DNA of 64,000 nt from Granulicella sp. L46 (lineage in GTDB: Bacteria > Acidobacteriota > Terriglobia > Terriglobales > Acidobacteriaceae), in NCBI RefSeq assembly GCF_009765785.1, contig NZ_LMUT01000012.1:839551-903550 (forward strand). The letters run 5' to 3'. The notes beneath the pieces are model-generated. The model did not search any database. It was not told where the DNA came from and saw nothing but the letters and a program-made list of their open reading frames with translations. The position numbers and the translations under genes are program-made. The number at the start of each line of letters is the position of its first letter. Position 1 is the stretch's first letter. Shown in pieces: positions 1 to 64,000 of the stretch.

Positions 1-1
1 C

Positions 2-238
2 ATCCTCGCCTACTACACCAACCTGGATCTCCCCTTCGCCACCAAAAAGGATCCCGAAGCCTGGGCCGAGCTCCAGAAGAACCTGATCACCCTCAACTCC
101 ATGCCCACCAGCACCGACCCCATCCCCTACCCCACCTACGGCGACGGTGACGACGATTTGCCCAAAACCCCTCCCACCAGCCCAGAAACGCCCCCACCCC
201 CGCCCCCGGCACCGCAGGGATCATCCCCCACCCCATAA
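2..238 (+). CDS. Unrecognised protein, C-terminal end only, proline-rich tail
   Basis: The reading frame is open from the left edge to a TAA at 236-238, giving 78 residues of a protein whose start lies outside the window. The visible part begins ILAYYTNLDLPF, is moderately charged, and finishes in a low-complexity tail of Pro, Thr and Ser with a run of six prolines. It ends 107 bases before iscU on the same strand. It does not resemble the C-terminus of the cysteine desulfurase IscS, which often precedes iscU. I do not recognise the family. Frame and stop are seen directly; coding status is inferred from the open frame and the codon pattern shared with neighbouring genes. Confidence 0.6.
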   Translation: MLAYYTNLDLPFATKKDPEAWAELQKNLITLNSMPTSTDPIPYPTYGDGDDDLPKTPPTSPETPPPPPPAPQGSSPTP

Positions 239-345
239 TTTCTTCCCGCACCAAAACAGTCCGAGTTATCATCTAAATAGAACAGATTTGAGCGAGCGCC
301 CCTGCATAGCACCCGCGCCGCCTCATCTGAGAGGGACCAAACACC

Positions 346-765
346 ATGGCATATAGCGAAAAAGTAGTCGATCACTATGAAAATCCCCGCAACGTCGGCA
401 CGCTCGATAAGAGCTCGTCCGAAGTAGGCACCGGCCTCGTCGGCGCACCCGAGTGCGGCGACGTCATGCGCCTCCAGATCCGCGTTAACCCCGAGACCCA
501 GGTCATCGAAGACGCCAAGTTCAAGACCTTTGGCTGCGGCTCGGCCATCGCCTCCAGCTCCCTCGCCACCGAGTGGGTCAAGGGCAAGACCGTCGCCGAA
601 GCCCTGACGATCTCCAACACCGACATCGTCAAAGAGCTCGCCCTGCCGCCAGTAAAAATTCACTGCTCCGTACTCGCCGAAGATGCCATCCGCGCCGCCA
701 TCGGCGACTGGAAGACCAAGAACGGCGTAGCCGAAGAAGCGACCGCAACCGTAGCCGCGCACTAA
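346..765 (+). CDS. iscU: Iron-sulfur cluster assembly scaffold IscU
   Basis: IscU is the cytoplasmic scaffold on which a [2Fe-2S] cluster is built from IscS sulfur before transfer to target proteins. The 139-residue product has the usual family length and all three cluster-ligand cysteines: C37 in APECGDV with D39 beside it, C64 in FGCGSA, and C107 in KIHCSV. The LPPVK motif at 100-104 is the known recognition site for the HscA chaperone, and hscB and hscA both occur later in the window. A GAGAGGG sequence lies 8-14 bases before the ATG. The C-terminal tail (about 15 residues, Ala/Thr-rich) is slightly longer than in E. coli. Identification is firm; dependence on HscA/HscB is inferred from the motif. 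Confidence 0.97.
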   Translation: MAYSEKVVDHYENPRNVGTLDKSSSEVGTGLVGAPECGDVMRLQIRVNPETQVIEDAKFKTFGCGSAIASSSLATEWVKGKTVAEALTISNTDIVKELALPPVKIHCSVLAEDAIRAAIGDWKTKNGVAEEATATVAAH

Positions 766-826
766 GTTTGCGTTTCTCCCAGGGTACCCATCCATGACAA
801 TCCATCGTCATGGATGGGATTTAGCA

Positions 827-956
827 GGTACCCCGAGGCTTTAGTAGTACCCCGCTTTATTGGTACCCCGAGGCTTTTGTAGTACCCCGCTCTATTGGTA
901 CCCCGAGGCTTTAGTAGTACCCCGCTTTATTGGTACCCCGAGGCTTTAGCCTCGGG
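827..956. repeat. 35-bp tandem repeat array ending in a perfect hairpin
   Basis: Three adjacent 35-bp units start at 827, 862 and 897, each beginning GGTACCCCGAGGCTTT and ending near CCCCGCTTTATT; a fourth partial unit starts at 932. Unit 2 differs by single bases (TTTTG for TTTAG, TCTATT for TTTATT). The partial unit runs into the perfect 20-base palindrome CCCGAGGCTTTAGCCTCGGG (937-956), and another small palindrome GGGCTTTAGCCC follows at 978-989. The array fills the gap between iscU and iscA. An open frame runs through it into iscA but is explained better by the internal ATG at 1015. Function unknown; it could form RNA stem-loops between the two cistrons. Confidence 0.9.
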
Positions 957-1014
957 TTTCATGCCTCTGAACAAAATGGGCTTTAGCCCTGAGGTATGCT
1001 TTTTCGATTCGACT

Positions 1015-1512
1015 ATGTCCACCGTCTCCATCTCGACCTCCACCTCGCAGTCCATGAGCGTACCCACGCCGGACGTTGCGAAGGATCCGTTCGCGGGCAT
1101 GACCCTATTAACCGCCGACGGCCAGCAGCCCCGCGCCAAGGCGGCCATCGAGATCACCAAGAACGCCCTCAAGCGCATCCGCGTTGCCATGGCCAAGGAA
1201 GGCATCTCTCCCGACGCCGGCGGCCTCCGCGTAGGCATCCAGGGCGGCGGCTGCAGCGGCCTAAGCTACAACATCCGCTTCGACACCCAGCCCCGCGAAC
1301 GCGACCGCACCTTCACCTTCGGCGAAGGCATCGAAACCCCCAACGACCCCAGCGGCGCCAAACCAGTCCGCCTCTTCGTCGACCCGAAGTCGTTCCTCTA
1401 TCTAGCCGGCATGGTCCTAGACTTCGAAGAGACCCTCATGCGCCAGGGCTTCAACTTCATCAACCCCAACTCCACCAAAAGCTGCGGCTGCGGATCTTCT
1501 TTCTCAGCTTAA
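1015..1512 (+). CDS. iscA: A-type iron-sulfur carrier protein (IscA/HesB family)
   Basis: A-type carriers deliver iron-sulfur clusters from the scaffold to apo-proteins in the cytoplasm. The 165-residue product carries the three diagnostic cysteines: C80 in GGGCSGLSY and C157/C159 in SCGCGSSF near the C-terminus. Compared with E. coli IscA (about 107 residues) it has an N-terminal extension of roughly 42 residues rich in Ser/Thr and an insertion around residues 91-118. The ATG at 1015 was chosen over an upstream TTG at 895, which would translate the tandem repeat array. It follows iscU on the same strand, about 250 bases later. Whether it acts as IscA, SufA or ErpA cannot be settled from sequence alone; linkage to iscU favours IscA. 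Confidence 0.92.
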   Translation: MSTVSISTSTSQSMSVPTPDVAKDPFAGMTLLTADGQQPRAKAAIEITKNALKRIRVAMAKEGISPDAGGLRVGIQGGGCSGLSYNIRFDTQPRERDRTFTFGEGIETPNDPSGAKPVRLFVDPKSFLYLAGMVLDFEETLMRQGFNFINPNSTKSCGCGSSFSA

Positions 1513-1597
1513 TCGTCGCTTCCCCACGCCGTCGTCTGCTCTGCTGCTTCTTCTTCGACACGCTGCGCTGGAAGAGCCGCCCCCGCTTTTGAGATAG

Positions 1598-1617
1598 GCC
1601 CGGACTTTAGTCCGGGC
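1598..1617. terminator. Perfect 9-bp stem-loop followed by a T run, terminator-like
   Basis: The sequence GCCCGGACTTTAGTCCGGGC is a perfect 9-bp stem with a TT loop, followed at once by ATTTTTG, and lies 86 bases after the iscA stop. It fits a rho-independent terminator on the + strand. It is also a member of the palindrome family with TTTAG centres found between genes throughout this window (937, 978, 1637, 18847, 30908, 30951), so it may be a repeat element reused as a terminator. Confidence 0.6.
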
Positions 1618-1743
1618 ATTTTTGCGTGCCACCCGAACGGGCTTTAGCCCCTGGGACTTCCTTCTGCTACAGAGGCTCTATACTCGCCGAGTGAACCCTT
1701 CTGGGCTCGCTTACGCAGACCCTCACCATCCGACGAAGATGAG

Positions 1744-2214
1744 ATGCCCTTCTCTATGGTCCTTCTTTTGCGTCGATCTGCGCTCTTCACTGAAGACGAG
1801 CTAAACGCCGCCGGCCAGCGAGCCTGGAACGTGCCATTCAGCCATGCCGATAAGTCTATGTACTGCGTTATGCCAGCGACCCCAAACATAACCCTCATCA
1901 AGTCCGGAAATTATCTGTTCAACCTCATACAGGAAGATAGCTTCTACTTAGGACCAATCGAAGAAATCGCGCCGCAGCTACCGCGACCTGAACAGCAACT
2001 CGCATGGCGGCAACACACGTCGTGGGCAGCATGGGATCTGATGAATAAGGACGTGCCGAAGAAAGAGGCCTATGCGGTAATTGCTCGCTGGGTCATTGAA
2101 CTCGTCCATGGAAATTGCGCAGGAGTCTACCTGCCCAAAGAGAGCCTTTTCTTCCCGAATAATGGGCCTGCGGAAGACAAACTCCGCAAGTACATAAAGA
2201 AGGGGCCAGCGTAG
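1744..2214 (+). CDS. Hypothetical protein, 156 residues
   Basis: The product begins MPFSMVLLLRRSALFTEDEL and is soluble-looking, with no signal peptide or membrane segment. It is rich in Trp/Tyr in its middle (WRQHTSWAAWDL) and contains a stretch with a Cys-Ala-Gly-Val-Tyr-Leu pattern near residue 130. The layout (strand VLLL, then a helix, then paired strands) recalls DUF4261-like proteins, but I could not confirm this by motif. A GAAG/GATGAG purine stretch precedes the ATG. It sits alone between the iscA terminator-like hairpin and a convergent gene. Codon use is less C-ending than in the flanking genes, compatible with transfer. Function unknown. Confidence 0.6.
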   Translation: MPFSMVLLLRRSALFTEDELNAAGQRAWNVPFSHADKSMYCVMPATPNITLIKSGNYLFNLIQEDSFYLGPIEEIAPQLPRPEQQLAWRQHTSWAAWDLMNKDVPKKEAYAVIARWVIELVHGNCAGVYLPKESLFFPNNGPAEDKLRKYIKKGPA

Positions 2215-2264
2215 CGCCGCCCAGCCAAGCACATCTCGGTAGCCGCCTAAGCTTTCTCGCCGCC

Positions 2265-2537
2265 CTACCCCGCAGTAGCCGGACTAATCACCGTCCGCAC
2301 TTCCTGCACCGACTCCGCCGGAAATCCACCCAGCCGCGCATGCTCCCGAATCATCTCCGCATTCGGAGCCGAGTAAACGCAATAAATCTTGTCATCTGTC
2401 ACATACGAATGTTCCCACTGGATCGTCGGTCCAAGCGTCTTCAACACGCCGCAAGACGTCTGCGACACCGCCTTCAACTGTTCCGCCATCAAACTGCCTG
2501 CACCTGGAATCGTGCGTTCAATTACGAACTGGGGCAT
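2265..2537 (-). CDS. DUF4242 family small protein
   Basis: The 90-residue product starts MPQFVIERTIPGAG and keeps the DUF4242 pattern: an N-terminal beta strand with an E-R pair, WEHSYVTDDKIYCVYSAP in the middle, and an alpha helix with EHARLGGFP. Relatives are small ferredoxin-like-fold proteins of unsettled function, some described as nickel-binding. Two ATGs are possible; the second (2537) is chosen because AGGAGG lies exactly 6 bases before it but abuts the first. Convergent with the preceding gene and probably a single-gene unit. Confidence 0.8.
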   Translation of the reverse strand: MPQFVIERTIPGAGSLMAEQLKAVSQTSCGVLKTLGPTIQWEHSYVTDDKIYCVYSAPNAEMIREHARLGGFPAESVQEVRTVISPATAG

Positions 2538-2614
2538 GGTCATCCTCCTGAAGAATAGGCCCGCCTTCTTGGAGCCAACATCCTACCAAACGCAACCTAC
2601 ACCCGCAGCAAAAA

Positions 2615-3310
2615 TCACTTCGGAGTCACCACCGTGTCGCTCACCTTCAAGTGATACATCTGCTCCAGCATCCCCTCATACGCCTTAATCGGCATCAGGA
2701 ACACCATCGCCCTCCGCGCATCCAACCCTTCCGGATCCTCCACCGCATCCATCGCCATCTTCCCATCCACAAACTTGAACTGCGTCCCATAGCGCTGCAG
2801 CTTGTGCTCGCTCACCAGCTCCTTGTCCACCAAGATTGCCAGTTCCGACCCATCAATCTTCCCCTCCTTCGCGAGCCTCTCCAGCCGCGGCACCAGCGAA
2901 CGTTGCCACGCGTGGTCCGGCGAATGCACCAGCAAGTTCATCGCGTCATTCGACGCATCGATCCCCACCATAGCAATCGTCGGCCACCCATGCCGCGCAA
3001 CAATCTCCTTCAGCTCGCGCGTCAACTGCCCATCCACCTCCGCGGTCTTCGCCGTATACGCCTGCTGCCCCGTCCCCGCCCCGCGAGCCTCCTGGTCACT
3101 CGCATACATCGCCACTAACTTCTCGCGCAGCGCCGCATCCGTCCCCGCTCCATTGCGTTTGATCAACTCCGCATGCCGCGCCGCCATATCATTCATCCAA
3201 GCTGCGTCCCCACCAGCGTTACCCGCCGCAGCCGCGGTCTCCTGCGCCACAACCCCACCCGTCATCCCCAAACACAACACGAGCGGCGCCCACACTCTCA
3301 GCATCTTCAT
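2615..3310 (-). CDS. Secreted DUF6624-like protein
   Basis: The product (231 residues from the ATG at 3310) begins with a cleavable-looking signal peptide, MKMLRVWAPLVLCLGMTGG, ending at VVAQ. The mature part contains the run of motifs typical of DUF6624: RHGWPTIAMVGIDAS, then a histidine-bearing segment (LLVHSPDHAWQ), then ELAILVDKELV and QRYGTQF. The function of that family is unknown. GAGG precedes the ATG at 3310; a second ATG six bases on has even better spacing. An upstream in-frame start at 3349 is rejected because it precedes the signal peptide. It lies 41 bases downstream of the S9 peptidase on the same strand, so the two are probably co-transcribed. Confidence 0.75.
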   Translation of the reverse strand: MKMLRVWAPLVLCLGMTGGVVAQETAAAAGNAGGDAAWMNDMAARHAELIKRNGAGTDAALREKLVAMYASDQEARGAGTGQQAYTAKTAEVDGQLTRELKEIVARHGWPTIAMVGIDASNDAMNLLVHSPDHAWQRSLVPRLERLAKEGKIDGSELAILVDKELVSEHKLQRYGTQFKFVDGKMAMDAVEDPEGLDARRAMVFLMPIKAYEGMLEQMYHLKVSDTVVTPK

Positions 3311-3351
3311 GCCCTCAAGTGTAGACCCCGCTCGCTCGATCAACGCCACAA

Positions 3352-5448
3352 CTACTCCGCTTCCTTCTTCTCCTCCGCCTTCTTCTCCACTGGCTTCGGC
3401 GTAATCCCTCTCACATACTTGTCATACCAACCAAACCAGGACTCATACCGCTGCTTGATAAAGCTAGGCCGCGTGAAGCCGTGAAACTGTCCCGGATACA
3501 CGATCAACTCCGCCGGCGTTCCCACCGCGCGCAGTGCCTGGTACATCTGCTCGCCGCCCTCCACCGGAACATTGAAGTCTTTATCCCCGCCCATAAACAG
3601 CGTAGGCGTCTTGATCCGATCGGCATGCAAAAACGGATACGACAGCTTCACATACAAATCCAGATTCTTCCAGGGCGCGCCCAGCTCATCCTGATACTGC
3701 AAAATGTATTGGTCGATCCCATAGAACCCAAGCAAATTCCCCATGCCCGCGCCCGAACTCGCTGCCTTGAACCGCGTCGTGCTCGCAATCGTGTAATCCG
3801 TCAGGATGCCGCCGTAGCTCCATCCCCCCACGCCCATCTTGTCCTCATCAATCTTCCCTGTAGCCACCGCCGCATCCGTCAGCGCCATCAGGTCGATCAC
3901 CTCTTTATCGCCCCAGTCCGCACTGATCGCCATGCTGTAGGCCTGGCCGCGCCCCGTGCTCCCGCGATAGTTCACCTGCAACACCGCATATCCATGCCCC
4001 GCAAACATCTGCCGCGAGACATCAAACCCATGCTGATCCTGCGCCGTCGGCCCGCCATGAATAAACAAAATCATCGGAGCCTTCGTCCCGGCAACGTACC
4101 CCACAGGCATCGTCAACAGCCCATGCACCTCGCTGCCGTCCTTGGTCTTTGCTTCGATATTTTCAGTAGGCGCAACCTCCACCGTCGCCAGCCACGCATC
4201 GTTATGCCCCGTCAGCTTGCGCAGCTTGTCACCCTCCAAAGCATAGATCTCCGCAGGCGCCGCATCGGTCGACCACAGCAGCGCCACATGTCCGCCTGCC
4301 TGATTGATTCCGCTCGCCGATCCACTCCCCGGGGTTAACCGTGCCACATTCCCGCCACCGTTCAGCGAAATCTCACCCACCCATTCGTCGCGATCCTGCG
4401 GCACCGCCGTCAACACCGCACGTCCGCCCGGCGCCAACACCGGAGCCCCCACCCACGCATCCAATTTCGGTGCGAGCAGTTTTGGCTCGCCACCCGCCGC
4501 CGGCACCATCGCCATCTGCCGCAGATCATAGATCGAATAATGTGGCGCCGTTCCCTGCCGATAAACAATCACCGTCGAATCCCGCGACCACACCAGCGGC
4601 CCCGAATCCGTTCCCGCAAACGTCGTCAGCTGCTTCGGCGCAGCTCCCGCCCTCGCCTCCACCACAAACACATCCGGATTCGCCGACCGGTCCGGATCAG
4701 GCTTCGACTGGTTGCTCGTAAACGCCACCTTCGTCCCATCCGGGCTCCACTCCCCGCCCTCCTCACCAAACGATCCAGCCCCATCCACCGGCCCGTTCGT
4801 CAATTTGCTCAACTTCTTCGTCGCTATATCGAAGAGATAAAGATGCGGCTGTTTATCTGTCAGGAAGCCTACGCGATCTTCCTTATAGTGATAGCGATCA
4901 ATCACGATCGGCTTCGGTGTCGCCGGCTTCCCCTTATCTTCCAGCGGCTCGTCGCGCTCCTGCAGCGTCAGCAGCAAAGTCCTGGAGTCCGGAGACCACT
5001 TGTATCCCTCCAACTCTTGCTTCACATTCGTCAACTGCTGCGCCTCGCCTCCGCGCCGATCCAGCACCCACACCTGTTCACCCTTGGCCGCATTCGGACC
5101 TTCCGCCTCGCGCCCCGTCGTAAACGCCAGCCACCGCCCATCCGGACTCCACTGCGGCTCGCCCACACCATCTTTGCCGAACGTCAGCTGCACATCCTGC
5201 TTGCCATCCCAGCTCACCATCCAAAGCTGACTGCCGTTCTTGTCTTCTTTCGCGTCGATGCGGCTCACCGTGTACGCCACCCACTCACCGTCCGGCGACA
5301 CCACCGGCGCACCTACCCGCACCATCTTCACCAGGTCATCCGGCGTGATCCCATGCTTCGCCGGCATCGTCTGCGCAGATCCGCAGACACTAAAGGAAAG
5401 CGCGCAGCCCATCACAGCCGCAGAACAAAAGGAGACTCGTAATCGCAT
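3352..5448 (-). CDS. Secreted S9 family serine peptidase (prolyl oligopeptidase type)
   Basis: This 698-residue enzyme has a signal peptide (MRLRVSFCSAAVMGCALSFS, cleavage near GSAQ), an N-terminal beta-propeller built from repeated blades with WSPDG/WSPDS motifs (residues ~45-420), and a C-terminal alpha/beta-hydrolase domain. The catalytic triad is visible: Ser544 in GWSYGG, Asp624 in GGDKDFNVP and His656 in GQFHGF; HGGP at ~464-467 fits the oxyanion region. Such enzymes cleave short peptides, often after proline or as acylaminoacyl peptidases; exact specificity cannot be read. The tail is Lys/Glu-rich. The ATG at 5448 is preferred to 5478 because it begins the signal peptide. Likely periplasmic and co-transcribed with the downstream DUF6624 gene. 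Confidence 0.93.
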   Translation of the reverse strand: MRLRVSFCSAAVMGCALSFSVCGSAQTMPAKHGITPDDLVKMVRVGAPVVSPDGEWVAYTVSRIDAKEDKNGSQLWMVSWDGKQDVQLTFGKDGVGEPQWSPDGRWLAFTTGREAEGPNAAKGEQVWVLDRRGGEAQQLTNVKQELEGYKWSPDSRTLLLTLQERDEPLEDKGKPATPKPIVIDRYHYKEDRVGFLTDKQPHLYLFDIATKKLSKLTNGPVDGAGSFGEEGGEWSPDGTKVAFTSNQSKPDPDRSANPDVFVVEARAGAAPKQLTTFAGTDSGPLVWSRDSTVIVYRQGTAPHYSIYDLRQMAMVPAAGGEPKLLAPKLDAWVGAPVLAPGGRAVLTAVPQDRDEWVGEISLNGGGNVARLTPGSGSASGINQAGGHVALLWSTDAAPAEIYALEGDKLRKLTGHNDAWLATVEVAPTENIEAKTKDGSEVHGLLTMPVGYVAGTKAPMILFIHGGPTAQDQHGFDVSRQMFAGHGYAVLQVNYRGSTGRGQAYSMAISADWGDKEVIDLMALTDAAVATGKIDEDKMGVGGWSYGGILTDYTIASTTRFKAASSGAGMGNLLGFYGIDQYILQYQDELGAPWKNLDLYVKLSYPFLHADRIKTPTLFMGGDKDFNVPVEGGEQMYQALRAVGTPAELIVYPGQFHGFTRPSFIKQRYESWFGWYDKYVRGITPKPVEKKAEEKKEAE

Positions 5449-5503
5449 AGGCGGGAGTGTAGCATTCCCGCGCCCCACCTCAAACCCAAATCCTCACTCG
5501 CCG

Positions 5504-5534
5504 ACTGAGAACTGACAACTGAGAACTGACAACT
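5504..5534. repeat. ACTGAGAACTGACA direct repeats
   Basis: Two near-identical head-to-tail copies of ACTGAGAACTGACA fill the space between the MFS transporter stop and the S9 peptidase start. The same 11-14 bp word recurs, in one or the other orientation, at 7880-8001, 30971-31018 and 39724-39763, always in non-coding DNA. Confidence 0.85.
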
Positions 5535-5538
5535 TTTT

Positions 5539-7158
5539 TCAGTGCCCCTCCGGCACCTTCCCGCCAACCTTGAAGTTCTTCGTCAGCCACACCAGCGGAG
5601 CCGCCATCAACGTCACCACCCCAATGATGTGGAAGCAATCCATAAACGCCAGCAAGTGCGTCTGCGCTCCTAACTCGTTGTAATACCGCAGCGTCGCCGC
5701 CTTCATCGCGTCCGCAGCCGAATACCCATGCGCCTGCAAAAACGCCGCCGTCTGCCGAACCCCCTCCTGCAGCGGCAGATTCGACGCGGTCAGATGGTTC
5801 CCCACGCGCGCCTGGTGAAAGTCCTGCCGCCGCTCCGCCATCGTCGTAATAAACGCAATCCCGAAACTCCCACCCCAGTTGCGAAAGAAGTTCGTCAGCG
5901 ACGAAGCCTTGTTGTTCTGATTCGGTTTCAGCTGCGAGTACGTCAGCACCGACAGCGGCACGAAGAAGAACGCATACCCCAACCCCTGCAGCGCCCGCGC
6001 CCACGCATAGTGCGCATAGTCCGTCTGCAGATTCATGTGGCTGTAATGCAGCATCGACAAGCCCACCACAATCACCGCGCCAAACAACAGGATTCGCGGA
6101 TGCACAATCCCACGCTGCACCAGCTGCGCTCCGACCGGTGCCAACAGCGTAATCACAAACGCCCCCGGCCCCAGCACCAACCCAGCATCAATCGCGCGAT
6201 ACCCATACAGCTGCTGCAGCATCTGCGGAATCATCGTCGTGCTCGCAAACAATCCGAACCCGAAGATGAAATAGAAGATATTCGCCACAGCAAAATTCCG
6301 CGTCTTCAGCATCCGGAAATCAATCACCGGATCCGGATGATGCAACTCCCAGAACACCGCCGCCGACAAGCATCCCAACCCAATCACAAACAGCCAGCAG
6401 ATCAGCGTTGACCCAAACCAATCATCAATCTGCCCGCGATCCAGCAACACCTCCAGCGCCCCCGAACCCACCGCAATCAACGCAATCCCCACGCTATCCA
6501 CATTCAACTTGCCCGCAGCGTTCCGCACCGTCTTCCGCTCCTCCGCAAACGCCGGCGGATCATGCACAAAGCGATTCGTCAAAAACAGCGACACAATCCC
6601 AATCGGAATATTGATCAGAAACACCCACCGCCAGTTGTAGTTATCCGTGATCCATCCACCGAGCACCGGCCCAATCGCCGGCGCCGTCACAATCGCGACG
6701 GTATACAGCGCAAACGCGGAAGCCCTCTTCGCCGGCGGAAACGTGTCCACCAAAATCGCCTGCTCCACCGGCGCAAGTCCGCCGCCACCAATCCCCTGCA
6801 TCACCCGCGCAATCAACATGATCCCCAGCGTCGGAGCCACGCCGCACAGAAACGATGTAGCCGTAAACAGCGCGACGCACGCCATATAGTAGTTCTTCCG
6901 TCCAAACACCCGGCTCAGCCATGCCGACATAGGCAGCACCACCGCATTCGCCACCAGGTAGGTCGTAAGGATCCACGTCACCTCGTCATACGAACGCCCC
7001 AGCCCACCCGCAATATAAGGCAGCGACACATTCGCAATCGACGTATCCAGCAGCTCCATAAACGTAGCAATCGTAACCGTCAGCGCCACCACCCACGGAT
7101 TGATCCCGCGCGTAACCGTCTGAATTTGTGTGGGCATAGGTGCTGTCGCAGTCGCCAT
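5539..7158 (-). CDS. DHA2 family MFS multidrug efflux transporter (EmrB type)
   Basis: The 539-residue product has about 14 hydrophobic segments and the DHA2 signatures: LLDTSIANVSLPYIAGGL in helix 1, a loop 2-3 motif with SRVFGRKNYY, RVMQGIGGGGLAPVEQAIL in helix 4, and AIGPVLGGWI (motif C of antiporters) in helix 5. It is expected to export drugs or other small hydrophobic compounds across the inner membrane using the proton gradient. The ATG at 7158 is preceded by GAAAGGA; the longer frame to 7302 would run through the operator. It is transcribed divergently from a TetR regulator, and a perfect palindrome lies just upstream (7190-7205). No HlyD-type partner is adjacent. Confidence 0.92.
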   Translation of the reverse strand: MATATAPMPTQIQTVTRGINPWVVALTVTIATFMELLDTSIANVSLPYIAGGLGRSYDEVTWILTTYLVANAVVLPMSAWLSRVFGRKNYYMACVALFTATSFLCGVAPTLGIMLIARVMQGIGGGGLAPVEQAILVDTFPPAKRASAFALYTVAIVTAPAIGPVLGGWITDNYNWRWVFLINIPIGIVSLFLTNRFVHDPPAFAEERKTVRNAAGKLNVDSVGIALIAVGSGALEVLLDRGQIDDWFGSTLICWLFVIGLGCLSAAVFWELHHPDPVIDFRMLKTRNFAVANIFYFIFGFGLFASTTMIPQMLQQLYGYRAIDAGLVLGPGAFVITLLAPVGAQLVQRGIVHPRILLFGAVIVVGLSMLHYSHMNLQTDYAHYAWARALQGLGYAFFFVPLSVLTYSQLKPNQNNKASSLTNFFRNWGGSFGIAFITTMAERRQDFHQARVGNHLTASNLPLQEGVRQTAAFLQAHGYSAADAMKAATLRYYNELGAQTHLLAFMDCFHIIGVVTLMAAPLVWLTKNFKVGGKVPEGH

Positions 7159-7189
7159 CGTCGTCCTTTCAGAAGCAGCAGGGATAAAT

Positions 7190-7205
7190 GAGACCAAACG
7201 GTCTC
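7190..7205. promoter_or_regulatory. Probable TetR-family operator between MFS pump and regulator
   Basis: The 16-base sequence GAGACCAAACGGTCTC is a perfect inverted repeat (6-bp arms, AAAC spacer). It lies 31 bases upstream of the MFS start and 75 bases upstream of the divergent TetR gene. Short palindromes with ACC-GGT cores are typical of TetR-family operators, so this is the likely site through which the regulator represses the pump and perhaps itself. Confidence 0.75.
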
Positions 7206-7280
7206 TTTCATCATCAGATTCCCCAGAGATGCGACCGATGCGTCTTTTTTTCGATATGCTAGGTTTGCGAGGCAAATGAA

Positions 7281-7871
7281 ATGCGAAAAGGCGAAGCAAC
7301 ACGGCAGCGCATCATCGCGGAAGCCGCCCCCATCTTCAATCAGCGAGGCTTCGACGGCTGTTCCATGCAGGACCTCATGACGGCCACAGGTCTCGAGAAA
7401 GGCGGCCTCTACCGCCACTTCGCCAACAAGGAAGACCTGGCCGCCGAAGCCTTCCGCTTTGCCCTCGCCCAAAATGTAAAAGTCCGCACCGAGCACCTCG
7501 ACGAAATCCCCAACTCCATCAACAAGTTGAAAAAAGTCGTACAGCTCTTCGTCGATCTCCCCTCCGCCATCCCCGGCGGCTGCCCCCTCATGAACACCGC
7601 CATCGATGCCGACGACGGCAACCCCGCCCTCCGCGACCTCGCCCGTAAAGGCATTCAGGACTGGCGCACCCGCCTCATCCGCATCATCGATACCGGCATC
7701 AAGGCCGGCGAAATCCGCCGCTCCACCGAACCCCGCCGCATCGCCAACACCATCATCGCCACCCTCGAAGGCGCCCTCATGATCAGCCGCCTCGAAAACT
7801 CCCGCACCGCCCTCCGCGACGCCCAATCCTCCCTCGACGCCCTCCTTACCAGCCTCGAACGCCACGCCTGA
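7281..7871 (+). CDS. TetR/AcrR family transcriptional repressor
   Basis: The first ~50 of 196 residues form a TetR-type DNA-binding domain: RQRIIAEAAPIFNQRGFDG, then MQDLMTATGLEKGGLYRHF as the helix-turn-helix. The ligand-binding half contains GGCPLMNTAID with Cys101. Several TetR members with a GCP motif at this site sense electrophiles or reactive chlorine through the cysteine; that role is only an inference here. The gene is divergent from an EmrB-type pump, with a palindromic operator between them, so it is probably the local repressor of the pump. Confidence 0.92.
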   Translation: MRKGEATRQRIIAEAAPIFNQRGFDGCSMQDLMTATGLEKGGLYRHFANKEDLAAEAFRFALAQNVKVRTEHLDEIPNSINKLKKVVQLFVDLPSAIPGGCPLMNTAIDADDGNPALRDLARKGIQDWRTRLIRIIDTGIKAGEIRRSTEPRRIANTIIATLEGALMISRLENSRTALRDAQSSLDALLTSLERHA

Positions 7872-7879
7872 ATCGCGTT

Positions 7880-8001
7880 CTCAGTTCTAAGTTGTTAGTT
7901 CTCAGTGAGAAGCTTAGGTGGATCCGCGCACCCAATCCCCGCCGCAGGTACTCTAACAACTGACATCTGAGAACTAAGAACTAAGAACTAAGAACTGACA
8001 A
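7880..8001. repeat. Inverted clusters of the AACTGAGAACT repeat
   Basis: TCTCAGTTCTAAGTTGTTAG-type copies at 7880-7906 face copies of the opposite orientation at 7954-8001, where CTAAGAA is repeated three times. The two halves can pair, enclosing about 45 bases. The right half abuts the hscB ATG at 8006, so hscB has no purine-rich Shine-Dalgarno sequence of its own; the bases just before the start are the end of the repeat. Confidence 0.85.
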
Positions 8002-8005
8002 CCCT

Positions 8006-8623
8006 ATGCCCGACTACTTCACCCTCTTCTCCCTTCCGCAGCATCTTCACGTCGATCTCGCCGCCCTCGAGAAGACCTTCTACGCCCAATCGCGCAAGCT
8101 ACACCCGGACCGCTTCGCCGCCAAACCTGCAGCCGAACAACAAGCCGCGCTAGCAGCCAGCTCGCAACTCAACGACGCCTACCGCACCCTCCGCGACCCC
8201 ATCCTCCGCACCGAATACCTCCTCTCCCTCCAGGGCATCCAGCTAGAAGAACAATCCCGCGCCGCCACCGACCTGGCGAAAGCCACCGGCACCGCGAAGA
8301 AGCAAGTGGCCCCACCCGACCTCCTCGAAGAAGCCTTCGAACTCAACATGGCCCTCGAAGAAATGCGCGAAGCTGTCGAATCACAAGCCGATCCGGACCC
8401 AAACGTCCTGACCGATCTCGAGACCGCCCGCACCAAATTCACCGCGATGCTGGCCGAAACCCAGCAGCAACTAGAGTCCCTCTGGACCCAATGGGACACC
8501 GCAGTCGACGCCGACAACGACGCCGCAAAGGAATCCGCCAAGCAGGCCATGGTCGCCCTCCTCAACCGCCGCAGCTACATCCGCAACCTCGTCCGCGACG
8601 TCAACACCGCCCTCGACCTCTAG
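8006..8623 (+). CDS. hscB: Fe-S cluster assembly co-chaperone HscB
   Basis: HscB is the J-domain protein that brings IscU to the HscA chaperone and stimulates its ATPase. The N-terminal ~70 residues form a J domain with the obligatory HPD at 33-35 (KLHPDRF) and the end motif LNDAYRTLRDPILRTEYLL. The C-terminal domain (residues ~105-205) is the helical IscU-binding part; it contains EEAFELNMALEEMREA. At 205 residues it is longer than E. coli HscB (171), with an Ala/Thr/Lys linker at ~87-103. It lies 6.5 kb from iscA and 8.2 kb from hscA, unlike the compact isc operons of proteobacteria. Confidence 0.95.
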   Translation: MPDYFTLFSLPQHLHVDLAALEKTFYAQSRKLHPDRFAAKPAAEQQAALAASSQLNDAYRTLRDPILRTEYLLSLQGIQLEEQSRAATDLAKATGTAKKQVAPPDLLEEAFELNMALEEMREAVESQADPDPNVLTDLETARTKFTAMLAETQQQLESLWTQWDTAVDADNDAAKESAKQAMVALLNRRSYIRNLVRDVNTALDL

Positions 8624-8641
8624 CCCTCCAGGAACTCACCC

Positions 8642-9049
8642 ATGCCGCTAGTCCGCATCTCCGTCTACAACTCCATGACCGCCGCCACCAAACGCCTCGT
8701 GGCCGACGCCGTCTACGATTCCATGCGCACCACCCTCGGCATCCCCGAAGGCGATCGCTTCATCATCCTCTCCGCCCACGCACCCAACGAGCTCTTCGTC
8801 GACCTCAACTTCATGGGCATGAACCGTACCAACAACTTCGTTCTCGTCCACGCAACCATCCGTCGCGGCCGCTCCACCGAAATCAAGCAAGCCTTCTACA
8901 AAGAGACCGCGCGCCTACTCCAGGAACGCGCCGCTATCGAACCCGACAACGTCATGATCGTCGTCTCCGAAAACGATCTCGCCGATTGGTCCTTCGGTCG
9001 CGGAGAGGCGCAGTACGTCCTCAATCCGCCACCAGCGAAGCCAGCATAG
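8642..9049 (+). CDS. Tautomerase family protein
   Basis: The 135-residue product keeps the N-terminal proline (Pro2 once Met is removed) that acts as catalytic base in 4-oxalocrotonate tautomerase and MIF-like enzymes. The sequence MPLVRISVYNS, the central ILSAHAPNEL and the C-terminal NDLADWSFGRGEAQYV match the tautomerase_2 group. Probable role: keto-enol tautomerisation of an unknown small molecule in the cytoplasm. AGGAA lies 8 bases before the ATG. It starts 18 bases after the hscB stop and is likely co-transcribed, though a link to Fe-S assembly is not evident. Confidence 0.88.
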   Translation: MPLVRISVYNSMTAATKRLVADAVYDSMRTTLGIPEGDRFIILSAHAPNELFVDLNFMGMNRTNNFVLVHATIRRGRSTEIKQAFYKETARLLQERAAIEPDNVMIVVSENDLADWSFGRGEAQYVLNPPPAKPA

Positions 9050-9126
9050 GCACCCCCATAACCTTTCGTATTCCCACCTGCGATCCACCGCCCTCCGCAC
9101 CCCGGCAAATGCTATCTACTTCGAAT

Positions 9127-10008
9127 ATGCGTCCGCTCCGCCGAGCCCTCTTCGCCGTCGTCCTCGCGACCACCAGCCTCATCGCGACTGCCCAGTCCAA
9201 TCCCAACTGGACCACGCCCCTTACCCCTTTCCGCATCGCGCCAAACCTCTACTACGTCGGCAGCCGCGACCTCGCCTCCTACCTAATCACCACGCCCGCC
9301 GGCGACATCCTCATCAACTCCAACCTAGTCTCTTCACCCCCACAAATCCGTCACAGCGTCGAGCAGCTAGGCTTCCACTTCTCCGACATCAAGATCCTTC
9401 TCATCAGCCACGCTCACTCCGACCACGCCGGCGGCAGCGCAGAAATCCTCAAGCAAACCCACGCAAAATACATGGTCATGGACGCCGATGTCTCCTCTAT
9501 AGAAACCGGCGGCCGCACCGACTTCGCCCACTTCAAACCCTTCCCCGCAGCCCACGTCGACCGTACCCTCCACGACGGCAGTACCGTTCAACTCGGCGGT
9601 ATAACCCTAACCGCGCACAAGACCGCCGGCCACACTCCCGGCTGCACCACCTGGACCACGCAAGTCGTCGAAGACCACAAGCCCCTCAACGTAGTCATAG
9701 TCTGCAGCGTCACCGCGCTCGACGAGTACCACTTAGTCTCCACACCCCACCACCCCGCGTCTTACCCCGGCATCTCGCAAGACTTTGCCCACACCTTCAC
9801 CGAGCTCGAAGCCCTCCCCTGTGACATCTTCCTAAGCTCCCACGGCGAATACTTCGACCTACTCAACAAGGTAGCCCTCATGAAGACCGAAGGCCCCTCC
9901 GTCTGGATCGACCCCGACGGCTACAAGCGAGCCATCGCCCACAGCCGCGCAGCCTTCGAAGCCGACCTGGCCCGCCAGCAAGCCACCGCAACAAAACCTC
10001 CTCGGTAG
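9127..10008 (+). CDS. Subclass B3 metallo-beta-lactamase-like hydrolase, secreted
   Basis: The 293-residue product has a signal peptide (MRPLRRALFAVVLATTSLIA, cleavage near TAQ) and the complete set of subclass B3 zinc ligands: H95, H97, D99 and H100 in HAHSDHAGG, H169 in AGHTPGC, and H239 in SSHGEY. Ser194 in IVCSVTA sits where B3 enzymes carry Ser221, and the LNVVIVCS context recalls BJP-1-type enzymes. B3 enzymes hydrolyse beta-lactams including carbapenems, but the fold is also used for other substrates. The start at 9127 is preferred to 9109 as the signal peptide begins there; an open frame extending to 8491 is a shadow over the two preceding genes. Confidence 0.87.
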   Translation: MRPLRRALFAVVLATTSLIATAQSNPNWTTPLTPFRIAPNLYYVGSRDLASYLITTPAGDILINSNLVSSPPQIRHSVEQLGFHFSDIKILLISHAHSDHAGGSAEILKQTHAKYMVMDADVSSIETGGRTDFAHFKPFPAAHVDRTLHDGSTVQLGGITLTAHKTAGHTPGCTTWTTQVVEDHKPLNVVIVCSVTALDEYHLVSTPHHPASYPGISQDFAHTFTELEALPCDIFLSSHGEYFDLLNKVALMKTEGPSVWIDPDGYKRAIAHSRAAFEADLARQQATATKPPR

Positions 10009-10040
10009 AGCTCCAACCGCCCCGCATTTGCATTTGCTTT

Positions 10041-10208
10041 TCTGGCTGTCATCCCGCAGGGATCTGCTTCTTCTTTTGCTCTTGTTGTTGCTCCTTACAT
10101 GCTCTTGCCTTTCTGGCTGTCATTCCGAGCGCAGCCGGGGTCCCCAACGGGCGTTCTTTGCCCGCTGGGGTGGGAGCGAGGAACCTGCTGTCTCCCATTC
10201 TTGCCATA
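10041..10208. repeat. TGTCATTCCGAGCG-type extragenic repeat with T/G/C-rich low-complexity tract
   Basis: Two copies of CTGGCTGTCAT(T/C)CCG (10041 and 10112) flank a tract built from CTTTTGCTCTTGTTGTTGC-like units. The second copy continues into GAGGAACCTGCTGTCTCCC and ends ATTCTTGCCAT. Close relatives lie at 18914-19142 and 19709-19755. Non-coding; it fills the gap between two convergent genes. Confidence 0.8.
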
Positions 10209-10221
10209 GCTAGAAGCCGCT

Positions 10222-10695
10222 CTACTTCCTCTTCAACCCCGCCAAATGATGCAGATCATGCCCCGCCATAATCTCCACCAGCGTCCACAAAGTCTCATCG
10301 CCTCCACGCTCCGGATGCGTATACCCCTTCTTCTTATCAGCCTCAGTAATCGCTCCAACGAACGCAACATTCCAAGCTCGCAGCGCCTTGAACGTAGTCC
10401 ACGCAAGCTCGAACGAATACGCGTCATACACCTTCGCCCACGCATCCTGCTCAAACGGCTGGATCGTCACATGATCTTCGCCGTACACCTGCCGCAGCCG
10501 CCACCCCCACGCAATCTCGCAGTCCGCCAGGTGCGCAACAATCTCCCGCACATTCCACTTTCCCGGAGCCGGCCGCGCCTCAATCTCTGCCGAACTTGAC
10601 CCATCCAGAATCATCCCCAGCCGCACCGGCGTCTCTGCAATCACCTTCGCAGCATCGCGCCCTTCCAGCAACCCTACATACGGAACTCCACTCAT
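10222..10695 (-). CDS. DinB family protein
   Basis: DinB-fold proteins are four-helix bundles with a metal site of three histidines. Here one His is in the segment VAHLADCEIAW and a pair is in AGHDLHHLAG near the C-terminus, matching the family. The APGKWNVREIVAHL signature is typical of DinB_2 members. The 157-residue length is usual. The ATG at 10695 follows a strong GGAGGTG with proper spacing; the frame open to 10791 has no such site. Some members are thiol-dependent S-transferases; no specific substrate can be named here. Divergent from the aldo/keto reductase. Confidence 0.88.
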   Translation of the reverse strand: MSGVPYVGLLEGRDAAKVIAETPVRLGMILDGSSSAEIEARPAPGKWNVREIVAHLADCEIAWGWRLRQVYGEDHVTIQPFEQDAWAKVYDAYSFELAWTTFKALRAWNVAFVGAITEADKKKGYTHPERGGDETLWTLVEIMAGHDLHHLAGLKRK

Positions 10696-10820
10696 CCTCA
10701 CACCTCCGTCTTCCGCTATCATCATCTCCCGCGCCCCTGCTGTACAGCCCCATTCTGCTTCCTCTCTTCCACCGCGAGCATCCAATCCCACACCGCCGCA
10801 CTCGGCATAAAGGATCCCAC

Positions 10821-11882
10821 ATGCAATACAAAACTCTCGGCGACACCGGCCTGCTCGTCTCCCAACTCTGCTTCGGCTGCATGACCTTCCACGGCGGCAC
10901 GGGCATGTTCAAAGCCATCGGCACCGTCGACCAGCCCACCGCCGACTCCCTCGTCCAATCTTCCATCAACGCCGGCATCAACTTCTTCGATACCGCCGAC
11001 GTCTACTCCGAAGGCGAGAGCGAAAAGACCCTCGGCCAGTCCCTCAAGAATCTCAACATCGCGCGCAAAGATGTCGTCATCGCCACCAAGGTCTACGGTC
11101 GCGTCGGCCCCGGCCGCAACGACATCGGCGCCTCCCGCGGCCACATCATGGACTCCATCGACGGCAGTCTCCGCCGCCTCCAGACCGACCACATCGACCT
11201 CTACCAGATCCACGGCAACGACTCGATCACACCCCTCGACGAAACCCTCCGAGCACTCGACGACCTCGTCACCTCCGGCAAAGTCCGCTACATCGGAATC
11301 TCCAACTGGCAGGCATGGAAGATCGCCAAGGCCCTCACCATCTCCCACTTCCGCAACCTCGCCCGCTTCGACACCCTGCAGGCCTACTACTCCATCGCCG
11401 GCCGCGATCTCGAACGGGAAATCGTCCCTCTCCTCGAAGCAGAAAAGACCGGCCTCCTCGTCTGGAGCCCGCTAGCCGGAGGCCTCCTCTCCGGAAAATT
11501 CTCCCGCGAAAATCAGAAGCCAGCCGACTCTCGCCGCTCCAACTTCGACTTCCCCCTCGTCGACAAGGAACGCACCTGGCGCATCCTCGACGTCATCGCC
11601 CCCATCGCCAAAGCCCACAACTGTTCCGCCGCGCGCATCTCGCTCGCGTGGCTTCTCGCCAAGCCCGTAGTCACCAGCATCATCATCGGAGCCAAGCGCC
11701 TCGACCAGCTCGAAGACAACATCGCCGCCACCGAACTCCAATTCACCCCCGACGAGCTCAAGCAGCTGGACGACGTCAGCGCCCTGCCCCCCGAGTACCC
11801 CGGCTGGATGCTTCAAACCCAGGGCTCCAACCGCCTCGACCCCAGCGTCCAACGCTTCGCCCCACCCACAGAAAAGAAGTAG
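10821..11882 (+). CDS. Aldo/keto reductase
   Basis: NAD(P)H-dependent carbonyl reductase of the AKR superfamily, 353 residues. The catalytic tetrad is visible: Asp57 and Tyr62 in FFDTADVY, Lys90 in ATKVYG and His131 in YQIHGND. The cofactor-binding end motif SIIIGAKRLDQLEDN is present. The ending YPGWMLQTQGSNRL is common to a subgroup in soil bacteria. AAAGGA lies 7 bases before the ATG at 10821; upstream in-frame extension to 10596 is antisense to the dinB-like gene and is rejected. Substrate unknown. Confidence 0.93.
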   Translation: MQYKTLGDTGLLVSQLCFGCMTFHGGTGMFKAIGTVDQPTADSLVQSSINAGINFFDTADVYSEGESEKTLGQSLKNLNIARKDVVIATKVYGRVGPGRNDIGASRGHIMDSIDGSLRRLQTDHIDLYQIHGNDSITPLDETLRALDDLVTSGKVRYIGISNWQAWKIAKALTISHFRNLARFDTLQAYYSIAGRDLEREIVPLLEAEKTGLLVWSPLAGGLLSGKFSRENQKPADSRRSNFDFPLVDKERTWRILDVIAPIAKAHNCSAARISLAWLLAKPVVTSIIIGAKRLDQLEDNIAATELQFTPDELKQLDDVSALPPEYPGWMLQTQGSNRLDPSVQRFAPPTEKK

Positions 11883-11917
11883 CCCATCGCCGGCGGTCCC
11901 CTCCGACCGCCGGCGAT

Positions 11918-12346
11918 CTACTCACTGCTCCAAGGGTTATAGCTGCCGACCCACCACACATGACCCTCGAGATCACGACACGCGAAGGCCTTCCCGCCAT
12001 AGTCAGGCGCGGTCAGCTCCTGCACAATCTCCGCCCCTGCCTTCTTCGCCGCCGCATACACCGCATCGCAATCCTCTACGATCAGCGTCAGCCCCACCGT
12101 TTCGCGTCCGCCCGTCTCCGCAAGCGTCGTCATATGCTTCGCGAATTCGCCGGCATTCCCCTCCGACCCAAGCATCAGCATCCCCGCACCGTGCGTCAGT
12201 TGCGCATGGGCGACCGTGCCGTCGGGCCCCTCATATACCGCCTGCTTGTTGAAACCAAATACCCGCACCAGCCACTCAATGGCCGCATGAGCATCGCGAT
12301 ACCGCACACTCGGAATCATCGTCGAACCTGCAATCGTTGTTTTCAT
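11918..12346 (-). CDS. VOC (glyoxalase/bleomycin resistance) family protein, copy 1
   Basis: The 142-residue product contains a single VOC unit: MIPSVRYRDAHAAIEWLVRV, then AHAQLTHGAGMLMLG, a central TLIVEDCDAVYAAAKKAGAE and the ending GKAFACRDLEGHVWWVGSY. It is closely similar to the protein at 13310-13714 and the two flank an AraC regulator, all on the minus strand. The usual metal ligands of VOC enzymes are only partly evident, so a binding or antibiotic-sequestering role is as likely as catalysis. The ATG at 12346 is preferred; an upstream extension to 12430 overlaps the AraC gene. Confidence 0.87.
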   Translation of the reverse strand: MKTTIAGSTMIPSVRYRDAHAAIEWLVRVFGFNKQAVYEGPDGTVAHAQLTHGAGMLMLGSEGNAGEFAKHMTTLAETGGRETVGLTLIVEDCDAVYAAAKKAGAEIVQELTAPDYGGKAFACRDLEGHVWWVGSYNPWSSE

Positions 12347-12402
12347 GAACCAACAATCCCACGAATCCATCCGCTCTGTCTTGGAAAAAACGGCGCCCGT
12401 CC

Positions 12403-13254
12403 TCACGCAACCGGAACATGATTGCTCCACGTCCTGTGCGCCGCAGAATAAGTAGTCGGGCTCACTCCCGAAAACGCATGAAAATCATTCGCGAAATGCG
12501 ACTGATCATAATAGCCACAATCAATCGCCAACTCCGCCCACGGAATCTCGACACCATTGTGCAAACGCTGCACCACACGTTGAAACCGGCAAACCCGCGC
12601 ATACAACTTCGGCGTCAGCCCCACCTGCCGGCTGAACACCTCCGTAAACCGTCGCGCGCTATACCCAATCTCGCGTGTCAACGACGCAATCCGTACCACC
12701 GAAGGGTCATGTTGAATCGTCGCCACCGCGAACCTCACGACAGCCTCTTGCGCCGTCTCCGTCCGGGTCCGAAGCCGCGCGCACAAAAATCGCTCCAGGC
12801 AATTGAACTTCGCCGCGACCTCCGGCTCCTCGAGCAACCTGTCGCGCAACCCACTGGCCTCTGTTCCGAATACATCCGCCAGCGGCGTCTCGCGGTCCCG
12901 AAACACATCCGCCGACTCGCCCATAAATTGCAGCAAGGCTCCCGGCCGAAACACCACCCCCATCACCTCATCCAGCTCTACCGTGTCGATCAGCACATAC
13001 CGCGTCTGCATCCCCACCAGCACCGACGCGGCCAGTGGCGCACCCGCCTTCGGCAACACGTCACCCCGCTGCAGCGCCGCGGCCAGCGGACGCAAATCCG
13101 CAATCCGTTCATGCGCAAGGTTCACAATCATCTGCATCGACCCATTCGGCAGCACCCGCTCCATCCGGTGCGCCTGCACGCCCCCGCGCGCGTACCAGAT
13201 CGAGCTCACATACTGTGCCAGCGCACCACCGGTTTTCCGCTGCAGATAAACCAT
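12403..13254 (-). CDS. AraC family transcriptional regulator
   Basis: The 283-residue protein has an N-terminal domain of the type found in DUF6597-like AraC regulators (residues ~1-150, with ERVLPNGSMQMIVNL and VVFRPGALLQF) and a C-terminal AraC double helix-turn-helix (residues ~170-270) with IASLTREIGYSARRFTEVF and the signature ELAIDCGYYDQSHFANDF. It lies between two paralogous VOC genes on the same strand, with gaps of about 56 bases on each side, and is probably their regulator. Confidence 0.92.
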   Translation of the reverse strand: MVYLQRKTGGALAQYVSSIWYARGGVQAHRMERVLPNGSMQMIVNLAHERIADLRPLAAALQRGDVLPKAGAPLAASVLVGMQTRYVLIDTVELDEVMGVVFRPGALLQFMGESADVFRDRETPLADVFGTEASGLRDRLLEEPEVAAKFNCLERFLCARLRTRTETAQEAVVRFAVATIQHDPSVVRIASLTREIGYSARRFTEVFSRQVGLTPKLYARVCRFQRVVQRLHNGVEIPWAELAIDCGYYDQSHFANDFHAFSGVSPTTYSAAHRTWSNHVPVA

Positions 13255-13309
13255 AGCGTTACCCTGCAGCGATTCTAAGCACCTATTCGGTCGTCGTAAA
13301 TCTACGCCC

Positions 13310-13714
13310 TCACGACACCCACGGATCGTACTCGCCCACCGACCACATATACCCTTCCGGATCCTTCACCGTGAACGCCTTCCCGCCGTACTCCATCTCC
13401 CTCAACTCCATCACCACCTCTGCCCCCTCAGCCTTCACCCGCTTCCACACCGGCTCGCAATCTTTCACCACCAAATACAGCGGCGACGTCACCTTTCCCC
13501 CAATCTCCTCCGGCATCGCATACGCGTGCGACAGCGGGCCCTTATTCGACGCTGATCCCAGCATTAACATCCCCGTCCCACCAAACGTCAGCTGCGCATG
13601 CGCCACCGTCTCGTCCGGGCCTTCATACACCGCCTGCCGTTTGCACCCCAGCACGCGCTCCAGCCACTCAATCGCCGCATGCGCATCCTTGTACCGCACG
13701 CTCGGAATCAGCAT
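13310..13714 (-). CDS. VOC family protein, copy 2
   Basis: The 134-residue product (MLIPSVRYKDAHAAIEWLER) is a clear paralogue of the protein at 11918-12346: the same start, the same YEGPD-TVAHAQLT and GGKAF-DPEGY segments. GGAGGTG lies 6 bases before the ATG. As the first gene of the VOC-AraC-VOC set it is probably transcribed from a promoter around 13730-13800. Likely role is binding or modifying a small, possibly toxic, compound; the compound is not evident. Confidence 0.88.
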   Translation of the reverse strand: MLIPSVRYKDAHAAIEWLERVLGCKRQAVYEGPDETVAHAQLTFGGTGMLMLGSASNKGPLSHAYAMPEEIGGKVTSPLYLVVKDCEPVWKRVKAEGAEVVMELREMEYGGKAFTVKDPEGYMWSVGEYDPWVS

Positions 13715-13934
13715 CGATCCACCTCCCCGACCATCATCGCGCCGCAGTTCAAGCCCTGTACAGTTAATTCCAATTGAATCCCCCAGTCCATTCAGTCGGA
13801 CACGTCATGCTTGCCTGCTCCATGCTTGTCCTCTCTCCCGAAGACAGACCCGCAGCCTGACACCCTCTCGGCGTCCCGAAATTAAGTTCGCCGGTCATCG
13901 TCATCGGCGATTATCCTGTTCCCGGAGAAACATC

Positions 13935-14462
13935 ATGGCCGACAACCAAACCAAGTCCGGAGCACTTCTGAGCTGGATCGGTGGAATCGCCGCAACCGTG
14001 ATCGCCGGCGTCCTCGTCTACCACTTCACGATCCCGCCCACCCCAACGCCCCCGCCGCCTTCCACTCAAGTCGGCCTCAACGGATTCGTCGAAGACGATG
14101 TCACCCAGAAACCCGTCGTCGACGCCATCGTTACCGCCGACCTCGGCGCCCAACTAGCCTCCCAGCCCACCGACAGCCAGGGACGCTACGCCTTCATCAT
14201 GAACAGCACGACACCGCCCGCACAAAGCATCAACATTGACGTCCTCGTCGCCGGCTACGAGCGCTACACCGCCACTGTCCCCATCGCCTCCGGTGACAAC
14301 TTCGCCGGAATCCAGCTCCAACCCGTCCCCGCACCCGTCGCCCCAACCCCACCAGGGCAACCCGTCGCGCCCGTAAGACTCCCTCCCAAGCCGACACTCA
14401 TCCTGCACATGCCCAGGAACTACAACATCCGCACCGATACCACCGCCCTCAGACCAAAGTAA
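13935..14462 (+). CDS. Membrane-anchored carboxypeptidase-regulatory-like domain protein
   Basis: The 175-residue product has one N-terminal membrane segment (WIGGIAATVIAGVLVYHF), a Pro-rich linker, and a single beta-sandwich domain of the CarboxypepD_reg type (residues ~45-135: GFVEDDVTQKPVVDAIVTAD ... DSQGRYAF ... VAGYERYTATV). A second Pro-rich stretch follows. Such domains, frequent in Acidobacteria, are thought to mediate protein or glycan contacts outside the inner membrane. CCCGGAG precedes the ATG. An upstream extension to 13371 is antisense to the VOC gene and is rejected. Confidence 0.75.
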   Translation: MADNQTKSGALLSWIGGIAATVIAGVLVYHFTIPPTPTPPPPSTQVGLNGFVEDDVTQKPVVDAIVTADLGAQLASQPTDSQGRYAFIMNSTTPPAQSINIDVLVAGYERYTATVPIASGDNFAGIQLQPVPAPVAPTPPGQPVAPVRLPPKPTLILHMPRNYNIRTDTTALRPK

Positions 14463-14472
14463 AAATTCTCAT

Positions 14473-14517
14473 GCAACCGCAAGGTTGCTCTTTTGCCCTG
14501 CTTGCACTAATATGCAA
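14473..14517 (+). promoter_or_regulatory. Promoter with two palindromes, probable ArsR-type operator
   Basis: A near-consensus promoter is visible: TTGCTC (14485-14490), a 17-base spacer, TAATAT (14508-14513), 19 bases before the SRPBCC ATG. A perfect palindrome GCAACC-GCAA-GGTTGC (14473-14488) overlaps the -35, and TTGCA-CTAATA-TGCAA (14502-14517) covers the -10. Both share the half-site TGCAA. This placement would let a dimeric repressor block RNA polymerase; the ArsR protein encoded downstream is the obvious candidate. Confidence 0.7.
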
Positions 14518-14531
14518 CCAAGAGGTTTCCC

Positions 14532-14999
14532 ATGGAATCCAACCGCGCCGAAAACGTTATCGAAAAATCCATCGAACTCAACGCCCCCGTCTCCCGCGTC
14601 TGGCAAGCCCTCACCGACCACCGCCAGTTTGGCGAATGGTTCCGCGTCCACCTCGACGCCCCCTTCCAGCCCGGCCAGCCCTCCACCGGCCACATCACCC
14701 ATCCCGGCTATGAACACGTCCGCTGGGAAGCCGTCATCCAGAAGCTCGAGCCCGAGCACACCTTCTCCTTCACCTGGCATCCCTACGCCATTGACCCCGC
14801 CGTCGACTACTCCCACGAAACCCCCACCCTCGTCGAGTTCACCCTCTCCCCAACCAACACCGGCACCCTCCTCCGCGTCACCGAATCCGGCTTCGAAAAC
14901 ATCCCCGCCGCTCGCCGCCCCAAAGCCTTCCTCATGAACGATGGTGGCTGGGCCGCGCAGATGCACAACATCGAGGCCTATGTCGCCCAGCACCCTTAA
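14532..14999 (+). CDS. SRPBCC family (AHSA1-like) protein
   Basis: The 155-residue product is a START/Bet v1-like fold protein: ENVIEKSIELNAPVSRVWQALTD at the N-terminus, then FGEWFRVHLDAPF, and the C-terminal helix with GGWAAQMHNIEAYV. Members bind hydrophobic ligands in a central cavity; many occur beside ArsR regulators in bacteria with unknown ligands. Here the SRPBCC gene is first and the ArsR gene second with a 20-base overlap, and a palindrome-rich promoter lies upstream, so the two form a self-regulated unit. Confidence 0.9.
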   Translation: MESNRAENVIEKSIELNAPVSRVWQALTDHRQFGEWFRVHLDAPFQPGQPSTGHITHPGYEHVRWEAVIQKLEPEHTFSFTWHPYAIDPAVDYSHETPTLVEFTLSPTNTGTLLRVTESGFENIPAARRPKAFLMNDGGWAAQMHNIEAYVAQHP

Positions 15000-15342
15000 G
15001 CCCCGCCCCCTCAACCACCGCACGCACAGCCACGCCCCGCTCTTCGCCGCCCTCGGCGATGAAACCCGTCTGTCCCTCCTCACCAAACTCAGCGCCGGCC
15101 AGCAACGCTCCATCACCGACCTCGCCCACAACTCCCCGCTCACCCGCCAGGCCATCACCAAGCACCTCCGCGTCCTCGAGCGCGCACACATCGTCCGCTG
15201 CACCCGCTCCGGCCGCGAGCGCCTCTACGAGCTCGACCCCCTCCCCGTCCAGTCCCTAAAAAACTACCTCGACGCCCTCTCCAACCAATGGGACGCCGCC
15301 CTCACCCGCCTCCGCACCTTCGTCGAATCCGAACACAGCTAA
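14980..15342 (+). CDS. ArsR family winged-helix regulator
   Basis: The 120-residue product has the ArsR winged-helix core: LFAALGDETRLSLLTKLS, then ITDLAHNSPLTRQAITKHLR as the recognition helix-turn-helix and RSGRERLYELDP as the wing. No metal-binding CxC motif is present, so it belongs to the non-metal group found with SRPBCC proteins. The ATG at 14980 lies inside the preceding gene (GAGG just upstream), which implies translational coupling; the frame is open back to 14941. It probably represses the promoter at 14473-14517. Confidence 0.9.
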   Translation: MSPSTLKPRPLNHRTHSHAPLFAALGDETRLSLLTKLSAGQQRSITDLAHNSPLTRQAITKHLRVLERAHIVRCTRSGRERLYELDPLPVQSLKNYLDALSNQWDAALTRLRTFVESEHS

Positions 15343-15416
15343 CATCTTCTGACATCTTCAGCAGGCCGTGCTCTTATACTTGGTTTTGCACTGAGCGGCA
15401 CCGATGAAGGGCAAAC

Positions 15417-16589
15417 ATGTTGTCAGCAGCGCCAGTAATGCGCCCATTGAAGGCCAGGAATACTTCGGCCAGAAACTCCCGGCTGGAATTCTATAGGCCA
15501 GAGTTGGACGCGATGCGGTTCTTTGCCTTCCTTCTCGTTTTTCTCCATCACACACTCAGCAGGCCGGCGACAAACCAAGTGGCTGAGCAAATCACACTCC
15601 GAAATACCTTCGCTACCAGTGCGAAATTTTCGGTATCTCTCTTCTTCTTGCTGAGCGGGTACCTGATTTCTACACTCCTTGCGATGGAGAAAGAGCTAAC
15701 CGGAAAAGTCCATCTCTGGGATTTCTACAAACGCCGTATGGCGCGAATCTGGCCGCTTTACTATACGTTCATGGTGCTGGTGTTACTCATCGGTACCGCC
15801 GTGCATCGCATTCTGCCTTCTGCAGGCGCCGTCGTCGCCAGCACTTTCTTCAGCGGTAATTGGTTCCTTATCATTGCCGGAGCGAACCTCGTCGGCGGTC
15901 TCGGTATTCTCTGGAGCGTTAATGTTGAAGAACAGTTTTATCTGGTATGGCCACTCATTGCGAAGCAATGTGAGCGGCGCAGTCTAATTTGGGTCTCAAC
16001 AGGTGTCATCCTCGCCGCGTATGTGATTCTGATCGTCCTTGGAGCGCTCGGCATTGTCTCTGATGTCGCATTGCGCTTCAACCCCTTCGTAGAAATGCAA
16101 TTTTTTGCCGCCGGCGCTCTGCTGGCAATCTGGCTACCAAGAGACGGACTCAAAGTGCCAGCGAGCATCCGGATACTGCTTGGTTCCACCGGAATCTTGC
16201 TATGGATGGCGGGAACACATTTCTTCGGGAGTACGGCTCCCGCACCGCCGCCTCGCTGGTGGATGCCAGCGGCACTCTACAGCTGCGTTCTGGCCGGTTG
16301 TCTGGCAATATTTCTCAGCTTTTTTGGTATGCCTGGCCGCTTCATTCCAAAGCGTATTCTCTGGTTGGGCAAGATCTCCTACGGGCTCTATGTCTATCAT
16401 GAGCTGGTGCTGACACTCATGCCGCGATGGCCAACTGCATGGGAGCATAGAGCGATCTTTGCAGGTGCGCGCCTGTGCCTCGAACTCTCGATCGTCATTC
16501 TTGTTGCTGGGCTCTCCTACGCTTGGCTTGAGATGCCCTTTCTCCGTTGGAAAGAACGAATTACCTTTGTTCGTAACCGAAGCGTGTAA
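15417..16589 (+). CDS. Acyltransferase family 3 (OafA/NodX type) membrane protein
   Basis: Integral inner-membrane O-acyltransferase of about 390 residues with roughly ten hydrophobic segments. The family landmarks are present: RPELDAMRFFAFLLVFLHH at ~27-45 (the conserved R, D and H), LSGYLIS at ~79, RMARIWPLYY at ~107, and WSVNVEEQFYLVWPL at ~167. Such proteins transfer acyl groups from the cytoplasm to cell-surface sugars or peptidoglycan. AAGGG precedes the ATG. Its codon use is visibly less C-ending than that of its neighbours, so recent acquisition is possible. No polysaccharide genes are adjacent. Confidence 0.9.
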   Translation: MLSAAPVMRPLKARNTSARNSRLEFYRPELDAMRFFAFLLVFLHHTLSRPATNQVAEQITLRNTFATSAKFSVSLFFLLSGYLISTLLAMEKELTGKVHLWDFYKRRMARIWPLYYTFMVLVLLIGTAVHRILPSAGAVVASTFFSGNWFLIIAGANLVGGLGILWSVNVEEQFYLVWPLIAKQCERRSLIWVSTGVILAAYVILIVLGALGIVSDVALRFNPFVEMQFFAAGALLAIWLPRDGLKVPASIRILLGSTGILLWMAGTHFFGSTAPAPPPRWWMPAALYSCVLAGCLAIFLSFFGMPGRFIPKRILWLGKISYGLYVYHELVLTLMPRWPTAWEHRAIFAGARLCLELSIVILVAGLSYAWLEMPFLRWKERITFVRNRSV

Positions 16590-16624
16590 CAAGCGAAGCA
16601 CACTGTAAGGCGCGGCCACACTCT

Positions 16625-16648
16625 GAGAAAACGGCATTTTCGGCAACT
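16625..16648. repeat. GAAAACGG palindromic element, copy a
   Basis: GAAAACGGCATTTTC is a 5-bp-arm palindrome followed by GGCAACTT. It belongs to a family of four such elements in non-coding DNA here (also 47912, 49008 and 49978), each with arms AAAA/TTTT or near it and a trailing GG-AACT. Confidence 0.55.
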
Positions 16649-16777
16649 TCCCTTGTTCCGGACTCGAAGCTGAACCACTATTCAATTCCTCCCGAGGATC
16701 ACAAATCGCGTCGAACTAAGCGACAATAGTTCTTGGCGCAATCTCCATGCCCCGCGCCCACGAAAGCAGAGGAAGCA

Positions 16778-18814
16778 GTGCCCGATCAGCCCCATCGCAC
16801 CACAGCGCCCGTCGTCGGCATCGACCTCGGCACCACCAACTCCCTCATCGCCTTCATGCAGGGCGACACCCCCGCCGTCATCCCCGGCGAGGACGGCAGC
16901 GCCATCGTCCCCTCCGTCGTCGCGTTCGACCAGGACACCACGCAAGGCTTCGCAGTCGGCAACGCCGCGCGCAACGTACTCCTCACCAACTCCGCCAACG
17001 CCGTCTACTCGGTCAAGCGCCTCATGGGCCGCGACCTCGCCGACGTCGAGCCCGAGCTCAAGCTCTTCCCCTTCCATCTAGCCCCCGACCTCAAGCCCGG
17101 CGAAGTCCTCAAGCTCAACGTAGGCGGCCTCACCCTCACGCCCCCCGAGATCTCCGCCTACATCCTTCTGCAGCTAAAAAATAATGCGACCCGCTTCTTC
17201 GGCGCCGAAGTCACCAAGGCCGTCATCACCGTCCCTGCCTACTTCAACGACGCGCAGCGCCAGGCCACGAAAGACGCCGGCCGCATCGCCGGCCTCGACG
17301 TCCTCCGCCTCGTCAACGAACCCACCGCCGCCGCCCTAGCCTACGGCCTCGACAAGCAAAAGGACGGCATCATCGCCGTCTACGACTTCGGTGGCGGCAC
17401 CTTCGACATCTCCATCCTCAAACTCCACGACGGCATCTTCGAAGTCATCGCCACCGGCGGCGACACGCATCTCGGCGGCGACGACATCGACCTCCTCCTC
17501 ACCGCCGTAGCCCTCGACGACATCAAGGGCGACCTCGGCATCGACGTAACCCAAAATCCCGAAGTCATCCAACAACTCCGCAAAGCCGTCATCGACGCGA
17601 AGATCGCTCTCAGCGCAGCCGACTCCACCCGCCTCGCGCTAACCCTCCCCGATGGCAAGTTGTATGCGCGCGAAATCACCCGCGCCCAATACGAGCAACT
17701 CATCGCGCCCATCATCCAGCGCACCGCCGCCCCAGTCAAACAGGCGATGAAAGACGCCGGATTCACGGCGTCGGATATAGACGAAGTAGTGATGGTAGGC
17801 GGCAGCACGCGCATCCCCTCCGTCCGCGCCCTCGTCACGCAACTCTTCGACCTCGAAGCCCGCGGGCGCAAGCTCCACACCTCGCTTAACCCCGACGAAG
17901 TCGTAGCCCTCGGCGCCGCCGTTCAAGCGCAAATCCTCTCCGGCACAGAAAACGCCGCCACCAACGACCTACTCCTCCTCGACGTCACCCCGCTCTCCCT
18001 CGGCATCGAAGCCCTCGGCGGCGTCGTAGCCAAAATCATCCAGCGCAACTCCACAATCCCAGCCTCCGCCACCGAGCACTTCACCACCGGCGTCGACGGC
18101 CAAACCAACGTAGCCATCCACGTCCTGCAAGGCGAGCGTGAGCTAGCCAAGGACTGCCGCTCGTTGGCCCGCTTCGACCTCAAGGGAATTCCCCCAATGG
18201 TCGCGGGCCTTCCCCGCATCGAAGTCAAATTCCTCATCGACGCCAACGGCATCCTACATGTCAGCGCGCGCGAGCAGCGCAGCGGTCAGGAGGCGCAGGT
18301 TGAAGTCAAACCCACCTACGGCCTCACCGACGAGCAGGTAGAAACCATGATCCTCGAATCCTTCGACCACGCCGAATCCGACATCTCAGCGCGCCAGCTC
18401 ATCGAAGCCCGCAACGAAGCCCAGACCATCCTTGACGCCCTCGCCAAAGGCGAAAAATCTGGCGCCTGGCAGCAGCTCTCCCTGGGCGAGCACGCCTCCA
18501 TCGAATCCCACGCCACCGAGCTCCGCCGCATCATGCAAGGCGACGATTACAAAGCCATCCGCGAGGGCATCGAGTACCTCGACAAAGCCACCCGCCGCTT
18601 CGCCGAGCTAATGATGGACGCCGCCGTCACTGGTGCCCTGGGCGGCAAGACCATGGCAGCCGCCGGCGAATCCCTCGCAGCCAATCAGCAAGGCGCAACC
18701 CCAACCGCCCCCCACGCCTTCGCCAAAGCGCAAGTCGAACACTCCGCCCCCACCAACGATCTAGAGCGAGCCGAAGCCAACCCGGAAACCCCAGGCGAAT
18801 CCACCGAGGATTAA
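16778..18814 (+). CDS. hscA: Fe-S protein maturation chaperone HscA (Hsp70 family)
   Basis: HscA is the specialised Hsp70 that, with HscB, drives cluster release from IscU. The 678-residue product has the Hsp70 ATPase motifs in order: [13 protein letters not shown] (phosphate 1), [46 protein letters not shown] (phosphate 2) and [12 protein letters not shown] (adenosine), then the substrate domain beginning [14 protein letters not shown]. Only a short Ala/Pro-rich tail follows and no DnaK-type EEVD-like end. The GTG at 16778 is preferred to the TTG at 16733 because AGAGGA lies 5 bases before it. The upstream gap of 190 bases has no other gene. Confidence 0.9.
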
Positions 18815-19159
18815 CCGCCGGGCGCAGCCCATCCTCCGGAGTAGCAGCGGGCTTTAGCCCGCGGTGATCGCCCAGCCACACATTTGCGCTTCACCCCCGC
18901 CCCAAACACCGTCATCCTGAGCGAAGGGCGAAGCCCGCAGTCGAAGGATCCCTGTATTGGCCGTTGCTGTTGCCTTTGCCTTTTGCTCTTGCTTTTGCAC
19001 TTGCTGTTGCTCTTGCCTTTGCTTTTCTTTCTGTCATTCCCTCTGGGAATCTGCTTCTCTTGCTCTTGCCTTTCTGGCTGTCATTCCGACCCTGAGCGAA
19101 GCCGAAGGGGAGGAATCTGCTATCTCCCGTTCTTGCCATTAGCGAGAAGCCAGCATCTC
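18815..19159. repeat. Gene-free gap of extragenic repeats after hscA
   Basis: No gene is supported here. A perfect palindrome GCGGGCTTTAGCCCGC (18847-18862) follows the hscA stop by 32 bases and may end transcription. From 18914 a GTCATCCTGAGCGAAGGGCG repeat ends in GAAGGATCCCTG and is followed by a long tract of CTTTTGCTCTTGC-like units. Two further TGTCATTCC copies follow at about 19031 and 19079; the last ends GAGGAATCTGCTATCTCCCG and TTCTTGCCAT, the same ending as the elements at 10041-10208 and 19709. Confidence 0.8.
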
Positions 19160-19567
19160 CTAAAGCTCCACCGAAACCCCGCCCCATCTCTCCGGTTCCA
19201 CGTCCGCAATCGTCTCCGTAAAATCCCAGACGTGCCCATAGAAATCCTCGGCGTTGTACTGCCGCTCGCCGTAGACATGCTCCACAGGTTCCGTCAGGAT
19301 CTTCGCTCCCGCCCGTCGCGCACGCTCGCAATGCTCCCGCACATTCTCCACCCGCACCTGCACAACACACGACCGGTTAGGAGTCACATCCCCTTCCGCA
19401 ATCGTGAAGCAGCCCTCGCCCGCCCACATCTGTACACGATGATTCGCGATCCGTAATCTCACCCTGAATCCAAATGCCGTTACCAGCCACTCCGCCGCAG
19501 CGCTCGGATCGGGATACATCAGAACGGGAATCACCGGACACGGAGGAACAGAGCGGTTAAATCGCAT
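19160..19567 (-). CDS. VOC (glyoxalase-like) family protein
   Basis: The 135-residue product is a single VOC domain: RSVPPCPVIPVLMYPDPSAA, LVTAFGFRVRLRIANHRVQM, then VVQVRVENVREHCERARRAG and YGERQYNAEDFYGHVWDFTE, where RQY-DFYGHVW contains the usual C-terminal metal-site Glu/His region. It differs from the paired VOC genes at 11.9-13.7 kb. The ATG at 19567 is chosen because TGGGAG lies 6 bases before it but abuts the earlier ATG at 19573. Function likely a small-molecule lyase or binding protein. Confidence 0.85.
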   Translation of the reverse strand: MRFNRSVPPCPVIPVLMYPDPSAAAEWLVTAFGFRVRLRIANHRVQMWAGEGCFTIAEGDVTPNRSCVVQVRVENVREHCERARRAGAKILTEPVEHVYGERQYNAEDFYGHVWDFTETIADVEPERWGGVSVEL

Positions 19568-19699
19568 GCGCATCTCCCACAGAGGCCTCAGCCTACCAGC
19601 TCCGCCTTCATCTCTCAATCCAAAATTCCCGCAACGCCCTCACCCTAAGGCCCGACCGCCGTTCTTGCCGTCGCCGCTGCCTTTCTTTAACAATTTCTG

Positions 19700-19760
19700 G
19701 AAGAAATTGTCATTCCGAGCACAGCGAGGAACCTGCTGTCTCCCGTTCTTGTCGTTGCAT
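19700..19760. repeat. TGTCATTCCGAGCACAGCGA extragenic repeat
   Basis: One copy of the repeat family of 10112 and 19079: TTGTCATTCCGAGC, then GAGGAACCTGCTGTCTCCCG and TTCTTG. It is preceded by AATTTCTGGAAGAAATT (19690-19706), a palindrome. Non-coding. Confidence 0.7.
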
Positions 19761-19785
19761 TTCGCCAAAAAAGTTAGAAGCTGAT

Positions 19786-20229
19786 TTAAGGCGCCACCGC
19801 CGCCTTCATCCCCAAGATCTCTCCCGCCGAACTCCCCGCCACCTCTTTCCAAGGCGTCCCCACAAACTCCCGATCCTTCCCCGACCCCACCTCCACAAAC
19901 TCCACCGACACCACCGCCCCCGGAATCCGCGCACCAAACCAATGCGGATCCTCCCGCTGCCTCCACGTCACCAACCCCAACACCGCGCCCGCTGGATAAG
20001 CCGTCCCCGCCCTCGCCGCGCTCACCGCCGCATCATTCCCAAACAGCGTCCCGGTAGTCCCCGAACCGCGATCGACCACCGTAGTAATCGCCTTCCACTC
20101 CATCACCGGATAGGGCAGCCCCGCCCCAACGGCCGCCTCCACGTTATACAAATCCGCATCCGCAACCTTCTTCCCACTACACCCGCAAACTCCTAGCAGC
20201 ATCAAGGCCACCAACAATCGCACTCTCAT
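19786..20229 (-). CDS. Lipoprotein with a cytochrome P460-like domain
   Basis: The 147-residue product starts with a lipoprotein signal, MRVRLLVALMLLGVCGCSG, with a lipobox near LGVC/GVCGC. The mature part (EWKAITTVVDRGSGTTGTLF, GNDAAVSAARAG, YPAGAVLGLVTWRQ, ending FVEV) parallels the P460 half of the neighbouring gene product: both have the pattern W-(K)-x-TT-DR-x-T-x-GND-A-x-P-x-GA. It lacks any CxxCH haem-binding motif, so it may be a haem-free relative. Its start overlaps the stop of the upstream gene by 4 bases, so the two are co-translated and the products may work together on the outer face of the inner membrane or in the outer membrane. Confidence 0.75.
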   Translation of the reverse strand: MRVRLLVALMLLGVCGCSGKKVADADLYNVEAAVGAGLPYPVMEWKAITTVVDRGSGTTGTLFGNDAAVSAARAGTAYPAGAVLGLVTWRQREDPHWFGARIPGAVVSVEFVEVGSGKDREFVGTPWKEVAGSSAGEILGMKAAVAP

Positions 20230-21161
20230 TTCGACCCCCGTGGCAGCGGCAGCGTGTACACATAATCGTTGTCCCTCACCGGCTCATGACACCCCAAACA
20301 CTCATTATCAAAATGCGGCCCATTCCCGTAAGGCTTCAACTCCGCGCCCTTGAACCGCGCATACCCCCACCCCCCGGTACCCGCATACTGCACGCGATGT
20401 TTCTCCATAAACTCCACCTGCACAAACTTCCCTGCCACGATATGCCCATGCCCATCGTCCACCGACTGGAACGTAATCTTCGCAAACGCCGCACCCTCCG
20501 GCCATGAAGGCAATTGGTGCTTCTCAATCGCGCTCATCGCCAAATCATTCCCCGTAATAATTCGCAGCGTGTGATTATCTCCGCGATCGGTCGTGCTCAT
20601 CACCTTCCAATCCGCATACCCCGGCAGAAACGGCACCCCATTCGGCGAAGGCGCAGCCGGAGCCGTCAGCGATTTTGGAGCCTCACCCGCAGCCATCCCG
20701 CTAGGCCCCGTCGCCGGCTTGAAGGGCGCCAGATAATTCTTCAGCGTAGCCAACTCCTCATCCGTCACACCCGACCCCGGATGCCCCAGCAGATAAAGCC
20801 TCAGCGGCATCGCCCCCAACTGCACCTGGTTCACCGCCTCATAGAGCTCGGCCTGTTGCGCCGCCACCGGCTTCGTTCCCAGCTCCGAAAAATTCAGCGC
20901 CGCCCGCGCCCGCTGCACATCCGACGACACCACCCAATACACCGGCACCACATGATCCCACCACGAAAGCCTCGGCTCATCCGAATGGCAGGCATAACAC
21001 CGCCTCACCAAAATATCCTTCACCGGCGCAGGCACGGCCATCTCCACCTGCGGCCCTGCCGGCTTCTCCAGCGACGGCCGAATCGCCTGCACCGCGATCC
21101 CCACCGCGACCACCCCCAGCGCCATCCATCCGAAAGTGCGTCGCATAGCAGACAAGTTCAC
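20226..21161 (-). CDS. Haem-binding domain plus cytochrome P460 domain protein
   Basis: The 311-residue product has an N-terminal membrane anchor (MRRTFGWMALGVVAVGIAVQ), a haem-binding domain with CYACHSDEPRLSWWDHVVPV, and from about residue 185 a P460-type domain: YADWKVMSTTDRGDNHTLRI, GNDLAMSAI and SWPEGAAFAKI. A second c-type haem motif CLGCH occurs near the C-terminus, as in P460 proteins. P460 cytochromes act in hydroxylamine or NO oxidation in some bacteria, but that activity is not established for this group. Located outside the inner membrane. Start is either GTG 21161 or ATG 21146; neither has a clear Shine-Dalgarno. Confidence 0.85.
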   Translation of the reverse strand: MNLSAMRRTFGWMALGVVAVGIAVQAIRPSLEKPAGPQVEMAVPAPVKDILVRRCYACHSDEPRLSWWDHVVPVYWVVSSDVQRARAALNFSELGTKPVAAQQAELYEAVNQVQLGAMPLRLYLLGHPGSGVTDEELATLKNYLAPFKPATGPSGMAAGEAPKSLTAPAAPSPNGVPFLPGYADWKVMSTTDRGDNHTLRIITGNDLAMSAIEKHQLPSWPEGAAFAKITFQSVDDGHGHIVAGKFVQVEFMEKHRVQYAGTGGWGYARFKGAELKPYGNGPHFDNECLGCHEPVRDNDYVYTLPLPRGSK

Positions 21162-21272
21162 GCCCCCTACGTCCTAATCCTACCGCCGATGCCACGCTGA
21201 TTGCGCACCCCAAAAAGGGGGTTTCTACGCCTTGCTCTTGACGCGCCCACCACCCCTCCCGACAATGCTCTG

Positions 21273-23120
21273 ATGCACCAACGTTTCGTTTCTCATCGCC
21301 GTCTGCTGGCCTGCATGGTCGCCAGCCTCGCGTTGCTGCGTCCCCCACCGGCCACGGCGCAGACCTGGCGCGAGATTCAAAGCCCGCACTTCCGTGTAAT
21401 TACCGACGGCTCGGAAAAAGATGGCCGCGATGTCGCCAAAGAATTCGAGCAGATGCGCTCAGTCTTTTCCGCTCTCTTCAAGAACCCCGTCCTCGACACA
21501 GGCGCACCCTTGCTCATCGTCGCCGTGCACGAACCAGGCCTGCAGGCCCTCGCGCCGATCTTCTGGAAGCAGCGCGACAAAATCGCAGGTCAATTCTTTC
21601 GCGGCTGGGAGCGGCAGTTTGCCCTTGTCCGCCTCGACAACTCCAGCGATCTCAACCGGGCCGTAGTCTTCCACGAGTACACCCACAGCATCCTGCACGC
21701 GAATCTGCATTGGATGCCCACATGGCTCGATGAGGGCCTCGCCGAGTTCTACGCCTACACACGCTTTGAGGGCAACCGCATCTACATCGGTGCGCCTTCC
21801 GTCCGGCTGCGTCACCTCAGGAGTGAATCGCTCATCCCCATACCGCAAATGATGACCGCTAACTCTGGCACCTTCTTCAAGGACAAGGACCAGGACGATC
21901 TCTTTTACGGCGAAGCCTGGGCGATGGTCCACTTCATCTCCTATGGGAAACACATGGGCAACGGAGCTAAGCTAACCAACTTCGTCCGGTTGATGGACCA
22001 GGGCACACCGCAACTGGAAGCATTTCAGCAAACATTCGGTAATCCCGAAGCATTTCAACAAGAACTTTCCAACTACATTTCGACATTCACCTTGGCCGCA
22101 GGCGTGATGCGAGAGATCAAAGGACCAGATCCTAATTCGTTCGCCGCCAGGATCCTGACCCGCGCGGAGGCCGACTACGATCTCGGCTCATTCGATATAG
22201 GTGCCCACGATTACCCTTCCGGCAAGACGCTGCTCCAGGCAGCGGAGTCCGCCGACCCCAACCTCGCCGGCCCCCACGAAGAGCTCGGCTTTCTCGCCTG
22301 GCGCGCCGGCAATGACGGCGAGGCAAGGCAGGAATGGCAGAAGGCAATCGCGGCCGACCCTTCTTCGTACCGCTCAACCTTCGCTCTCCTCATGTCCGGC
22401 CCTCCGCTGAACCAGCAAACTCCACAACAGCTCGAGCAGACCCAGCATGCTCTCGAAGCCATCATCGCCAAGGCGCCGAAATTCGCGCCCGCCTTAGTCG
22501 AATTAGCGTTGATCCTATGGCGTCAGGGGCAGATCAACTCCGCCTACAACATCTCGCTCGCCGCCGAAAAACTCGAGCCTTGGCGCGCCGAATACCATCT
22601 CCTGACCGCACACATTCTCCTCCAGAATCATCAACCGGCAATGGCCGCAGCCTACGCACGACAAGTAGCAGGCCGCTGGCCCGGCTCCGATCATGATGAA
22701 GCCGTAGACCTCTGGAATCAGGTACCCCCAGCGATGCGTGGAGACGGTCCTGCCCTCACTCTCACGCTGCCTCTCGATGCAACCGTCGCCCGCGGCACCA
22801 TCCTCAGCACGTACTGCAGCAAAGCAACCGGCCTCACCGTCGTCCTGCAGCCGACCGACCCCAGCACCCGCCCCCTAAACCTCTTCGCCACAGGCCCCAT
22901 CGAAAATGGATTCGCAGACACTCTCTGGGTCGGCGAGGACCACTACACTCCCTGCTACCACCTCGCCGGTCTCCCCGCTGTCGTCGCGTATAAGCCTTCA
23001 GCCGATGGAACCGCGAAGCTGCTCGTCTTCGAAGTCCGCGACGACCTTCCAGCACCGAGCCTTTCCGCACCTACACCCAAGGCAGGCGACGTCGCAACCC
23101 CGCCTACGCCGCATCCGTAA
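21273..23120 (+). CDS. Secreted gluzincin-type metallopeptidase with TPR region
   Basis: The 615-residue product has a signal peptide ending near PATAQ, then a domain like DUF1570/collagenase-type proteins with a complete gluzincin zinc site: HEYTH (His-Glu-x-x-His) followed by the third ligand Glu in WLDEGLAEFYA about 20 residues on. A TPR-like region follows (residues ~320-500: AGPHEELGFLAWRAGNDGEA, FAPALVELALILWRQGQI), and a C-terminal beta-rich domain. Such proteins are common in Acidobacteria; their substrates are unknown. The ATG at 21273 is chosen as the start of the signal peptide; the frame is open to 21201. Divergent from the P460 pair. Confidence 0.83.
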   Translation: MHQRFVSHRRLLACMVASLALLRPPPATAQTWREIQSPHFRVITDGSEKDGRDVAKEFEQMRSVFSALFKNPVLDTGAPLLIVAVHEPGLQALAPIFWKQRDKIAGQFFRGWERQFALVRLDNSSDLNRAVVFHEYTHSILHANLHWMPTWLDEGLAEFYAYTRFEGNRIYIGAPSVRLRHLRSESLIPIPQMMTANSGTFFKDKDQDDLFYGEAWAMVHFISYGKHMGNGAKLTNFVRLMDQGTPQLEAFQQTFGNPEAFQQELSNYISTFTLAAGVMREIKGPDPNSFAARILTRAEADYDLGSFDIGAHDYPSGKTLLQAAESADPNLAGPHEELGFLAWRAGNDGEARQEWQKAIAADPSSYRSTFALLMSGPPLNQQTPQQLEQTQHALEAIIAKAPKFAPALVELALILWRQGQINSAYNISLAAEKLEPWRAEYHLLTAHILLQNHQPAMAAAYARQVAGRWPGSDHDEAVDLWNQVPPAMRGDGPALTLTLPLDATVARGTILSTYCSKATGLTVVLQPTDPSTRPLNLFATGPIENGFADTLWVGEDHYTPCYHLAGLPAVVAYKPSADGTAKLLVFEVRDDLPAPSLSAPTPKAGDVATPPTPHP

Positions 23121-23136
23121 ATCCCAAACACCCCAA

Positions 23137-25488
23137 CTACCGCTTTGCCACTTCCGCATCGGCCGGAATAAAAATCGCGAACGCAGTCCCCGAGACGCGC
23201 CCCTCACTCAAACTCCGCACCCGAATCCAGCCCCCATGCTTGCGCACAATCTCATCCGAAACCCAAAGCCCCAACCCAATCCCGGTCGCCTCCTTGGTCG
23301 TGACAAACGGTTCGAAGATATGCTCCAGCACCGTCGTCGCGATTCCATACCCGGTATCTGCGACAGCAATCTTCACACCCTCCACCCAACCCTTCGCCCA
23401 CCCTCGTGACCTCCGCACGCGCACCCGCAGTCTGCCTCCCTCCGGCATCGCGTCCATTGCGTTGCTCACAAGATTCGCCACCACCTGTCGAATCTCGTCC
23501 CCGAAACAAGTCGCGAACGCTCCCGGCTCGCACTCTGCATTTACCACAATATTCTTGCTCGCCAGCCGTCCCGCAAACAGCTCCAGGACAGAGCCAACCA
23601 CATCGCTGACATCCACGCGCGCCGGCAGGTTTGTCTGCTTGTGAAACTGCAGCGTCTGCGTCGTCATGTGTGAGACTCTCCGCAACTCCTGCTCCGCCAT
23701 CTTCAGATAGCCCTTCGTCTCCACCCCCAGCGACTCATCCTGCAGCGCAAGGTACAGCGCATTCGTCACCCCAGCCAGCGGATTGTTGATCTCATGCGCG
23801 ATACTCGCAGCCAGCCGCCCCGCCGTCGCCAGCTTCTCTGACTTCCGCAGCGCTGCCTCCGCCAGCTTCTGATCGTGCACATCCGTCGCGCTCCCAATCC
23901 AGCGTTCACATTCGCCCGCTTCGTTTCTGATCGGCACAGCGCGCGCCAGGAAGTGCCGATACACCCCATCCTTCCGCCGCAACCGCAACTCATCCACGTA
24001 GGGCTCCGCAGTCTCAAAACACCGCGCCCAGATCGCATCCGTCTTCGCGGTGTCCTCTGGATGCAGAAACTTCCTCCAGCCGAATCCCATCATCGCCGCT
24101 TCGTCAACGCCGAAATAATCCCGAGCCCGCCGATTGCAGTAAATATTCTCGCCGTCGCCATTCGACATCCAGATCATTGGCGGCATGCTCTCGGCAAGCA
24201 CCCGAAAACGCTCCTCCCGTTCCCGCAACTCGCGCTCCACTTCCTTCTGGCGACTCAAATCCAGCGCGAACCCAATGAACTCATCGCCAGACTCTTCCAG
24301 CAGCGCATACCCGCACAAAATCGGAACCCGCGTCCCGTCCTTGCGAATGAACTCCTTCTCATACGGTGTGCAACTCCCGCGTTCGAGAGCCTCCTTGATA
24401 TGCGCCGCATCCACCTCCGCATATTCCGTCGGCGTCATCGTATCCCACCGCACCAGACCCGCGTCCTGGTCCGCGCGCGTATACCCCGTCAGCCGCAGCA
24501 GCCCCTCATTGCAATCGCGAAACCCTCCAAACCTGTCCGGTATCCCGATCCCCATCAAGTCTGATTCGAACAGCTTGCGAAAACGCGACTCGCTCAACCG
24601 CAGCGCCTTCTCCGTCACCTTCTGTTCCGTCACGTTCCGAAAGTAAACCGACAACCCGTGCTCCGTCGGATAGCAATGACACTCCAGCCACACATTCAGC
24701 GGCTCCGGATAATACGAATCGAAGTGTCGCGGCTTCCCCGTCTCAACTGCCAGCCGATACTCCCGCCCAAACTCATTCTCCTCCGCCTCCGGAAATAGCT
24801 CCCACAGCGAATTCCCAATCAGGTCTGCCGGCCGCAGCCCCACCATCCGCGCCCCTTGCTCATTCATGTACGAATAGCGCCAGTCTTTATCCAGCGTCGC
24901 CAGTCCGTCCGTCGTACTCTCCAGCACGTTCTTAAGATTCGCCGCAAGCGCATCGCGCTCGCGTTCCGCCGCCAGCTTCTCCGTCACGTCATGACACACC
25001 ACCAGCACGCCGCTCACCCTGCCCGCTGTATCACGAACAGGGCTGTAGCTATACGTCCAGTACACATCCTTCAGAACCCCTTGCCTCGTCACCGGCACCA
25101 GGTTGTTCTCGAAATAAAATCTCTCTCCGCGCCGCATGACCGCCGCAAACCGAGGCCCAATCAAATGCCACGCTTCCCTCCAGCAATCTGCTGCCGCTCG
25201 CCCCAGCCCCGCCGGATGCTTCTCCGCCATCAGCGGCTGATACGCGTCGTTGTACATCACGACCAGCTCCGGCCCCCACAACAACACCGTCGGAAACTGG
25301 CTCTCCAACATCAGGTTGACCGCGCAAAGAAAACTCTCCGGCCATCTCGCCATCGGCCCCACCGACGTCCGCTCCCACGCGAACTCCCGAATGCATTCCG
25401 CCATCTCCCCCTCTGCATGCACCCGCAGTGCGCTCGGCCGGAGCACACCGTCGTTCGCCGGAACCTCCGCAAATCGTTCTTCAATCAT
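23137..25488 (-). CDS. Multi-PAS sensor histidine kinase
   Basis: The 783-residue cytoplasmic kinase has no membrane segment. The N-terminal ~170 residues form a PAS/GAF-like domain with VLLWGPELVVMYNDAYQPL; three further PAS domains follow at about 185-290, 300-415 and 425-545. The HisKA box is GRLAASIAHEINNPLAGV (His near 570) and the ATPase part has NLVSNAMDAMPEGG, DTGYGI and GIGLGLWVS. No receiver domain and no adjacent response regulator are visible, so the partner is elsewhere. Ligands of the PAS domains cannot be told from sequence. It is convergent with the peptidase-TPR gene. Confidence 0.92.
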   Translation of the reverse strand: MIEERFAEVPANDGVLRPSALRVHAEGEMAECIREFAWERTSVGPMARWPESFLCAVNLMLESQFPTVLLWGPELVVMYNDAYQPLMAEKHPAGLGRAAADCWREAWHLIGPRFAAVMRRGERFYFENNLVPVTRQGVLKDVYWTYSYSPVRDTAGRVSGVLVVCHDVTEKLAAERERDALAANLKNVLESTTDGLATLDKDWRYSYMNEQGARMVGLRPADLIGNSLWELFPEAEENEFGREYRLAVETGKPRHFDSYYPEPLNVWLECHCYPTEHGLSVYFRNVTEQKVTEKALRLSESRFRKLFESDLMGIGIPDRFGGFRDCNEGLLRLTGYTRADQDAGLVRWDTMTPTEYAEVDAAHIKEALERGSCTPYEKEFIRKDGTRVPILCGYALLEESGDEFIGFALDLSRQKEVERELREREERFRVLAESMPPMIWMSNGDGENIYCNRRARDYFGVDEAAMMGFGWRKFLHPEDTAKTDAIWARCFETAEPYVDELRLRRKDGVYRHFLARAVPIRNEAGECERWIGSATDVHDQKLAEAALRKSEKLATAGRLAASIAHEINNPLAGVTNALYLALQDESLGVETKGYLKMAEQELRRVSHMTTQTLQFHKQTNLPARVDVSDVVGSVLELFAGRLASKNIVVNAECEPGAFATCFGDEIRQVVANLVSNAMDAMPEGGRLRVRVRRSRGWAKGWVEGVKIAVADTGYGIATTVLEHIFEPFVTTKEATGIGLGLWVSDEIVRKHGGWIRVRSLSEGRVSGTAFAIFIPADAEVAKR

Positions 25489-25928
25489 TGCGTTCGTCCT
25501 ATCGAACCTGCATCGCAGGGGCGTTCCCCAACGCCTTCACTCAAAGCACCAGGAAGATTGGGGGTGCCGCTAAACTACCACTTTTATACGCCGCGCAGTG
25601 TCCGCCACCCGACATAGGCCCTCCCATCTTCCGGCCCATCCTCATCGGTCCGCACGGATGTCCATGAGATCAAAGGAAACCCCTAACACCGCTGATACTC
25701 CTCCAGGATCACGCTGTCCGACCGCAACGCAACGCCACTACTGAAAAGTCGCAGTGGGACATAAAGCCCCATCCATGGCAAACAATCTTGAGCAACAGAA
25801 GATACCTCTCCCGCGTCCAACATCCCTTAAGCGATATAACTCTCATAGACCAGCGAAATTACAGTTAGACAAGCTTCCTCGGGCCCAGGAAAAAGGTTTT
25901 TCCCAAACTGATTCGAAGGTTCTCGGCA
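25489..25928. other. 440-base gene-free gap with a perfect 16-base palindrome
   Basis: The gap separates two divergent histidine kinase genes and must hold their promoters. The one clear structure is GGAAAAAGGTTTTTCC (25888-25903), a perfect inverted repeat with 7-bp arms, 25 bases before the second kinase start; it could be an operator or an RNA hairpin. Open frames across the gap (25754-26284) are shadows of the kinase frame. I see no RNA gene. Confidence 0.6.
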
Positions 25929-27035
25929 ATGGACGCTGTACCCCTCATGCCTCACGCAGTCTGTTGGGCTTCAGCCCCCAGGCTCATCTGGACCATGGTG
26001 ATCACCAACATGATCACCTTCCTCAGCTACCTGAGCATCAGTGGCACCCTCGTCTATCTCGCCCGCCGCACCGGCCGCGTCATCGCACGCGACTGGGCCT
26101 GGTTCGTCATCGGTTTCGCGCTCTTCATCATCGCCTGCGGCTCCACCCACCTCCTCGAAGTCATCACCACCTGGATCCCCATCTTCTGGGTCGACGCCTC
26201 GGTCAACATCATCACCGCGACCCTCTCCGCCTACGTCGCCATCATGCTCATCCGCCGAGCCGCCACCATCGCCTTCAGCATTAACGACTACGCCGACCGC
26301 CTCAGCAACACCGAAACCCAGCGCCTCCAAATGCAGGACAGCCTCATCGCCGCCCAGAAAATCGAGGACTGGAGCCGCATGTCCGCCACCGTCAGCCACG
26401 AAATCCGCGGCCCCCTCGAGGCCATCCAGAACCTCCAGCACCTCATCCTCTCCACCGACGGCATCCCCAAAGAAGTAGCTCACTTCGCCCGCACCACCGC
26501 CGAAGAAGCCAGCCGCGTCCTCGACATCGCGCAGTCCAGCCTCTCCTTCATCCGCCAAACCGACAAGCTCGAGCTAGTAGACATCTGCGAAGCTCTCGAC
26601 TCCGTCCGCTTCCTCATCAACCCCATCATCCTCGAGAAGCACATCGACTTCCACGTCGAAGTCAACGGCAATTGCATCGTCGAAGGCTTCGCAGGAGAAA
26701 CTCGCCAGGTCCTCCTCAACGTCATCCGCAACGCCTGCGAATCGATCACCAAACCCGGCGCGAAGGTCACGGTCGCCCTGCACGGAGGCGCCGACATCGT
26801 CCAGGTCATCGTCACCGACGAAGGCACCGGCATCGCCCCCGAAGTCCTACCCAAAATCTTCGAGTTCGGCATCACCACCAAAGGCGCTCAAGGCAACGGC
26901 ATGGGCCTCTGGACGGTCCGCCAGATCCTCGCCCGCCACGGTGGCGACGTCAAAATCGAATCCGCGTGGGGCCAGGGAACCCGCTTCGACATCCGCTGGC
27001 CAAGACGCCCCGCCCCCACCCAACGAAGAGCCTGA
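25929..27035 (+). CDS. Histidine kinase with ETR1-like ethylene-binding-type membrane domain
   Basis: The 368-residue kinase begins with three membrane helices that match the ethylene-binding domain of plant ETR1 and its bacterial relatives: MPHAVCWASAPRLIW, then a first helix with Tyr34 (ETR1 Tyr32), and FALFIIACGSTHLLEV, where Cys70 and His74 align with the Cu(I) ligands Cys65 and His69, and Phe66 and Ile67 with Phe61 and Ile62. The aspartate ETR1 needs (Asp25) is Asn27. The kinase part has SATVSHEIRGPLEAI (HisKA), NVIRNACESI, DEGTGI and GNGMGLWTV. No GAF domain lies between, unlike ETR1. GAAGG precedes the ATG. A palindromic repeat word (GGGCTTCAGCCC) lies inside codons 13-17. Confidence 0.85.
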   Translation: MDAVPLMPHAVCWASAPRLIWTMVITNMITFLSYLSISGTLVYLARRTGRVIARDWAWFVIGFALFIIACGSTHLLEVITTWIPIFWVDASVNIITATLSAYVAIMLIRRAATIAFSINDYADRLSNTETQRLQMQDSLIAAQKIEDWSRMSATVSHEIRGPLEAIQNLQHLILSTDGIPKEVAHFARTTAEEASRVLDIAQSSLSFIRQTDKLELVDICEALDSVRFLINPIILEKHIDFHVEVNGNCIVEGFAGETRQVLLNVIRNACESITKPGAKVTVALHGGADIVQVIVTDEGTGIAPEVLPKIFEFGITTKGAQGNGMGLWTVRQILARHGGDVKIESAWGQGTRFDIRWPRRPAPTQRRA

Positions 27036-27041
27036 CAACTC

Positions 27042-27827
27042 TCACGGTTGATGCAGAAGATCCATCATGGGCTGTTGGTTCGCCCGAATAAATCCGGAGC
27101 GTGGCCGATCCAGATCGACGATGACAGCAAGAACCATGCTGATGGCCAAAACCAAAACACAAGTGGAGAATAAGTTTCGTCGCCCGTCCAGACCGAAGGC
27201 ATATCCAACCAGCATGGTTGCCAGCAGCGCCACAAGGCCATTTACGTAGATCACATTCGGTGGCACTTGATTGTGAATCGCAGTCCAGCGTGCAGTCTCC
27301 AAATCGAAGGCCTCATTCAACGATTGCAGCATGAAGCCGACCGTCACCTCGTTTGGATCCTTCTGCGCATACGCAGTGGCCCGCGTCCAGACTTCCATCT
27401 GCAAGTGTTCCGTCTGCGCGTGCAAATCACTGAGCGAACCAAAGTCGTCGCCCGACGTCCCATACCGCGCTCGAACCTCAATGTATCGACGCAGAAGGCC
27501 CGTGATCTCGGACCCTTCCGGAGCGGGCAGAAGTTGCGCACGCAGAAAAGCTGTCCGAATGGCGTTTGCCTCATCCAGCACAAGTTGCTTGCGGGTCTCG
27601 AACCGGGACGCTGCCATCGACATCGTGAATCCCAACAGCAGCGCGAGCACGCCAAGCAGCGCTCCTTCCACGATAGCGATCTGCGCCTTGGTCTCAGGGC
27701 GCGTGTTCGCTTCGGCCTTGCGTCCCAGACGAAAACCAATCTCGACAGCGATCAGCATCAACGCCAAAAGGACGCATTGAATGACGACCTCATTCGTCCC
27801 GTAAAGGAAGCCCTCGTTCAAAACCAT
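27042..27827 (-). CDS. DUF4239 (bestrophin-like) membrane protein
   Basis: The 261-residue product has two N-terminal membrane helices (VVIQCVLLALMLIAVEIGF and LLGVLALLLGFTMSMAASRF), a long cytoplasmic or periplasmic helical section, and two C-terminal helices ending in the diagnostic ISMVLAVIVDLDRPRSGFI. DUF4239 proteins resemble bestrophin channels; ion selectivity is unknown. AGGAGG directly abuts the ATG, leaving no spacer; the in-frame TTG six bases on has ideal spacing and may be the true start. It is convergent with the ETR1-like kinase, 6 bases apart. Confidence 0.85.
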   Translation of the reverse strand: MVLNEGFLYGTNEVVIQCVLLALMLIAVEIGFRLGRKAEANTRPETKAQIAIVEGALLGVLALLLGFTMSMAASRFETRKQLVLDEANAIRTAFLRAQLLPAPEGSEITGLLRRYIEVRARYGTSGDDFGSLSDLHAQTEHLQMEVWTRATAYAQKDPNEVTVGFMLQSLNEAFDLETARWTAIHNQVPPNVIYVNGLVALLATMLVGYAFGLDGRRNLFSTCVLVLAISMVLAVIVDLDRPRSGFIRANQQPMMDLLHQP

Positions 27828-27890
27828 CCTCCTGCGAGCACTATACCTTTCGAGCGCTCCCAGTCGCGAGACCCAACCTCTGGGAGAATT

Positions 27891-28067
27891 TCATTCAGTG
27901 GGAGTGCTGCTTCCAGCACCATAGCTGGCCATCCGGGAGTACACTAGGTCAGCAAACAAATTCAGAAAAACCCACGCTTCGTCGGGCATCGCCGCCCAAA
28001 ACTTGCCGTGGGCAAAGTAAACAGCTCCGGCCTGGATACCCAGGTTAGCGCGTAGTTCTGCCAGCAG
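27891..28067 (-). pseudogene. Possible remnant of a protein-coding gene, about 58 codons
   Basis: A reading frame without ATG runs from a stop near 28070 to TGA at 27891-27893. It encodes LLAELRANLGIQAGAVYFAH, then GKFWAAMPDEAWVFLNLF and ADLVYSRMAS, which reads like a real amphipathic protein end rather than random sequence. No family was recognised. It occupies most of the 317-base gap between the DUF4239 gene and the outer-membrane protein gene; otherwise that gap holds nothing I can name apart from the promoter of the latter. Confidence 0.25.
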
Positions 28068-28144
28068 CCGTTACTCGCTTTATTCGCAGCATCGATTCTG
28101 CTCCACATGGGCCATTTCCAAAAATATGCATTGATTGGATATAA

Positions 28145-29032
28145 GTGAACTTCAATAGGCTGTATCTTTCCTCGCTCCTCGTTCTCTCTGCGCTTCTAAC
28201 CACTCCGCTTCTCGCTCAGACCTCCGCTACAACGGACCTCGCAGAGCTCGTCAGCCCCGCCCGTGTTACGGACTCGTCTTCTTCCTCCGAAGCAACGCCG
28301 GACCCCTCCTCCACGACCAAGCCAATGGCCGATGCCCCTGGCGCCGCCGCCCCTGCTCGCGAAACCGCGACGAAGGCTTTTTCTGCAGTCGGTGTCGACG
28401 TAAAGATCGGCGCGGGTGGTATCGGATTTGATGTCGCCACGCCCCTCGCGCGTAAGTTCAATCTCCGCGGCACCGGATACTTCTTCCGGTACAACACCAG
28501 CATCACCGAGAACTACATCACGTACGGCGGGGATATCCAGCTCGCCTCGGGAGGGGCCAGCCTCGACTGGTTCCCGTTCGGCGGTACCTTCCGCCTCAGC
28601 GCGGGAGTCATTGCCTACAACGGTAATCAGCTCACCGGCAGCGCCACCATCAATCCCAATGAAAGCTTTACCCTCAACGGCACCACCTATTACAGCAGCG
28701 CAACGGATCCAGCTCACGCCTCCGCCACCCTGCATCTGGGCAGCAACGCCGCTCCTGAATTTAGCTTCGGCTGGGGAAACATTGTGCCCAGAAAAGCCAA
28801 CAAACACTTTAGCGTTCCCGTTGAATTAGGCTTCGCCTACGTCGGTTATCCGAACGTTCACCTCGGCTTCACCGGTTCCACCTGCAATGAGTTTGGCACC
28901 GACTGCCAGGCCGTTGGCAGCAACCCTATCTTTCAGGAAGATCTCGCTGCCCAAAGGAACAAGTACCAGAGCGACCTCTCAGCGTTAAGGTTCTATCCCA
29001 TCGTGTCGATTGGTTTTGGTTACAAGTTCTAA
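28145..29032 (+). CDS. Predicted outer-membrane beta-barrel protein
   Basis: The 295-residue product has a signal peptide (SSLLVLSALLTTPLLAQ), a Ser/Thr/Pro/Ala-rich linker (residues ~30-75), and from residue ~80 alternating strands (VGVDVKIGAGGIGFDVATPL, GGASLDWFPFGGTFRLSAGV, FSVPVELGFAYVGYPNVHLG) ending in a terminal FGYKF, the aromatic C-terminus recognised by the BAM machinery. Two cysteines lie in GSTCNEFGTDCQ and may form a disulfide. The start is a GTG with GGAT upstream. Function unknown; it stands alone between genes of both strands. Confidence 0.7.
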   Translation: MNFNRLYLSSLLVLSALLTTPLLAQTSATTDLAELVSPARVTDSSSSSEATPDPSSTTKPMADAPGAAAPARETATKAFSAVGVDVKIGAGGIGFDVATPLARKFNLRGTGYFFRYNTSITENYITYGGDIQLASGGASLDWFPFGGTFRLSAGVIAYNGNQLTGSATINPNESFTLNGTTYYSSATDPAHASATLHLGSNAAPEFSFGWGNIVPRKANKHFSVPVELGFAYVGYPNVHLGFTGSTCNEFGTDCQAVGSNPIFQEDLAAQRNKYQSDLSALRFYPIVSIGFGYKF

Positions 29033-29192
29033 AATCGCGAATGTTAAAAGTAGAATAGCTAAGCCAGCTCGGACATCCGGAAGCGGTATCATTTCGCATT
29101 CTGGATTGGCGGGCAGTCGAAGCTTGCATTCGTACCCATTCTTGCTGCTCAGCCTTTGCGACCGCCGCAAATCCAATACATGAGGCTTCGAT

Positions 29193-30152
29193 ATGGGCTT
29201 GAGGAGCAGAGTGGTGCGGGTATGTGTCGTTCTCGCAGCCATCCTTGTCTACGCAACTGTTCTTTGGCTGGGTATGACCGAAGAGAATCGTCGCTCGCTC
29301 GCAATCGCCAACGCTTATAGTTCCAGCGGCGACTATGTCATTGCCAACGTCCGGGTAACATCGATCGAACCCGCGCAGGGCCTGCTTCATGAGCGCATCC
29401 GGTTGATTCCGATGGGCCGATTTGCAACCGACAGAGTGACACCTGCGGTTGACCTAAAGCTCCTGGTTAATTCGGTGTCAGGAAAACAGACGGTCGTCTT
29501 TCCAAAAGGGCAGCGAATCTTTCCAGTCGACGTCACTACCCTTCTCTCTGGAAATCAGAACCGGTATCCGTTTGATCGATACCTGTCAGACGTTGAACTT
29601 GTGGTTACCGCGCAGACTCAAAAAGCCAATTCCCTGCCGGAAATGACCGCCGAGGATGACGAGTCAGATGCGCTTGCAAGCACCCTCGTCATCGGTACGA
29701 GCGACCTGAACCAAAACGAAACAATACCAATCAAGGAGAATTTCGTCGCCTCCCTCCCAGGAATTAAATTCGGCGGGAATGTTACTCAGCAAGACCCTTA
29801 CAAACTCATGCACGCCACAATTTCTATCCGAAGAGCAAACAATGTAATCAGCGTCTCAATCGTCGTGATGACCGTGATGTTCCTCTTGGCGATCAGCATT
29901 ATGGTGATGGTGCTACGAGTGACGGCATCTCCGGGCGCGATCAACTTAATTCCACTCTCACTCTGCATCGCACTCATCTTCGGACTTCCTGCGCTGCGTA
30001 ACGTCCAGCCCGGAGTACCAGCGATTGGCGCCCTGAGCGATTACATCTCATTTATTTGGGCAGAATTCATCGTGTCGACCTCCGCAGTTGTACTGGCTTG
30101 GACCTGGATTGTTCGGTCTACTCGAGAAGCAGTCGCGAAGCGCGGCCAGTAA
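29193..30152 (+). CDS. DUF4436 family membrane protein
   Basis: The 319-residue product has one N-terminal membrane helix, a periplasmic domain (residues ~45-210) with the family motif NRYPFDRYLSDVELVV, and three C-terminal helices ending in GLPALRNVQPGVPAIGALSD and YISFIWAEF, which is typical of DUF4436. The role of the family is not known. Moderately lower GC than neighbours. It precedes the ferredoxin gene by 75 bases on the same strand. Confidence 0.85.
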   Translation: MGLRSRVVRVCVVLAAILVYATVLWLGMTEENRRSLAIANAYSSSGDYVIANVRVTSIEPAQGLLHERIRLIPMGRFATDRVTPAVDLKLLVNSVSGKQTVVFPKGQRIFPVDVTTLLSGNQNRYPFDRYLSDVELVVTAQTQKANSLPEMTAEDDESDALASTLVIGTSDLNQNETIPIKENFVASLPGIKFGGNVTQQDPYKLMHATISIRRANNVISVSIVVMTVMFLLAISIMVMVLRVTASPGAINLIPLSLCIALIFGLPALRNVQPGVPAIGALSDYISFIWAEFIVSTSAVVLAWTWIVRSTREAVAKRGQ

Positions 30153-30227
30153 TCAACCTCCCAACCAAACCCGATTCTTCCGGCACCCACTGCACAACAA
30201 CCGCGCACGCTCTAAACTAGAGAAGTC

Positions 30228-30662
30228 ATGTCTGATCACGAAAGCACTCCTCTCCCCGAAATCGACCTCTCCAAGCCCCCCGCTGAAAATATGGTCCGCG
30301 TCTCCTTCGAACCTGAAAATAAGACCGTCGAATTCCCCTACGGCTCCATGCCCTACGACGGCCACGGCCAGCCCATGAGCTTCCTCGACATCGCCGAAAA
30401 CTATGGCATCTTTATGGACCACGCCTGCGGTGGCGTCGCCGCCTGCACCACCTGCCACATGTTCCTCAAGAAGGGCGCCGAAGGCGTCTCCGAAGCCGAA
30501 GACCTCGAGCTCGATCGCCTCGACATGGCCCCCGGCCTCCAGCTCAACTCCCGCCTCGGCTGCCAGTGCGTCATCGAGAAGCCCGGCACCTACGTAGCCG
30601 AGATCCCCTCCTGGAACAAAAACTACGTCCAGGAAGGCAAGCCAGCCACCGTAAAAAAATAG
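30228..30662 (+). CDS. fdx: ISC-type [2Fe-2S] ferredoxin
   Basis: The 144-residue electron carrier has the adrenodoxin-type cluster site: C67, C73 and C76 in the motif CGGVAACTTC, and C112 in LGCQC. ISC ferredoxin supplies electrons for sulfur reduction on IscU. The N-terminal ~20 residues (acidic, Pro-rich) and the C-terminal NKNYVQEGKPATVKK are extensions relative to E. coli Fdx (111 residues). It is the fifth ISC component on the + strand, 11.4 kb after hscA, keeping the isc order. A second Cys in LGCQC (C114) is unusual but common in this lineage. Confidence 0.9.
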   Translation: MSDHESTPLPEIDLSKPPAENMVRVSFEPENKTVEFPYGSMPYDGHGQPMSFLDIAENYGIFMDHACGGVAACTTCHMFLKKGAEGVSEAEDLELDRLDMAPGLQLNSRLGCQCVIEKPGTYVAEIPSWNKNYVQEGKPATVKK

Positions 30663-30732
30663 CCCACCCAACCCCCGCCCGCCCAACCGCGCCGCGCCAT
30701 CCTCGTCCTCTCGGCCGCCTGCCCCAACCGTT

Positions 30733-30850
30733 CGTCATCTCAACCGCGTCGCGCCCCGGTAACCGTCATCTCGACCACGTCGCGCCCCGGTAACCGTCAT
30801 CTCGACCGCGTCGCGCCCCCGGTAACCGTCATCTCGACCGGAGCGCGCAG
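30733..30850. repeat. 31-bp tandem repeat array
   Basis: Units starting CGTCATCTC(A/G)ACC lie at 30733, 30764, 30795 and 30827, giving a period of 31 bases (one 32), each with GCGTCGCGCCCCGGTAAC or a one-base variant. The last unit continues into GGAGCGCGCAGCGCGTAGCG and GAGAGACCCCTGCATTGGCA, resembling the TCATTCCGAGCG repeats elsewhere. Non-coding, 70 bases after fdx. Confidence 0.9.
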
Positions 30851-30907
30851 CGCGTAGCGGAGAGACCCCTGCATTGGCACCTGCCTTTGCCGTTGCACCT
30901 GAGATAG

Positions 30908-31018
30908 GTCCGGGCTTCAGCCCGGACAACAGAGCAGACCATCTCGCTGGGCTTTAGCCCCTGGGACTTTCTGATAACTGAGAACTGAAAACTGAGAACT
31001 GAGAACTGAGAACTGAGA
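30908..31018. repeat. Palindrome GTCCGGGCTTCAGCCCGGAC and repeat cluster
   Basis: A perfect 20-base palindrome at 30908-30927 is followed by TGGGCTTTAGCCCCTGGGAC at 30950, nearly the same as the copy at 1636, and by four to five head-to-tail ACTGAGAACTGAGA words up to 31018. Together with the 31-bp array and the 31101 element this makes the whole 504-base gap between fdx and the PDZ gene repeat DNA. Confidence 0.85.
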
Positions 31019-31100
31019 ACCCAACATCGTTCGTTTACCGCCAGCCCTGCGTCATTTGACGCACCCCCTCCAGCAACCCCACCCAAACACGCGATTTTGT

Positions 31101-31149
31101 GTCCCGAAACAAGGCTAAACACGTCGCTGCGTAACCCGAAACCGGGCTA
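31101..31149 (+). repeat. 49-bp element, copy A (inverted partner at 37376)
   Basis: The 49 bases begin GTCCCGAAAC and end AACCCGAAACCGGGCTA. The reverse complement of 37376-37424 matches at 43 of 49 positions by direct comparison. Each copy itself contains the motif CCCGAAAC-(2)-GGCTA twice. The two copies face each other across the 6.2-kb block that holds the PDZ, anti-sigma, sigma, RNase H-like and TolC genes. Confidence 0.85.
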
Positions 31150-31166
31150 TGTCATACACGTATTCG

Positions 31167-32192
31167 CTATGCAAACACCGGCAGCGCCACGGCAAATATC
31201 GGCCAAATCAACCTCGAATGCTTCTTCAGGTCTGGAATCAACAAGATATGCACCTCCTGTTTGTCCCGAAGCACTACCAGCCCAATCCCCCGCCCCCGCG
31301 TCTCATGAAGCTCCCGTACCCAAGCCCCATTCGACTTAACCTCAACAGAATCAGCCTTTAGGATCACATCCCCAGCCCGCAAACCGGCCGCCGCCGCCGG
31401 GCTATTCGGCGCCACCGTCTCCACCAACAATCCCACCCCCACCGGAGCCCCAAAGAACCCCGCCAACTGCGGTTCCATAGCCTCCAGCACAAGCCCTGTA
31501 AACGGTGTAGTATGAAGCACTTGTGCGAGAAAACTCCGACTACGCGAAGCCGTTCCCGGAGGCGCCGGTGCAGCCGGATCCCCCTCCCCAAAATCGTTCG
31601 CCACGGGCGTACTATCGTTCGCCGGCGGATCTGCCTCCACCATCCGCGCCACGGCCTCCTTCTCCACCTCACCGCGGTACGCAAGCTGCGCGTTTACAGT
31701 AATTTGCCGCCCTCCCCGAAGCACCGTCAACGACACCGCCGCCCCCACCCCATCATCATGAATCATCTTCCGCAAACAATCCGCCCCCGTAACATTCTGC
31801 CCATTTAAACGAAGTATCACATCATGCGGCTGCAACCCCGCCTTCCCCGCAGGCCCGTCATGATCCACCATGACCACTTCCACCCCATCGCCGCCTTTGA
31901 CATGCATCGACGTAACTTGTTCATCGGTAAGATTTTGGAACAGAATCCCTAAATAGCCGGGCGCATGCGACGGAGACCCCTTGGCAGCGCCTCCCCGAGC
32001 GCCCGCTCCCGACACGCTCCCGCTCTGTTTCGTCGGATAAATCCTTAATTCCTCAGAATGAATAACTTGGCACGCCACCGCCAGCAGAACCAACACGCCA
32101 GCCCCACAAAACCGCCACAAGCAAATCTCCTGAAGCCGCGCAAGCCCACCGGATTCAATACTTTGCCTCATGGCCACTCGAAGGTTCCGCAT
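31167..32192 (-). CDS. Double PDZ-domain protein, membrane-anchored
   Basis: The product (341 residues, or 334 from the second ATG) has one N-terminal membrane segment (FCGAGVLVLLAVACQV) and two PDZ domains: residues ~75-170 (YLGILFQNLTDEQV ... GPAGKAGLQPHDVILRLNGQ) and ~235-320 (GLLVETVAPNSPAAAAGLRA, GDVILKADSVEVKS). There is no protease domain, so it is not a DegP or RseP homologue in full but could bind misfolded protein ends, as the PDZ parts of the sigma-E pathway do. Its ATG directly follows the TAG of the anti-sigma gene, indicating one operon and coupled translation. Confidence 0.85.
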   Translation of the reverse strand: MRNLRVAMRQSIESGGLARLQEICLWRFCGAGVLVLLAVACQVIHSEELRIYPTKQSGSVSGAGARGGAAKGSPSHAPGYLGILFQNLTDEQVTSMHVKGGDGVEVVMVDHDGPAGKAGLQPHDVILRLNGQNVTGADCLRKMIHDDGVGAAVSLTVLRGGRQITVNAQLAYRGEVEKEAVARMVEADPPANDSTPVANDFGEGDPAAPAPPGTASRSRSFLAQVLHTTPFTGLVLEAMEPQLAGFFGAPVGVGLLVETVAPNSPAAAAGLRAGDVILKADSVEVKSNGAWVRELHETRGRGIGLVVLRDKQEVHILLIPDLKKHSRLIWPIFAVALPVFA

Positions 32193-33158
32193 CTACTGGA
32201 TATCAGCCGATCCCTGCAATACCTGGAAAGACGCATTGCGGATTGCCGGGTTAACATCCTGAGAAGAAACGGTCCGCAGCACCTGCCGCACACTCGAATC
32301 CGCCTGCACAGGCGTCAGCATCGAGATCGCCTGCGTCCGCACCTCCGCACTCTGGTCATACAACAACGCGTCGAGCACAGCATCCCTAACATGTTCATCC
32401 TGCGCGACATACGGCTCGAGCCCGTTCAGCGCCTTCAACCGCACGGATGCATTCTTGTCGGTCCGCAGCGAGGATACCAGGGTTGACCGAATCTGATTGG
32501 TGCCATCATCACCAACATCGCAGCTGTGACCCGCGCGGCATTCGCTCGCCAACAGCGCCACCGAATCAGCATGGACAGCATTATTCGTCGCCAGCTTGGT
32601 CCCTAACATCAACAATTGACGGATCTGCGGGTCATCGAGCGACCCCTGCACCGTCTCCGGCACAAGCCGGTTGTACTTCACCTGCACCAACTCAGAGTTC
32701 GGCGTCTGCACAATACCCGAAACGCTCGCAATCGCACCATTCGCGCTATTCGATAAAATTACCGGCCGGGGCAATTGGGGAGCATGCGCTGCTTGATATC
32801 TTGCAATGAAATTCCCGCCCAGAAACCCTACTCCCAGCAGCAATGTTGCCAATGCGGGTGCCCCCTGCAGAAATCCCAACCAGCGAAAGGCATTCCCGAA
32901 AAAACGTTGCGAGATCGATCGAGGCGGCAGACTATCCAGTGCCTCATCCAACCGCATGCGCGACGCAGCCAGCAAATTCGGCGACGGCTCCAGCATCGGC
33001 GTCGAAGCCAGCTCTTCATTCAGCGCCAGTAGTGCATTCCATTCGCGGCGGCAATCTTCGCAGATACCCAGATGCTGCTCCAACGGAAATTGGAGTTCAT
33101 CGGGCAGTTCGCCGTACTGTGCCAGGATGATGTTCTGTTGTGCGTTCTCACACTTCAT
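32193..33158 (-). CDS. Anti-sigma factor with zinc-finger and HEAT-like repeats
   Basis: The 321-residue product has an N-terminal zf-HC2/ZAS motif H29-x3-C33-x2-C36 (QHLGICEDCRREW), the usual way such proteins hold an ECF sigma factor, then one membrane helix (PALATLLLGVGFLGGNFIAR, residues ~100-119) and a C-terminal part with HEAT-like helical repeats (IRSTLVSSLRTDKNASVRLK, ALLYDQSAEVRTQAISML). That places the sensor region outside the membrane. AGAGG lies 8 bases before the ATG. It follows the sigma gene by 98 bases and precedes the PDZ gene directly. Confidence 0.85.
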   Translation of the reverse strand: MKCENAQQNIILAQYGELPDELQFPLEQHLGICEDCRREWNALLALNEELASTPMLEPSPNLLAASRMRLDEALDSLPPRSISQRFFGNAFRWLGFLQGAPALATLLLGVGFLGGNFIARYQAAHAPQLPRPVILSNSANGAIASVSGIVQTPNSELVQVKYNRLVPETVQGSLDDPQIRQLLMLGTKLATNNAVHADSVALLASECRAGHSCDVGDDGTNQIRSTLVSSLRTDKNASVRLKALNGLEPYVAQDEHVRDAVLDALLYDQSAEVRTQAISMLTPVQADSSVRQVLRTVSSQDVNPAIRNASFQVLQGSADIQ

Positions 33159-33256
33159 ATTGCGTACCTCTACGGCCTCGAAGTCCTGCGATTGTCCATG
33201 CCTGGTGCGGGTCTATAGCTTGCTTGCCCACTAACGGCCCGAAAATCCTTCTATCC

Positions 33257-34021
33257 TTATCGTGCGTCTGCGAGTCTCGCTCGCAACTTTCTCGTGGCGC
33301 GAAACAGCGTGTTCTTGGCGGTCTCTTCGGTTGTGGAAAGCATCTCGCCAATCGTCCTCAACTTCAGCCCTTGATAATGCTTGAGCTCAAACACCGTGCG
33401 CTCTCGCGGCGTCAGCTCATCCAGGGCTCCCTGGATAGCGCTATTCATCGTCTTGCGCTCCAACTCGCGGGCGGGGTTTGCACTAGCGCGCCCGTCGGTC
33501 AAATTTGCCAGCAGATCAATCTCATCCCCGGTTCCATCCAATGCCGTTGACGGATCCTCTCGTCTGCTCTTTCGCCTGCGCAGCTGATCCAGGCAAAGAT
33601 TCGTTACGATTCGATAGAGCCAGGTGTAGAACGAGCATTCGAATCGAAAATTTGCCAGGTGGCGATAAGCCTTAAGAAACGCCTCCTGATGCACATCCTG
33701 CGCGTCCTGCTCATTGCTCAGCATGTGCAGGGCTAGCCGAAGCACACTGCGGTCATACCGTCGTACAAGGGCGTCGAAGGCTTGCCGATCACCCTTTTGC
33801 GCTGCGCGAATCAGCTCGTCATCTTCAGCGCGTTGTTGCTGCCGTGCATCCATCTGCTCGGCAGTGAGCTTTGTGCGTGTTCCGGGTTGGGCGGCGACAT
33901 TCGGTATCATCACGGTCGATTTTACCGCGCCGATAGCCGCTGTCTCCGTCAAGCCGAGACTAAATGGGCTGGGTCGCCGACGGCTTTCGCCGGCGAGAAC
34001 AATCGCGTCGCTGCTGCTCAT
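33257..34021 (-). CDS. ECF RNA polymerase sigma factor (RpoE-like)
   Basis: The 254-residue protein has region 2 (DELIRAAQKGDRQAFDALVR ... QDAQDVHQEAFLKAYRHL, and the -10-contacting CSFYTWLYRIVTNLCLDQLR) and region 4 (LDELTPRERTVFELKHYQGL, then IGEMLSTTEETAKNTLFRA). The N-terminal ~65 residues are an extension absent from short ECF factors; a start at the internal Met38 is possible. With the downstream anti-sigma and PDZ genes it forms an envelope-stress type regulatory set. No target promoter could be identified by eye. Confidence 0.93.
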   Translation of the reverse strand: MSSSDAIVLAGESRRRPSPFSLGLTETAAIGAVKSTVMIPNVAAQPGTRTKLTAEQMDARQQQRAEDDELIRAAQKGDRQAFDALVRRYDRSVLRLALHMLSNEQDAQDVHQEAFLKAYRHLANFRFECSFYTWLYRIVTNLCLDQLRRRKSRREDPSTALDGTGDEIDLLANLTDGRASANPARELERKTMNSAIQGALDELTPRERTVFELKHYQGLKLRTIGEMLSTTEETAKNTLFRATRKLRARLADAR

Positions 34022-34132
34022 GTTGTTTCTGACTCCGGAGTCAGGGTAACTACACCTCGATAGACGAAACGCCTGCTGTAAACGTAAGCACCTCCGCCGG
34101 AAAGTTTCTCCGCTGGCAGTAAACTTGTCTCG

Positions 34133-34813
34133 ATGGTCCGTTCCCCCGCAAGTCTATTTCCCGACGAAACAACTCCTGGCAGCCCGACTGGTTGGGTCAT
34201 TGCTCACTGTGATGGCGGAGCCCGTGGCAATCCCGGGCCAGCCGGCTATGGCGCTCTGCTTCAAGATGAAGCCGGCGCCATACTGGCGGAGTTATCCGAG
34301 TTTCTCGGCAATCGCACCAACAACTACGCCGAATATTCCGGCCTACTCGGCTGCCTGCAATGGGCGCTCGACCATGGCCACAGCCGCCTGCGCGTGATCT
34401 CAGATTCCGAGCTCATGGTGAAGCAGATCCAGGGCAAATACAAGGTGAATTCGCCCGATTTGCGCCCTCTTTGGGAAGAGGCGCGGCGGCGCATCGCACA
34501 ACTTGATCGCTTCGAAATCAGCCATGCCCTGCGCCACAAAAACAAGGCAGCCGATCAGCTTGCGAACGACGCCATGGACCGCGGTACCAAGCGCCAAAAA
34601 CCCGTCGCCGAGAGTGTTCAAACCCCGCCTCCCAGGATCAATTCCGCCACCACGATCCCATCCGGCAGCAGCCGAAATGAAACTCCCAAAGGCGCCGTTC
34701 CAGATGTTTCCAGCCAATCCATGCTGCGCGGCTTTACCCGCGACGGAAGCATTCACCTGCTCGGGGGCGCTGTTCTGCCCGACGGCATCTTCGTCAAAAT
34801 CATTCCGGAATGA
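34133..34813 (+). CDS. RNase H-like protein with C-terminal extension
   Basis: The 226-residue product is a type 1 RNase H fold protein of the Rv2228c/YpeP-like group. The acidic catalytic set is present: Asp27 in AHCDGGARGNPGPAGYG, Glu67 in NNYAEYSGL, Asp91 in VISDSELMVKQ and Asp141 in NKAADQLAND. It would cleave RNA in RNA-DNA hybrids in the cytoplasm. Residues ~150-226 are a Ser/Thr/Pro-rich linker plus a short strand-rich end (RDGSIHLLGGAVLPDGIFVK) not found in E. coli RNase HI. Divergent from the sigma factor gene. Confidence 0.88.
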   Translation: MVRSPASLFPDETTPGSPTGWVIAHCDGGARGNPGPAGYGALLQDEAGAILAELSEFLGNRTNNYAEYSGLLGCLQWALDHGHSRLRVISDSELMVKQIQGKYKVNSPDLRPLWEEARRRIAQLDRFEISHALRHKNKAADQLANDAMDRGTKRQKPVAESVQTPPPRINSATTIPSGSSRNETPKGAVPDVSSQSMLRGFTRDGSIHLLGGAVLPDGIFVKIIPE

Positions 34814-34902
34814 TTGCCAATCCACCGTTTCGCGGCATCCATTTCGGAAAGCAATACACTGATCGAAGATCCGGGGACCCGAACAACAAATTGAACGCAA
34901 AC

Positions 34903-35757
34903 ATGCCCCACTCCAATGCATCCAAAGCCCTTATGCGTAACGCATCACGATATTCCGTAATTCTTCTCTCTTTTCTGCTGCTGAACATTCATCCTTATCG
35001 TCTTCTCGCGCAGGGCTCCCAGCCCGAGGCCCTTCAGGCATTGCGCGCTGCCGTCCGTGCGGAGATGGAGGCAAATGACACGGACAAAACCATCTGGGCC
35101 TATCACGACCACGACAAGACACCGGATGCGGACGGGACCTATCTCACCATCGAGACTCGTCAGGGCACGCTGCGCCGCTTGATTGCGCTCAACGGTCAGC
35201 CGCTCTCTCCCGGCGCAGCCGCTGCTGAAAACCAGCGAATCGAAGACTATGTTCATGACCCTGCCGCACAGGCGAAGGCGCGCAAGAACAGCGCGCACGA
35301 CGGCGCACAGGCTACCGAGTTGCTGAAGATGCTTCCCGACGCGTTCCTCTGGTCGACCGTAAGCGAAACTCCCGAACTCATTACGCTGAGTTTTCGGCCA
35401 AATCCTTCCTTTTCTCCACCGGACATGCAGTCTCGGGTCATGGGAGCCATGGTGGGAGAGATGGTCATCGCGCGCAATGGAAATCGAATTCGGACTCTGC
35501 GCGGCCAACTAAGTTACAACGTGCTCCTGGGCTTTGGCCTGCTCGCGAAAATGTTCAAGGGAGGGACCTTCGACGTCGAACGCCGGTTGGTGGGAGCGGA
35601 TCACTGGCAAATCACCGAAACTCATGTGCACATCGGAGGCCATGCCCTCTTGTTCCACAGCATTGGCCAGCAAGAGGATGAGGTGAAAACAGACTGGAAA
35701 CCATCGGTTGACGATACGCTGGACGAGGCGGCACGGACGCTAAACGCTCAGCACTAG
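34903..35757 (+). CDS. Secreted hypothetical protein
   Basis: The product (284 residues from ATG 34903, 274 from ATG 34933) has a signal peptide, VILLSFLLLNIHPYRLLAQG, and a mature domain with IWAYHDHDKTPDADGTYLTI, an amphipathic middle (LLKMLPDAFLW) and an ending WQITETHVHIGGHALLF. This arrangement resembles lipoprotein-localisation-like (LolA-type) sheets seen in many Acidobacteria proteins of unknown role, but no firm family is claimed. The gene follows the RNase H gene and precedes the TolC-type gene on the same strand with gaps under 100 bases. Neither start has a clear Shine-Dalgarno. Confidence 0.65.
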   Translation: MPHSNASKALMRNASRYSVILLSFLLLNIHPYRLLAQGSQPEALQALRAAVRAEMEANDTDKTIWAYHDHDKTPDADGTYLTIETRQGTLRRLIALNGQPLSPGAAAAENQRIEDYVHDPAAQAKARKNSAHDGAQATELLKMLPDAFLWSTVSETPELITLSFRPNPSFSPPDMQSRVMGAMVGEMVIARNGNRIRTLRGQLSYNVLLGFGLLAKMFKGGTFDVERRLVGADHWQITETHVHIGGHALLFHSIGQQEDEVKTDWKPSVDDTLDEAARTLNAQH

Positions 35758-35812
35758 ATTCTGCAGCAAGGATTTCGCATCTCCACCCCGTACATGGCAA
35801 TCTAAGAATGCA

Positions 35813-37360
35813 GTGACAACCATCTTTTCCAACCTAAAGTCTCTCGACCGTGCAGCATGCATCGTGCTTGCCGCGGCTGGCGCACTGACTACGTTATCTG
35901 CCTGCGCGCAGACACAGGAAGCCCTCCCCACCGATCCCGGCGCCATCGTTGCCGCTCAAAACGAAGCACTTAGCAGGCCGACCGGTTCGGGATTTGTCTT
36001 CAAGGCGCAGGGCAGCTTCACCGGGCCAGGTGGTCTGGCGGTCGATCGCGCCAACGATGCTGCCCTGCCCCTCTCGCTTGACGACGCCATGTCCATTGGC
36101 CTGGCTCGCAATGTACGGCTCAAGTACGATCGCGCCAATATGCGGGCCGTCAAAGGCGACACGCTCGGGGTGTTAAATGCGCTCATTCCAAATCTGAGCG
36201 TCAACGCCGAGAGCAGTGCTCAGCAGCTCAATCTCGCTGCCCTGGGCTTCAAGCCTTCGTTATTCGCCAGCTTGCCTCCGGGGCTTCTGCCGCCGGGGTA
36301 TGTCTTCAATGAGATCGTGAAAGTTCAGACGACCCAGGCTTCGGTCAACGCCAGCCAGGTCCTCTTCAATTTGCCCGATTATGAGCTATATCGTGGAACG
36401 ACTAATGAAACGCGAGTTGTTGATCTGCAAAGGCTTACGGATGACGGTGATCTCGTTCTAACCATCGGGACGAGCTATCTCCAAGTGCTCGCTGATCAGG
36501 CAAATGTGGCGAATACTGAGGCGCAGCAACGCTCCGCCAACACGCTGTTCGATCAGGCCACACAGAAACACCAGGCGGGCGTCGGCACAAACCTCGACGC
36601 GCTGCGCGGACAGGTGGAATATCAGCAGCGCGAGCAGGATGTCGTGGCAGCCCAGTCGCAGCTTGAGAAAGATACGATTCAGTTGACGCGGATTCTTGGA
36701 TTGCCGGCGGGGCAAAAGCTGGAACTCACCGACGCTGCGCCGTTTGCGGAACTCGCTGCAATGGATCTGGATGCGGCGAAGATTACCGCTTACAAACACC
36801 GCAAGGATTACCTCAGCGTGCTGGAGCAAATCGCCCTTACGCAGCGCGAACTGAAGGCGGTTAAGTATCAACGTTTGCCTACACTTGCATTCAACGGATT
36901 CTATGGAGTCATTGGACTGACAACTTCCGATTCGTATCACGGAATCTTCACGGCAGAGGGGTCCTTGAGCGTGCCTATCTTCCGAGAGGCGGCGCAGCGG
37001 GGGGAGCAGGACGTGGTGGATGCGCAGTTGACTGCTTTGCATCAGCGGGAGGCGGATTTGCGGGTTACGATTGACGCGCAGATCCGTACGTCGATGCTGG
37101 ATGTGAACGCAGCAAAGGAGTTAGTCCGGGTTGCGCAGAGCAATGTGGAGCTGGCGCAGCAGGAATTGGCGGATGAGCGGGATCGTTTTGCGGCGGGGGT
37201 GGATGACAACCTGCCGTTGGTGGATGCGCAGGGGTCGGTGGCTAGCGCACAGGCGCAGCTGGTTAACTCCTTGTATCAGTACAACGTAGCGAAGCTGCAG
37301 CTGGCTCGGAATACGGGTGTGGTGGAGACCCGGTACCGCGCATACCTCGGCAAACCGTGA
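35813..37360 (+). CDS. TolC family outer-membrane channel protein
   Basis: The 515-residue product has a signal sequence (CIVLAAAGALTTLSACAQT, with a possible lipobox LSAC), then the two-repeat TolC layout of long amphipathic helices and short strands: ALPLSLDDAMSIGLARNVRL, RANMRAVKGDTLGVLNALIP, a second repeat from ~330. Outer-membrane efflux channels of this type join a periplasmic adaptor and inner pump; no partner is adjacent. The start is GTG at 35813. Compositionally this gene lies in the zone where the + strand turns from C-rich to G-rich. Confidence 0.88.
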   Translation: MTTIFSNLKSLDRAACIVLAAAGALTTLSACAQTQEALPTDPGAIVAAQNEALSRPTGSGFVFKAQGSFTGPGGLAVDRANDAALPLSLDDAMSIGLARNVRLKYDRANMRAVKGDTLGVLNALIPNLSVNAESSAQQLNLAALGFKPSLFASLPPGLLPPGYVFNEIVKVQTTQASVNASQVLFNLPDYELYRGTTNETRVVDLQRLTDDGDLVLTIGTSYLQVLADQANVANTEAQQRSANTLFDQATQKHQAGVGTNLDALRGQVEYQQREQDVVAAQSQLEKDTIQLTRILGLPAGQKLELTDAAPFAELAAMDLDAAKITAYKHRKDYLSVLEQIALTQRELKAVKYQRLPTLAFNGFYGVIGLTTSDSYHGIFTAEGSLSVPIFREAAQRGEQDVVDAQLTALHQREADLRVTIDAQIRTSMLDVNAAKELVRVAQSNVELAQQELADERDRFAAGVDDNLPLVDAQGSVASAQAQLVNSLYQYNVAKLQLARNTGVVETRYRAYLGKP

Positions 37361-37375
37361 ATTTCGCGTAGGACT

Positions 37376-37424
37376 TAGCCCTGTTTCGGGTTACGCAGCG
37401 ACTGCTTTAGCCCGGTTTCGGGAC
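37376..37424 (-). repeat. 49-bp element, copy B
   Basis: Inverted partner of 31101-31149, 43 of 49 positions identical when reverse-complemented. It starts 16 bases after the TolC-type gene stop and ends 25 bases before the next start, so it could also act as an RNA structure between the two genes: its CCGAAAC and GTTTCGG words can pair. Confidence 0.85.
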
Positions 37425-37448
37425 GCGCAGGTGCGGCTAGGATGGGGT

Positions 37449-38135
37449 GTGGAGAAGAAGCGCATTCTGCTGAGCTGGTCGGGAGGCAAGGACAGCGCCT
37501 GGGCGCTGCACCTGCTGCGGGATCATCCCGAGTATGAGGTGGTGGGTCTGCTGACGACCGTCAACCAGCACTTCGGTCGTGTGGCCATGCATGGGTTTCG
37601 GGAAGAGCTACTGGACCTGCAGGGGAAGGCGGCGGGGCTGCCTCTGTGGAAGGTGCCGCTACCGTGGCCGTGCTCCAACGAGATCTACGAGGGCCTCATG
37701 GCCGAGGTGTGCCAGCGGGCGGTGGCCGAGGGGCTGCATGGGATTGCGTTCGGTGATTTGTTTCTCGAGGACATACGAACGTACCGGGTGGAGAAGATGG
37801 CGGCTACAGGGCTGGAGCCAATCTTTCCCTGCTGGTTGATTCCGACTGACGAGCTGGCGCACTCGATGATTGCCGCGGGAATACGGGCGCACCTGGTGTG
37901 CGTTGATCCGCGCAAGATGGACAGGAAGTTTGCGGGTCGGGTGTTCGACGCCGAACTATTGGCTGAGCTGCCGGAGACGGTTGACCCTTGTGGGGAGCGT
38001 GGCGAGTTTCATACGTTCGTGAGCGGCGGGCCGATGTTCTCCGGTAGCATTGACGTGTCGCCCGGCGAGGTGGTCGAGCGCGACAGTTTTATCTATGCGG
38101 ATCTCAACCCCATCACCAGCACGACACATTCTTAG
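37449..38135 (+). CDS. DUF71 / diphthine-ammonia ligase-like ATP-binding enzyme
   Basis: The 228-residue product has the PP-loop SGGKDSAWAL at its N-terminus that binds ATP in the ATP-pyrophosphatase (adenine nucleotide alpha hydrolase) fold, and the DUF71 motif CGERGEFHTFV near the C-terminus. Eukaryotic and archaeal relatives amidate diphthine on EF-2, a modification bacteria lack, so the bacterial role is unknown. The start is GTG 37449 with AGGA upstream; the frame extends back to 37317 through the repeat and is rejected there. The downstream gene starts inside it (41-base overlap). Confidence 0.87.
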   Translation: MEKKRILLSWSGGKDSAWALHLLRDHPEYEVVGLLTTVNQHFGRVAMHGFREELLDLQGKAAGLPLWKVPLPWPCSNEIYEGLMAEVCQRAVAEGLHGIAFGDLFLEDIRTYRVEKMAATGLEPIFPCWLIPTDELAHSMIAAGIRAHLVCVDPRKMDRKFAGRVFDAELLAELPETVDPCGERGEFHTFVSGGPMFSGSIDVSPGEVVERDSFIYADLNPITSTTHS

Positions 38136-39723
38136 GGCTGCTTTGATTTGCCTCGGCGTGGGCATTGGGTGCCTGCCTGCGGTCTCTCGCGCGCAGGTGC
38201 TGGCGCAGAAGAACTGGGCGGGGTCGGGTGTGTCGGTTGAGCTGTGGTGGAAGCGGGCGGTGTTCTACCGGATCGATCCAACGAAATTTCAGGACTCGAC
38301 GGGTAGTGGCAAGGGCGACCTGGCGGGGATTGCTGAGCGACTGGACTACCTGCAAGCGCTGGGCGTGGATGCGGTGATCGTAGAGACAGCGCCTGCAGGC
38401 GGCAAGGCGACGCTGCTGCCGACGGCCGAGGTGAGCATGGCGTTCGATGCGCTGGTGCGCGAGGCCGTGGGGCGGCATGTGCGGGTGCTGGTGGACCTGG
38501 GAGCTCCAACGTCGCAGCAGGCGGACGCGCAGTATGTGCAGATGGCGCGGGCGTGGCTGAACCAGGGAGCCGCGGGAATTTTTGTTCCAACGCCGGTGCT
38601 GGAAAAGATCGATGGCGGAACGCACATTGCGCTGTTGCTGCAACAACTGCGCGCGCTGACCAACAGCTTTCCCGGAGAGCGAGTGTTGGTGGCCGACGGT
38701 GCGGCGCAACCGCAGGACGCGATGCTGCAGAATGGGCTGGCGAAGTATGCGCAACTGACGGCGAGTGCGCCGCTGGGGGCTGCGGGGACGGGCGGAGCTG
38801 TGCCGACGGTGGGGGTGCTGCGTCAAGAGTGGATGGCCGCTCTTGGCAATACTTCAGAGAACGCGGAGCCTGCGGCGGCAGCATCGGCTTCCGAATCTGC
38901 TGCGGCGGCGAACCCTGCGCGGGGACGGCATTCGCAACGGCACGAGACCATGTCGCGGTCGCAGATGGCGAACAATCCGATGCTGGTGGCAGTGCGGGCG
39001 CCGGCTATTGCGGACCCTGCGCGGCGGCAGGCGATGGAACGGGCGCTGGCGGTGATGCTGCTGGCGTCGCGGTCGGCAGTGCTGCTGGACTATGGGCAGG
39101 AGCTGGGGTTGGAGATGGCGGGGATAAACCGGCCGCTGATGCAGTGGACGCCTACGAATGTGACGCGAAAGCCTGCGTCGCCGACGGACGCGCAAGCTGC
39201 GGCGGCCGGTGCCGGATATAAGTCCTTCCAGCCATATATACGACCGCTGCCAAAGAACCTTTTTCCGGCACCTGTGATGCCGGTCGTCGAGGAGGCGGAT
39301 CTGCCGACTCCGGAGAAAATCGCAGTCATGCCGGGATTTACAGCGGGGGAGGTTGATGCCGCGATGGTGGCTCCGAACGGTGCGTCCGCAAGTGTGGTGA
39401 CGGAGACGTATGAGCCGCTGTCGCTACTGAATTTGTATAAGCAACTGATCCGCCTGCATCACGACAATGCGACCGTGCGGAGTGGAGCGCAGACGGTGTT
39501 GAATCGCGATGACGTGGGCGCACTCGTGTGGGTGCGGCACGCGCCGGCCAACTCGCGCACCTCGACGACGGTGGTGGCGGCCTGTAATTTGTCGGACAGG
39601 CCGGTGGTGTTGACGGATCTTGGGGGAGTGGCGCTGAACTCGATGCGGTCGCTGCTGCAGCCGGCGCCGGGGTATTTGATGAAGGTGGAGCCGGGGTCCG
39701 TGGTGGTGGGGGAGACGCGTTAA
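38095..39723 (+). CDS. Secreted GH13-like (alpha-amylase fold) protein lacking catalytic residues
   Basis: The 542-residue product has a signal peptide (ALICLGVGIGCLPAVSRAQ) and the start of a GH13 barrel: WWKRAVFYRIDPTKFQDSTG followed by GKGDLAGIAERLDYLQALGV. Later parts also align (HVRVLVDLG for region I, LLDYGQELG near region IV, LNLYKQLIRLHHDN at the barrel end). But the catalytic groups are gone: region I lacks the N-H pair, the nucleophile segment reads GAAGIFVPTP with no R-x-D, the acid/base segment reads VLVADG, and no N-H-D of region IV is visible. A long Ala/Ser-rich insertion occurs at ~270-300. It is probably a non-catalytic glycan-binding or decayed protein. Confidence 0.8.
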   Translation: MRISTPSPARHILRAALICLGVGIGCLPAVSRAQVLAQKNWAGSGVSVELWWKRAVFYRIDPTKFQDSTGSGKGDLAGIAERLDYLQALGVDAVIVETAPAGGKATLLPTAEVSMAFDALVREAVGRHVRVLVDLGAPTSQQADAQYVQMARAWLNQGAAGIFVPTPVLEKIDGGTHIALLLQQLRALTNSFPGERVLVADGAAQPQDAMLQNGLAKYAQLTASAPLGAAGTGGAVPTVGVLRQEWMAALGNTSENAEPAAAASASESAAAANPARGRHSQRHETMSRSQMANNPMLVAVRAPAIADPARRQAMERALAVMLLASRSAVLLDYGQELGLEMAGINRPLMQWTPTNVTRKPASPTDAQAAAAGAGYKSFQPYIRPLPKNLFPAPVMPVVEEADLPTPEKIAVMPGFTAGEVDAAMVAPNGASASVVTETYEPLSLLNLYKQLIRLHHDNATVRSGAQTVLNRDDVGALVWVRHAPANSRTSTTVVAACNLSDRPVVLTDLGGVALNSMRSLLQPAPGYLMKVEPGSVVVGETR

Positions 39724-39765
39724 GTTGTCAGTTCTCAGTTGTCAGTTCTCAGTTTTAGGTTCTAG
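39724..39765. repeat. TTGTCAGTTCTCAG repeats
   Basis: Two to three head-to-tail copies of TTGTCAGTTCTCAG follow the amylase-like gene stop directly. They are the same word, opposite orientation, as the ACTGAGAACTGACA repeats at 5504. Confidence 0.8.
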
Positions 39766-39897
39766 TTCTTGCTTCTGGAGGTGTGAATCGGAGCGGAAAG
39801 CTGCTCGAGAACCTGCCTTGGACGTCATAACGCACACGGGACGACTTCGCCGGAGGTCCTTCTGCTGCTACCCTGAAGTTACTGCGCAACCCGGCGT

Positions 39898-39987
39898 GGA
39901 GGGATGTGTGAGTGGTTGAAACAGGCGGTCTTGAAAACCGCTTAGCCCTAACGGGCTACGGGGGTTCGAATCCCTCTCCCTCCGCCA
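39898..39987 (+). tRNA. tRNA-Ser (anticodon TGA)
   Basis: The acceptor stem GGAGGGA pairs fully with TCCCTCC (39977-39983), followed by discriminator G and an encoded CCA. The anticodon arm GCGGT-CTTGAAA-ACCGC carries TGA. A long variable arm (AGCCC-TAACG-GGGCT like) identifies it as a class II serine tRNA, and the T arm has GGTTCGAATCC. It marks the left end of the lower-GC island. Confidence 0.95.
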
Positions 39988-40116
39988 TTCAGTTTTAAGA
40001 TGTGGACTCAGTGCCGGCCATAGTGAGATAAAGTGCAGAATACGCGCGCATACGTGCAAATTCGAGCCAAGAATGTGTGGTAGAGAAGCATCAGGAGCTT
40101 CTGGGCTTCGGCATTG

Positions 40117-40153
40117 GGCCTGAATTCTCCAAATATCGGAGAATTCGGGCTTT
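40117..40153. terminator. Strong stem-loop downstream of tRNA-Ser
   Basis: GGCCTGAATTCTCC (40117-40130) pairs with GGAGAATTCGGGCT (40138-40151) through a 7-base loop AAATATC; the inner 9 pairs are perfect and the outer part has two G-T pairs. TTTAAC follows. It fits a transcription terminator about 130 bases after the tRNA, or a hairpin at an island boundary. Confidence 0.55.
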
Positions 40154-40275
40154 AACAAATCGACCGGAGAAATTTGTTCCTCCACCTCACATCTCAGAGA
40201 GTCGAGCGACTCAACCCTTAGAAATTTGGCTAACGTGGTATTGACAGCTTGTCGGCGGAAGCGACCAGACTGTTT

Positions 40276-40313
40276 AGAAGCGGCGGTTCGATTCCGACTC
40301 TCGCCACCGCCAA
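40276..40313 (+). other. tRNA 3'-end-like remnant
   Basis: The stretch GGCGGTTCGATTCC is a T-arm-like sequence and is followed by GACTCTCGCCACCGCCA, which ends like an encoded CCA terminus. No matching 5' acceptor strand or anticodon arm is visible upstream, so it is not a full tRNA. It lies 290 bases after tRNA-Ser, where a displaced tRNA end left by an integrated element might be expected. A 14-base palindrome GAGTCGAGCGACTC lies at 40199-40212. The rest of 39988-40692 holds no convincing gene. Confidence 0.35.
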
Positions 40314-40692
40314 ACCTTTAGAAACAGTAACTTATGGCTCTATTTTACCGGCATTGCTACAGGAAATCTAAGTTCATAATCGTGACACTCCAGTTCGGAC
40401 GGGTAATGGCTCCTCAAGAAGAGGCTAACGCGATCGCCCGTGCATCTTTATATTTGAATCCGTCTAGTGGACAGATCTTCCCCCACCTCAAAGCAGTTAT
40501 CCAGCCGAACGGCCGTGAGCGCCCCGGTTGAGCAGTTGCTTTGGCTGATGTCTCCTGTCGACGCTGAACCACCTTAACTAGGATTCCCGCAAGCGAGATT
40601 GCCACCGGAAATGCTATTCCAAACCGACCAGCTTTGAAAGGTGCTTTTTGCCGTCTTGTTCCTCTTGAAATCAGTCGCGGTGGCGAAGATAG

Positions 40693-40956
40693 CTATTGCA
40701 GGAGGGTGCCGTCGTGGCCGTTGACTTTGGGGTCTTCGGGGGGATGACCGTCGGGCTGGCTACCTTGTCGTCGGTGTCGAGGTCGAGGAGCTTGACGCCG
40801 GAGGTGCTGCGGCCGGCGGCGCGGACGCGCTTGGTGTCGATGCGGATGATCTTGCCGAATTGGCTGATGACCATCATCTCGGTAGTGTCGTCGACGAGGT
40901 TGATGCTAGTGACCTTGCCGATTTTGGAAGGAGGTCTTCATGTCGATGACGCCCTT
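40693..40956 (-). pseudogene. gyrA: Decayed 3' end of DNA gyrase subunit A gene
   Basis: On the minus strand from 40956 the frame reads KGVIDMKTS, then after a frameshift KIGKVTSINLVDDTTEMMVI, SQFGKIIRIDTKRVRAAGRS and TSGVKLLDLDTDDKVASPTV, the well-known GyrA C-terminal sequence. After a second frameshift in a run of C residues (about 40736-40743) the original end EDPKVNGHDGTLLQ and its TAG (40693-40695) can be read. So it is the last ~88 codons of gyrA with at least two frameshifts and no 5' part in the window. It is a fragment, not a functional gene; open frames on the + strand here are its shadow. Confidence 0.88.
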
Positions 40957-41360
40957 GCCTAAAGAGGCAATTGCAATTGGAACAATCCTCAAAGAGTAAC
41001 CATTCACTGCGTTGTCTAAGCAAAGGCTCTCCATCTTGTCGGCACGCTCCACCTGCCAGAGCCGTCGCGGCGATGCGCGACGCCGTCCAGTTTATTCAAA
41101 GCTCCGATCCGAGCCAACAAATTATGTTTTCCTATCGAGCTACGGAATCCGAAGGGCTAGATCCTCTGTTGAGCAAAACGGCCCATTATGTGAGCGCGGG
41201 ACCCGTTCGGGGGCAGCTAGAAAAAGAATAGGAACTTGATTTTCACAGGAAAATGCGCACGGAGTGATCCTCAACTCCAAATCTCGTGGCACAATTAATT
41301 TCACAATCTACGTGTCACCAGCATTGCCTCGCCCCCCTGAACTTGGCACTCAAGGGGGGC
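40957..41360. other. 404-base gap, no supported gene
   Basis: Between the gyrA fragment and the methyltransferase start there is no convincing coding region. An open frame at 40971-41231 ends RATESEGLDPLLSKTAHYVS but matches nothing I know, lacks a Shine-Dalgarno sequence, and is treated as chance. The methyltransferase promoter should lie in the right part. Confidence 0.5.
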
Positions 41361-42791
41361 ATGTCATTTCAGTTATGGGGCGTGTTTGTGGCAGCCAATG
41401 CTTCAACTCTTTCGATCAGTCAGGGACTGCTTACTTCACTTAAGCTGAACCCTAAGAACCCCCGCGTTCATAGCAACAAACAAATCCGTCAAATTGCGCA
41501 AAGCATTGAAGCTTTTGGGTTCAATGTGCCGATTTTAGTGGACAAGAATCTCAACGTAATCGCTGGCCATGGGCGTGTGCTGGCTGCACGCTCGCTTGAG
41601 TTGAATCACGTCCCGATAATTCACCTTGAGCATTTGAACGAACATCAACAACGAGCGTTCCTGCTTGCAGATAATAGGCTGTGCGAGAACGCCAGGTGGG
41701 ACGACCGACTGCTAGGGGAACAGTTGCAGATTCTTGCCGAGGCAGAACTCGACTTCAGTCTGGATGTAATCGGATTCGAGACATCAGAAATCGATCTTCT
41801 GATCGACGGCCTATCGTCAGCGAGCGCGAACGATTCCGATCCAGCGGACGATATTCCCGAGCCCCAAGGGCCAACCGTCACTCACCCTGGAGACGTATGG
41901 CAACTCGGTCGGCACCGAATAGCTTGCGCGGATAGCCTCCGAATAGAAAGCTACCAGCTCATGGAAGGAAAACTGGCTCGGGCGGTCATCGCTGATCCTC
42001 CCTATAATGTCCAAATTGATGGTCATGCGAGTGGCCTGGGCAAGGTCCGCCATCGAGACTTTGCGATGGCTTCGGGAGAGATGTCATCCGCGGAGTTTAC
42101 CGATTTCCTAAGCAAAGCGATGAAAGCGGCTGTGGCAAACAGTATCAGTGGCGCTATCAACTTCTACTTCATGGACTGGCGCCACATCAGCGAGATTCTT
42201 GCCGCGGGCAAAGAGGCGTACCCATGTCTATTGAATTTATGTGTCTGGACCAAAGACAACGCAGGTATGGGTAGCTTTTACAGGAGCGGACACGAATTGA
42301 TCTTCGTGTTCAAAAACGGAAATGGAAAGCATCAAAATAACGTTCAACTGGGCCAGTTTGGAAGGAACCGCACGAACGTCTGGAGTTATGCAGGCGCGAA
42401 TTCGTTCTCTCGATCGAATTCCGAAGGCAACCTTCTTGCCCTACATCCTACAGTGAAGCCCGTCGCGCTCGTGTCTGATGCCATTATGGACTGCACGTCT
42501 CGTGGAGACATTATTCTCGACCCATTCCTCGGTAGCGGGACGACCATTATTGCGGCAGAACGGACTCGACGAATTTGCTGCGGGATCGAACTCGATCCGC
42601 GATATGTCGATACTGCCATTCGACGGTGGCAAAGATTTACAGGCCAGTCTGCAGTCTGCGCGGGTAGTGGCGAGTTTTTCGATGCCCGGCAGGAGAACAG
42701 GATGGTTTGCAGCGGCAATGAACCGGACGATCTAAATGTCGAACAAGTGAGATCGACCAATAAAAGCCTGACTCCAGGAGGGCAACAATGA
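41361..42791 (+). CDS. ParB-domain DNA adenine/cytosine-N4 methyltransferase
   Basis: The 476-residue product joins a ParB/sulfiredoxin-like N-terminal domain (LKLNPKNPRVHSNKQIRQIA, VIAGHGRVLAAR at ~66-77) to a DNA amino-methyltransferase: motif IV DPPYN at 212-216, and the SAM-binding motif ILDPFLGSGTTIIAAERT near the C-terminus. Motif IV before the SAM site is the beta-class order. Such fusions are typical of phages and integrative elements, where they modify DNA without a partner nuclease. ATG 41361 has an AGGGGGG just upstream; GTG 41286 is an alternative. The last 4 bases overlap the DUF5681 gene. Confidence 0.9.
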   Translation: MSFQLWGVFVAANASTLSISQGLLTSLKLNPKNPRVHSNKQIRQIAQSIEAFGFNVPILVDKNLNVIAGHGRVLAARSLELNHVPIIHLEHLNEHQQRAFLLADNRLCENARWDDRLLGEQLQILAEAELDFSLDVIGFETSEIDLLIDGLSSASANDSDPADDIPEPQGPTVTHPGDVWQLGRHRIACADSLRIESYQLMEGKLARAVIADPPYNVQIDGHASGLGKVRHRDFAMASGEMSSAEFTDFLSKAMKAAVANSISGAINFYFMDWRHISEILAAGKEAYPCLLNLCVWTKDNAGMGSFYRSGHELIFVFKNGNGKHQNNVQLGQFGRNRTNVWSYAGANSFSRSNSEGNLLALHPTVKPVALVSDAIMDCTSRGDIILDPFLGSGTTIIAAERTRRICCGIELDPRYVDTAIRRWQRFTGQSAVCAGSGEFFDARQENRMVCSGNEPDDLNVEQVRSTNKSLTPGGQQ

Positions 42792-43246
42792 AATCCGGGG
42801 ACACACGGAACTACAAAGTTGGCTATGGTAAGCCGCCAACGGCGTCTCAATTCCAAAAAGGTGTATCGGGCAATCCCAAGGGGAGGCCTAAGAACCAATC
42901 GACGTTTGACTCGATCCTAAAAAAAGAGGTTAATTCGCAGATCTTAGTTACCGAAAACGGCAAGCGCAAACGCATCTCGAAAATGCAGGCGGTTGCCAAG
43001 GTGCTAGTCAACAATGCCGTGAAGGGCGGTCGATCGGACCTAAAAATGCTCATCGCGAGACTCTCGCTATGGGAGAATGAAATCCCGACTGAAACTAGCG
43101 GTTCAACTTTTCGTGACGGATTGGAGGCGAATGTGAAGGAGTTCGAGATCCCTAAAACGCGAGAAGAGGTAGAGCGCCGGATCGCAGAGCTTCTCTCTAA
43201 ACCGAGTTCGAAGATCGTAAAGATCGATTCAGAGGAAACGGAATAA
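42788..43246 (+). CDS. DUF5681 domain protein
   Basis: The 152-residue product begins with the DUF5681 signature YKVGYGKPPTASQFQKGVSG followed by NPKGRPKNQST, a basic motif common in proteins of phages and mobile elements. The rest is charged and helical. AGGAGGGC precedes the ATG, which overlaps the methyltransferase stop as ATGA, so they form an operon. The role is unknown; linkage suggests a DNA-binding partner of the methyltransferase. Confidence 0.85.
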   Translation: MKSGDTRNYKVGYGKPPTASQFQKGVSGNPKGRPKNQSTFDSILKKEVNSQILVTENGKRKRISKMQAVAKVLVNNAVKGGRSDLKMLIARLSLWENEIPTETSGSTFRDGLEANVKEFEIPKTREEVERRIAELLSKPSSKIVKIDSEETE

Positions 43247-43363
43247 AAGAATTGCTTGGCGAAATGTGACGAGTGCTTTTCCGTAGTCAGTAAAAGGGAG
43301 CGAGGAGCCTTCTCTTCAGGCGTTCGAGCGCTAGCACAAAGCTTAGAAGCTGACGCACGTCGC

Positions 43364-45073
43364 TTAATGGAGAAGGCGCTGCTTCTCCCATTCCATCGAG
43401 AGATTGGTCGTTAGCTGCGCGACCGTAAGCAACGGGGAATGGTCCCCTCTGAGGACTGCCTCCGCCCATTGAGGAGATAACGTCACAAGCCGCAGGAGCC
43501 GCGCAGTATAGTGTCGTTCCATGCCGGCACGCCGGGCCAGCTCGCGCATAGTCCTGATTTCACCATTGACGATCCACTTGTACCACGTTCTGGCCAGGGT
43601 TACGGCCTTGACCAGCGAAGGCAGTGCATCTTGATTAGGCTGCTCGTCGCTGGTAAGAATCAACCGAACCTCGCTGCCTCTCCGGGCGAATTGGAACGGT
43701 TCTCGAATCTCGACCAGCCCCGAGACCTCGGAGTTGGCCTCCCGACCAAGAAACTCTCGACCAATGGCGCCCCGGTCTATTTCGATGAGCAACTCGGAGG
43801 GCATCACCACAATCCGGGCTCGCGTCAACCCGACGACCTCGTCCTTCTGCCTTACCGTGCCATCAATCAACAAGGCCGCGCGGTGACGAGCCGCGGAGAT
43901 CAACAGCTTCATATCTCGTACGTCGAGCCCAGGAAACTGATCTGCAACCCGTATGGGGTCGGCCAGGAAAGAGCTGATTGAAAACAACACTCGGGTCTCG
44001 ATTTCGACCGCCGGGAGGCATCTGATGGGGGCCGAGTACCCTTTGTCCCTCAGCATGTAGTAAAAGTAGCGTCGCCCATTCTTATTTGCATGGGTCGGCG
44101 TGTAGATCTTTCCATCCGCCGTCGTAAGCCTGCCCTGCAGCATGCGACCCGATGCAAGATTATGTTTTGTTTTGCGAGACACCCGATTCTCTTTCAGGAG
44201 ATTCGCAGATCGATCCCACGTCTTAACATCAACGATCGGTTCGTGCTTGCCCGGGTACAGCACCCCTTTATGGATTGTCTTGCCGATGTACACCGTATTG
44301 TTGAGCAGGTGATAGAGGGTTCCTCGAGAGAGTACGGAGCCACCAAACTGTCGTCCAGTCGAGCTGGTCCTCCGTTTGCTTCGGATCTCGGATCCCTTCA
44401 AGTTCTCCTGCAACGCAGTCACACTTCGCAGTTCGAGATACAAAGCGAAGATCTTTCGCACCACCTCCGCTTCTTTTGGATTGACGACCAACTGATGATT
44501 GGCCAAGTCATAGCCCAGCGGAACGAGCCCTCCCATCCACATGCCTTTCTTCTTGGAGGCAGCCACCTTATCCCGGATCCGCTCCCCAGTGACCTCCCTC
44601 TCGAACTGAGCAAACGAGAGCAGAACGTTGAGGGTGAGCCGCCCCATCGAGGAGGTGGTATTGAACTGCTGGGTAACGGAAACGAAGCTGACGCCCTTGC
44701 TGTCGAAGGACTCCACAATCCGAGCGAAGTCGGAGAGCGACCGCGTCAAGCGATCTACCTTATAGACAACAACTGTATCGACCTTTCCCGCAGAGATATC
44801 GGTCAAGAGTTTCTTTAGCCCGGGCCGTTCCATGTTCCCACCAGAAAAACCGCCATCATCATAGTGGGCGGAGATCATCTGCCAACCCTCATGCTTCTGG
44901 CTCAGGACAAAGGCCTCACAGGCCTCCCGCTGCGCATGCAAAGAGTTGAAGGACTGGTCAAGACCCTCTTCTGAAGACTTGCGGGTATAGATGGCGCAGC
45001 GGGTGGGCTTACCGGATGGGATCACTTCCTTCTCCGAGTTGATTTCGTTCCGAAAAAGGCTGGACCGGACCAC
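43364..45073 (-). CDS. Large serine recombinase
   Basis: The 569-residue product has the resolvase catalytic domain (residues ~24-165) with Ser33 in YTRKSSEEGLDQSFNSL, the conserved VYKVDRLTRSLSDF and FAQFEREVTGERIRDKVAA, then a recombinase domain (GLVPLGYDLANHQLVVNPKE, YHLLNNTVYIGKTIHKGVLY) and a long C-terminal region. Members integrate or excise elements between short att sites. The start is GTG, overlapping the DUF2924 gene by 52 bases. It is convergent with the DUF5681 gene. The protein looks intact, so the element may still be mobile, but att sites could not be found by eye. Confidence 0.93.
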   Translation of the reverse strand: MVRSSLFRNEINSEKEVIPSGKPTRCAIYTRKSSEEGLDQSFNSLHAQREACEAFVLSQKHEGWQMISAHYDDGGFSGGNMERPGLKKLLTDISAGKVDTVVVYKVDRLTRSLSDFARIVESFDSKGVSFVSVTQQFNTTSSMGRLTLNVLLSFAQFEREVTGERIRDKVAASKKKGMWMGGLVPLGYDLANHQLVVNPKEAEVVRKIFALYLELRSVTALQENLKGSEIRSKRRTSSTGRQFGGSVLSRGTLYHLLNNTVYIGKTIHKGVLYPGKHEPIVDVKTWDRSANLLKENRVSRKTKHNLASGRMLQGRLTTADGKIYTPTHANKNGRRYFYYMLRDKGYSAPIRCLPAVEIETRVLFSISSFLADPIRVADQFPGLDVRDMKLLISAARHRAALLIDGTVRQKDEVVGLTRARIVVMPSELLIEIDRGAIGREFLGREANSEVSGLVEIREPFQFARRGSEVRLILTSDEQPNQDALPSLVKAVTLARTWYKWIVNGEIRTMRELARRAGMERHYTARLLRLVTLSPQWAEAVLRGDHSPLLTVAQLTTNLSMEWEKQRLLH

Positions 45074-45429
45074 TTTGTTCCCGTGATATGAGTTGCAATT
45101 GAGGAAAGGCTTTTGTAGGCCATTCTGTCGTACTCATAGCCATCCTTGGTTACCGCCACCTCGTGGAGCTTGCCCCTCCATTCCCGCACGATGCGGGTGC
45201 CTGCTTTCAGCCGTTTGGAATCATTGGCCCGGGCTTGAGGCAGGTTTCTGGAAGATAGGTCATGGGCCTTCTCTTGGATACGGAAGGCCAGCACCGGCCG
45301 CATCAGTTCCCTTCGAAGCCCAGGAATCGGAGAATTTCCGAATTGCTCCTCCCAAAGTTCCGCTAACTGTGAGCGCGTCATTCCGGATAGTTGTTCAATA
45401 AGATTGCTGATCGTGATTTGATCGCCCAT
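45022..45429 (-). CDS. DUF2924 family protein
   Basis: The 135-residue product matches DUF2924: LRRELMRPVLAFRIQEKAHD, then KAGTRIVREWRGKLHEVAVT and SLSSIATHITGTKWSGPAFF. DUF2924 genes are regularly found directly before large serine recombinases in phages and transposable elements, as here (52-base overlap), and may act as recombination directionality or regulatory factors; that role is inferred from linkage only. Confidence 0.9.
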   Translation of the reverse strand: MGDQITISNLIEQLSGMTRSQLAELWEEQFGNSPIPGLRRELMRPVLAFRIQEKAHDLSSRNLPQARANDSKRLKAGTRIVREWRGKLHEVAVTKDGYEYDRMAYKSLSSIATHITGTKWSGPAFFGTKSTRRRK

Positions 45430-45663
45430 GCTGCCGGACCTCTCTCCGACATAGATAGTGACGCTCTGCGCGCGCGCACAGTCAAGTCAAAACGTAGTTT
45501 CACCTGTCGGAGCAGGCCTCCGGGCGGAATACTGGATACATGCAATTTCTGGCTCACGTAGCGCTTGTAGCCCCACAAACGGCCGTCCGCAAACCCGAAG
45601 TTGCCGAAAACGCGGGCGGTCTCAACGGGTCGATGCAACACTATCTGATTTGGAGGTGGTGTT
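45430..45663. other. Gap between DUF2924 and IS30 fragment
   Basis: No gene is supported. The sequence should contain the promoter of the DUF2924-recombinase operon. GGAGGTGGTGTT directly precedes the IS30 fragment and looks like its ribosome binding site. Confidence 0.5.
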
Positions 45664-45843
45664 GTGAGACAAGGGAGACGGTATGGGCTTTCTGCGGAGC
45701 AGAAGGCTGAGATATGGCAGCGTTGGAAGGTGGGCGAGTCATTGCATGAGATTGGTCGCGCGTTCGGCAAGGAGCATGGCTCGATCCACTTTCTGTTATC
45801 GCAGCACGGCGGGATCGCTCCGGCAGTCCTCCGCGCCATCTAA
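45664..45843 (+). mobile_element. IS30 family transposase, N-terminal fragment
   Basis: A GTG-initiated frame of 59 codons reads RRYGLSAEQKAEIWQRWKVG, then ESLHEIGRAFGKEHGSIHFL and SQHGGIAPAV, the helix-turn-helix start of IS30-type transposases. It stops at 45841-45843 where a full transposase would continue for about 300 residues; the DDE domain is absent. The downstream sequence is from a different gene (45864). It is the remnant of an insertion sequence cut by recombination. Confidence 0.8.
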
Positions 45844-45863
45844 GCTCGGACAACGTCAGGTCA

Positions 45864-46022
45864 CTATCGGGCCGGCTGTTGAGTGCTGGCCTTGACCTTC
45901 GCACGGTACAGGCGAGGATGAGGCACAGTGACATAAACCTCACCTATGAGGTACCTGCGGTCGCAAGAGGAAGCAGATACACAGGCAAGATCGATGCTAT
46001 CCAGTGGACAGCATTAATCTGA
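45864..46022 (+). pseudogene. Tyrosine recombinase (integrase), C-terminal fragment
   Basis: A frame open from the IS30 fragment to TGA (46020-46022) reads LSGRLLSAGLDLRTVQARMR followed by HSDINLTYEV, which is the Xer/phage-integrase pattern LL-AG-D-RTVQ-R-(G/R)HSD-I. The tail no longer has the active Tyr in the expected NLT-x-VYT context, and the N-terminal catalytic Arg region is missing. It directly abuts the IS30 scrap, so the two truncated genes have been joined by deletion. Confidence 0.65.
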
Positions 46023-46058
46023 CACTTGACACCTATCTAGAGTTCAAACGGTCACCTG

Positions 46059-46970
46059 CTACAGAGGGGGATTTCTGAAACGGTCGAGAAATGAATGAGG
46101 GGGAACGTCGCTGGTCCACGAATCGCACGGCTTTTTGGAAATCCAGTGATAGACGTTCTTGTGGGTTTTTGTTCTTGTCACATGCAAGATGACATATGGC
46201 GGCCCAATACCTAACGAGTCTTCATGGTGGCCAATGTTTAGAATTTCGAGTATCGCTTGTTGCGGATGGCCGATCACCCATGAGTTCTCTCTGTCGTATT
46301 GCACTGGATACGAAAAAATTTGGACCGAGTCCGGGAAGGTCTTCCACTTGCCATCCATCAGAACTTTATGTGGCAGAGTTTGGACAGGAACCCAATTCAC
46401 CGGTGTGAAAGCCTCATATCGAAACTTGCCATAGTAGGGAGCTGGCAGCGGCTCACTGAAGGGGTCCACAGTCAGAGTGTCAGCGGGAATGGCAATATCA
46501 TCGTTGGGAACTAAGAGTATCAGCCGATCCATCGCAGGAATAAGGTCGATTGGAACGGGCGTAGGAAATACTGTTCGCTCGACGGTCTGAGCCGTCACAT
46601 TGGGATCGTTCAATATGTATGCTAGTTCCGTATCAATGTCTCTGACATATTGGGACCTTAGTTTCTGCTCCAAGTCCTCTATGCTGACAGAATCATCGAT
46701 GAGTTGTTTTAGCTGCGCATCGGTTGAATAGCTCTCACCTGACGCACTTGTGCCAGCTGCCACACCAGCTTTCAATACAAGACCCCATTTGGTGCTATGG
46801 ACTTTACAAACCGTAGCGACGCGCTTGCCATCAAAGGTTCTCGCGCTGTCTGCGCCGATCCAGTAACCATCTGGTGTGTAGATGATGATGAGCATCGTGG
46901 CTCTGGCAGGAACAATCGCGCCCGCGACAACCAGGAGAGTTCTATATACAAAGGCTTTTGAGAATCTCAC
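46059..46970 (-). CDS. Putative secreted Ntn (proteasome-type) hydrolase
   Basis: From GTG 46970 (AAGGAG 10 bases upstream) the 303-residue product starts with a signal peptide MRFSKAFVYRTLLVVAGAIV ending PARA. Directly after the predicted cleavage site comes TMLIIIYTPDGYWIGADSAR, which parallels proteasome beta subunits: Thr25 as N-terminal nucleophile, Asp41 at mature position 17 in GADS, and Lys56 at mature position 32 (proteasome Lys33). Signal-peptide removal alone would thus free the catalytic Thr. The remaining ~240 residues (VPIDLIPAMDRLILLVPNDD, PVNWVPVQTLPHKVLMDGKW) are not recognised. A longer frame to 47021 (TTG) is rejected. Family assignment is an inference from motif spacing. 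Confidence 0.6.
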   Translation of the reverse strand: MRFSKAFVYRTLLVVAGAIVPARATMLIIIYTPDGYWIGADSARTFDGKRVATVCKVHSTKWGLVLKAGVAAGTSASGESYSTDAQLKQLIDDSVSIEDLEQKLRSQYVRDIDTELAYILNDPNVTAQTVERTVFPTPVPIDLIPAMDRLILLVPNDDIAIPADTLTVDPFSEPLPAPYYGKFRYEAFTPVNWVPVQTLPHKVLMDGKWKTFPDSVQIFSYPVQYDRENSWVIGHPQQAILEILNIGHHEDSLGIGPPYVILHVTRTKTHKNVYHWISKKPCDSWTSDVPPHSFLDRFRNPPL

Positions 46971-47067
46971 CGTGCTGGATCTCCTTGCACAACCTTTTCG
47001 CCTATGGGTGGCGAGTGCCAATCTACGCCATCACGTGGACGCATCAGAACTCCTGCCGCCCTTCCGA

Positions 47068-47745
47068 TTACTGGTTAGGCGGATGTACGCTCACTACTCC
47101 TACAACCTTCGGAACTTCAGAGTTGAAAGAAGTCACCAGTAGGACGAGTCCTTGTCTAGGAGAAAGCGGGTTAGATAAGAGAACTGTGTAATACCTCGAA
47201 TCCTTTGATACCCAAGCGCCTGCTAGGTCTGCATTTTCGGTCGCGATGAATTGCCCTCTCGGAATCGAGATCCTTGCAGGACCCAATCGGCACGGTTCCG
47301 CGCACTCGAACGAGAATGCTGGTAGTTGAAAGACTTTATCGACGCCAATGACGAGTGTTATTGCAGCGATGTCGGGGCCACCTTGCGATAGATGGTACCC
47401 ATAGGATGTCTCAAGTTCCTGCCTGGATAAGGTGTGCTCTATGTGGTTGGCGCTGGGAAGTGGGGGACCGATTTCTACGTGGGTGCTTTGGTCGCAGTTC
47501 ACGACACCAGGCGCGCAGTTGTTTTGAATGCCTTGGTTCGGAGCATTGTTGATGATGCCCTGATTCGGTGGGCCAACGGGCATTGACGGAGCTGGTGCGG
47601 CTGGTTGAGAGGCGGACGGTGTGACGACACTTCCGTTCTGACGTGGAGTGCCAGTCATTGAGGACCGCAACACAATCTCTTCAGGACCAGTTCGGCGCGG
47701 GTTCGCTTCTATCGTGCTGCTTGCAAACCTTTGCCGCAGTTTCAC
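47068..47745 (-). CDS. Hypothetical protein with Asn/Gln/Pro-rich repeats
   Basis: The product has a central low-complexity section with two NQGI words (PPNQGIINNAPNQGIQNN) of a type seen in many unassigned bacterial proteins, then CAPGVVNCDQ with two cysteines, and a C-terminal domain of about 130 residues (TLVIGVDKVFQLPAFSFECA, GQFIATENADLAGAWVSKD). No signal peptide is clear from GTG 47745; ATG 47658 is an alternative start. It ends 97 bases before the Ntn-hydrolase-like gene on the same strand, so the two could be co-transcribed. Function unknown. Confidence 0.6.
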   Translation of the reverse strand: MKLRQRFASSTIEANPRRTGPEEIVLRSSMTGTPRQNGSVVTPSASQPAAPAPSMPVGPPNQGIINNAPNQGIQNNCAPGVVNCDQSTHVEIGPPLPSANHIEHTLSRQELETSYGYHLSQGGPDIAAITLVIGVDKVFQLPAFSFECAEPCRLGPARISIPRGQFIATENADLAGAWVSKDSRYYTVLLSNPLSPRQGLVLLVTSFNSEVPKVVGVVSVHPPNQ

Positions 47746-48123
47746 CTCTAAGCAGCCCTCGCACGATCAGGACAAGGAAAGCCACCCCCTCCAACGATAA
47801 AAACGTATGGCTCGATTGCGCGCCAGAGCGCATGCCAAATGTTGAGCATGGCACCACGTTAGCAGATCGCTCTCGATGCCACGCATCGCGTTATGCGCTT
47901 TCTAAATTCTCGAAAACGGGTTTCGGGAAACTACGGCGAAGTTGCTCAAAATGCGACTTTCGAGGAGCTACTTGACCGCAGACGCGGCCGATTTTGTCGC
48001 ATTCGACCTTGGACCGCGCTGTTCCTCAGACCTTATCGCCGCCAATCAAGGGTACCTGCTTCCATTCCTGTGTTCTGTGCGTCTTCCAGGAGAAGCAAAA
48101 ATCCTGACCAAGAAGGTATCTAA
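47746..48123. other. 378-base gap with palindromic element, copy b
   Basis: No gene is supported. CGAAAACGGGTTTCGGGAAA at 47911-47930, followed by CTACGG, is a member of the GAAAACGG family (arms GAAA/TTTC). An open frame at 47893-48123 ending before the TIGR03435 start has no recognisable content. AGAAGG lies just before the next ATG. Confidence 0.55.
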
Positions 48124-48957
48124 ATGACGATCACGCGCAAGTCGATGTTGCCCCTGCTAATCACGTGCACGTGCGTCGTCGCTCAAAACGTGGCTGCAAG
48201 GAGTCAGGCAAATAGTACCGCATCGACAGCTTCTGACGCTCACTTTGAAGTCGCAACAATAAAGCCAAGCAGCCCCAACAGTAGCAACAGCAGCCCGGGC
48301 GCAATGGGTCACCGTGTCACTATGTACGGCACGACGGTATTGTTTCTGATCGGCTTTGCTTACGATCTGCATGATGATCAAATTATCGGATCTCCTTCAT
48401 GGTCCAGTTCCGAGAAGTTCGACATTGACGCAGTATCAGGCATCCCGGGTGATCCGAGCTTGGACCAAATCAAGATGATGCTTCGTGGCCTACTCGCAGA
48501 GCGATTTCAGCTCACGGCACAATCCGAAAATCGGCCTCACGCAGCGTATGCCCTCTCGCTTGCGAAAAATGGTCCGAAGCTAGCCGAGTCCTCGGAGCCC
48601 GTAGACTCAAAACCGGGATTGTTTATGCAACCAGGGTTTCCAAAAGTCGCGGCAATGAAAGGAGTAAATCTCTCGATGTCCGATTTTGCGCGGCTTTTAC
48701 AATCAGGGATCCTGGACAGGCCGGTGGTTGACCATACCGGTTTAGCGGGCAAGTATGACTTTCTACTCAGGTGGACGCCCGATGATTCCCAATTCAGGCA
48801 AGTTGGTCTGAGACTTCCACCCCCAAGCGAAAGCTCTGATGCGCCTTCCCTATATACCGCCATACAAGATCAGCTCGGACTGAAGCTCACCGCAGAGAAA
48901 GACGCTCTAGTCCCAGTTCTTCTAATTCAGCATCTCTCCAGACCATCACCCAACTAG
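48124..48957 (+). CDS. TIGR03435 family protein
   Basis: The 277-residue secreted protein has an N-terminal signal sequence and the family signature DAHFEVATIKPSSPNSS, then VLFLIGFAYDLHDDQIIGSP, EKFDIDAVSG, QIKMMLRGLLAERFQLTAQS, YALSLAKNGPKL and ILDRPVVDHTGLAGKYDFLL. This family is expanded in Acidobacteria; a role is not established. The C-terminal end LVPVLLIQHLSRPSPN is slightly degenerate relative to typical members. It is the strongest taxonomic pointer in the window. Confidence 0.93.
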   Translation: MTITRKSMLPLLITCTCVVAQNVAARSQANSTASTASDAHFEVATIKPSSPNSSNSSPGAMGHRVTMYGTTVLFLIGFAYDLHDDQIIGSPSWSSSEKFDIDAVSGIPGDPSLDQIKMMLRGLLAERFQLTAQSENRPHAAYALSLAKNGPKLAESSEPVDSKPGLFMQPGFPKVAAMKGVNLSMSDFARLLQSGILDRPVVDHTGLAGKYDFLLRWTPDDSQFRQVGLRLPPPSESSDAPSLYTAIQDQLGLKLTAEKDALVPVLLIQHLSRPSPN

Positions 48958-49007
48958 AGAGTGCTGCCTCTTCGTAGCGGTTCCACTGTACAGCTGGCTT
49001 GTTCCTT

Positions 49008-49029
49008 GAAAACGGTGTTTTCGGAAACT
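49008..49029. repeat. GAAAACGG palindromic element, copy c
   Basis: GAAAACGGTGTTTTC is a perfect 6-bp-arm palindrome with centre GGT, followed by GGAAACTT, between the TIGR03435 and ion-channel genes. Same family as 16625, 47912 and 49978. Confidence 0.6.
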
Positions 49030-49117
49030 TGGTGATAGCCCGCACTAGCCGAGATAGCCGAACGTGCAGATAATCCGGCATGGTGGGCTCTCACGATCGG
49101 AAGGCGGTCATCAGCCA

Positions 49118-49810
49118 TCAGGTATCCACTTTGCCTTCGACACGATAACCCGCAACCAGACGAGAGATCACGACGGCAATGTAAAAGATTCCGATGACGG
49201 CTTCAGAAGCGGCAATGTACCGAACGTAATGGTTGACGGGCTCGATGTCCCCATACCCGACGGTGGTAATGGTGGAGAGTGAAAAGTAGAGGTACTCGCT
49301 CTGCTGGTTTGCTGGAACGGGGGAGTTGAAGCAATGGGCGATGTGGCGATCGAGTATCCAATAGAGCTGCGAGAACGCCACGGCGATGATGAAGTAGCTG
49401 ATGATGGCTTCGGAGATGGAGCCGGCAGAGATGCGGGCCTTGCTGTTAAAGCGTGACAAGATTCCCCATACGATCGAGCAGGAGAGCGCCAGACCGATGT
49501 AGGGCGAAATGTGCCAGCCTTCCCCCATTCGCATTTGTGCGACATGCGCGAGCACCCAAAGAACAGCAAGAGGATAGATTACCAAGCGAAGAATCCGTCC
49601 GCTCGCCATGTAGCTGCAACCTACAAGCAGTGCAGTTTCCAACAGGATGGTTAACGCAAATCCGATATAGGGATGCGAGTCAGCCACAGGTGAGGCGACC
49701 AAGAGCGCAAAGAAGAGACACATCAACATCTGTGAGCGGAATTTCAGAAGGAAAGCTCGTGTGCGATTCAAACCACTGCTCCACTGCCCGGCGAGGATTT
49801 CGACGGGCAT
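49118..49810 (-). CDS. Potassium-channel-like two-pore-helix membrane protein
   Basis: The 230-residue product has about six hydrophobic segments and ends with a pore module: SEYLYFSLSTITTVGYGDIE, which contains the K+ selectivity filter TVGYGD, followed by the inner helix AVIGIFYIAVVISRLVAGY. The N-terminal part has four further helices (LMCLFFALLVASPV, IGFALTILLETALLVG). No cytoplasmic RCK or cyclic-nucleotide domain is present. A role in K+ flux across the inner membrane is expected from the filter. Ion_trans_2 family. Confidence 0.88.
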   Translation of the reverse strand: MPVEILAGQWSSGLNRTRAFLLKFRSQMLMCLFFALLVASPVADSHPYIGFALTILLETALLVGCSYMASGRILRLVIYPLAVLWVLAHVAQMRMGEGWHISPYIGLALSCSIVWGILSRFNSKARISAGSISEAIISYFIIAVAFSQLYWILDRHIAHCFNSPVPANQQSEYLYFSLSTITTVGYGDIEPVNHYVRYIAASEAVIGIFYIAVVISRLVAGYRVEGKVDT

Positions 49811-50341
49811 TCCTTTCCTGCTAACCGATTCATCGTGATCGAATCTAAGTATGCCATTGTGCGCTTCGACCGTTCAAATGACATCACAGAGGGTAGATTA
49901 TGGTCATGGTCTACCACTACGTAAAACCCCGAACGGCAAATCGGGGCGATTTCACAAAATTGCTGGGGAGGTTCCCGCAAAACGGGGTTTTGGGAAACTA
50001 CGGATCGTTGTGACCTTGGCCGCAGTCAACTACCGATTAATCGCCAATGTTTCCCATAGCCACCAACCCACAGGTCAGAAGGTTGTCTTTCGATGGCCGT
50101 CTTCAAATAACTGAAGTTATGGCGTTATGGCTCCGGAGATACGACTCTAACCTACAACTCTGCGGTAAGAAGTTTGAAGTTCTTGGAGGATGCTTTGCGC
50201 TCACGCAGAGCGCGGTCCCCACAATGAATTCACGCCGCTCATTGCTAAGACAAAAGTGCCACCAAAGTGCCACCAGAACCAAAAGGGCAAACGAAGGACT
50301 CCGCGCGCTTCGAGTCAACTTATTGATTTATAAGAGGATTT
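49811..50341. other. 531-base gap with palindromic element, copy d, next to tRNA-Glu
   Basis: CAAAACGGGGTTTTGGGAAA at 49978-49997, then CTACGG, is the fourth GAAAACGG-type element. Near the right end, the + strand frame before TGA at about 50330 reads DKSATKVPPEPKGQTKDSAR; short KVPPEP-type tails occur at the ends of tyrosine integrases in this group, and the position beside the tRNA 3' end fits an integrase scar, but stops upstream prevent any firm call. No intact gene. Confidence 0.45.
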
Positions 50342-50418
50342 TGGTAGCGTTACCGGGGCTCGAACCCGGACTCTTCGCCTTGAGAGGGCGACGTGTTAAC
50401 CAGTTACACCATAACGCC
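50342..50418 (-). tRNA. tRNA-Glu (anticodon CTC)
   Basis: On the minus strand the sequence starts GGCGTTATGGTGTAACTGG; the anticodon arm CGCC-CTCTCAA-GGCG carries CTC, and the T arm is CCGGGTTCGAGCCCCGG. The acceptor strand TAACGCT pairs with GGCGTTA (first pair G-T), followed by discriminator A and an encoded CCA. Its 3' end faces the island, as does that of tRNA-Ser at the other end. Confidence 0.92.
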
Positions 50419-50527
50419 ATGAACGGATGGAGAATCCGCTGCGACTTCGTAAGTATAGCAAAGTTCGGACCCGCAAAGAAGCGGATTTCGGTGCGGTGGT
50501 GTGGCGTGACCGACGACAAAAACCGGC

Positions 50528-50848
50528 CTAGATGCCTAGCTTCTTGACTTCGTCGTTGTAGTACTTGCGGTAGAGGATGTCCCATTCCTGGGAGCCTTCG
50601 GGGATGATGCGGCGCTGGGAGGCAATCTTCTGGCGAGCGGCGGCGTCGATCTTCACCTCTTCGAGGAGAAGCTTGGTGAGGGCTTTACGGGCTTCCTGAC
50701 GGATGGTGTTGCGGTCTTCGAGGAAGTCGACTTCGTCAATCTCGGCGAGGGTGTCGGCGACGGTGTGGGCTAGCTTATTGAGCTTGTCGTCGGAGATGCG
50801 GGTGGTGTTGGAAGACTTGATGTCAGGTGCTCCGCGCATGGCACTCAT
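50528..50848 (-). CDS. DUF507 family protein, second of a pair
   Basis: The 106-residue product (RISDDKLNKLAHTVADTLAE, DRNTIRQEARKALTKLLLEE, ending EWDILYRKYYNDEVKKLGI) is a helical, charged DUF507 protein. It overlaps its upstream neighbour by 4 bases (ATGA). The two are paralogues and may form a heterodimer. The function of DUF507 is unknown; it is found in Acidobacteria, Aquificae and delta-proteobacteria. Confidence 0.88.
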   Translation of the reverse strand: MSAMRGAPDIKSSNTTRISDDKLNKLAHTVADTLAEIDEVDFLEDRNTIRQEARKALTKLLLEEVKIDAAARQKIASQRRIIPEGSQEWDILYRKYYNDEVKKLGI

Positions 50849-51123
50849 AGGACCGCCTTGTATTTGCGAGCGAGCTCCTGCTTCACTTTTTTGAACATCT
50901 CGGGGTAGCTGGCTCCTGTTTTGAGCATGTCGTCCTGGAAGGCTTCGAGGATGACGCGGACTTCGTCGTTGATGCGATCTTCGAGGGCGAGTTCCTCTAT
51001 GAGGGCGGCAGAGAGTCGTTGATCGACCACGGCCGGCTTATCGGTCTTGATCATCTTTGTCGCCACCAGGTGTTTGCTGGTCTGGCGGGCAAGGTAGCTA
51101 ACGTAATCTTTCGAGAAAATCAT
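50845..51123 (-). CDS. DUF507 family protein, first of a pair
   Basis: The 92-residue product begins MIFSKDYVSYLARQTSKHLV and ends SYPEMFKKVKQELARKYKAV, with the DUF507 layout of helix, LALEDRINDEVRVILEAFQD and a C-terminal lysine-rich helix. ATG 51123 is chosen over TTG 51129. It lies 27 bases after a thioredoxin-like ferredoxin gene on the same strand; ferredoxin-DUF507-DUF507 probably form one operon. Confidence 0.87.
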   Translation of the reverse strand: MIFSKDYVSYLARQTSKHLVATKMIKTDKPAVVDQRLSAALIEELALEDRINDEVRVILEAFQDDMLKTGASYPEMFKKVKQELARKYKAVL

Positions 51124-51150
51124 GGGCAAAGATAGGGTAGCACGCAGGTT

Positions 51151-51504
51151 TCACTTCTTGCGGTGCGGGCAGTGGTCGGTGTTGATGCAGGCGTCGGGAA
51201 GGCGAAGGCGCTCGACGGGGCGGCCGTGGAGAAGGTGCTCCTGGACGATCTCTTCGGCGTCGTCAGGATCGGCGAAACCGTACCAGACGGCTTCGGGATA
51301 GACGACGAGGACGGGGCCGTGCTCGCACTGATCGAGGCAACCGGCTTCGTTGACGCGGACACGGTGCTTGAGGCCCGCGGCTTTGACGGCATCCTTGAGG
51401 GCGCCGCGGAGTCTCTTGCTGTGTTTGTTGCCGCAGCTGGGACGGGAGGCGGAATCGTCGCGCTCGTTGAGGCAGACAAAAACGTGATGTTCGAAGACTG
51501 GCAT
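51151..51504 (-). CDS. Thioredoxin-like [2Fe-2S] ferredoxin
   Basis: The product (117 residues from ATG 51504; GTG 51519 is an alternative) has the four cysteine ligands of the thioredoxin-like ferredoxin family: C11 in HHVFVCLNERD, C24 in PSCGNKHS, C56 and C60 in EAGCLDQCEHGP, followed by the family motif VLVVYPEAVWYGFADPDDAE. Such proteins are soluble electron carriers related to the NuoE subunit and Aquifex Fd4. The end has two extra cysteines in INTDHCPHRKK and DACINT, possibly unrelated to the cluster. No Shine-Dalgarno distinguishes the starts. Confidence 0.9.
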   Translation of the reverse strand: MPVFEHHVFVCLNERDDSASRPSCGNKHSKRLRGALKDAVKAAGLKHRVRVNEAGCLDQCEHGPVLVVYPEAVWYGFADPDDAEEIVQEHLLHGRPVERLRLPDACINTDHCPHRKK

Positions 51505-51574
51505 AGGGATTGGATGCACAGGATGGGGGGCTGAGATGCGGCAGGGGTGGGGCTAGCGTGCGAGAATATAGGGT

Positions 51575-52036
51575 ATGGGATTTGATGATTTGACAGCAGT
51601 AAAAGATGACATGATTGCGTTCATCGCCGGGCACGGGATGCGGCGGATGAAGAGCTTTGTGCCGGAAGATGTGCCGACGGTTTTGTTCGAGGAAGACGAC
51701 GTGGACGGGTGGAAGGACTTCGTGGAACATGCGAAGGCCGCCAATGCTCCGTTCATTACGATGAGCGATGTGATTTTGGAGCCGGAGGATGTGTCAACGC
51801 TGATCGCGCAGGTGCGGGACCAGGCGTATCCGGATGGGGATTCGGGCGAGCTGGAAGAGGCGCAGAGCCTGATGGGACATGTGGGCAAGACGGGATATCT
51901 GCAGCTGGGATTCGCGCAGGGTGGGGTGATCTTTCTGTATGAGACGGCTACGGAGTGGTATGACCTGTTCCAGGAGCTGATGGAGTCGGTGTCGGAGCTG
52001 GGACACATTATTGTGGATGACCGGGACGAAGAATAG
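51575..52036 (+). CDS. Hypothetical acidic protein, 153 residues
   Basis: The acidic, soluble product (MGFDDLTAVKDDMIAFIAGH) has no membrane segment or known motif; the end GVIFLYETATEWYDLFQELM and ELGHIIVDDRDEE is also acidic. Codon use and length are those of a real gene, and it precedes recJ by 59 bases on the same strand. I recall no family; it looks lineage-specific. Confidence 0.7.
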   Translation: MGFDDLTAVKDDMIAFIAGHGMRRMKSFVPEDVPTVLFEEDDVDGWKDFVEHAKAANAPFITMSDVILEPEDVSTLIAQVRDQAYPDGDSGELEEAQSLMGHVGKTGYLQLGFAQGGVIFLYETATEWYDLFQELMESVSELGHIIVDDRDEE

Positions 52037-52094
52037 AGCAGAGTGTAGGGGATAGAGGGTAGAGCGTAGAGAAGACAGAGCAGGCGGCGCTGCG

Positions 52095-53924
52095 GTGGAC
52101 GTGAAGCAAGAACGGGTGGACGGTTGGTTGGTGGCGGCGCGGGAGAGTGAGGCGTCGGTGGGGCTGGCGCGGGCCTTGGGGGTTCCAGAGGCGATTGGGC
52201 GGCTGCTGATTTGCCGGGGGTTTGACACGGTGGAGGCGGCTGAGGGGTTTCTGCGGCCGGGGCTGGGGCAACTGCATGATCCTTACCTGATGCTGGGGAT
52301 GACGGCGGCGGTGGCGCGACTACGAGGGGCGCTCGAGAAGCAGGAGCCGGTGCTGATCTATGGGGATTATGACGTGGATGGGACCGTTGCTACGGTTCTG
52401 CTGAAGACAGCGATAGAGCGGGCCGGGGTTGCGCTTGGAGTGGTGGCTGATGTGCGATACCACATTCCTCACCGGCTTCGCGAAGGGTACGGGATGCAGG
52501 ATGCCCGGATTGAGGAGGCGGCGAAAGAGGGGGTGCGGCTGGTCGTGAGCGTCGACACGGGGATACGCGCATTTGCCGAGGCGGAGGCGGCCAAGCGGGT
52601 GGGACTGGACTTGATTGTGACTGACCATCATCTGCCGGATGGGGTGCAGGGAGTGCCTGAGGCGCTGGCCGTGCTGAATCCGAATCAGCCGGGAGATGAG
52701 TATCCGTATAAGGAGCTGTGCGGGGCGGGCGTGGCGTTCAAGCTGGCGCAGGCGTTGCTGGAGAGTACGGCAGCGGATGAAGAAGGGCGGGCTCGGTTGC
52801 GGGAGAAGACGCTTCCCTCTTTTCTGAAGCTGCTGGCGATTGCGACGATTGCGGATGCGGTGCCGCTGACGGGCGAGAATCGGGCGATTGCGTCGCTGGG
52901 GCTGGTGGAGTTGCGGAAGCCGTCGCAGGCGGGGCTACGGGCGTTGATGGAGCTGGCGCAGATTGATACGGCTCGGCCGATCTCGGCGACCGATGTGGGA
53001 TTTCGGCTGGCGCCGCGGATTAATGCGGCGGGGCGGATGGATATTGCTTCGGATGTGGTGGAGATGTTTTTGACGCGGGATGGGGCGGAGGCGCGCGGGC
53101 TGGCGGAGAAGCTGCATCGGCTGAATGACGAGCGGAGGGCTAGCGAAGCAGAGGCGCTGAGGGCCATTGAGGCGCAGATTGAGGCTATGGCTGAGGGTGC
53201 GCCGGCTTGTTTTGTACTGGACGACGCAGAGATGGGGTCGGCTTGGCATCGCGGGGTGATCGGGATCCTAGCATCACGGGTGGTGGATAAGACGGGGAGA
53301 CCGGCGCTGGTGATCACGCACGAGGATGGCCTGGCGTATGGGTCGGGACGGTCGGTGAGCGGGTTCCATCTGCTGGATGCGCTGACAGCGGTGGACCGAG
53401 AGGGTGAGGAGAGATTGTTTGCGCGGTTTGGGGGGCATGCGCATGCAGTGGGATTCTCGCTGGTTTCAGGACGGGTCGACGAGCTGCGAAAGCGGATTGT
53501 GCGGTACGCGACGGAGCGCCAGGATGCGGACGAGGTCGTGGAGGAGCTGGCTTGCGATGCGGCGGTGCGGCTGGGGGATTTGACGGAGGAGTTTCTGGCG
53601 GCGGTGGAACAGATGGGGCCATTTGGGATTGGAAATGCGGAGCCGGTGTTCGTTAGTCGCGGGGTAAGGCTTTCGGCAGCGCTGAAGGTGATTAAGGAGC
53701 GGCATCTGCGTGTTGCGGTGGAGGACGTCACGGATGGAAAGAGTTTTGGTGGGATGGCCTGGAGCCGGAGGACGGATTGGGCGGCGATGGCGCAGGACGG
53801 TGGATGGTCGCGCGGAGACCTAGTGGATCTTGCCTATCGACTGCGCAGGAACTGGCACCCGGCGTATGGGGGATGGGAGCTGGAGATTGTGGGAATCCGA
53901 CCATCGGTGCCCGGCAGCGTATGA
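52095..53924 (+). CDS. recJ: Single-stranded-DNA-specific exonuclease RecJ
   Basis: RecJ degrades single-stranded DNA 5' to 3' in recombination and mismatch repair. The 609-residue product has the DHH-family motifs: DYDVDGTVAT (91-100), a segment SVDTGIRAFAEAEAA, and LIVTDHHLPDG, followed by the C-terminal DHHA1 part with ASRVVDKTGRPALVIT and RFGGHAHAVGFSL and an OB-like end. Motif I usually reads DYDADG or DYDVDG, so it is intact. The start is GTG 52095. Length fits the family (about 570-600). Confidence 0.95.
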   Translation: MDVKQERVDGWLVAARESEASVGLARALGVPEAIGRLLICRGFDTVEAAEGFLRPGLGQLHDPYLMLGMTAAVARLRGALEKQEPVLIYGDYDVDGTVATVLLKTAIERAGVALGVVADVRYHIPHRLREGYGMQDARIEEAAKEGVRLVVSVDTGIRAFAEAEAAKRVGLDLIVTDHHLPDGVQGVPEALAVLNPNQPGDEYPYKELCGAGVAFKLAQALLESTAADEEGRARLREKTLPSFLKLLAIATIADAVPLTGENRAIASLGLVELRKPSQAGLRALMELAQIDTARPISATDVGFRLAPRINAAGRMDIASDVVEMFLTRDGAEARGLAEKLHRLNDERRASEAEALRAIEAQIEAMAEGAPACFVLDDAEMGSAWHRGVIGILASRVVDKTGRPALVITHEDGLAYGSGRSVSGFHLLDALTAVDREGEERLFARFGGHAHAVGFSLVSGRVDELRKRIVRYATERQDADEVVEELACDAAVRLGDLTEEFLAAVEQMGPFGIGNAEPVFVSRGVRLSAALKVIKERHLRVAVEDVTDGKSFGGMAWSRRTDWAAMAQDGGWSRGDLVDLAYRLRRNWHPAYGGWELEIVGIRPSVPGSV

Positions 53925-54015
53925 CGTAGATGTCATTTGCGTCTGATATTCGAGGCGAGCAAAAGTTTTGATGCGTCGAGAGCATGTGGTGCGTCTTATA
54001 TACTGACTTTTGCTT

Positions 54016-55257
54016 ATGGCTCAACAAGTTTCGCAACGATCGCGCGGGTGGATATGGCTTCTTGTCGCGTGGGCGGCAGGGATGGCGTTGGTTTTTTATA
54101 TACGCAGCCAGCATTCCCTGGTGGAGGTAACGGCTGCGCGGGCGGAACCGCAGACGCTTACCCAGACGAAGTCGACGAACGGTCGAGTGGAGCCCCTGGA
54201 GAACTTCGACGGTCATGCTCCCCTGCCGGGCGTGGTGGCTAAGGTATACGTCCACCTCGGTCAGGAAGTGCCGATCGGTGGGGCGCTGGTGCGGATGGAT
54301 GACACGGACGCCCGCAAAGAGCTTGCGACGGCGGAGGCTAGCCTAGCTAGCAGTCGGCTGGCGTTGCAAACAGCAGAACAGGGCGGGACGGCAGCGGAGC
54401 GGGTGGCTTCGACGGCAGATATCGACGCGGCCAAGGCGCAGGTGCAGCAGGATACTCGGTCGTTTGCGGCGCTGGAGAAGCTGCAGGCGCAGGGAGCAGC
54501 TTCGGCGAACGAGGTGGCGCAGGCGCAGCACCAATTGACGGCTGCGCAGGCGAAGGTGAATGAGTTGCAGGCCGCGAAGGGTGCGCGGTACTCGGCCGAC
54601 GACCTGCGCGCGCAGAAGGCGATGGTTGCACAGGCGCAAGCGGGAATGGACGCAGCGCAGTCGGCCTATGCGGGGGTAGATATTCATGCGCCATTTGCGG
54701 GAACAGTCTATGCCATACCGGTGACGCCGTATCAGTTTGTCCAAGGCGGTGAAACGCTGGTTCAGGTGGCAAACCTGAAGAAGTTGCAGATCAGGGCTTA
54801 CTTCGACGAGCCGGAGATTGGTCAGTTGAAGGTTGGCCAGCCAGTGTCGATCGCGTGGCAGGCGAAGCCGACTGAGTTTTGGCACGGACATATTGTGGAG
54901 GTTCCGACCACGATCATCACTTACGGTGGAACGCGCAACGTGGGAGAGTGCCTGATCAGCGTGGATGATGCTGACGGGGTGTTGTTGCCGAACACGAACG
55001 TGACGGTGTCGGTGATGGAGGTGCAGCACGAAAACGTGCTTAGCCTGCCACGCGAGGCGTTGCAGACCAAGGGGTTGAGCAATTCGGTATTCCGCATCGT
55101 CGGCGACCGACTGGTCAAGACGCCGGTGACGGTGGGTCTATCGAACAATGAGCGTTTTGAGATCACAGGCGGACTGAACAAGGGCGACCTGGTGGCTCTT
55201 GGTGCAGTGACCGAAGAGGAATTGACCGATGGTCTTCGGGTGAAGGTGCATCGCTAA
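54016..55257 (+). CDS. Periplasmic adaptor (HlyD / RND membrane fusion protein)
   Basis: The 413-residue product has an N-terminal anchor helix (WIWLLVAWAAGMALVFYI), a lipoyl/biotinyl-like half-motif (NFDGHAPLPGVVAKVYVHLG), a coiled-coil hairpin (residues ~100-210, Ala/Gln-rich) and the closing half (GVDIHAPFAGTVYAIPV), then a beta-barrel and membrane-proximal domain. Such adaptors link an inner pump to TolC. The next genes encode a TPR protein and a TolC-type channel, but no pump (ABC or RND) is present, so the pump must lie elsewhere. Confidence 0.9.
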   Translation: MAQQVSQRSRGWIWLLVAWAAGMALVFYIRSQHSLVEVTAARAEPQTLTQTKSTNGRVEPLENFDGHAPLPGVVAKVYVHLGQEVPIGGALVRMDDTDARKELATAEASLASSRLALQTAEQGGTAAERVASTADIDAAKAQVQQDTRSFAALEKLQAQGAASANEVAQAQHQLTAAQAKVNELQAAKGARYSADDLRAQKAMVAQAQAGMDAAQSAYAGVDIHAPFAGTVYAIPVTPYQFVQGGETLVQVANLKKLQIRAYFDEPEIGQLKVGQPVSIAWQAKPTEFWHGHIVEVPTTIITYGGTRNVGECLISVDDADGVLLPNTNVTVSVMEVQHENVLSLPREALQTKGLSNSVFRIVGDRLVKTPVTVGLSNNERFEITGGLNKGDLVALGAVTEEELTDGLRVKVHR

Positions 55258-55262
55258 GTGAG

Positions 55263-56309
55263 ATGTCCGTGACGAGATCCATCATCGAGCCTCCGGTCCG
55301 CGAGACGATACGGCCAGCCTTGGGTTTGAACCTACTGCTCATAACTTTGCTGCTTGGCGGCGGGGCGACAGATTTGCACGCAGGATCGCGGGTGATGACC
55401 GACCGATCGGCGAGTGAACGGGCGGCGGCTGAGCGGGCGTTGATGCAGGGCCAGATCGATGAAGCGGTGGCGAGAGCTCAGCGCCTTGCAGCGGCGGATC
55501 CAAAGGATGGACAGGCGTATCTACTGCTTTGCCGCAGCTTCTATGCCGAGGCGCATGCGGAGGAGGCTATCGACGCATGCACAAGAGCGACAGAAATACT
55601 TCCCCGCAGTAGCGATGCGCAGGACTGGCTGGGGAGAGCGTATGGGATGAAGGCGGAGCGTGCGGGGCCGATTGCCGGCCTTAGTCTTGCACTGAAGGTA
55701 AGGGCGGCGTTTGAGTCGGCGGTGGCGCTAGATCCAGGAAATGGTGATGCGATCAATGATCTGGGAGAGTTCTATATCGATGCGCCGATGATTATCGGTG
55801 GTGGCCTGGATAAGTCCGCTGCGTTGGCGAACCAGGCGATGGCGCTACGGCCGCAGCCAGCGCATCGAATTCTTGCCATGACGGCGGAGAAGAAGAAGGA
55901 CTATGGCACGGCCGAGCGCGAGTTTCGGGCAGCCGTTGCGGTGGCCAACCGAGCGGACGCGTGGAATGATTTGGGTGCGTTCTATCGCCGTCGTGGGGAG
56001 TATGACAAGGCGGTGGAAGCGCTGAAGCAAGGGCTTGCAGTCGATCGAGCCAAGGATGCGAGCCTAGTGGATACGGCCAGCCTTCTGGATAGGATGCATC
56101 GCGAACCGGAGCTGGCGGAGAAGGCATTGCGGGACTACCTCGGAAGTGGTGTGAAGAGCGACGATGCTCCGGCGATCAAGGTGCATGTGATGCTTGGCAA
56201 GCTGCTGCAGAACGAGGGAGATAAGGCGGGCGCTAAGATCGAGTTTGAGACGGCGCTGCAGATGGCGTCGCGCTACGCGCCAGCGAAGCAGGCATTGCAA
56301 CAACTTTGA
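55263..56309 (+). CDS. Tetratricopeptide repeat protein, secreted or membrane-anchored
   Basis: The 348-residue product has a hydrophobic N-terminal segment (ALGLNLLLITLLLGGGATDL) and about six TPR-like helix pairs (AAERALMQGQIDEAVARAQR, AYLLLCRSFYAEAHAEEAID, AWNDLGAFYRRRGEYDKAVE). TPRs bind other proteins. The gene starts 5 bases after the adaptor stop and precedes a TolC-type gene, so all three are one operon; the protein may assemble or regulate the export complex. Confidence 0.85.
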   Translation: MSVTRSIIEPPVRETIRPALGLNLLLITLLLGGGATDLHAGSRVMTDRSASERAAAERALMQGQIDEAVARAQRLAAADPKDGQAYLLLCRSFYAEAHAEEAIDACTRATEILPRSSDAQDWLGRAYGMKAERAGPIAGLSLALKVRAAFESAVALDPGNGDAINDLGEFYIDAPMIIGGGLDKSAALANQAMALRPQPAHRILAMTAEKKKDYGTAEREFRAAVAVANRADAWNDLGAFYRRRGEYDKAVEALKQGLAVDRAKDASLVDTASLLDRMHREPELAEKALRDYLGSGVKSDDAPAIKVHVMLGKLLQNEGDKAGAKIEFETALQMASRYAPAKQALQQL

Positions 56310-56352
56310 GCTGCAGGATTGCGGTTGAGACGCAGGGTTGAGGACCGACGAA

Positions 56353-57702
56353 ATGCGGGTGCGGATGAGATGGGCGATGGGGTGGCTGATACTGACGGCG
56401 TTTGCCGCAGGCGCCTCGGCGCAGATATCGCTGGGCACGGCGGTCGATCTCGCACTCAAGAACGATCCGAAGGTAAGGATGTCGGAAGCTGCGGTGGAGA
56501 AGGCGGAGGCGGCGCTGGAAGAGACGAAGGATGTTTATGTACCGACGCTGAGCGCGAATGCCGGATATGGACAGGGGTTTGGTGTTCCGACAAGCTTGCC
56601 TATAGTGTTCAGCTTGACAAGCCAATCGCTCGTTTTCAGCTTCTCGCAACACGACAACATTCGGGCGGCGGCGGCGGGGCTCGCTGCAGCAAGATTTGCC
56701 TTGAAAGACGTGCGGGAGCAGGTAGAAGAGGACGTCGCGGTCACGTATCTGAACCTGGACAGTGACCGGCGAGCACTGGCAGTGATGGCGCAGGAGCATG
56801 GCGACGCGTCACGTCTTGTTACGATTGTCGAGGACCGTTTGAATGCCGGCCACGATGACCGGATGGACCTGCTCCAGGCGCAACGCAAAGCGACGCAGAT
56901 TGAGTTGAACGAACTGAATCTACAGGATGAGATTGCGCAGCTCAGTGATCATCTATCGCGGCTGATCGGTTTGCCAGACGATCGGCTGACGGCGATATCC
57001 ACTTCAATTCCCGCACTACCGAACGTGCAAGAGGCGGCAGATAACGGGAACGAGACAGATAGCCCTGGGGTGAAGGCGGCTCTGGCCGGCGCGAAGAGCA
57101 AGCAAGAGCTGTCCTTCGGAGTGAACCGCTATCTTCTGCGGCCGCAGATGCTTTTCGGTGTGAACTACAGCCGCATCGATACGGGTCAGAACGATTACAC
57201 CCATTACTATCCGTTCCCTCCGAATGCGAGTCAGAACGCCGTGAGTGTGTACGTTGAGTTCACGATACCGATCTACGACCGCAGGCACCAGGACGAGGCG
57301 AACGAGGCTAAGGCCGAAGCCAGTCGCGCGTACTTTGAATCAGAGGCGCAGCGCGATCAATTCCTGGAAGGTCGCAAGAAGCTTCGGCGAAGTGCTGCGG
57401 AACTGGAGAAACGTAGCAGGCTCGCAGAGATTGACCAGGATATCGCACAGGAGCAACTAAAGACGGTGCTGGCACAGCTCTCGGCGGACAGTGGGAGCTC
57501 GAGCGGGCCACAGCTGACGCCCGAGGACGAACAGAATGCGCGGCTGAAAGAGGGCCAGCAGACGATTGATCTGCTGACTGCGCAGTTTCAGCTAAGCCAG
57601 GCGAAGGTGAACCTGCTGCGGCAGACCGGGCAGTTGGAGGAATGGCTGAAGAGTGCGGCGGCAATGTCAGAGACCGCTCCGACAGGCTCTGTAACTCATT
57701 GA
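56353..57702 (+). CDS. TolC family outer-membrane efflux protein
   Basis: The 449-residue product has a signal peptide (WLILTAFAAGASAQ) and the TolC pattern: ISLGTAVDLALKNDPKVRMS, long helices, strand segments such as YLLRPQMLFGVNYSRIDTGQ and NAVSVYVEFTIPIYDRRHQD, and a second helical repeat to the end. ATG 56353 follows GAGGA at 8 bases; the frame open to 56338 (TTG) is less likely. It is the channel of the adaptor-TPR-TolC operon. It is distinct from the TolC-type gene at 35813. Confidence 0.88.
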   Translation: MRVRMRWAMGWLILTAFAAGASAQISLGTAVDLALKNDPKVRMSEAAVEKAEAALEETKDVYVPTLSANAGYGQGFGVPTSLPIVFSLTSQSLVFSFSQHDNIRAAAAGLAAARFALKDVREQVEEDVAVTYLNLDSDRRALAVMAQEHGDASRLVTIVEDRLNAGHDDRMDLLQAQRKATQIELNELNLQDEIAQLSDHLSRLIGLPDDRLTAISTSIPALPNVQEAADNGNETDSPGVKAALAGAKSKQELSFGVNRYLLRPQMLFGVNYSRIDTGQNDYTHYYPFPPNASQNAVSVYVEFTIPIYDRRHQDEANEAKAEASRAYFESEAQRDQFLEGRKKLRRSAAELEKRSRLAEIDQDIAQEQLKTVLAQLSADSGSSSGPQLTPEDEQNARLKEGQQTIDLLTAQFQLSQAKVNLLRQTGQLEEWLKSAAAMSETAPTGSVTH

Positions 57703-57818
57703 TTGCAATGAAGCACGGCTGATGGATTCGGAACCTCGCGGAGTGCCGCAGACGGAACAACAGATGCTGTTGACTCAACCTTTTTCTGGTAACAAAGTGG
57801 TAAACTAAAGGAATTATT

Positions 57819-59297
57819 ATGCCTCTTAAAACGCTTCTTCTGAACCCGCCTTCCTTTGAAAACTTTGACGGTGGCGCCAGCTCGCGCTGGCCCGCAACTC
57901 GTGAGATCGAGTCTTACTGGTATCCGGTGTGGCTGGCGTATCCGGCCGGGATGCTGGAGGGGTCCAAGCTACTCGACGCGCCGCCGCACCATGTGAGTGC
58001 GGAGGAGACGATCGAGATTGCCAAGGGATACGAGTTCCTGGTGCTGTTTACCTCGACGGTGGGCTGGTCGGGCGACCATGCATTGGCACGCGCGATCAAA
58101 AAGGCGAACCCTACGATAAAGATCTGCTTTGTCGGGCCGCCGGTGACGACAGACCCGGACCGCGCTCTGAATGAGTGCGAAGTGCTCGACTTTATCTGCC
58201 GCCGCGAGTTCGATTTTTCGGTGGTGGAGTATGCCAATGGCAAGCCTCTGAATGAGATTCTTGGCATCAGCTACAAGGATGCGAGCGGTGTGATTCAGCA
58301 CAACCCGGATCGTCCGCAGGTGGAAGACCTGGACGCGATGCCGTGGGCGACAAAGATTTACAAGCGGGATATGGACGTAACGAAGTACAACGTGCCGTTC
58401 CTGCTGCATCCGTACATCAGCTTGTACTCGACGCGCGGATGCCCGGCGCAGTGCACCTTCTGCCTGTGGCCGCAGACGCTGAGCGGCCATGCGTGGCGCA
58501 AGCGCTCCACCGACGATGTCGCGGCGGAGATGGCTTGGGCGAAGGAGAACTTCCCCTTCGTGAAGGAATTCTTCTTTGACGACGATACATTCAATATTCA
58601 GCAGGGACGCACGATTGAGCTATGCGAGAAGCTCAAGCCGCTCGGCATCACGTGGTCTTGCACCAGCCGCGTGACAACGAGCCGCGACACGCTGAAGGCG
58701 ATGAAGGAAGCTGGCTGCCGGCTGCTGATCGTTGGATTTGAGTCTGGCGATCCGCAGATTCTGAAGAACATCAAAAAGGGTGCGACGGTTGAGCGCGCGC
58801 GGGAGTTTGTGAAGGATTGCCACGACCTCGGGCTGATCATCCATGCGGACTTTATTCTGGGTCTGCCGGGTGAGACGAAGGAGTCGATCTGGAACACGAT
58901 CAACTTCGCGAAGCAGTTGGATTGCGAGACGGTCCAGGTGTCGGTTGCACATGCGTATCCGGGCACGGAGTTCTATGACTACGCCAAGCGCAACGACTTC
59001 ATCACAAACGAAAAGATGGAGGATGGCGGCGGTCATCAGATGGCGCACATCGAGTATCCGGGGCTGCCGACCGAGTACGTGATGGAGATGGTGCACAAGT
59101 TCTACGACGAGTATTACTTCCGTCCGAAGGCTGCGTTCCGCGTGGTGTGGAAGGCTGTTGTGAACCGTGATGTACCACGGCTTTATGTCGAGGCGAAGGC
59201 GTTCATGAAGCTGCGTTCGCAGCGGAACAAGGCGTCGCGGGCGAAGAAGGAAGCGAATGCGCTGAAAGCTCAGGAGAGCGTCAGCCTGAATGCATAA
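57819..59297 (+). CDS. hpnJ: Hopanoid biosynthesis radical SAM protein HpnJ
   Basis: HpnJ belongs to the B12-binding radical SAM family; in Burkholderia it makes the cyclitol ether head group of bacteriohopanetetrol from the glucosamine form. The 492-residue product has an N-terminal Rossmann-like domain, the cluster motif C208-x3-C212-x2-C215 (CPAQCTFC), and the family landmarks FVKEFFFDDDTFNIQQGRT, IVGFESGDPQILKNIKKG and ADFILGLPGETKES. AAAGGA lies 7 bases before the ATG. It heads the hpnJ-transporter-transporter set, convergent with hpnE-hpnD-hpnC. Confidence 0.92.
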   Translation: MPLKTLLLNPPSFENFDGGASSRWPATREIESYWYPVWLAYPAGMLEGSKLLDAPPHHVSAEETIEIAKGYEFLVLFTSTVGWSGDHALARAIKKANPTIKICFVGPPVTTDPDRALNECEVLDFICRREFDFSVVEYANGKPLNEILGISYKDASGVIQHNPDRPQVEDLDAMPWATKIYKRDMDVTKYNVPFLLHPYISLYSTRGCPAQCTFCLWPQTLSGHAWRKRSTDDVAAEMAWAKENFPFVKEFFFDDDTFNIQQGRTIELCEKLKPLGITWSCTSRVTTSRDTLKAMKEAGCRLLIVGFESGDPQILKNIKKGATVERAREFVKDCHDLGLIIHADFILGLPGETKESIWNTINFAKQLDCETVQVSVAHAYPGTEFYDYAKRNDFITNEKMEDGGGHQMAHIEYPGLPTEYVMEMVHKFYDEYYFRPKAAFRVVWKAVVNRDVPRLYVEAKAFMKLRSQRNKASRAKKEANALKAQESVSLNA

Positions 59298-59369
59298 AGG
59301 CTTGAATTTGAGGGCGGCTGGCGAACTCTGCCAGCCGCCTTTCTCTTTGGGGCAAAGGAAGGGATCTGA

Positions 59370-59798
59370 TTGAAACACGTTCTTAAGCCATCTCAGTACG
59401 CGATTTTGGTAGCGATTATGCTGTCGGCGTCGATTGGCGATTCGTTTTTGAAGCGCGGAATGGGGCAGGTGGGCGCGGTGAATCTGCATCATCTTGGGCT
59501 GCTGTGGCATGCGCTGTTCAATCCGTATGTCGATATCGGGATCGTGTTCCTGATCGGGTTCTTCGCCGCGTATACGACGGCGTTGAGCTGGGCAGACCTG
59601 ACATTTGTGATGCCCGCAACGGCGTTTGGGCCAGTGGTGATTGCGCTGATCGGGCGGTACTGGCTCCATGAGCAGTTGTCCGTTTCGCGCTGGCTAGGGA
59701 TTGGGTTGATTGTGTGTGCCGTGGGATTTGTGGCAGGTGGGCCGTCGCGGACCGAACATCCGGAGCTGGACCAGATGGATGCAGGGGCGAGCCGATGA
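59370..59798 (+). CDS. Small EamA/SMR-type transporter, first of a pair
   Basis: The 142-residue product has four membrane helices (YAILVAIMLSASIGDSFLKR, VDIGIVFLIGFFAAYTTALS, ADLTFVMPATAFGPVVIALI, WLGIGLIVCAVGFVAGG), as in small multidrug resistance and ArnE/ArnF-type lipid flippases. The start is TTG 59370 with AAGGAAGGGA upstream. It overlaps the next transporter by 4 bases; together they should form a heterodimer. Their place between hpnJ and hpnE suggests they move a hopanoid or its lipid-linked precursor, which is an inference from context. Confidence 0.85.
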   Translation: MKHVLKPSQYAILVAIMLSASIGDSFLKRGMGQVGAVNLHHLGLLWHALFNPYVDIGIVFLIGFFAAYTTALSWADLTFVMPATAFGPVVIALIGRYWLHEQLSVSRWLGIGLIVCAVGFVAGGPSRTEHPELDQMDAGASR

Positions 59799-60184
59799 CG
59801 CTCTCGCCGTTCGTACATCAGTGGAGCGCGATCGCGTTCGTCGCAGCACTGGCAGTTGTGGGTGAGGTGATGATCGCCTCGGGTATGCGGCAGCTTGGAG
59901 ACCTCGATGACATTCGCGCCACGCGCAATTTGTTGGGGACAATTGCAGCCGTTCTGACGAATGCTCGATTTGTGATTGGCGCACTGTGCATGGCGCTGAA
60001 CTTCTTCTCGATGTTGTTCGCACTGAGCATCGCGGAGCTGTCCTTGGCAGCCCCGGCGATTGGAGCCCTGACGTATATAGGCAATGCGGTAGCAGCAAAG
60101 CTCTTCCTGCGCGAGAGGGTGGATCGGCGGCGGTGGCTGGCGACAATGTGCGTGGTGGTGGGTGTGATCTTGCTGGCGCGCTAA
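59795..60184 (+). CDS. Small EamA/SMR-type transporter, second of a pair
   Basis: The 129-residue product also has four helices (SAIAFVAALAVVGEVMIASG, FVIGALCMALNFFSMLFALS, LAAPAIGALTYIGNAVAAKL, WLATMCVVVGVILLA). ATG 59795 overlaps the stop of the first transporter (ATGA). Its own stop overlaps the stop of the convergent hpnE by 4 bases (60181-60184). Confidence 0.85.
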   Translation: MTLSPFVHQWSAIAFVAALAVVGEVMIASGMRQLGDLDDIRATRNLLGTIAAVLTNARFVIGALCMALNFFSMLFALSIAELSLAAPAIGALTYIGNAVAAKLFLRERVDRRRWLATMCVVVGVILLAR

Positions 60185-61614
60185 CGACTGAAAAGCTTCA
60201 TGAGGCCGGCGGGGGGTAGGGGCGGCGTGAGGAAGGTGGCGGTATTGCCGGTGGAGCGTGCGATCGCTTCAGCAGCGAGACGGCCACTGCGGACGGCGCC
60301 TTCCATGGTGGAGGGCCAACCGGAAAGTGTCCAATCGCCGGCGAGATAGAGGTTGTCCCCGGGCGCGTCGGGGGTGGGACGAAAGCGGTCGAGACCGGGA
60401 GTCACGGAGAAGGTGGCGCGGGCCTCCTTGAGGACGCCGGACTTGAGGAGCTTGGCCTCGCGGACGGTTGGGAAGAAGCGAGCGAGCTCGACGAGAGCGA
60501 AGGCGAGAATCTGTTCGGAGGTCTGGCGGAGTTCTGAGAACGAGGCGCTGATGACGAGCTCGAGATATTGGCCTTGGGGTGCATCGGCTGTTTCGAGGCG
60601 GCGGATGAGGGTTTTGTTGAACATCCACTGGATGCGGGTGTCGAGCAGGGCGGCGTGCTCGAGGTCGGTGACGGGGCGATCGAACCAGAGGTGAACGGTG
60701 GTGATCGGGGCGTGGGTGAAGTGGGAGAGCAAAGGCTCGATGCGCTGGCGCGGCGCAGAGGTTTCGGGGAGCGTGGCGAGGAGGCGGGCAGTCTGCTCAA
60801 AGGGGAGGGCGAGGAGGAGAGTGGGCGCGTGGTGGCGGTCGCCGTTGGAGGCAGTGACTTGCCAGAGGCCGCTGGGGAGATGGTCGATGCTGTCGATGCT
60901 GGTGCGCGCGTGGAGGTTAGTTCCCTGCTGAACGGCCAGGTGAGCGACGGAGGCATAGAAGTCAGAGAGTGGCTGCGAAGGGATGCCGAGGCGGCCACCG
61001 GCGGCGGATTTGAGGAAGGACTCGTGGAAGACCTGGCCGGCGTAGCGGGTGGAACAGCGATCGAATGTGTCGTTGAGCGTGCCGACGATGATGGGCTCCC
61101 AGAAGTGGCGGATGGCTCGTTCGGTTTGGCGCGTGCGCTGGAGCCAGGCGGAGAAGGGTTGGTCGTCGCCGGTGGGATAGGAGCGGAGGAAGTCGAGGAG
61201 GCCGAGGGCGATGCGGAATTTGTCGGCCAGCGAGAGCATGGGTGCGCGGAGGAAGCTAAACGCGGAGTGTCCGGGGGATGGAAGCCAGCCGGGGGCGATG
61301 TCGGAGCGGCGGGAGGGGGTGGAACGGGTTGAGGGTTCGAGGAAGGTGATGGTGTCGTACCAGCGGATGTGCTGGCTAGCGCCGGAGAGATTGCAGAGGT
61401 CGACTAGGTTTGTGCAGCAGCCGAGGAGAACGTGCTGGGAGTCGATGACTTCGTCGAGGGCGGGGTGCGGGTAGGAGTAGGCGCGGCCGCCGACGAAAGG
61501 CTTGCGCTCAAGGAGGGAGACTCTAGCGCCTGCGCCGGAAAGGGCTACCGCTGCAGCGAGGCCGGCAGCGCCTGCGCCGAGAATGAGGACGTCGGGGGTG
61601 GGATGTTCGCTCAT
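60181..61614 (-). CDS. hpnE: Hydroxysqualene dehydroxylase HpnE
   Basis: HpnE is the FAD-dependent amine-oxidase-type enzyme that reduces hydroxysqualene to squalene, the last step of the HpnCDE route. The 477-residue product has the FAD-binding GAGAAGLAAAVALSGAGARV motif at its N-terminus, ERKPFVGGRAYS, and the C-terminal LAGDWTLSGWPSTMEGAVRS. It overlaps hpnD by 4 bases (61611-61614). The extension PATRSTP in the middle is a variable loop. Squalene then goes to the cyclase, not in this window. Confidence 0.92.
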   Translation of the reverse strand: MSEHPTPDVLILGAGAAGLAAAVALSGAGARVSLLERKPFVGGRAYSYPHPALDEVIDSQHVLLGCCTNLVDLCNLSGASQHIRWYDTITFLEPSTRSTPSRRSDIAPGWLPSPGHSAFSFLRAPMLSLADKFRIALGLLDFLRSYPTGDDQPFSAWLQRTRQTERAIRHFWEPIIVGTLNDTFDRCSTRYAGQVFHESFLKSAAGGRLGIPSQPLSDFYASVAHLAVQQGTNLHARTSIDSIDHLPSGLWQVTASNGDRHHAPTLLLALPFEQTARLLATLPETSAPRQRIEPLLSHFTHAPITTVHLWFDRPVTDLEHAALLDTRIQWMFNKTLIRRLETADAPQGQYLELVISASFSELRQTSEQILAFALVELARFFPTVREAKLLKSGVLKEARATFSVTPGLDRFRPTPDAPGDNLYLAGDWTLSGWPSTMEGAVRSGRLAAEAIARSTGNTATFLTPPLPPAGLMKLFSR

Positions 61615-62567
61615 CCGACGATCCTTGCTTTGAAGGATTGAAGGATGCCGAGGAAGAGGATGGCGAGCTTTTGGGAGGTGGGGACGGAGACGCGCTGCTT
61701 GAAGACGGCGGCGGGGTCCTGAGCGATGCGGTCGAGGAGTCGGTGATAGATGCGGACGAGGACGCGCATGGAGGGACGGGCGTCGGCGTCGAGAAGCGGG
61801 ACGAGTTGGCCGGCGCTGCGATAGAGGGTCTGGGCATGGAGTTCGAGCGCGCGGAGGAGAGCGAGCTCGTGGGTGCCTGGTTGGCTGCCAGCAGCGAGGG
61901 CGAGGATACGCTCAGGGGTGACGGCGTATTCGCGGAGCATGTCGGCGGGAAGGTAGATGCGGCCGCGGTCGGCGTCTTCCTTGATGTCGCGAAGGATGTT
62001 GGTGAGCTGGAAGGCAATGCCGGTGTCAATGGCAAGTTGATCGGCTCGACGGTCGGTGTAGCCGAAGATGCGAATGCAGACTAGGCCCACGACGGACGCC
62101 ACGAGATAGCAGTAGTGATTCAATGCGGCGATGCTGTCGTAAATCTGGACTGTGCGAGGGGGGCCGGCAGGACTGGGGATTTCGAGCGTGTGGACGCCTC
62201 CGGGCTGGGGCTGGAGGTCGAGGGTGGTGCCGGAGACTAGCTGCTCGAGGAGTTCGTTCGAGATGGCGAAGCGTTGCTGGGTGTCGTTTAGGGCGAGGAA
62301 GATGGGGTCGGTGGTGGGGGCGGTGCGGGAGGCGTGCCAGGTTGTGGTCCAGGTGGCCATGGCCTGGCGGCGAGCGTCGAGGGAAAGGGATTCGTCGTCG
62401 GCGAGGTCGTCGGCTTTGCGCATGAAAGCGTAGACGGCGCACATGGCGTCGGATTTGTGCTGCGGGAGGACACGGAAGGAGTAGTAGAAGTTTTTGGCTT
62501 CGCGCTTGGCGATGGCGCGGCAGGCAGTGTAGGCCGCGAGTAGTTCGGGGGATTGTGCAGCGCTCAT
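61611..62567 (-). CDS. hpnD: Presqualene diphosphate synthase HpnD
   Basis: HpnD condenses two farnesyl diphosphates to presqualene diphosphate. The 318-residue product has both aspartate-rich motifs of the squalene/phytoene synthase fold: KADDLADDES (first) and LRDIKEDADRGRIYLP (second). ATG 62567 overlaps the hpnC stop by 4 bases; an open extension to 63239 is antisense-like shadow over hpnC and is rejected. Cytoplasmic or membrane-associated. Confidence 0.93.
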   Translation of the reverse strand: MSAAQSPELLAAYTACRAIAKREAKNFYYSFRVLPQHKSDAMCAVYAFMRKADDLADDESLSLDARRQAMATWTTTWHASRTAPTTDPIFLALNDTQQRFAISNELLEQLVSGTTLDLQPQPGGVHTLEIPSPAGPPRTVQIYDSIAALNHYCYLVASVVGLVCIRIFGYTDRRADQLAIDTGIAFQLTNILRDIKEDADRGRIYLPADMLREYAVTPERILALAAGSQPGTHELALLRALELHAQTLYRSAGQLVPLLDADARPSMRVLVRIYHRLLDRIAQDPAAVFKQRVSVPTSQKLAILFLGILQSFKARIVG

Positions 62568-63556
62568 GCGGGAGTGTCCTTGTGGGAGGGCTTGAGCGAT
62601 GCGGAGAGCTTTCCGACGAGCGCGCCAGCGAGGAGACGAAGCTTGGCGGATTTGGTGACTACGGGGCGGGACTGCAGGGTGTTGTACTCCTGGGCAGCGA
62701 TGGCGTCGAGGATGGCGTAGCCGCCGTTGATGAAGAGTTGCAGGGTGGAAGCGAGGTCGGGAGCGACGAGAGTGGTGATGCGCTGGCCGCGAGTGAGGCG
62801 GGCGCGGGCGTCGGCTACGAGGAACTGCATCATGGCGCGGACGTTGGCGTCGAAGTGTCGCGCGATGAGCTGGTCGTCGGTGACGTGGAAGCGCTGCATG
62901 GCGTCGGCGGGGATGTAGCGGCGGCCGCGAGCGCGGTCTTCGACGACATCCTGATAGAAATTGGCTAGCTGGAGGCCGGTGCAGATCTCGTCGGATAGCT
63001 GCATTAGTTCTTCGGAGTGATAGCCACTGACGAGGAGGACGAGGCGGCCGACGGGGTTGGCGGAGTAGCGCGAGTATTGCTCGAGGGTGGCGAGGGATTC
63101 GTGGTGGGTGTAGACCTGGTCCTGCTCGAAGGCGGAGATTAGGTCGTCGAAGGGTTGGATGGGGAGGTTGCGCTGCGCGATGGTGGGTTGCAGGGCGACG
63201 AAGACAGGATGACGCGAGAGTTCGGGTTTGGTAAAGCACTGGTGAAGCATGGCGCGCCAGGTGGCGAGGAGGCGCGTGGCAGTGGCCGTATCGGCTACCT
63301 CATCCCCTAGATCGTCGGAGGTGCGGCAGAAAGCGTAGACACTGTGGAAGTGAGGGCGGAGCTCGGTGGGAAGAAAGAATGTCGCGACGTGGAAGTTTTC
63401 GTAGTGTGTGGTGGTGAGGGTCTTGCACCAGGTTTGGGCTTCTGCGAGCGAGGGACGTGTGGCGGGGGTGAGATAGAGGGGCGGCGCACCAAGGAGGCGG
63501 TCGTCCAGGGCCAACGGAGATGCGAGGGTTGGCTCCGTGTTGGCGAAGGCGTTCAT
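62564..63556 (-). CDS. hpnC: Hydroxysqualene synthase HpnC
   Basis: HpnC converts presqualene diphosphate to hydroxysqualene. The 330-residue product has the synthase-fold motifs CRTSDDLGDE and FYQDVVEDRARGRRYIP, with HYENFHVATFFLP near the N-terminus as in HpnC proteins. It lies between the alcohol dehydrogenase fragment and hpnD with 4-base overlaps on both sides, so the four genes are one tightly coupled operon. Confidence 0.93.
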   Translation of the reverse strand: MNAFANTEPTLASPLALDDRLLGAPPLYLTPATRPSLAEAQTWCKTLTTTHYENFHVATFFLPTELRPHFHSVYAFCRTSDDLGDEVADTATATRLLATWRAMLHQCFTKPELSRHPVFVALQPTIAQRNLPIQPFDDLISAFEQDQVYTHHESLATLEQYSRYSANPVGRLVLLVSGYHSEELMQLSDEICTGLQLANFYQDVVEDRARGRRYIPADAMQRFHVTDDQLIARHFDANVRAMMQFLVADARARLTRGQRITTLVAPDLASTLQLFINGGYAILDAIAAQEYNTLQSRPVVTKSAKLRLLAGALVGKLSASLKPSHKDTPA

Positions 63557-63999
63557 GCGTGCTCCTCCCTAGCGGCCTGTGCCATGGGTTCTGAGGCCGC
63601 GCTGGGGAAGACTACGGTCTTGATCTCGGGTGCGATGCCGTCGGCAGGGCGCGTGAGCATGCGGCGAAAGACGTTTGGGAGATCTTCGATGGTCGCGGTG
63701 CCGGTGAGAAAGTCCTCGGCATGGAAGCGGCCGGTGGCGATGAGATCGAAGGCGCGGCGCGCGGCAGCAGGGGTGTGGTGAAAGCTGGCCTTGAGGGTGA
63801 GGTCGGAGTAGTGGATGAGGTTGGTGTCGAGAGACACAGTAGTGCCGCGGGGAGGGCCGCCAAAGAGGTTAACGAGGCCGCCTTTGCGCGCCATCTGCAC
63901 GGCCCACTGCCAGGCTTCGGGGGTGGCGACGGCTTCGAAAACGATCTCGGCGCCGCGGCCTTCGGGGGTAAGAGCGCGAGCAGCAGCAACGGGGTCGGG
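63553..63999 (-). CDS. Zinc-type alcohol dehydrogenase, C-terminal part, truncated by window edge
   Basis: The visible 148 residues (EGRGAEIVFEAVATPEAWQW, RKGGLVNLFGGPPRGTTVSL, LTLKASFHHTPAAARRAFDL, FHAEDFLTGTATIEDLPNVF) are the NAD-binding and C-terminal part of a medium-chain zinc-dependent dehydrogenase; the N-terminal catalytic domain lies beyond the right edge. Its stop overlaps the hpnC start by 4 bases. Its link with squalene or hopanoid synthesis is suggested only by the operon. Confidence 0.85.
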   Translation of the reverse strand, partial: PDPVAAARALTPEGRGAEIVFEAVATPEAWQWAVQMARKGGLVNLFGGPPRGTTVSLDTNLIHYSDLTLKASFHHTPAAARRAFDLIATGRFHAEDFLTGTATIEDLPNVFRRMLTRPADGIAPEIKTVVFPSAASEPMAQAAREEHA

Positions 64000-64000
64000 G

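Follow-up and report, generated by a model that had tools for sequence, protein, structure and literature searches.

We identified a gene whose product we take, with a probability of about 0.8, to be an exported threonine-type Ntn hydrolase with a proteasome beta fold, in which the catalytic Thr1 would be bared by removal of the signal peptide. The gene lies in a stretch of DNA of 64,000 nucleotides, which is hereafter called the window. This reading combines sequence comparison with structure modelling, and from these we infer where the window protein would be cut and what its activity, substrate, and assembly may be. Judging from their sequences, the members of its family appear not to share one way of freeing the nucleophile, which is new here.

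The coding sequence, which was assigned with the help of homologues, occupies positions 46059..46970 of the minus strand and encodes 303 amino acids, with a GTG start and a TAG stop codon. A Shine-Dalgarno-like AAGGAG (46981..46986, minus strand) stands 10 nt before the GTG; the open reading frame, which had been given in the original prediction together with an appeal to its start codon and Shine-Dalgarno spacing, is confirmed here. The frame is open upstream of the GTG as far as a TTG at 47021. In all members, hydropathy and the (-3,-1) rule served to recognize signal peptides. On these grounds, and from the corresponding sites of the closest relatives, residues 1–24 of the window protein (46899..46970, minus strand) are predicted to form a Sec-type signal peptide with n-, h-, and c-regions and a signal peptidase I site. 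The hydrophobic core stops 4 residues before Thr1, and the signal peptide ends in IVPARA (A-R-A at the site itself), at once followed by Thr25 (46896..46898, minus strand), which would be Thr1 of the mature protein and is its predicted nucleophile. When Thr25 is counted as residue 1, the aspartate (Asp41; 46848..46850, minus strand) is residue 17 and the lysine (Lys56; 46803..46805, minus strand) is residue 32. The catalytic triad of proteasomes is Thr1, Asp17, and Lys33, as given in the available part of PMC8665760. Counted from its predicted mature N-terminus, the window protein thus has the residues of a proteasome-like Ntn hydrolase, with Lys at 32 as the counterpart of Lys33; these residues after PARA, which had been pointed out from the sequence of the window, also stand in columns conserved among the homologues. 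The mature domain comprises 279 amino acids (46062..46898, minus strand). The window protein had no match in Pfam (E up to 1) or in NCBIfam (E up to 5), and when it was used alone in a phmmer search of PDB sequences, it gave chance matches only.

Relatives were collected with successively broader queries. A single-protein search of the contig collection gave no match, and a search with alignment A1 gave one locus, a close relative on a Granulicella MAG contig. Alignment A1 represents the close clade of four proteins, i.e., the window protein and three others that are 39, 36, and 31% identical to it. The genome of the window itself contains a paralogue (41% identical), and among 200 genomes from the order, 3 carry relatives, that of the window being one of them. 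The profile of the close clade found matches in 5 of the 396 genomes of the phylum; these include a protein from another family, L009, which matched over the N-terminal part only (E 1.4e-4) and which shares the GPP..I and C-terminal Cys columns with the window clade. With L009 as the query, 10/396 genomes of the phylum gave matches at E up to 0.001; one match, L023, was judged by eye to be false because only its signal-peptide part matches. Alignment A3 consists of 14 untrimmed full-length sequences, the window protein included, with identities down to 11%, and its profile found matches in 42/396 genomes of the phylum (E up to 0.001) and in 20/250 genomes of the window's family (E up to 1e-5). 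Among the weak A3 matches in the phylum, 17 loci were extracted, 12 of which resemble HslV by eye, and 10 further weak places with no assigned locus were left out. The profile A6, built from ten distant members with the window clade left out, found matches in 9/162 genomes of the class to which the genome of L009 belongs (E up to 1e-6). No relative was found among viral contigs with A1 or L009 as the query, among plasmids with L009, P0001, or L017, or among phages with L017, at the limits used. It is well supported by these sequence comparisons that the homologues form a divergent, sparsely distributed family of proteasome-like Ntn proteins.

For the analyses of individual residues, 36 mature sequences, including that of the window protein, were trimmed by hand to residue 1. 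Fragments, split frames, and sequences with unclear starts (L010, L062, L065/L066, L079/L087, L083, and L084) were dropped from this table, as were L023, L038, the HslV-like matches, second fetches of the same genes, L045 (whose frame was not recovered), and L054 (whose extracted frame is no family member). One dropped sequence is a decayed copy (L010:1495-1674) that keeps ASA followed by T and stops early, and L038 is an odd copy with Arg where Thr1 would stand. Two proteins with no signal peptide (L051:1117-1809 and L052:1486-2217) have Ser at position 1 after Met; both Asp17 and Lys33 are present, and a VGGPID motif is found towards the C-terminus.

The A3 profile matched 135 chains among the PDB sequences (E up to 10), the best 60 of which are all proteasome, HslV, or BPH chains. 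The best match was BPH (5ovu; E 6.6e-4), whose residue 1 aligns with Thr1 of the profile, and among the matches listed, several BPH and mature HslV chains likewise match from their own residue 1; the proteasome beta chains 8oix_L and 8p0t_L match a C-terminal stretch of A3 instead. When profiles were compared with each other, A6 matched a profile of five HslV-like proteins with E 1.3e-6, and the profile of the window clade (A7) matched A6 with E 1.3e-9, a match that takes in only the N-terminal part (the first 79 columns). Two unrelated proteins of the window that served as negative controls scored E 0.43 and 0.57 against A6. The direct match between the window clade and the HslV-like proteins was weak (E 0.098), and the link from the window protein to proteasomes passes through intermediates and the structure model. 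Against Pfam, 6 of the 14 A3 members match Proteasome (PF00227) at E up to 1. The N-terminus of L009 scores 19.7 bits there (cut-off 22.4), and L009 scores 17.9 bits against HslV of NCBIfam (cut-off 137); since L009 misses these curated cut-offs and the window protein gives no match, the window protein is not filed as HslV or as a 20S subunit.

The predicted structures agree with this link. AlphaFold2 (AF2) modelled the mature window protein from 16 sequences with a pLDDT of 75.2 and a pTM of 0.74; three of the five models had a pLDDT < 60, and in the model used, residues 150–157, 263–266, and 275–279 are below pLDDT 50. The top Foldseek match of this model was a 20S beta subunit (E 3.1e-5), with query TM-scores of 0.28–0.42 and high rmsd values among the 50 matches listed. 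When the 1000 best Foldseek chains were aligned with VIA-align, the model gave Z 13.9 (rmsd 3.3, 170 residues aligned) with 6muv_L and Z 13.4 with Anbu, and the best 50 of the 1000 chains were all proteasome or Anbu entries. Residue 1 of the model begins the alignment in 48 of these 50 rows and pairs with residue 1 of the chain in 34, most of the remaining chains being numbered differently. The shorter relative L009, whose 229-aa core was modelled from 10 sequences, gave a better model (pLDDT 88.9, pTM 0.88), with Z 19.7 in VIA-align (rmsd 2.9, 178 aligned) and E 1.9e-9 in Foldseek. The Ntn alpha-beta-beta-alpha sandwich, for which structure prediction had been proposed as a check, is thus found in the predicted models, and the assignment of the window protein to the proteasome beta fold is well supported by them; a shared fold says nothing on activity. 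The C-terminal ~240 residues, which had been described as unfamiliar, indeed have no Pfam match, but they are predicted to complete the proteasome fold. Compared with the L009 core, the window protein has an insertion at about mature residues 165–205, and its extra length lies mainly between the strand at 159–164 and the helix at 212–226, plus a tail.

This insertion also speaks for an enzyme of another kind, an extracytoplasmic ligase or transpeptidase rather than a hydrolase, which would resemble connectase, a monomeric ligase of the proteasome fold (PMC8665760, available part). The comparison of the models places the insertion of the window clade between the last central strand and the long C-terminal helix, which we read as the H3–H4 position, and the same part of that paper considers that double rings could fail to form when an insertion separates helices H3 and H4. 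The signature insertion of connectase is described there as lying elsewhere, between S3 and S4, and no substrate or partner of such a ligase is known; therefore, we regard a ligase as unlikely, though deserving of some weight.

We then return to the preferred reading, a hydrolase activated by export, and to the site of the cut. In the close clade, Thr is preceded by ARA, AYA, APA, or VWC, so that all four proteins have an [AV]-x-[AC] site. The mature starts of the 36 members were marked by hand, and 29 members were classed as having a signal-like hydrophobic segment, with a cut-off set after the data had been seen; L019, in which a hydrophobic stretch lies 15 residues from Thr1, was classed as non-exported by the cut-off of 14. 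The (-3,-1) rule is satisfied exactly at residue 1 in 23 of the 29 signal-bearing members, compared with a maximum of 15/29 when the other offsets between -9 and +6 are tried, such maxima lying at nearby upstream offsets. The residue preceding residue 1 in these 29 is Ala, Ser, or Cys in 19, Gly in 9, and Gln in one (L018). Four fragmentary members (L065, L079, L083, and L010) were added for the type of N-terminus only, and the resulting 33 exported-looking members comprise 22 with Ala, Ser, or Cys at -1 (direct type), 10 with Gly (Gly type), and L018, which belongs to neither (SYGQ followed by T). Because the direct type is defined by its residue at -1, its score of 19/19 for the (-3,-1) rule holds partly by construction, and 23/29 is the unbiased figure. 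The claim that Thr stands at the signal peptidase site therefore held in the close clade (4/4) and failed in part of the wider family, in which 10 exported-looking members have Gly before it.

The Gly types differ from the direct types in further respects. A pair [AGSC]Q is found no more than 12 residues ahead of residue 1 in 9/10 Gly types versus 1/22 direct types. In those nine members, the nucleophile lies 3–12 residues past the [AGSC]/Q site (the slash marks the putative cut), and export by itself would therefore not suffice to free it. This pattern suggests that signal peptidase cuts before Gln in the Gly types and leaves a short propeptide; by analogy with the autolysis of proteasomes, we read sequences such as QVEAG, QTEADG, and QSARHG as propeptides that would be removed at Gly-1. 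The distance from the end of the hydrophobic core to residue 1 is 4–11 residues in the direct type (median 7, n = 19) and 4–13 in the signal-bearing Gly type (median 10, n = 9; Mann-Whitney p 0.005). Among the seven signal-less members, residue 1 is preceded by Gly in 4 and by Met in 3. Three routes can be named from these sequences: signal peptidase would cut at Thr1, a short propeptide would be shed by autolysis at Gly-1, and members with no signal peptide would probably lose Met. That one proteasome-fold family would use three or more routes and would include an exported, ATP-independent proteasome-like system is a proposal to which we give about even odds.

The layout of the Gly types gives substance to a second alternative, in which the signal peptide of the window protein would be cut a few residues upstream and Thr1 would be freed by autolysis, as in the propeptides of proteasome beta subunits. 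The (-3,-1) rule is also satisfied upstream in some direct types (11/19 at offset -5). The window clade, however, has Ala or Cys at -1 and never Gly (4/4), the [AGSC]Q pair is nearly confined to the Gly types, and the hydrophobic core ends nearer to residue 1 in the direct type. An upstream cut in the window protein consequently appears improbable, and a cut directly before Thr1 is preferred. On a tree of the family, the window clade (4 rows, support 100/100) consists of direct types throughout, and five Gly types form one clade (support 98/94). The direct type needs 5 changes on this tree compared with a mean of 11.9 after shuffling (0/500 as low), a comparison to be read with the weakness of the tree, in which 19 of the 33 inner branches are open, the deeper branches included, and bootstrap support is not settled; the starred branches force only 1 change of the direct type.

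The catalytic residues themselves are strongly conserved. The close clade (n = 4) has about 50 invariant columns, Thr25, Asp41, Ser42, and Lys56 among them, and in the 14 untrimmed sequences of A3, only five columns are invariant: T25, D41, K56, G181, and G256. The invariance of Thr25, Asp41, and Lys56, which had been proposed as a check on homologues, was thus observed in both sets (4/4 and 14/14). Among the 36 trimmed members, no columns except Asp17 and the Lys equivalent to Lys33 are free of variation, and at residue 1, 32 members have Thr and 4 have Ser; position 1 is fixed by the trimming in this set, so that its independent test is the untrimmed A3. The claim of invariance therefore extends to the wider family for Asp17 and Lys33, and only in part for Thr1, given the four members with Ser, the Arg of L038, and L084, which has no clear Thr1. 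A Gly at mature position 45 is kept in 33 of the 36 members, and in our reading of the alignment it may be the counterpart of the oxyanion-hole Gly47. These results also bear on a third alternative, in which the exported proteasome fold would have lost catalysis and would have a binding or structural role, as in the alpha subunits of the 20S proteasome. The family is very divergent and sparse (the 3/200 genomes of the order), has no widely recurring neighbour gene, and includes decayed or odd copies (L010 and L038), all of which speak for such a loss; nevertheless, Asp17, Lys33, and Thr or Ser at position 1 are each present in 36/36 aligned members, and Thr, Asp, and Lys are kept in A3 down to 11% identity, which makes the loss of catalysis slightly less probable still than an upstream cut. 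Chance, i.e., a random protein with a signal peptide whose Thr, Asp, and Lys fall at +1, 17, and 32 by accident, is refuted by this conservation together with the profile and fold results, even though each residue is common singly and the window protein alone had no significant family or PDB sequence match.

Two cysteines are also widespread in the family. Cys55 (mature Cys31; 46806..46808, minus strand) adjoins the catalytic Lys and corresponds to a Cys in 32/36 members, and Cys282 (mature Cys258; 46125..46127, minus strand) is the C-terminal Cys found in 31/36; each is a possible disulfide partner. Both are present in 29/29 signal-bearing members versus 2/7 of the others (Fisher p 5.6e-5, kinship ignored). 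The fact that the pair tracks with export suggests a disulfide.

The window gene lies near a serine recombinase gene (Pfam Resolvase and Recombinase) and a DUF2924 gene. These belong to a set of mobile-element-like genes at 41286-45429 of the window (a ParB-like DNA methylase, DUF5681, a large serine recombinase, and DUF2924), which stands between tRNA-Ser (39898) and tRNA-Glu (50342). Upstream of the window gene, on the same strand, 47068-47745 encodes a 225-aa protein with an NQGI-type repeat and no Pfam match; as a candidate second Ntn protein, it was ruled out (E 0.43 against A6). For 33 loci, the flanking ORFs on the same strand (no more than one per side) were read by eye; no recurring operon partner was seen beyond one pair, and no AAA+ gene was noticed. 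The pair consists of two close relatives from one genus (L003:54-1397 and L004:2424-3752), which have the same upstream gene 62–64 nt away; judged by eye, this gene looks like part of a ribonucleotide reductase.

At the paralogue locus, the ATG of the paralogue lies 11 nt after a Gly-type family member (L002:2388-3170), which matches A6 with E 3.7e-10 and the window clade weakly (E 0.033). On one strand, L088:9691-12634 encodes a trypsin-like serine protease whose start, judged by eye, is signal-like, the Gly-type proteasome-like protein, and the paralogue, as three neighbouring genes. Beside the paralogue in the same genome (contig C19), L088:231-9565 encodes a Cas1 (PF01867, E 4.5e-44) that is extended at length on its C-terminal side. 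Near it are two tyrosine recombinases and a protein of 1014 aa resembling DNA polymerase B, whose match to PF03175 (E 0.0022) is below the cut-off. By its gene content, this set appears casposon-like; no terminal inverted repeats were evident at this locus. The genome also has a separate HslV-like gene (PF00227, 83.3 bits).

Based on these results, the following mechanism can be proposed. The precursor would take the Sec pathway, and signal peptidase I would cut after ARA, as the site and its conservation suggest, so that the catalytic Thr1 would become the new amino terminus. Secretion and activation would then be one step, which would leave no active enzyme in the cytoplasm. In the oxidizing envelope, the domain may be locked by a disulfide that joins Cys31 to Cys258. 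By the chemistry of proteasomes, Thr1 would attack an amide or peptide bond with the help of Lys33, Asp17, and the amino group of Thr1 itself. ATP is unavailable outside the cytoplasm, and apart from the gene shared by two relatives there is no recurring partner gene, so cleavage would most likely proceed without an unfoldase, and small peptides, unfolded protein, or another amide are the likely substrates. The case for an ATP-independent peptidase is roughly balanced against the remainder, an amidase or a transpeptidase. Proteasome-like enzymes are regarded as cytosolic and are often ATP-coupled; exported members would have to work without ATP, and the coupling of activation to secretion would shield the cell from its own hydrolase. 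The direct, Gly-type, and signal-less members form natural contrasts for asking what the proteasome propeptide is for, and they also bear on whether the proteasome fold alone suffices for activity.

Several known systems can be compared with the window protein. Choloylglycine hydrolases, such as bile salt hydrolase and penicillin V acylase, are also Ntn hydrolases, belong to a different family from the proteasome-like proteins, and in the bile salt hydrolases of Bacteroidetes have a Cys nucleophile that directly follows the signal peptide. Signal peptides are reported for these enzymes in the available part of PMC8038126, so the earlier statement that Ntn hydrolases normally free the nucleophile by self-cleavage needs qualifying. 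The nucleophile of choloylglycine hydrolases is Cys, according to the available part of PMC8066178, whereas the corresponding residue of the window protein is Thr, as part of a proteasome-type triad. A term search of the main text of PMC8665760, in which Fuchs, Alva, and Lupas (2021) described 22 novel prokaryotic proteasome homologues, found no export-related or Acidobacteria terms, and the main text of a 2026 review citing it (PMC13022661) contains no signal-peptide, secretion, or periplasm terms. No paper on an exported proteasome homologue was among the matches listed; subscription literature lay largely outside this search, and novelty is not proven. BPH, Anbu, connectase, and these 22 homologues are likewise divergent and have Thr or Ser at position 1, Asp17, and Lys33, as far as the available part of PMC8665760 describes them; unlike them, and compared by that description only, 9 exported-looking members of the present family appear to have short propeptides ending in Gly. 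The window protein resembles the 20S beta subunit and HslV (PF00227) in its predicted fold, in Thr1, Asp17, and Lys33, and in its profile and structure matches, and it differs from them in its signal peptide, in the insertion before the long C-terminal helix, and in matching no Pfam or NCBIfam model.
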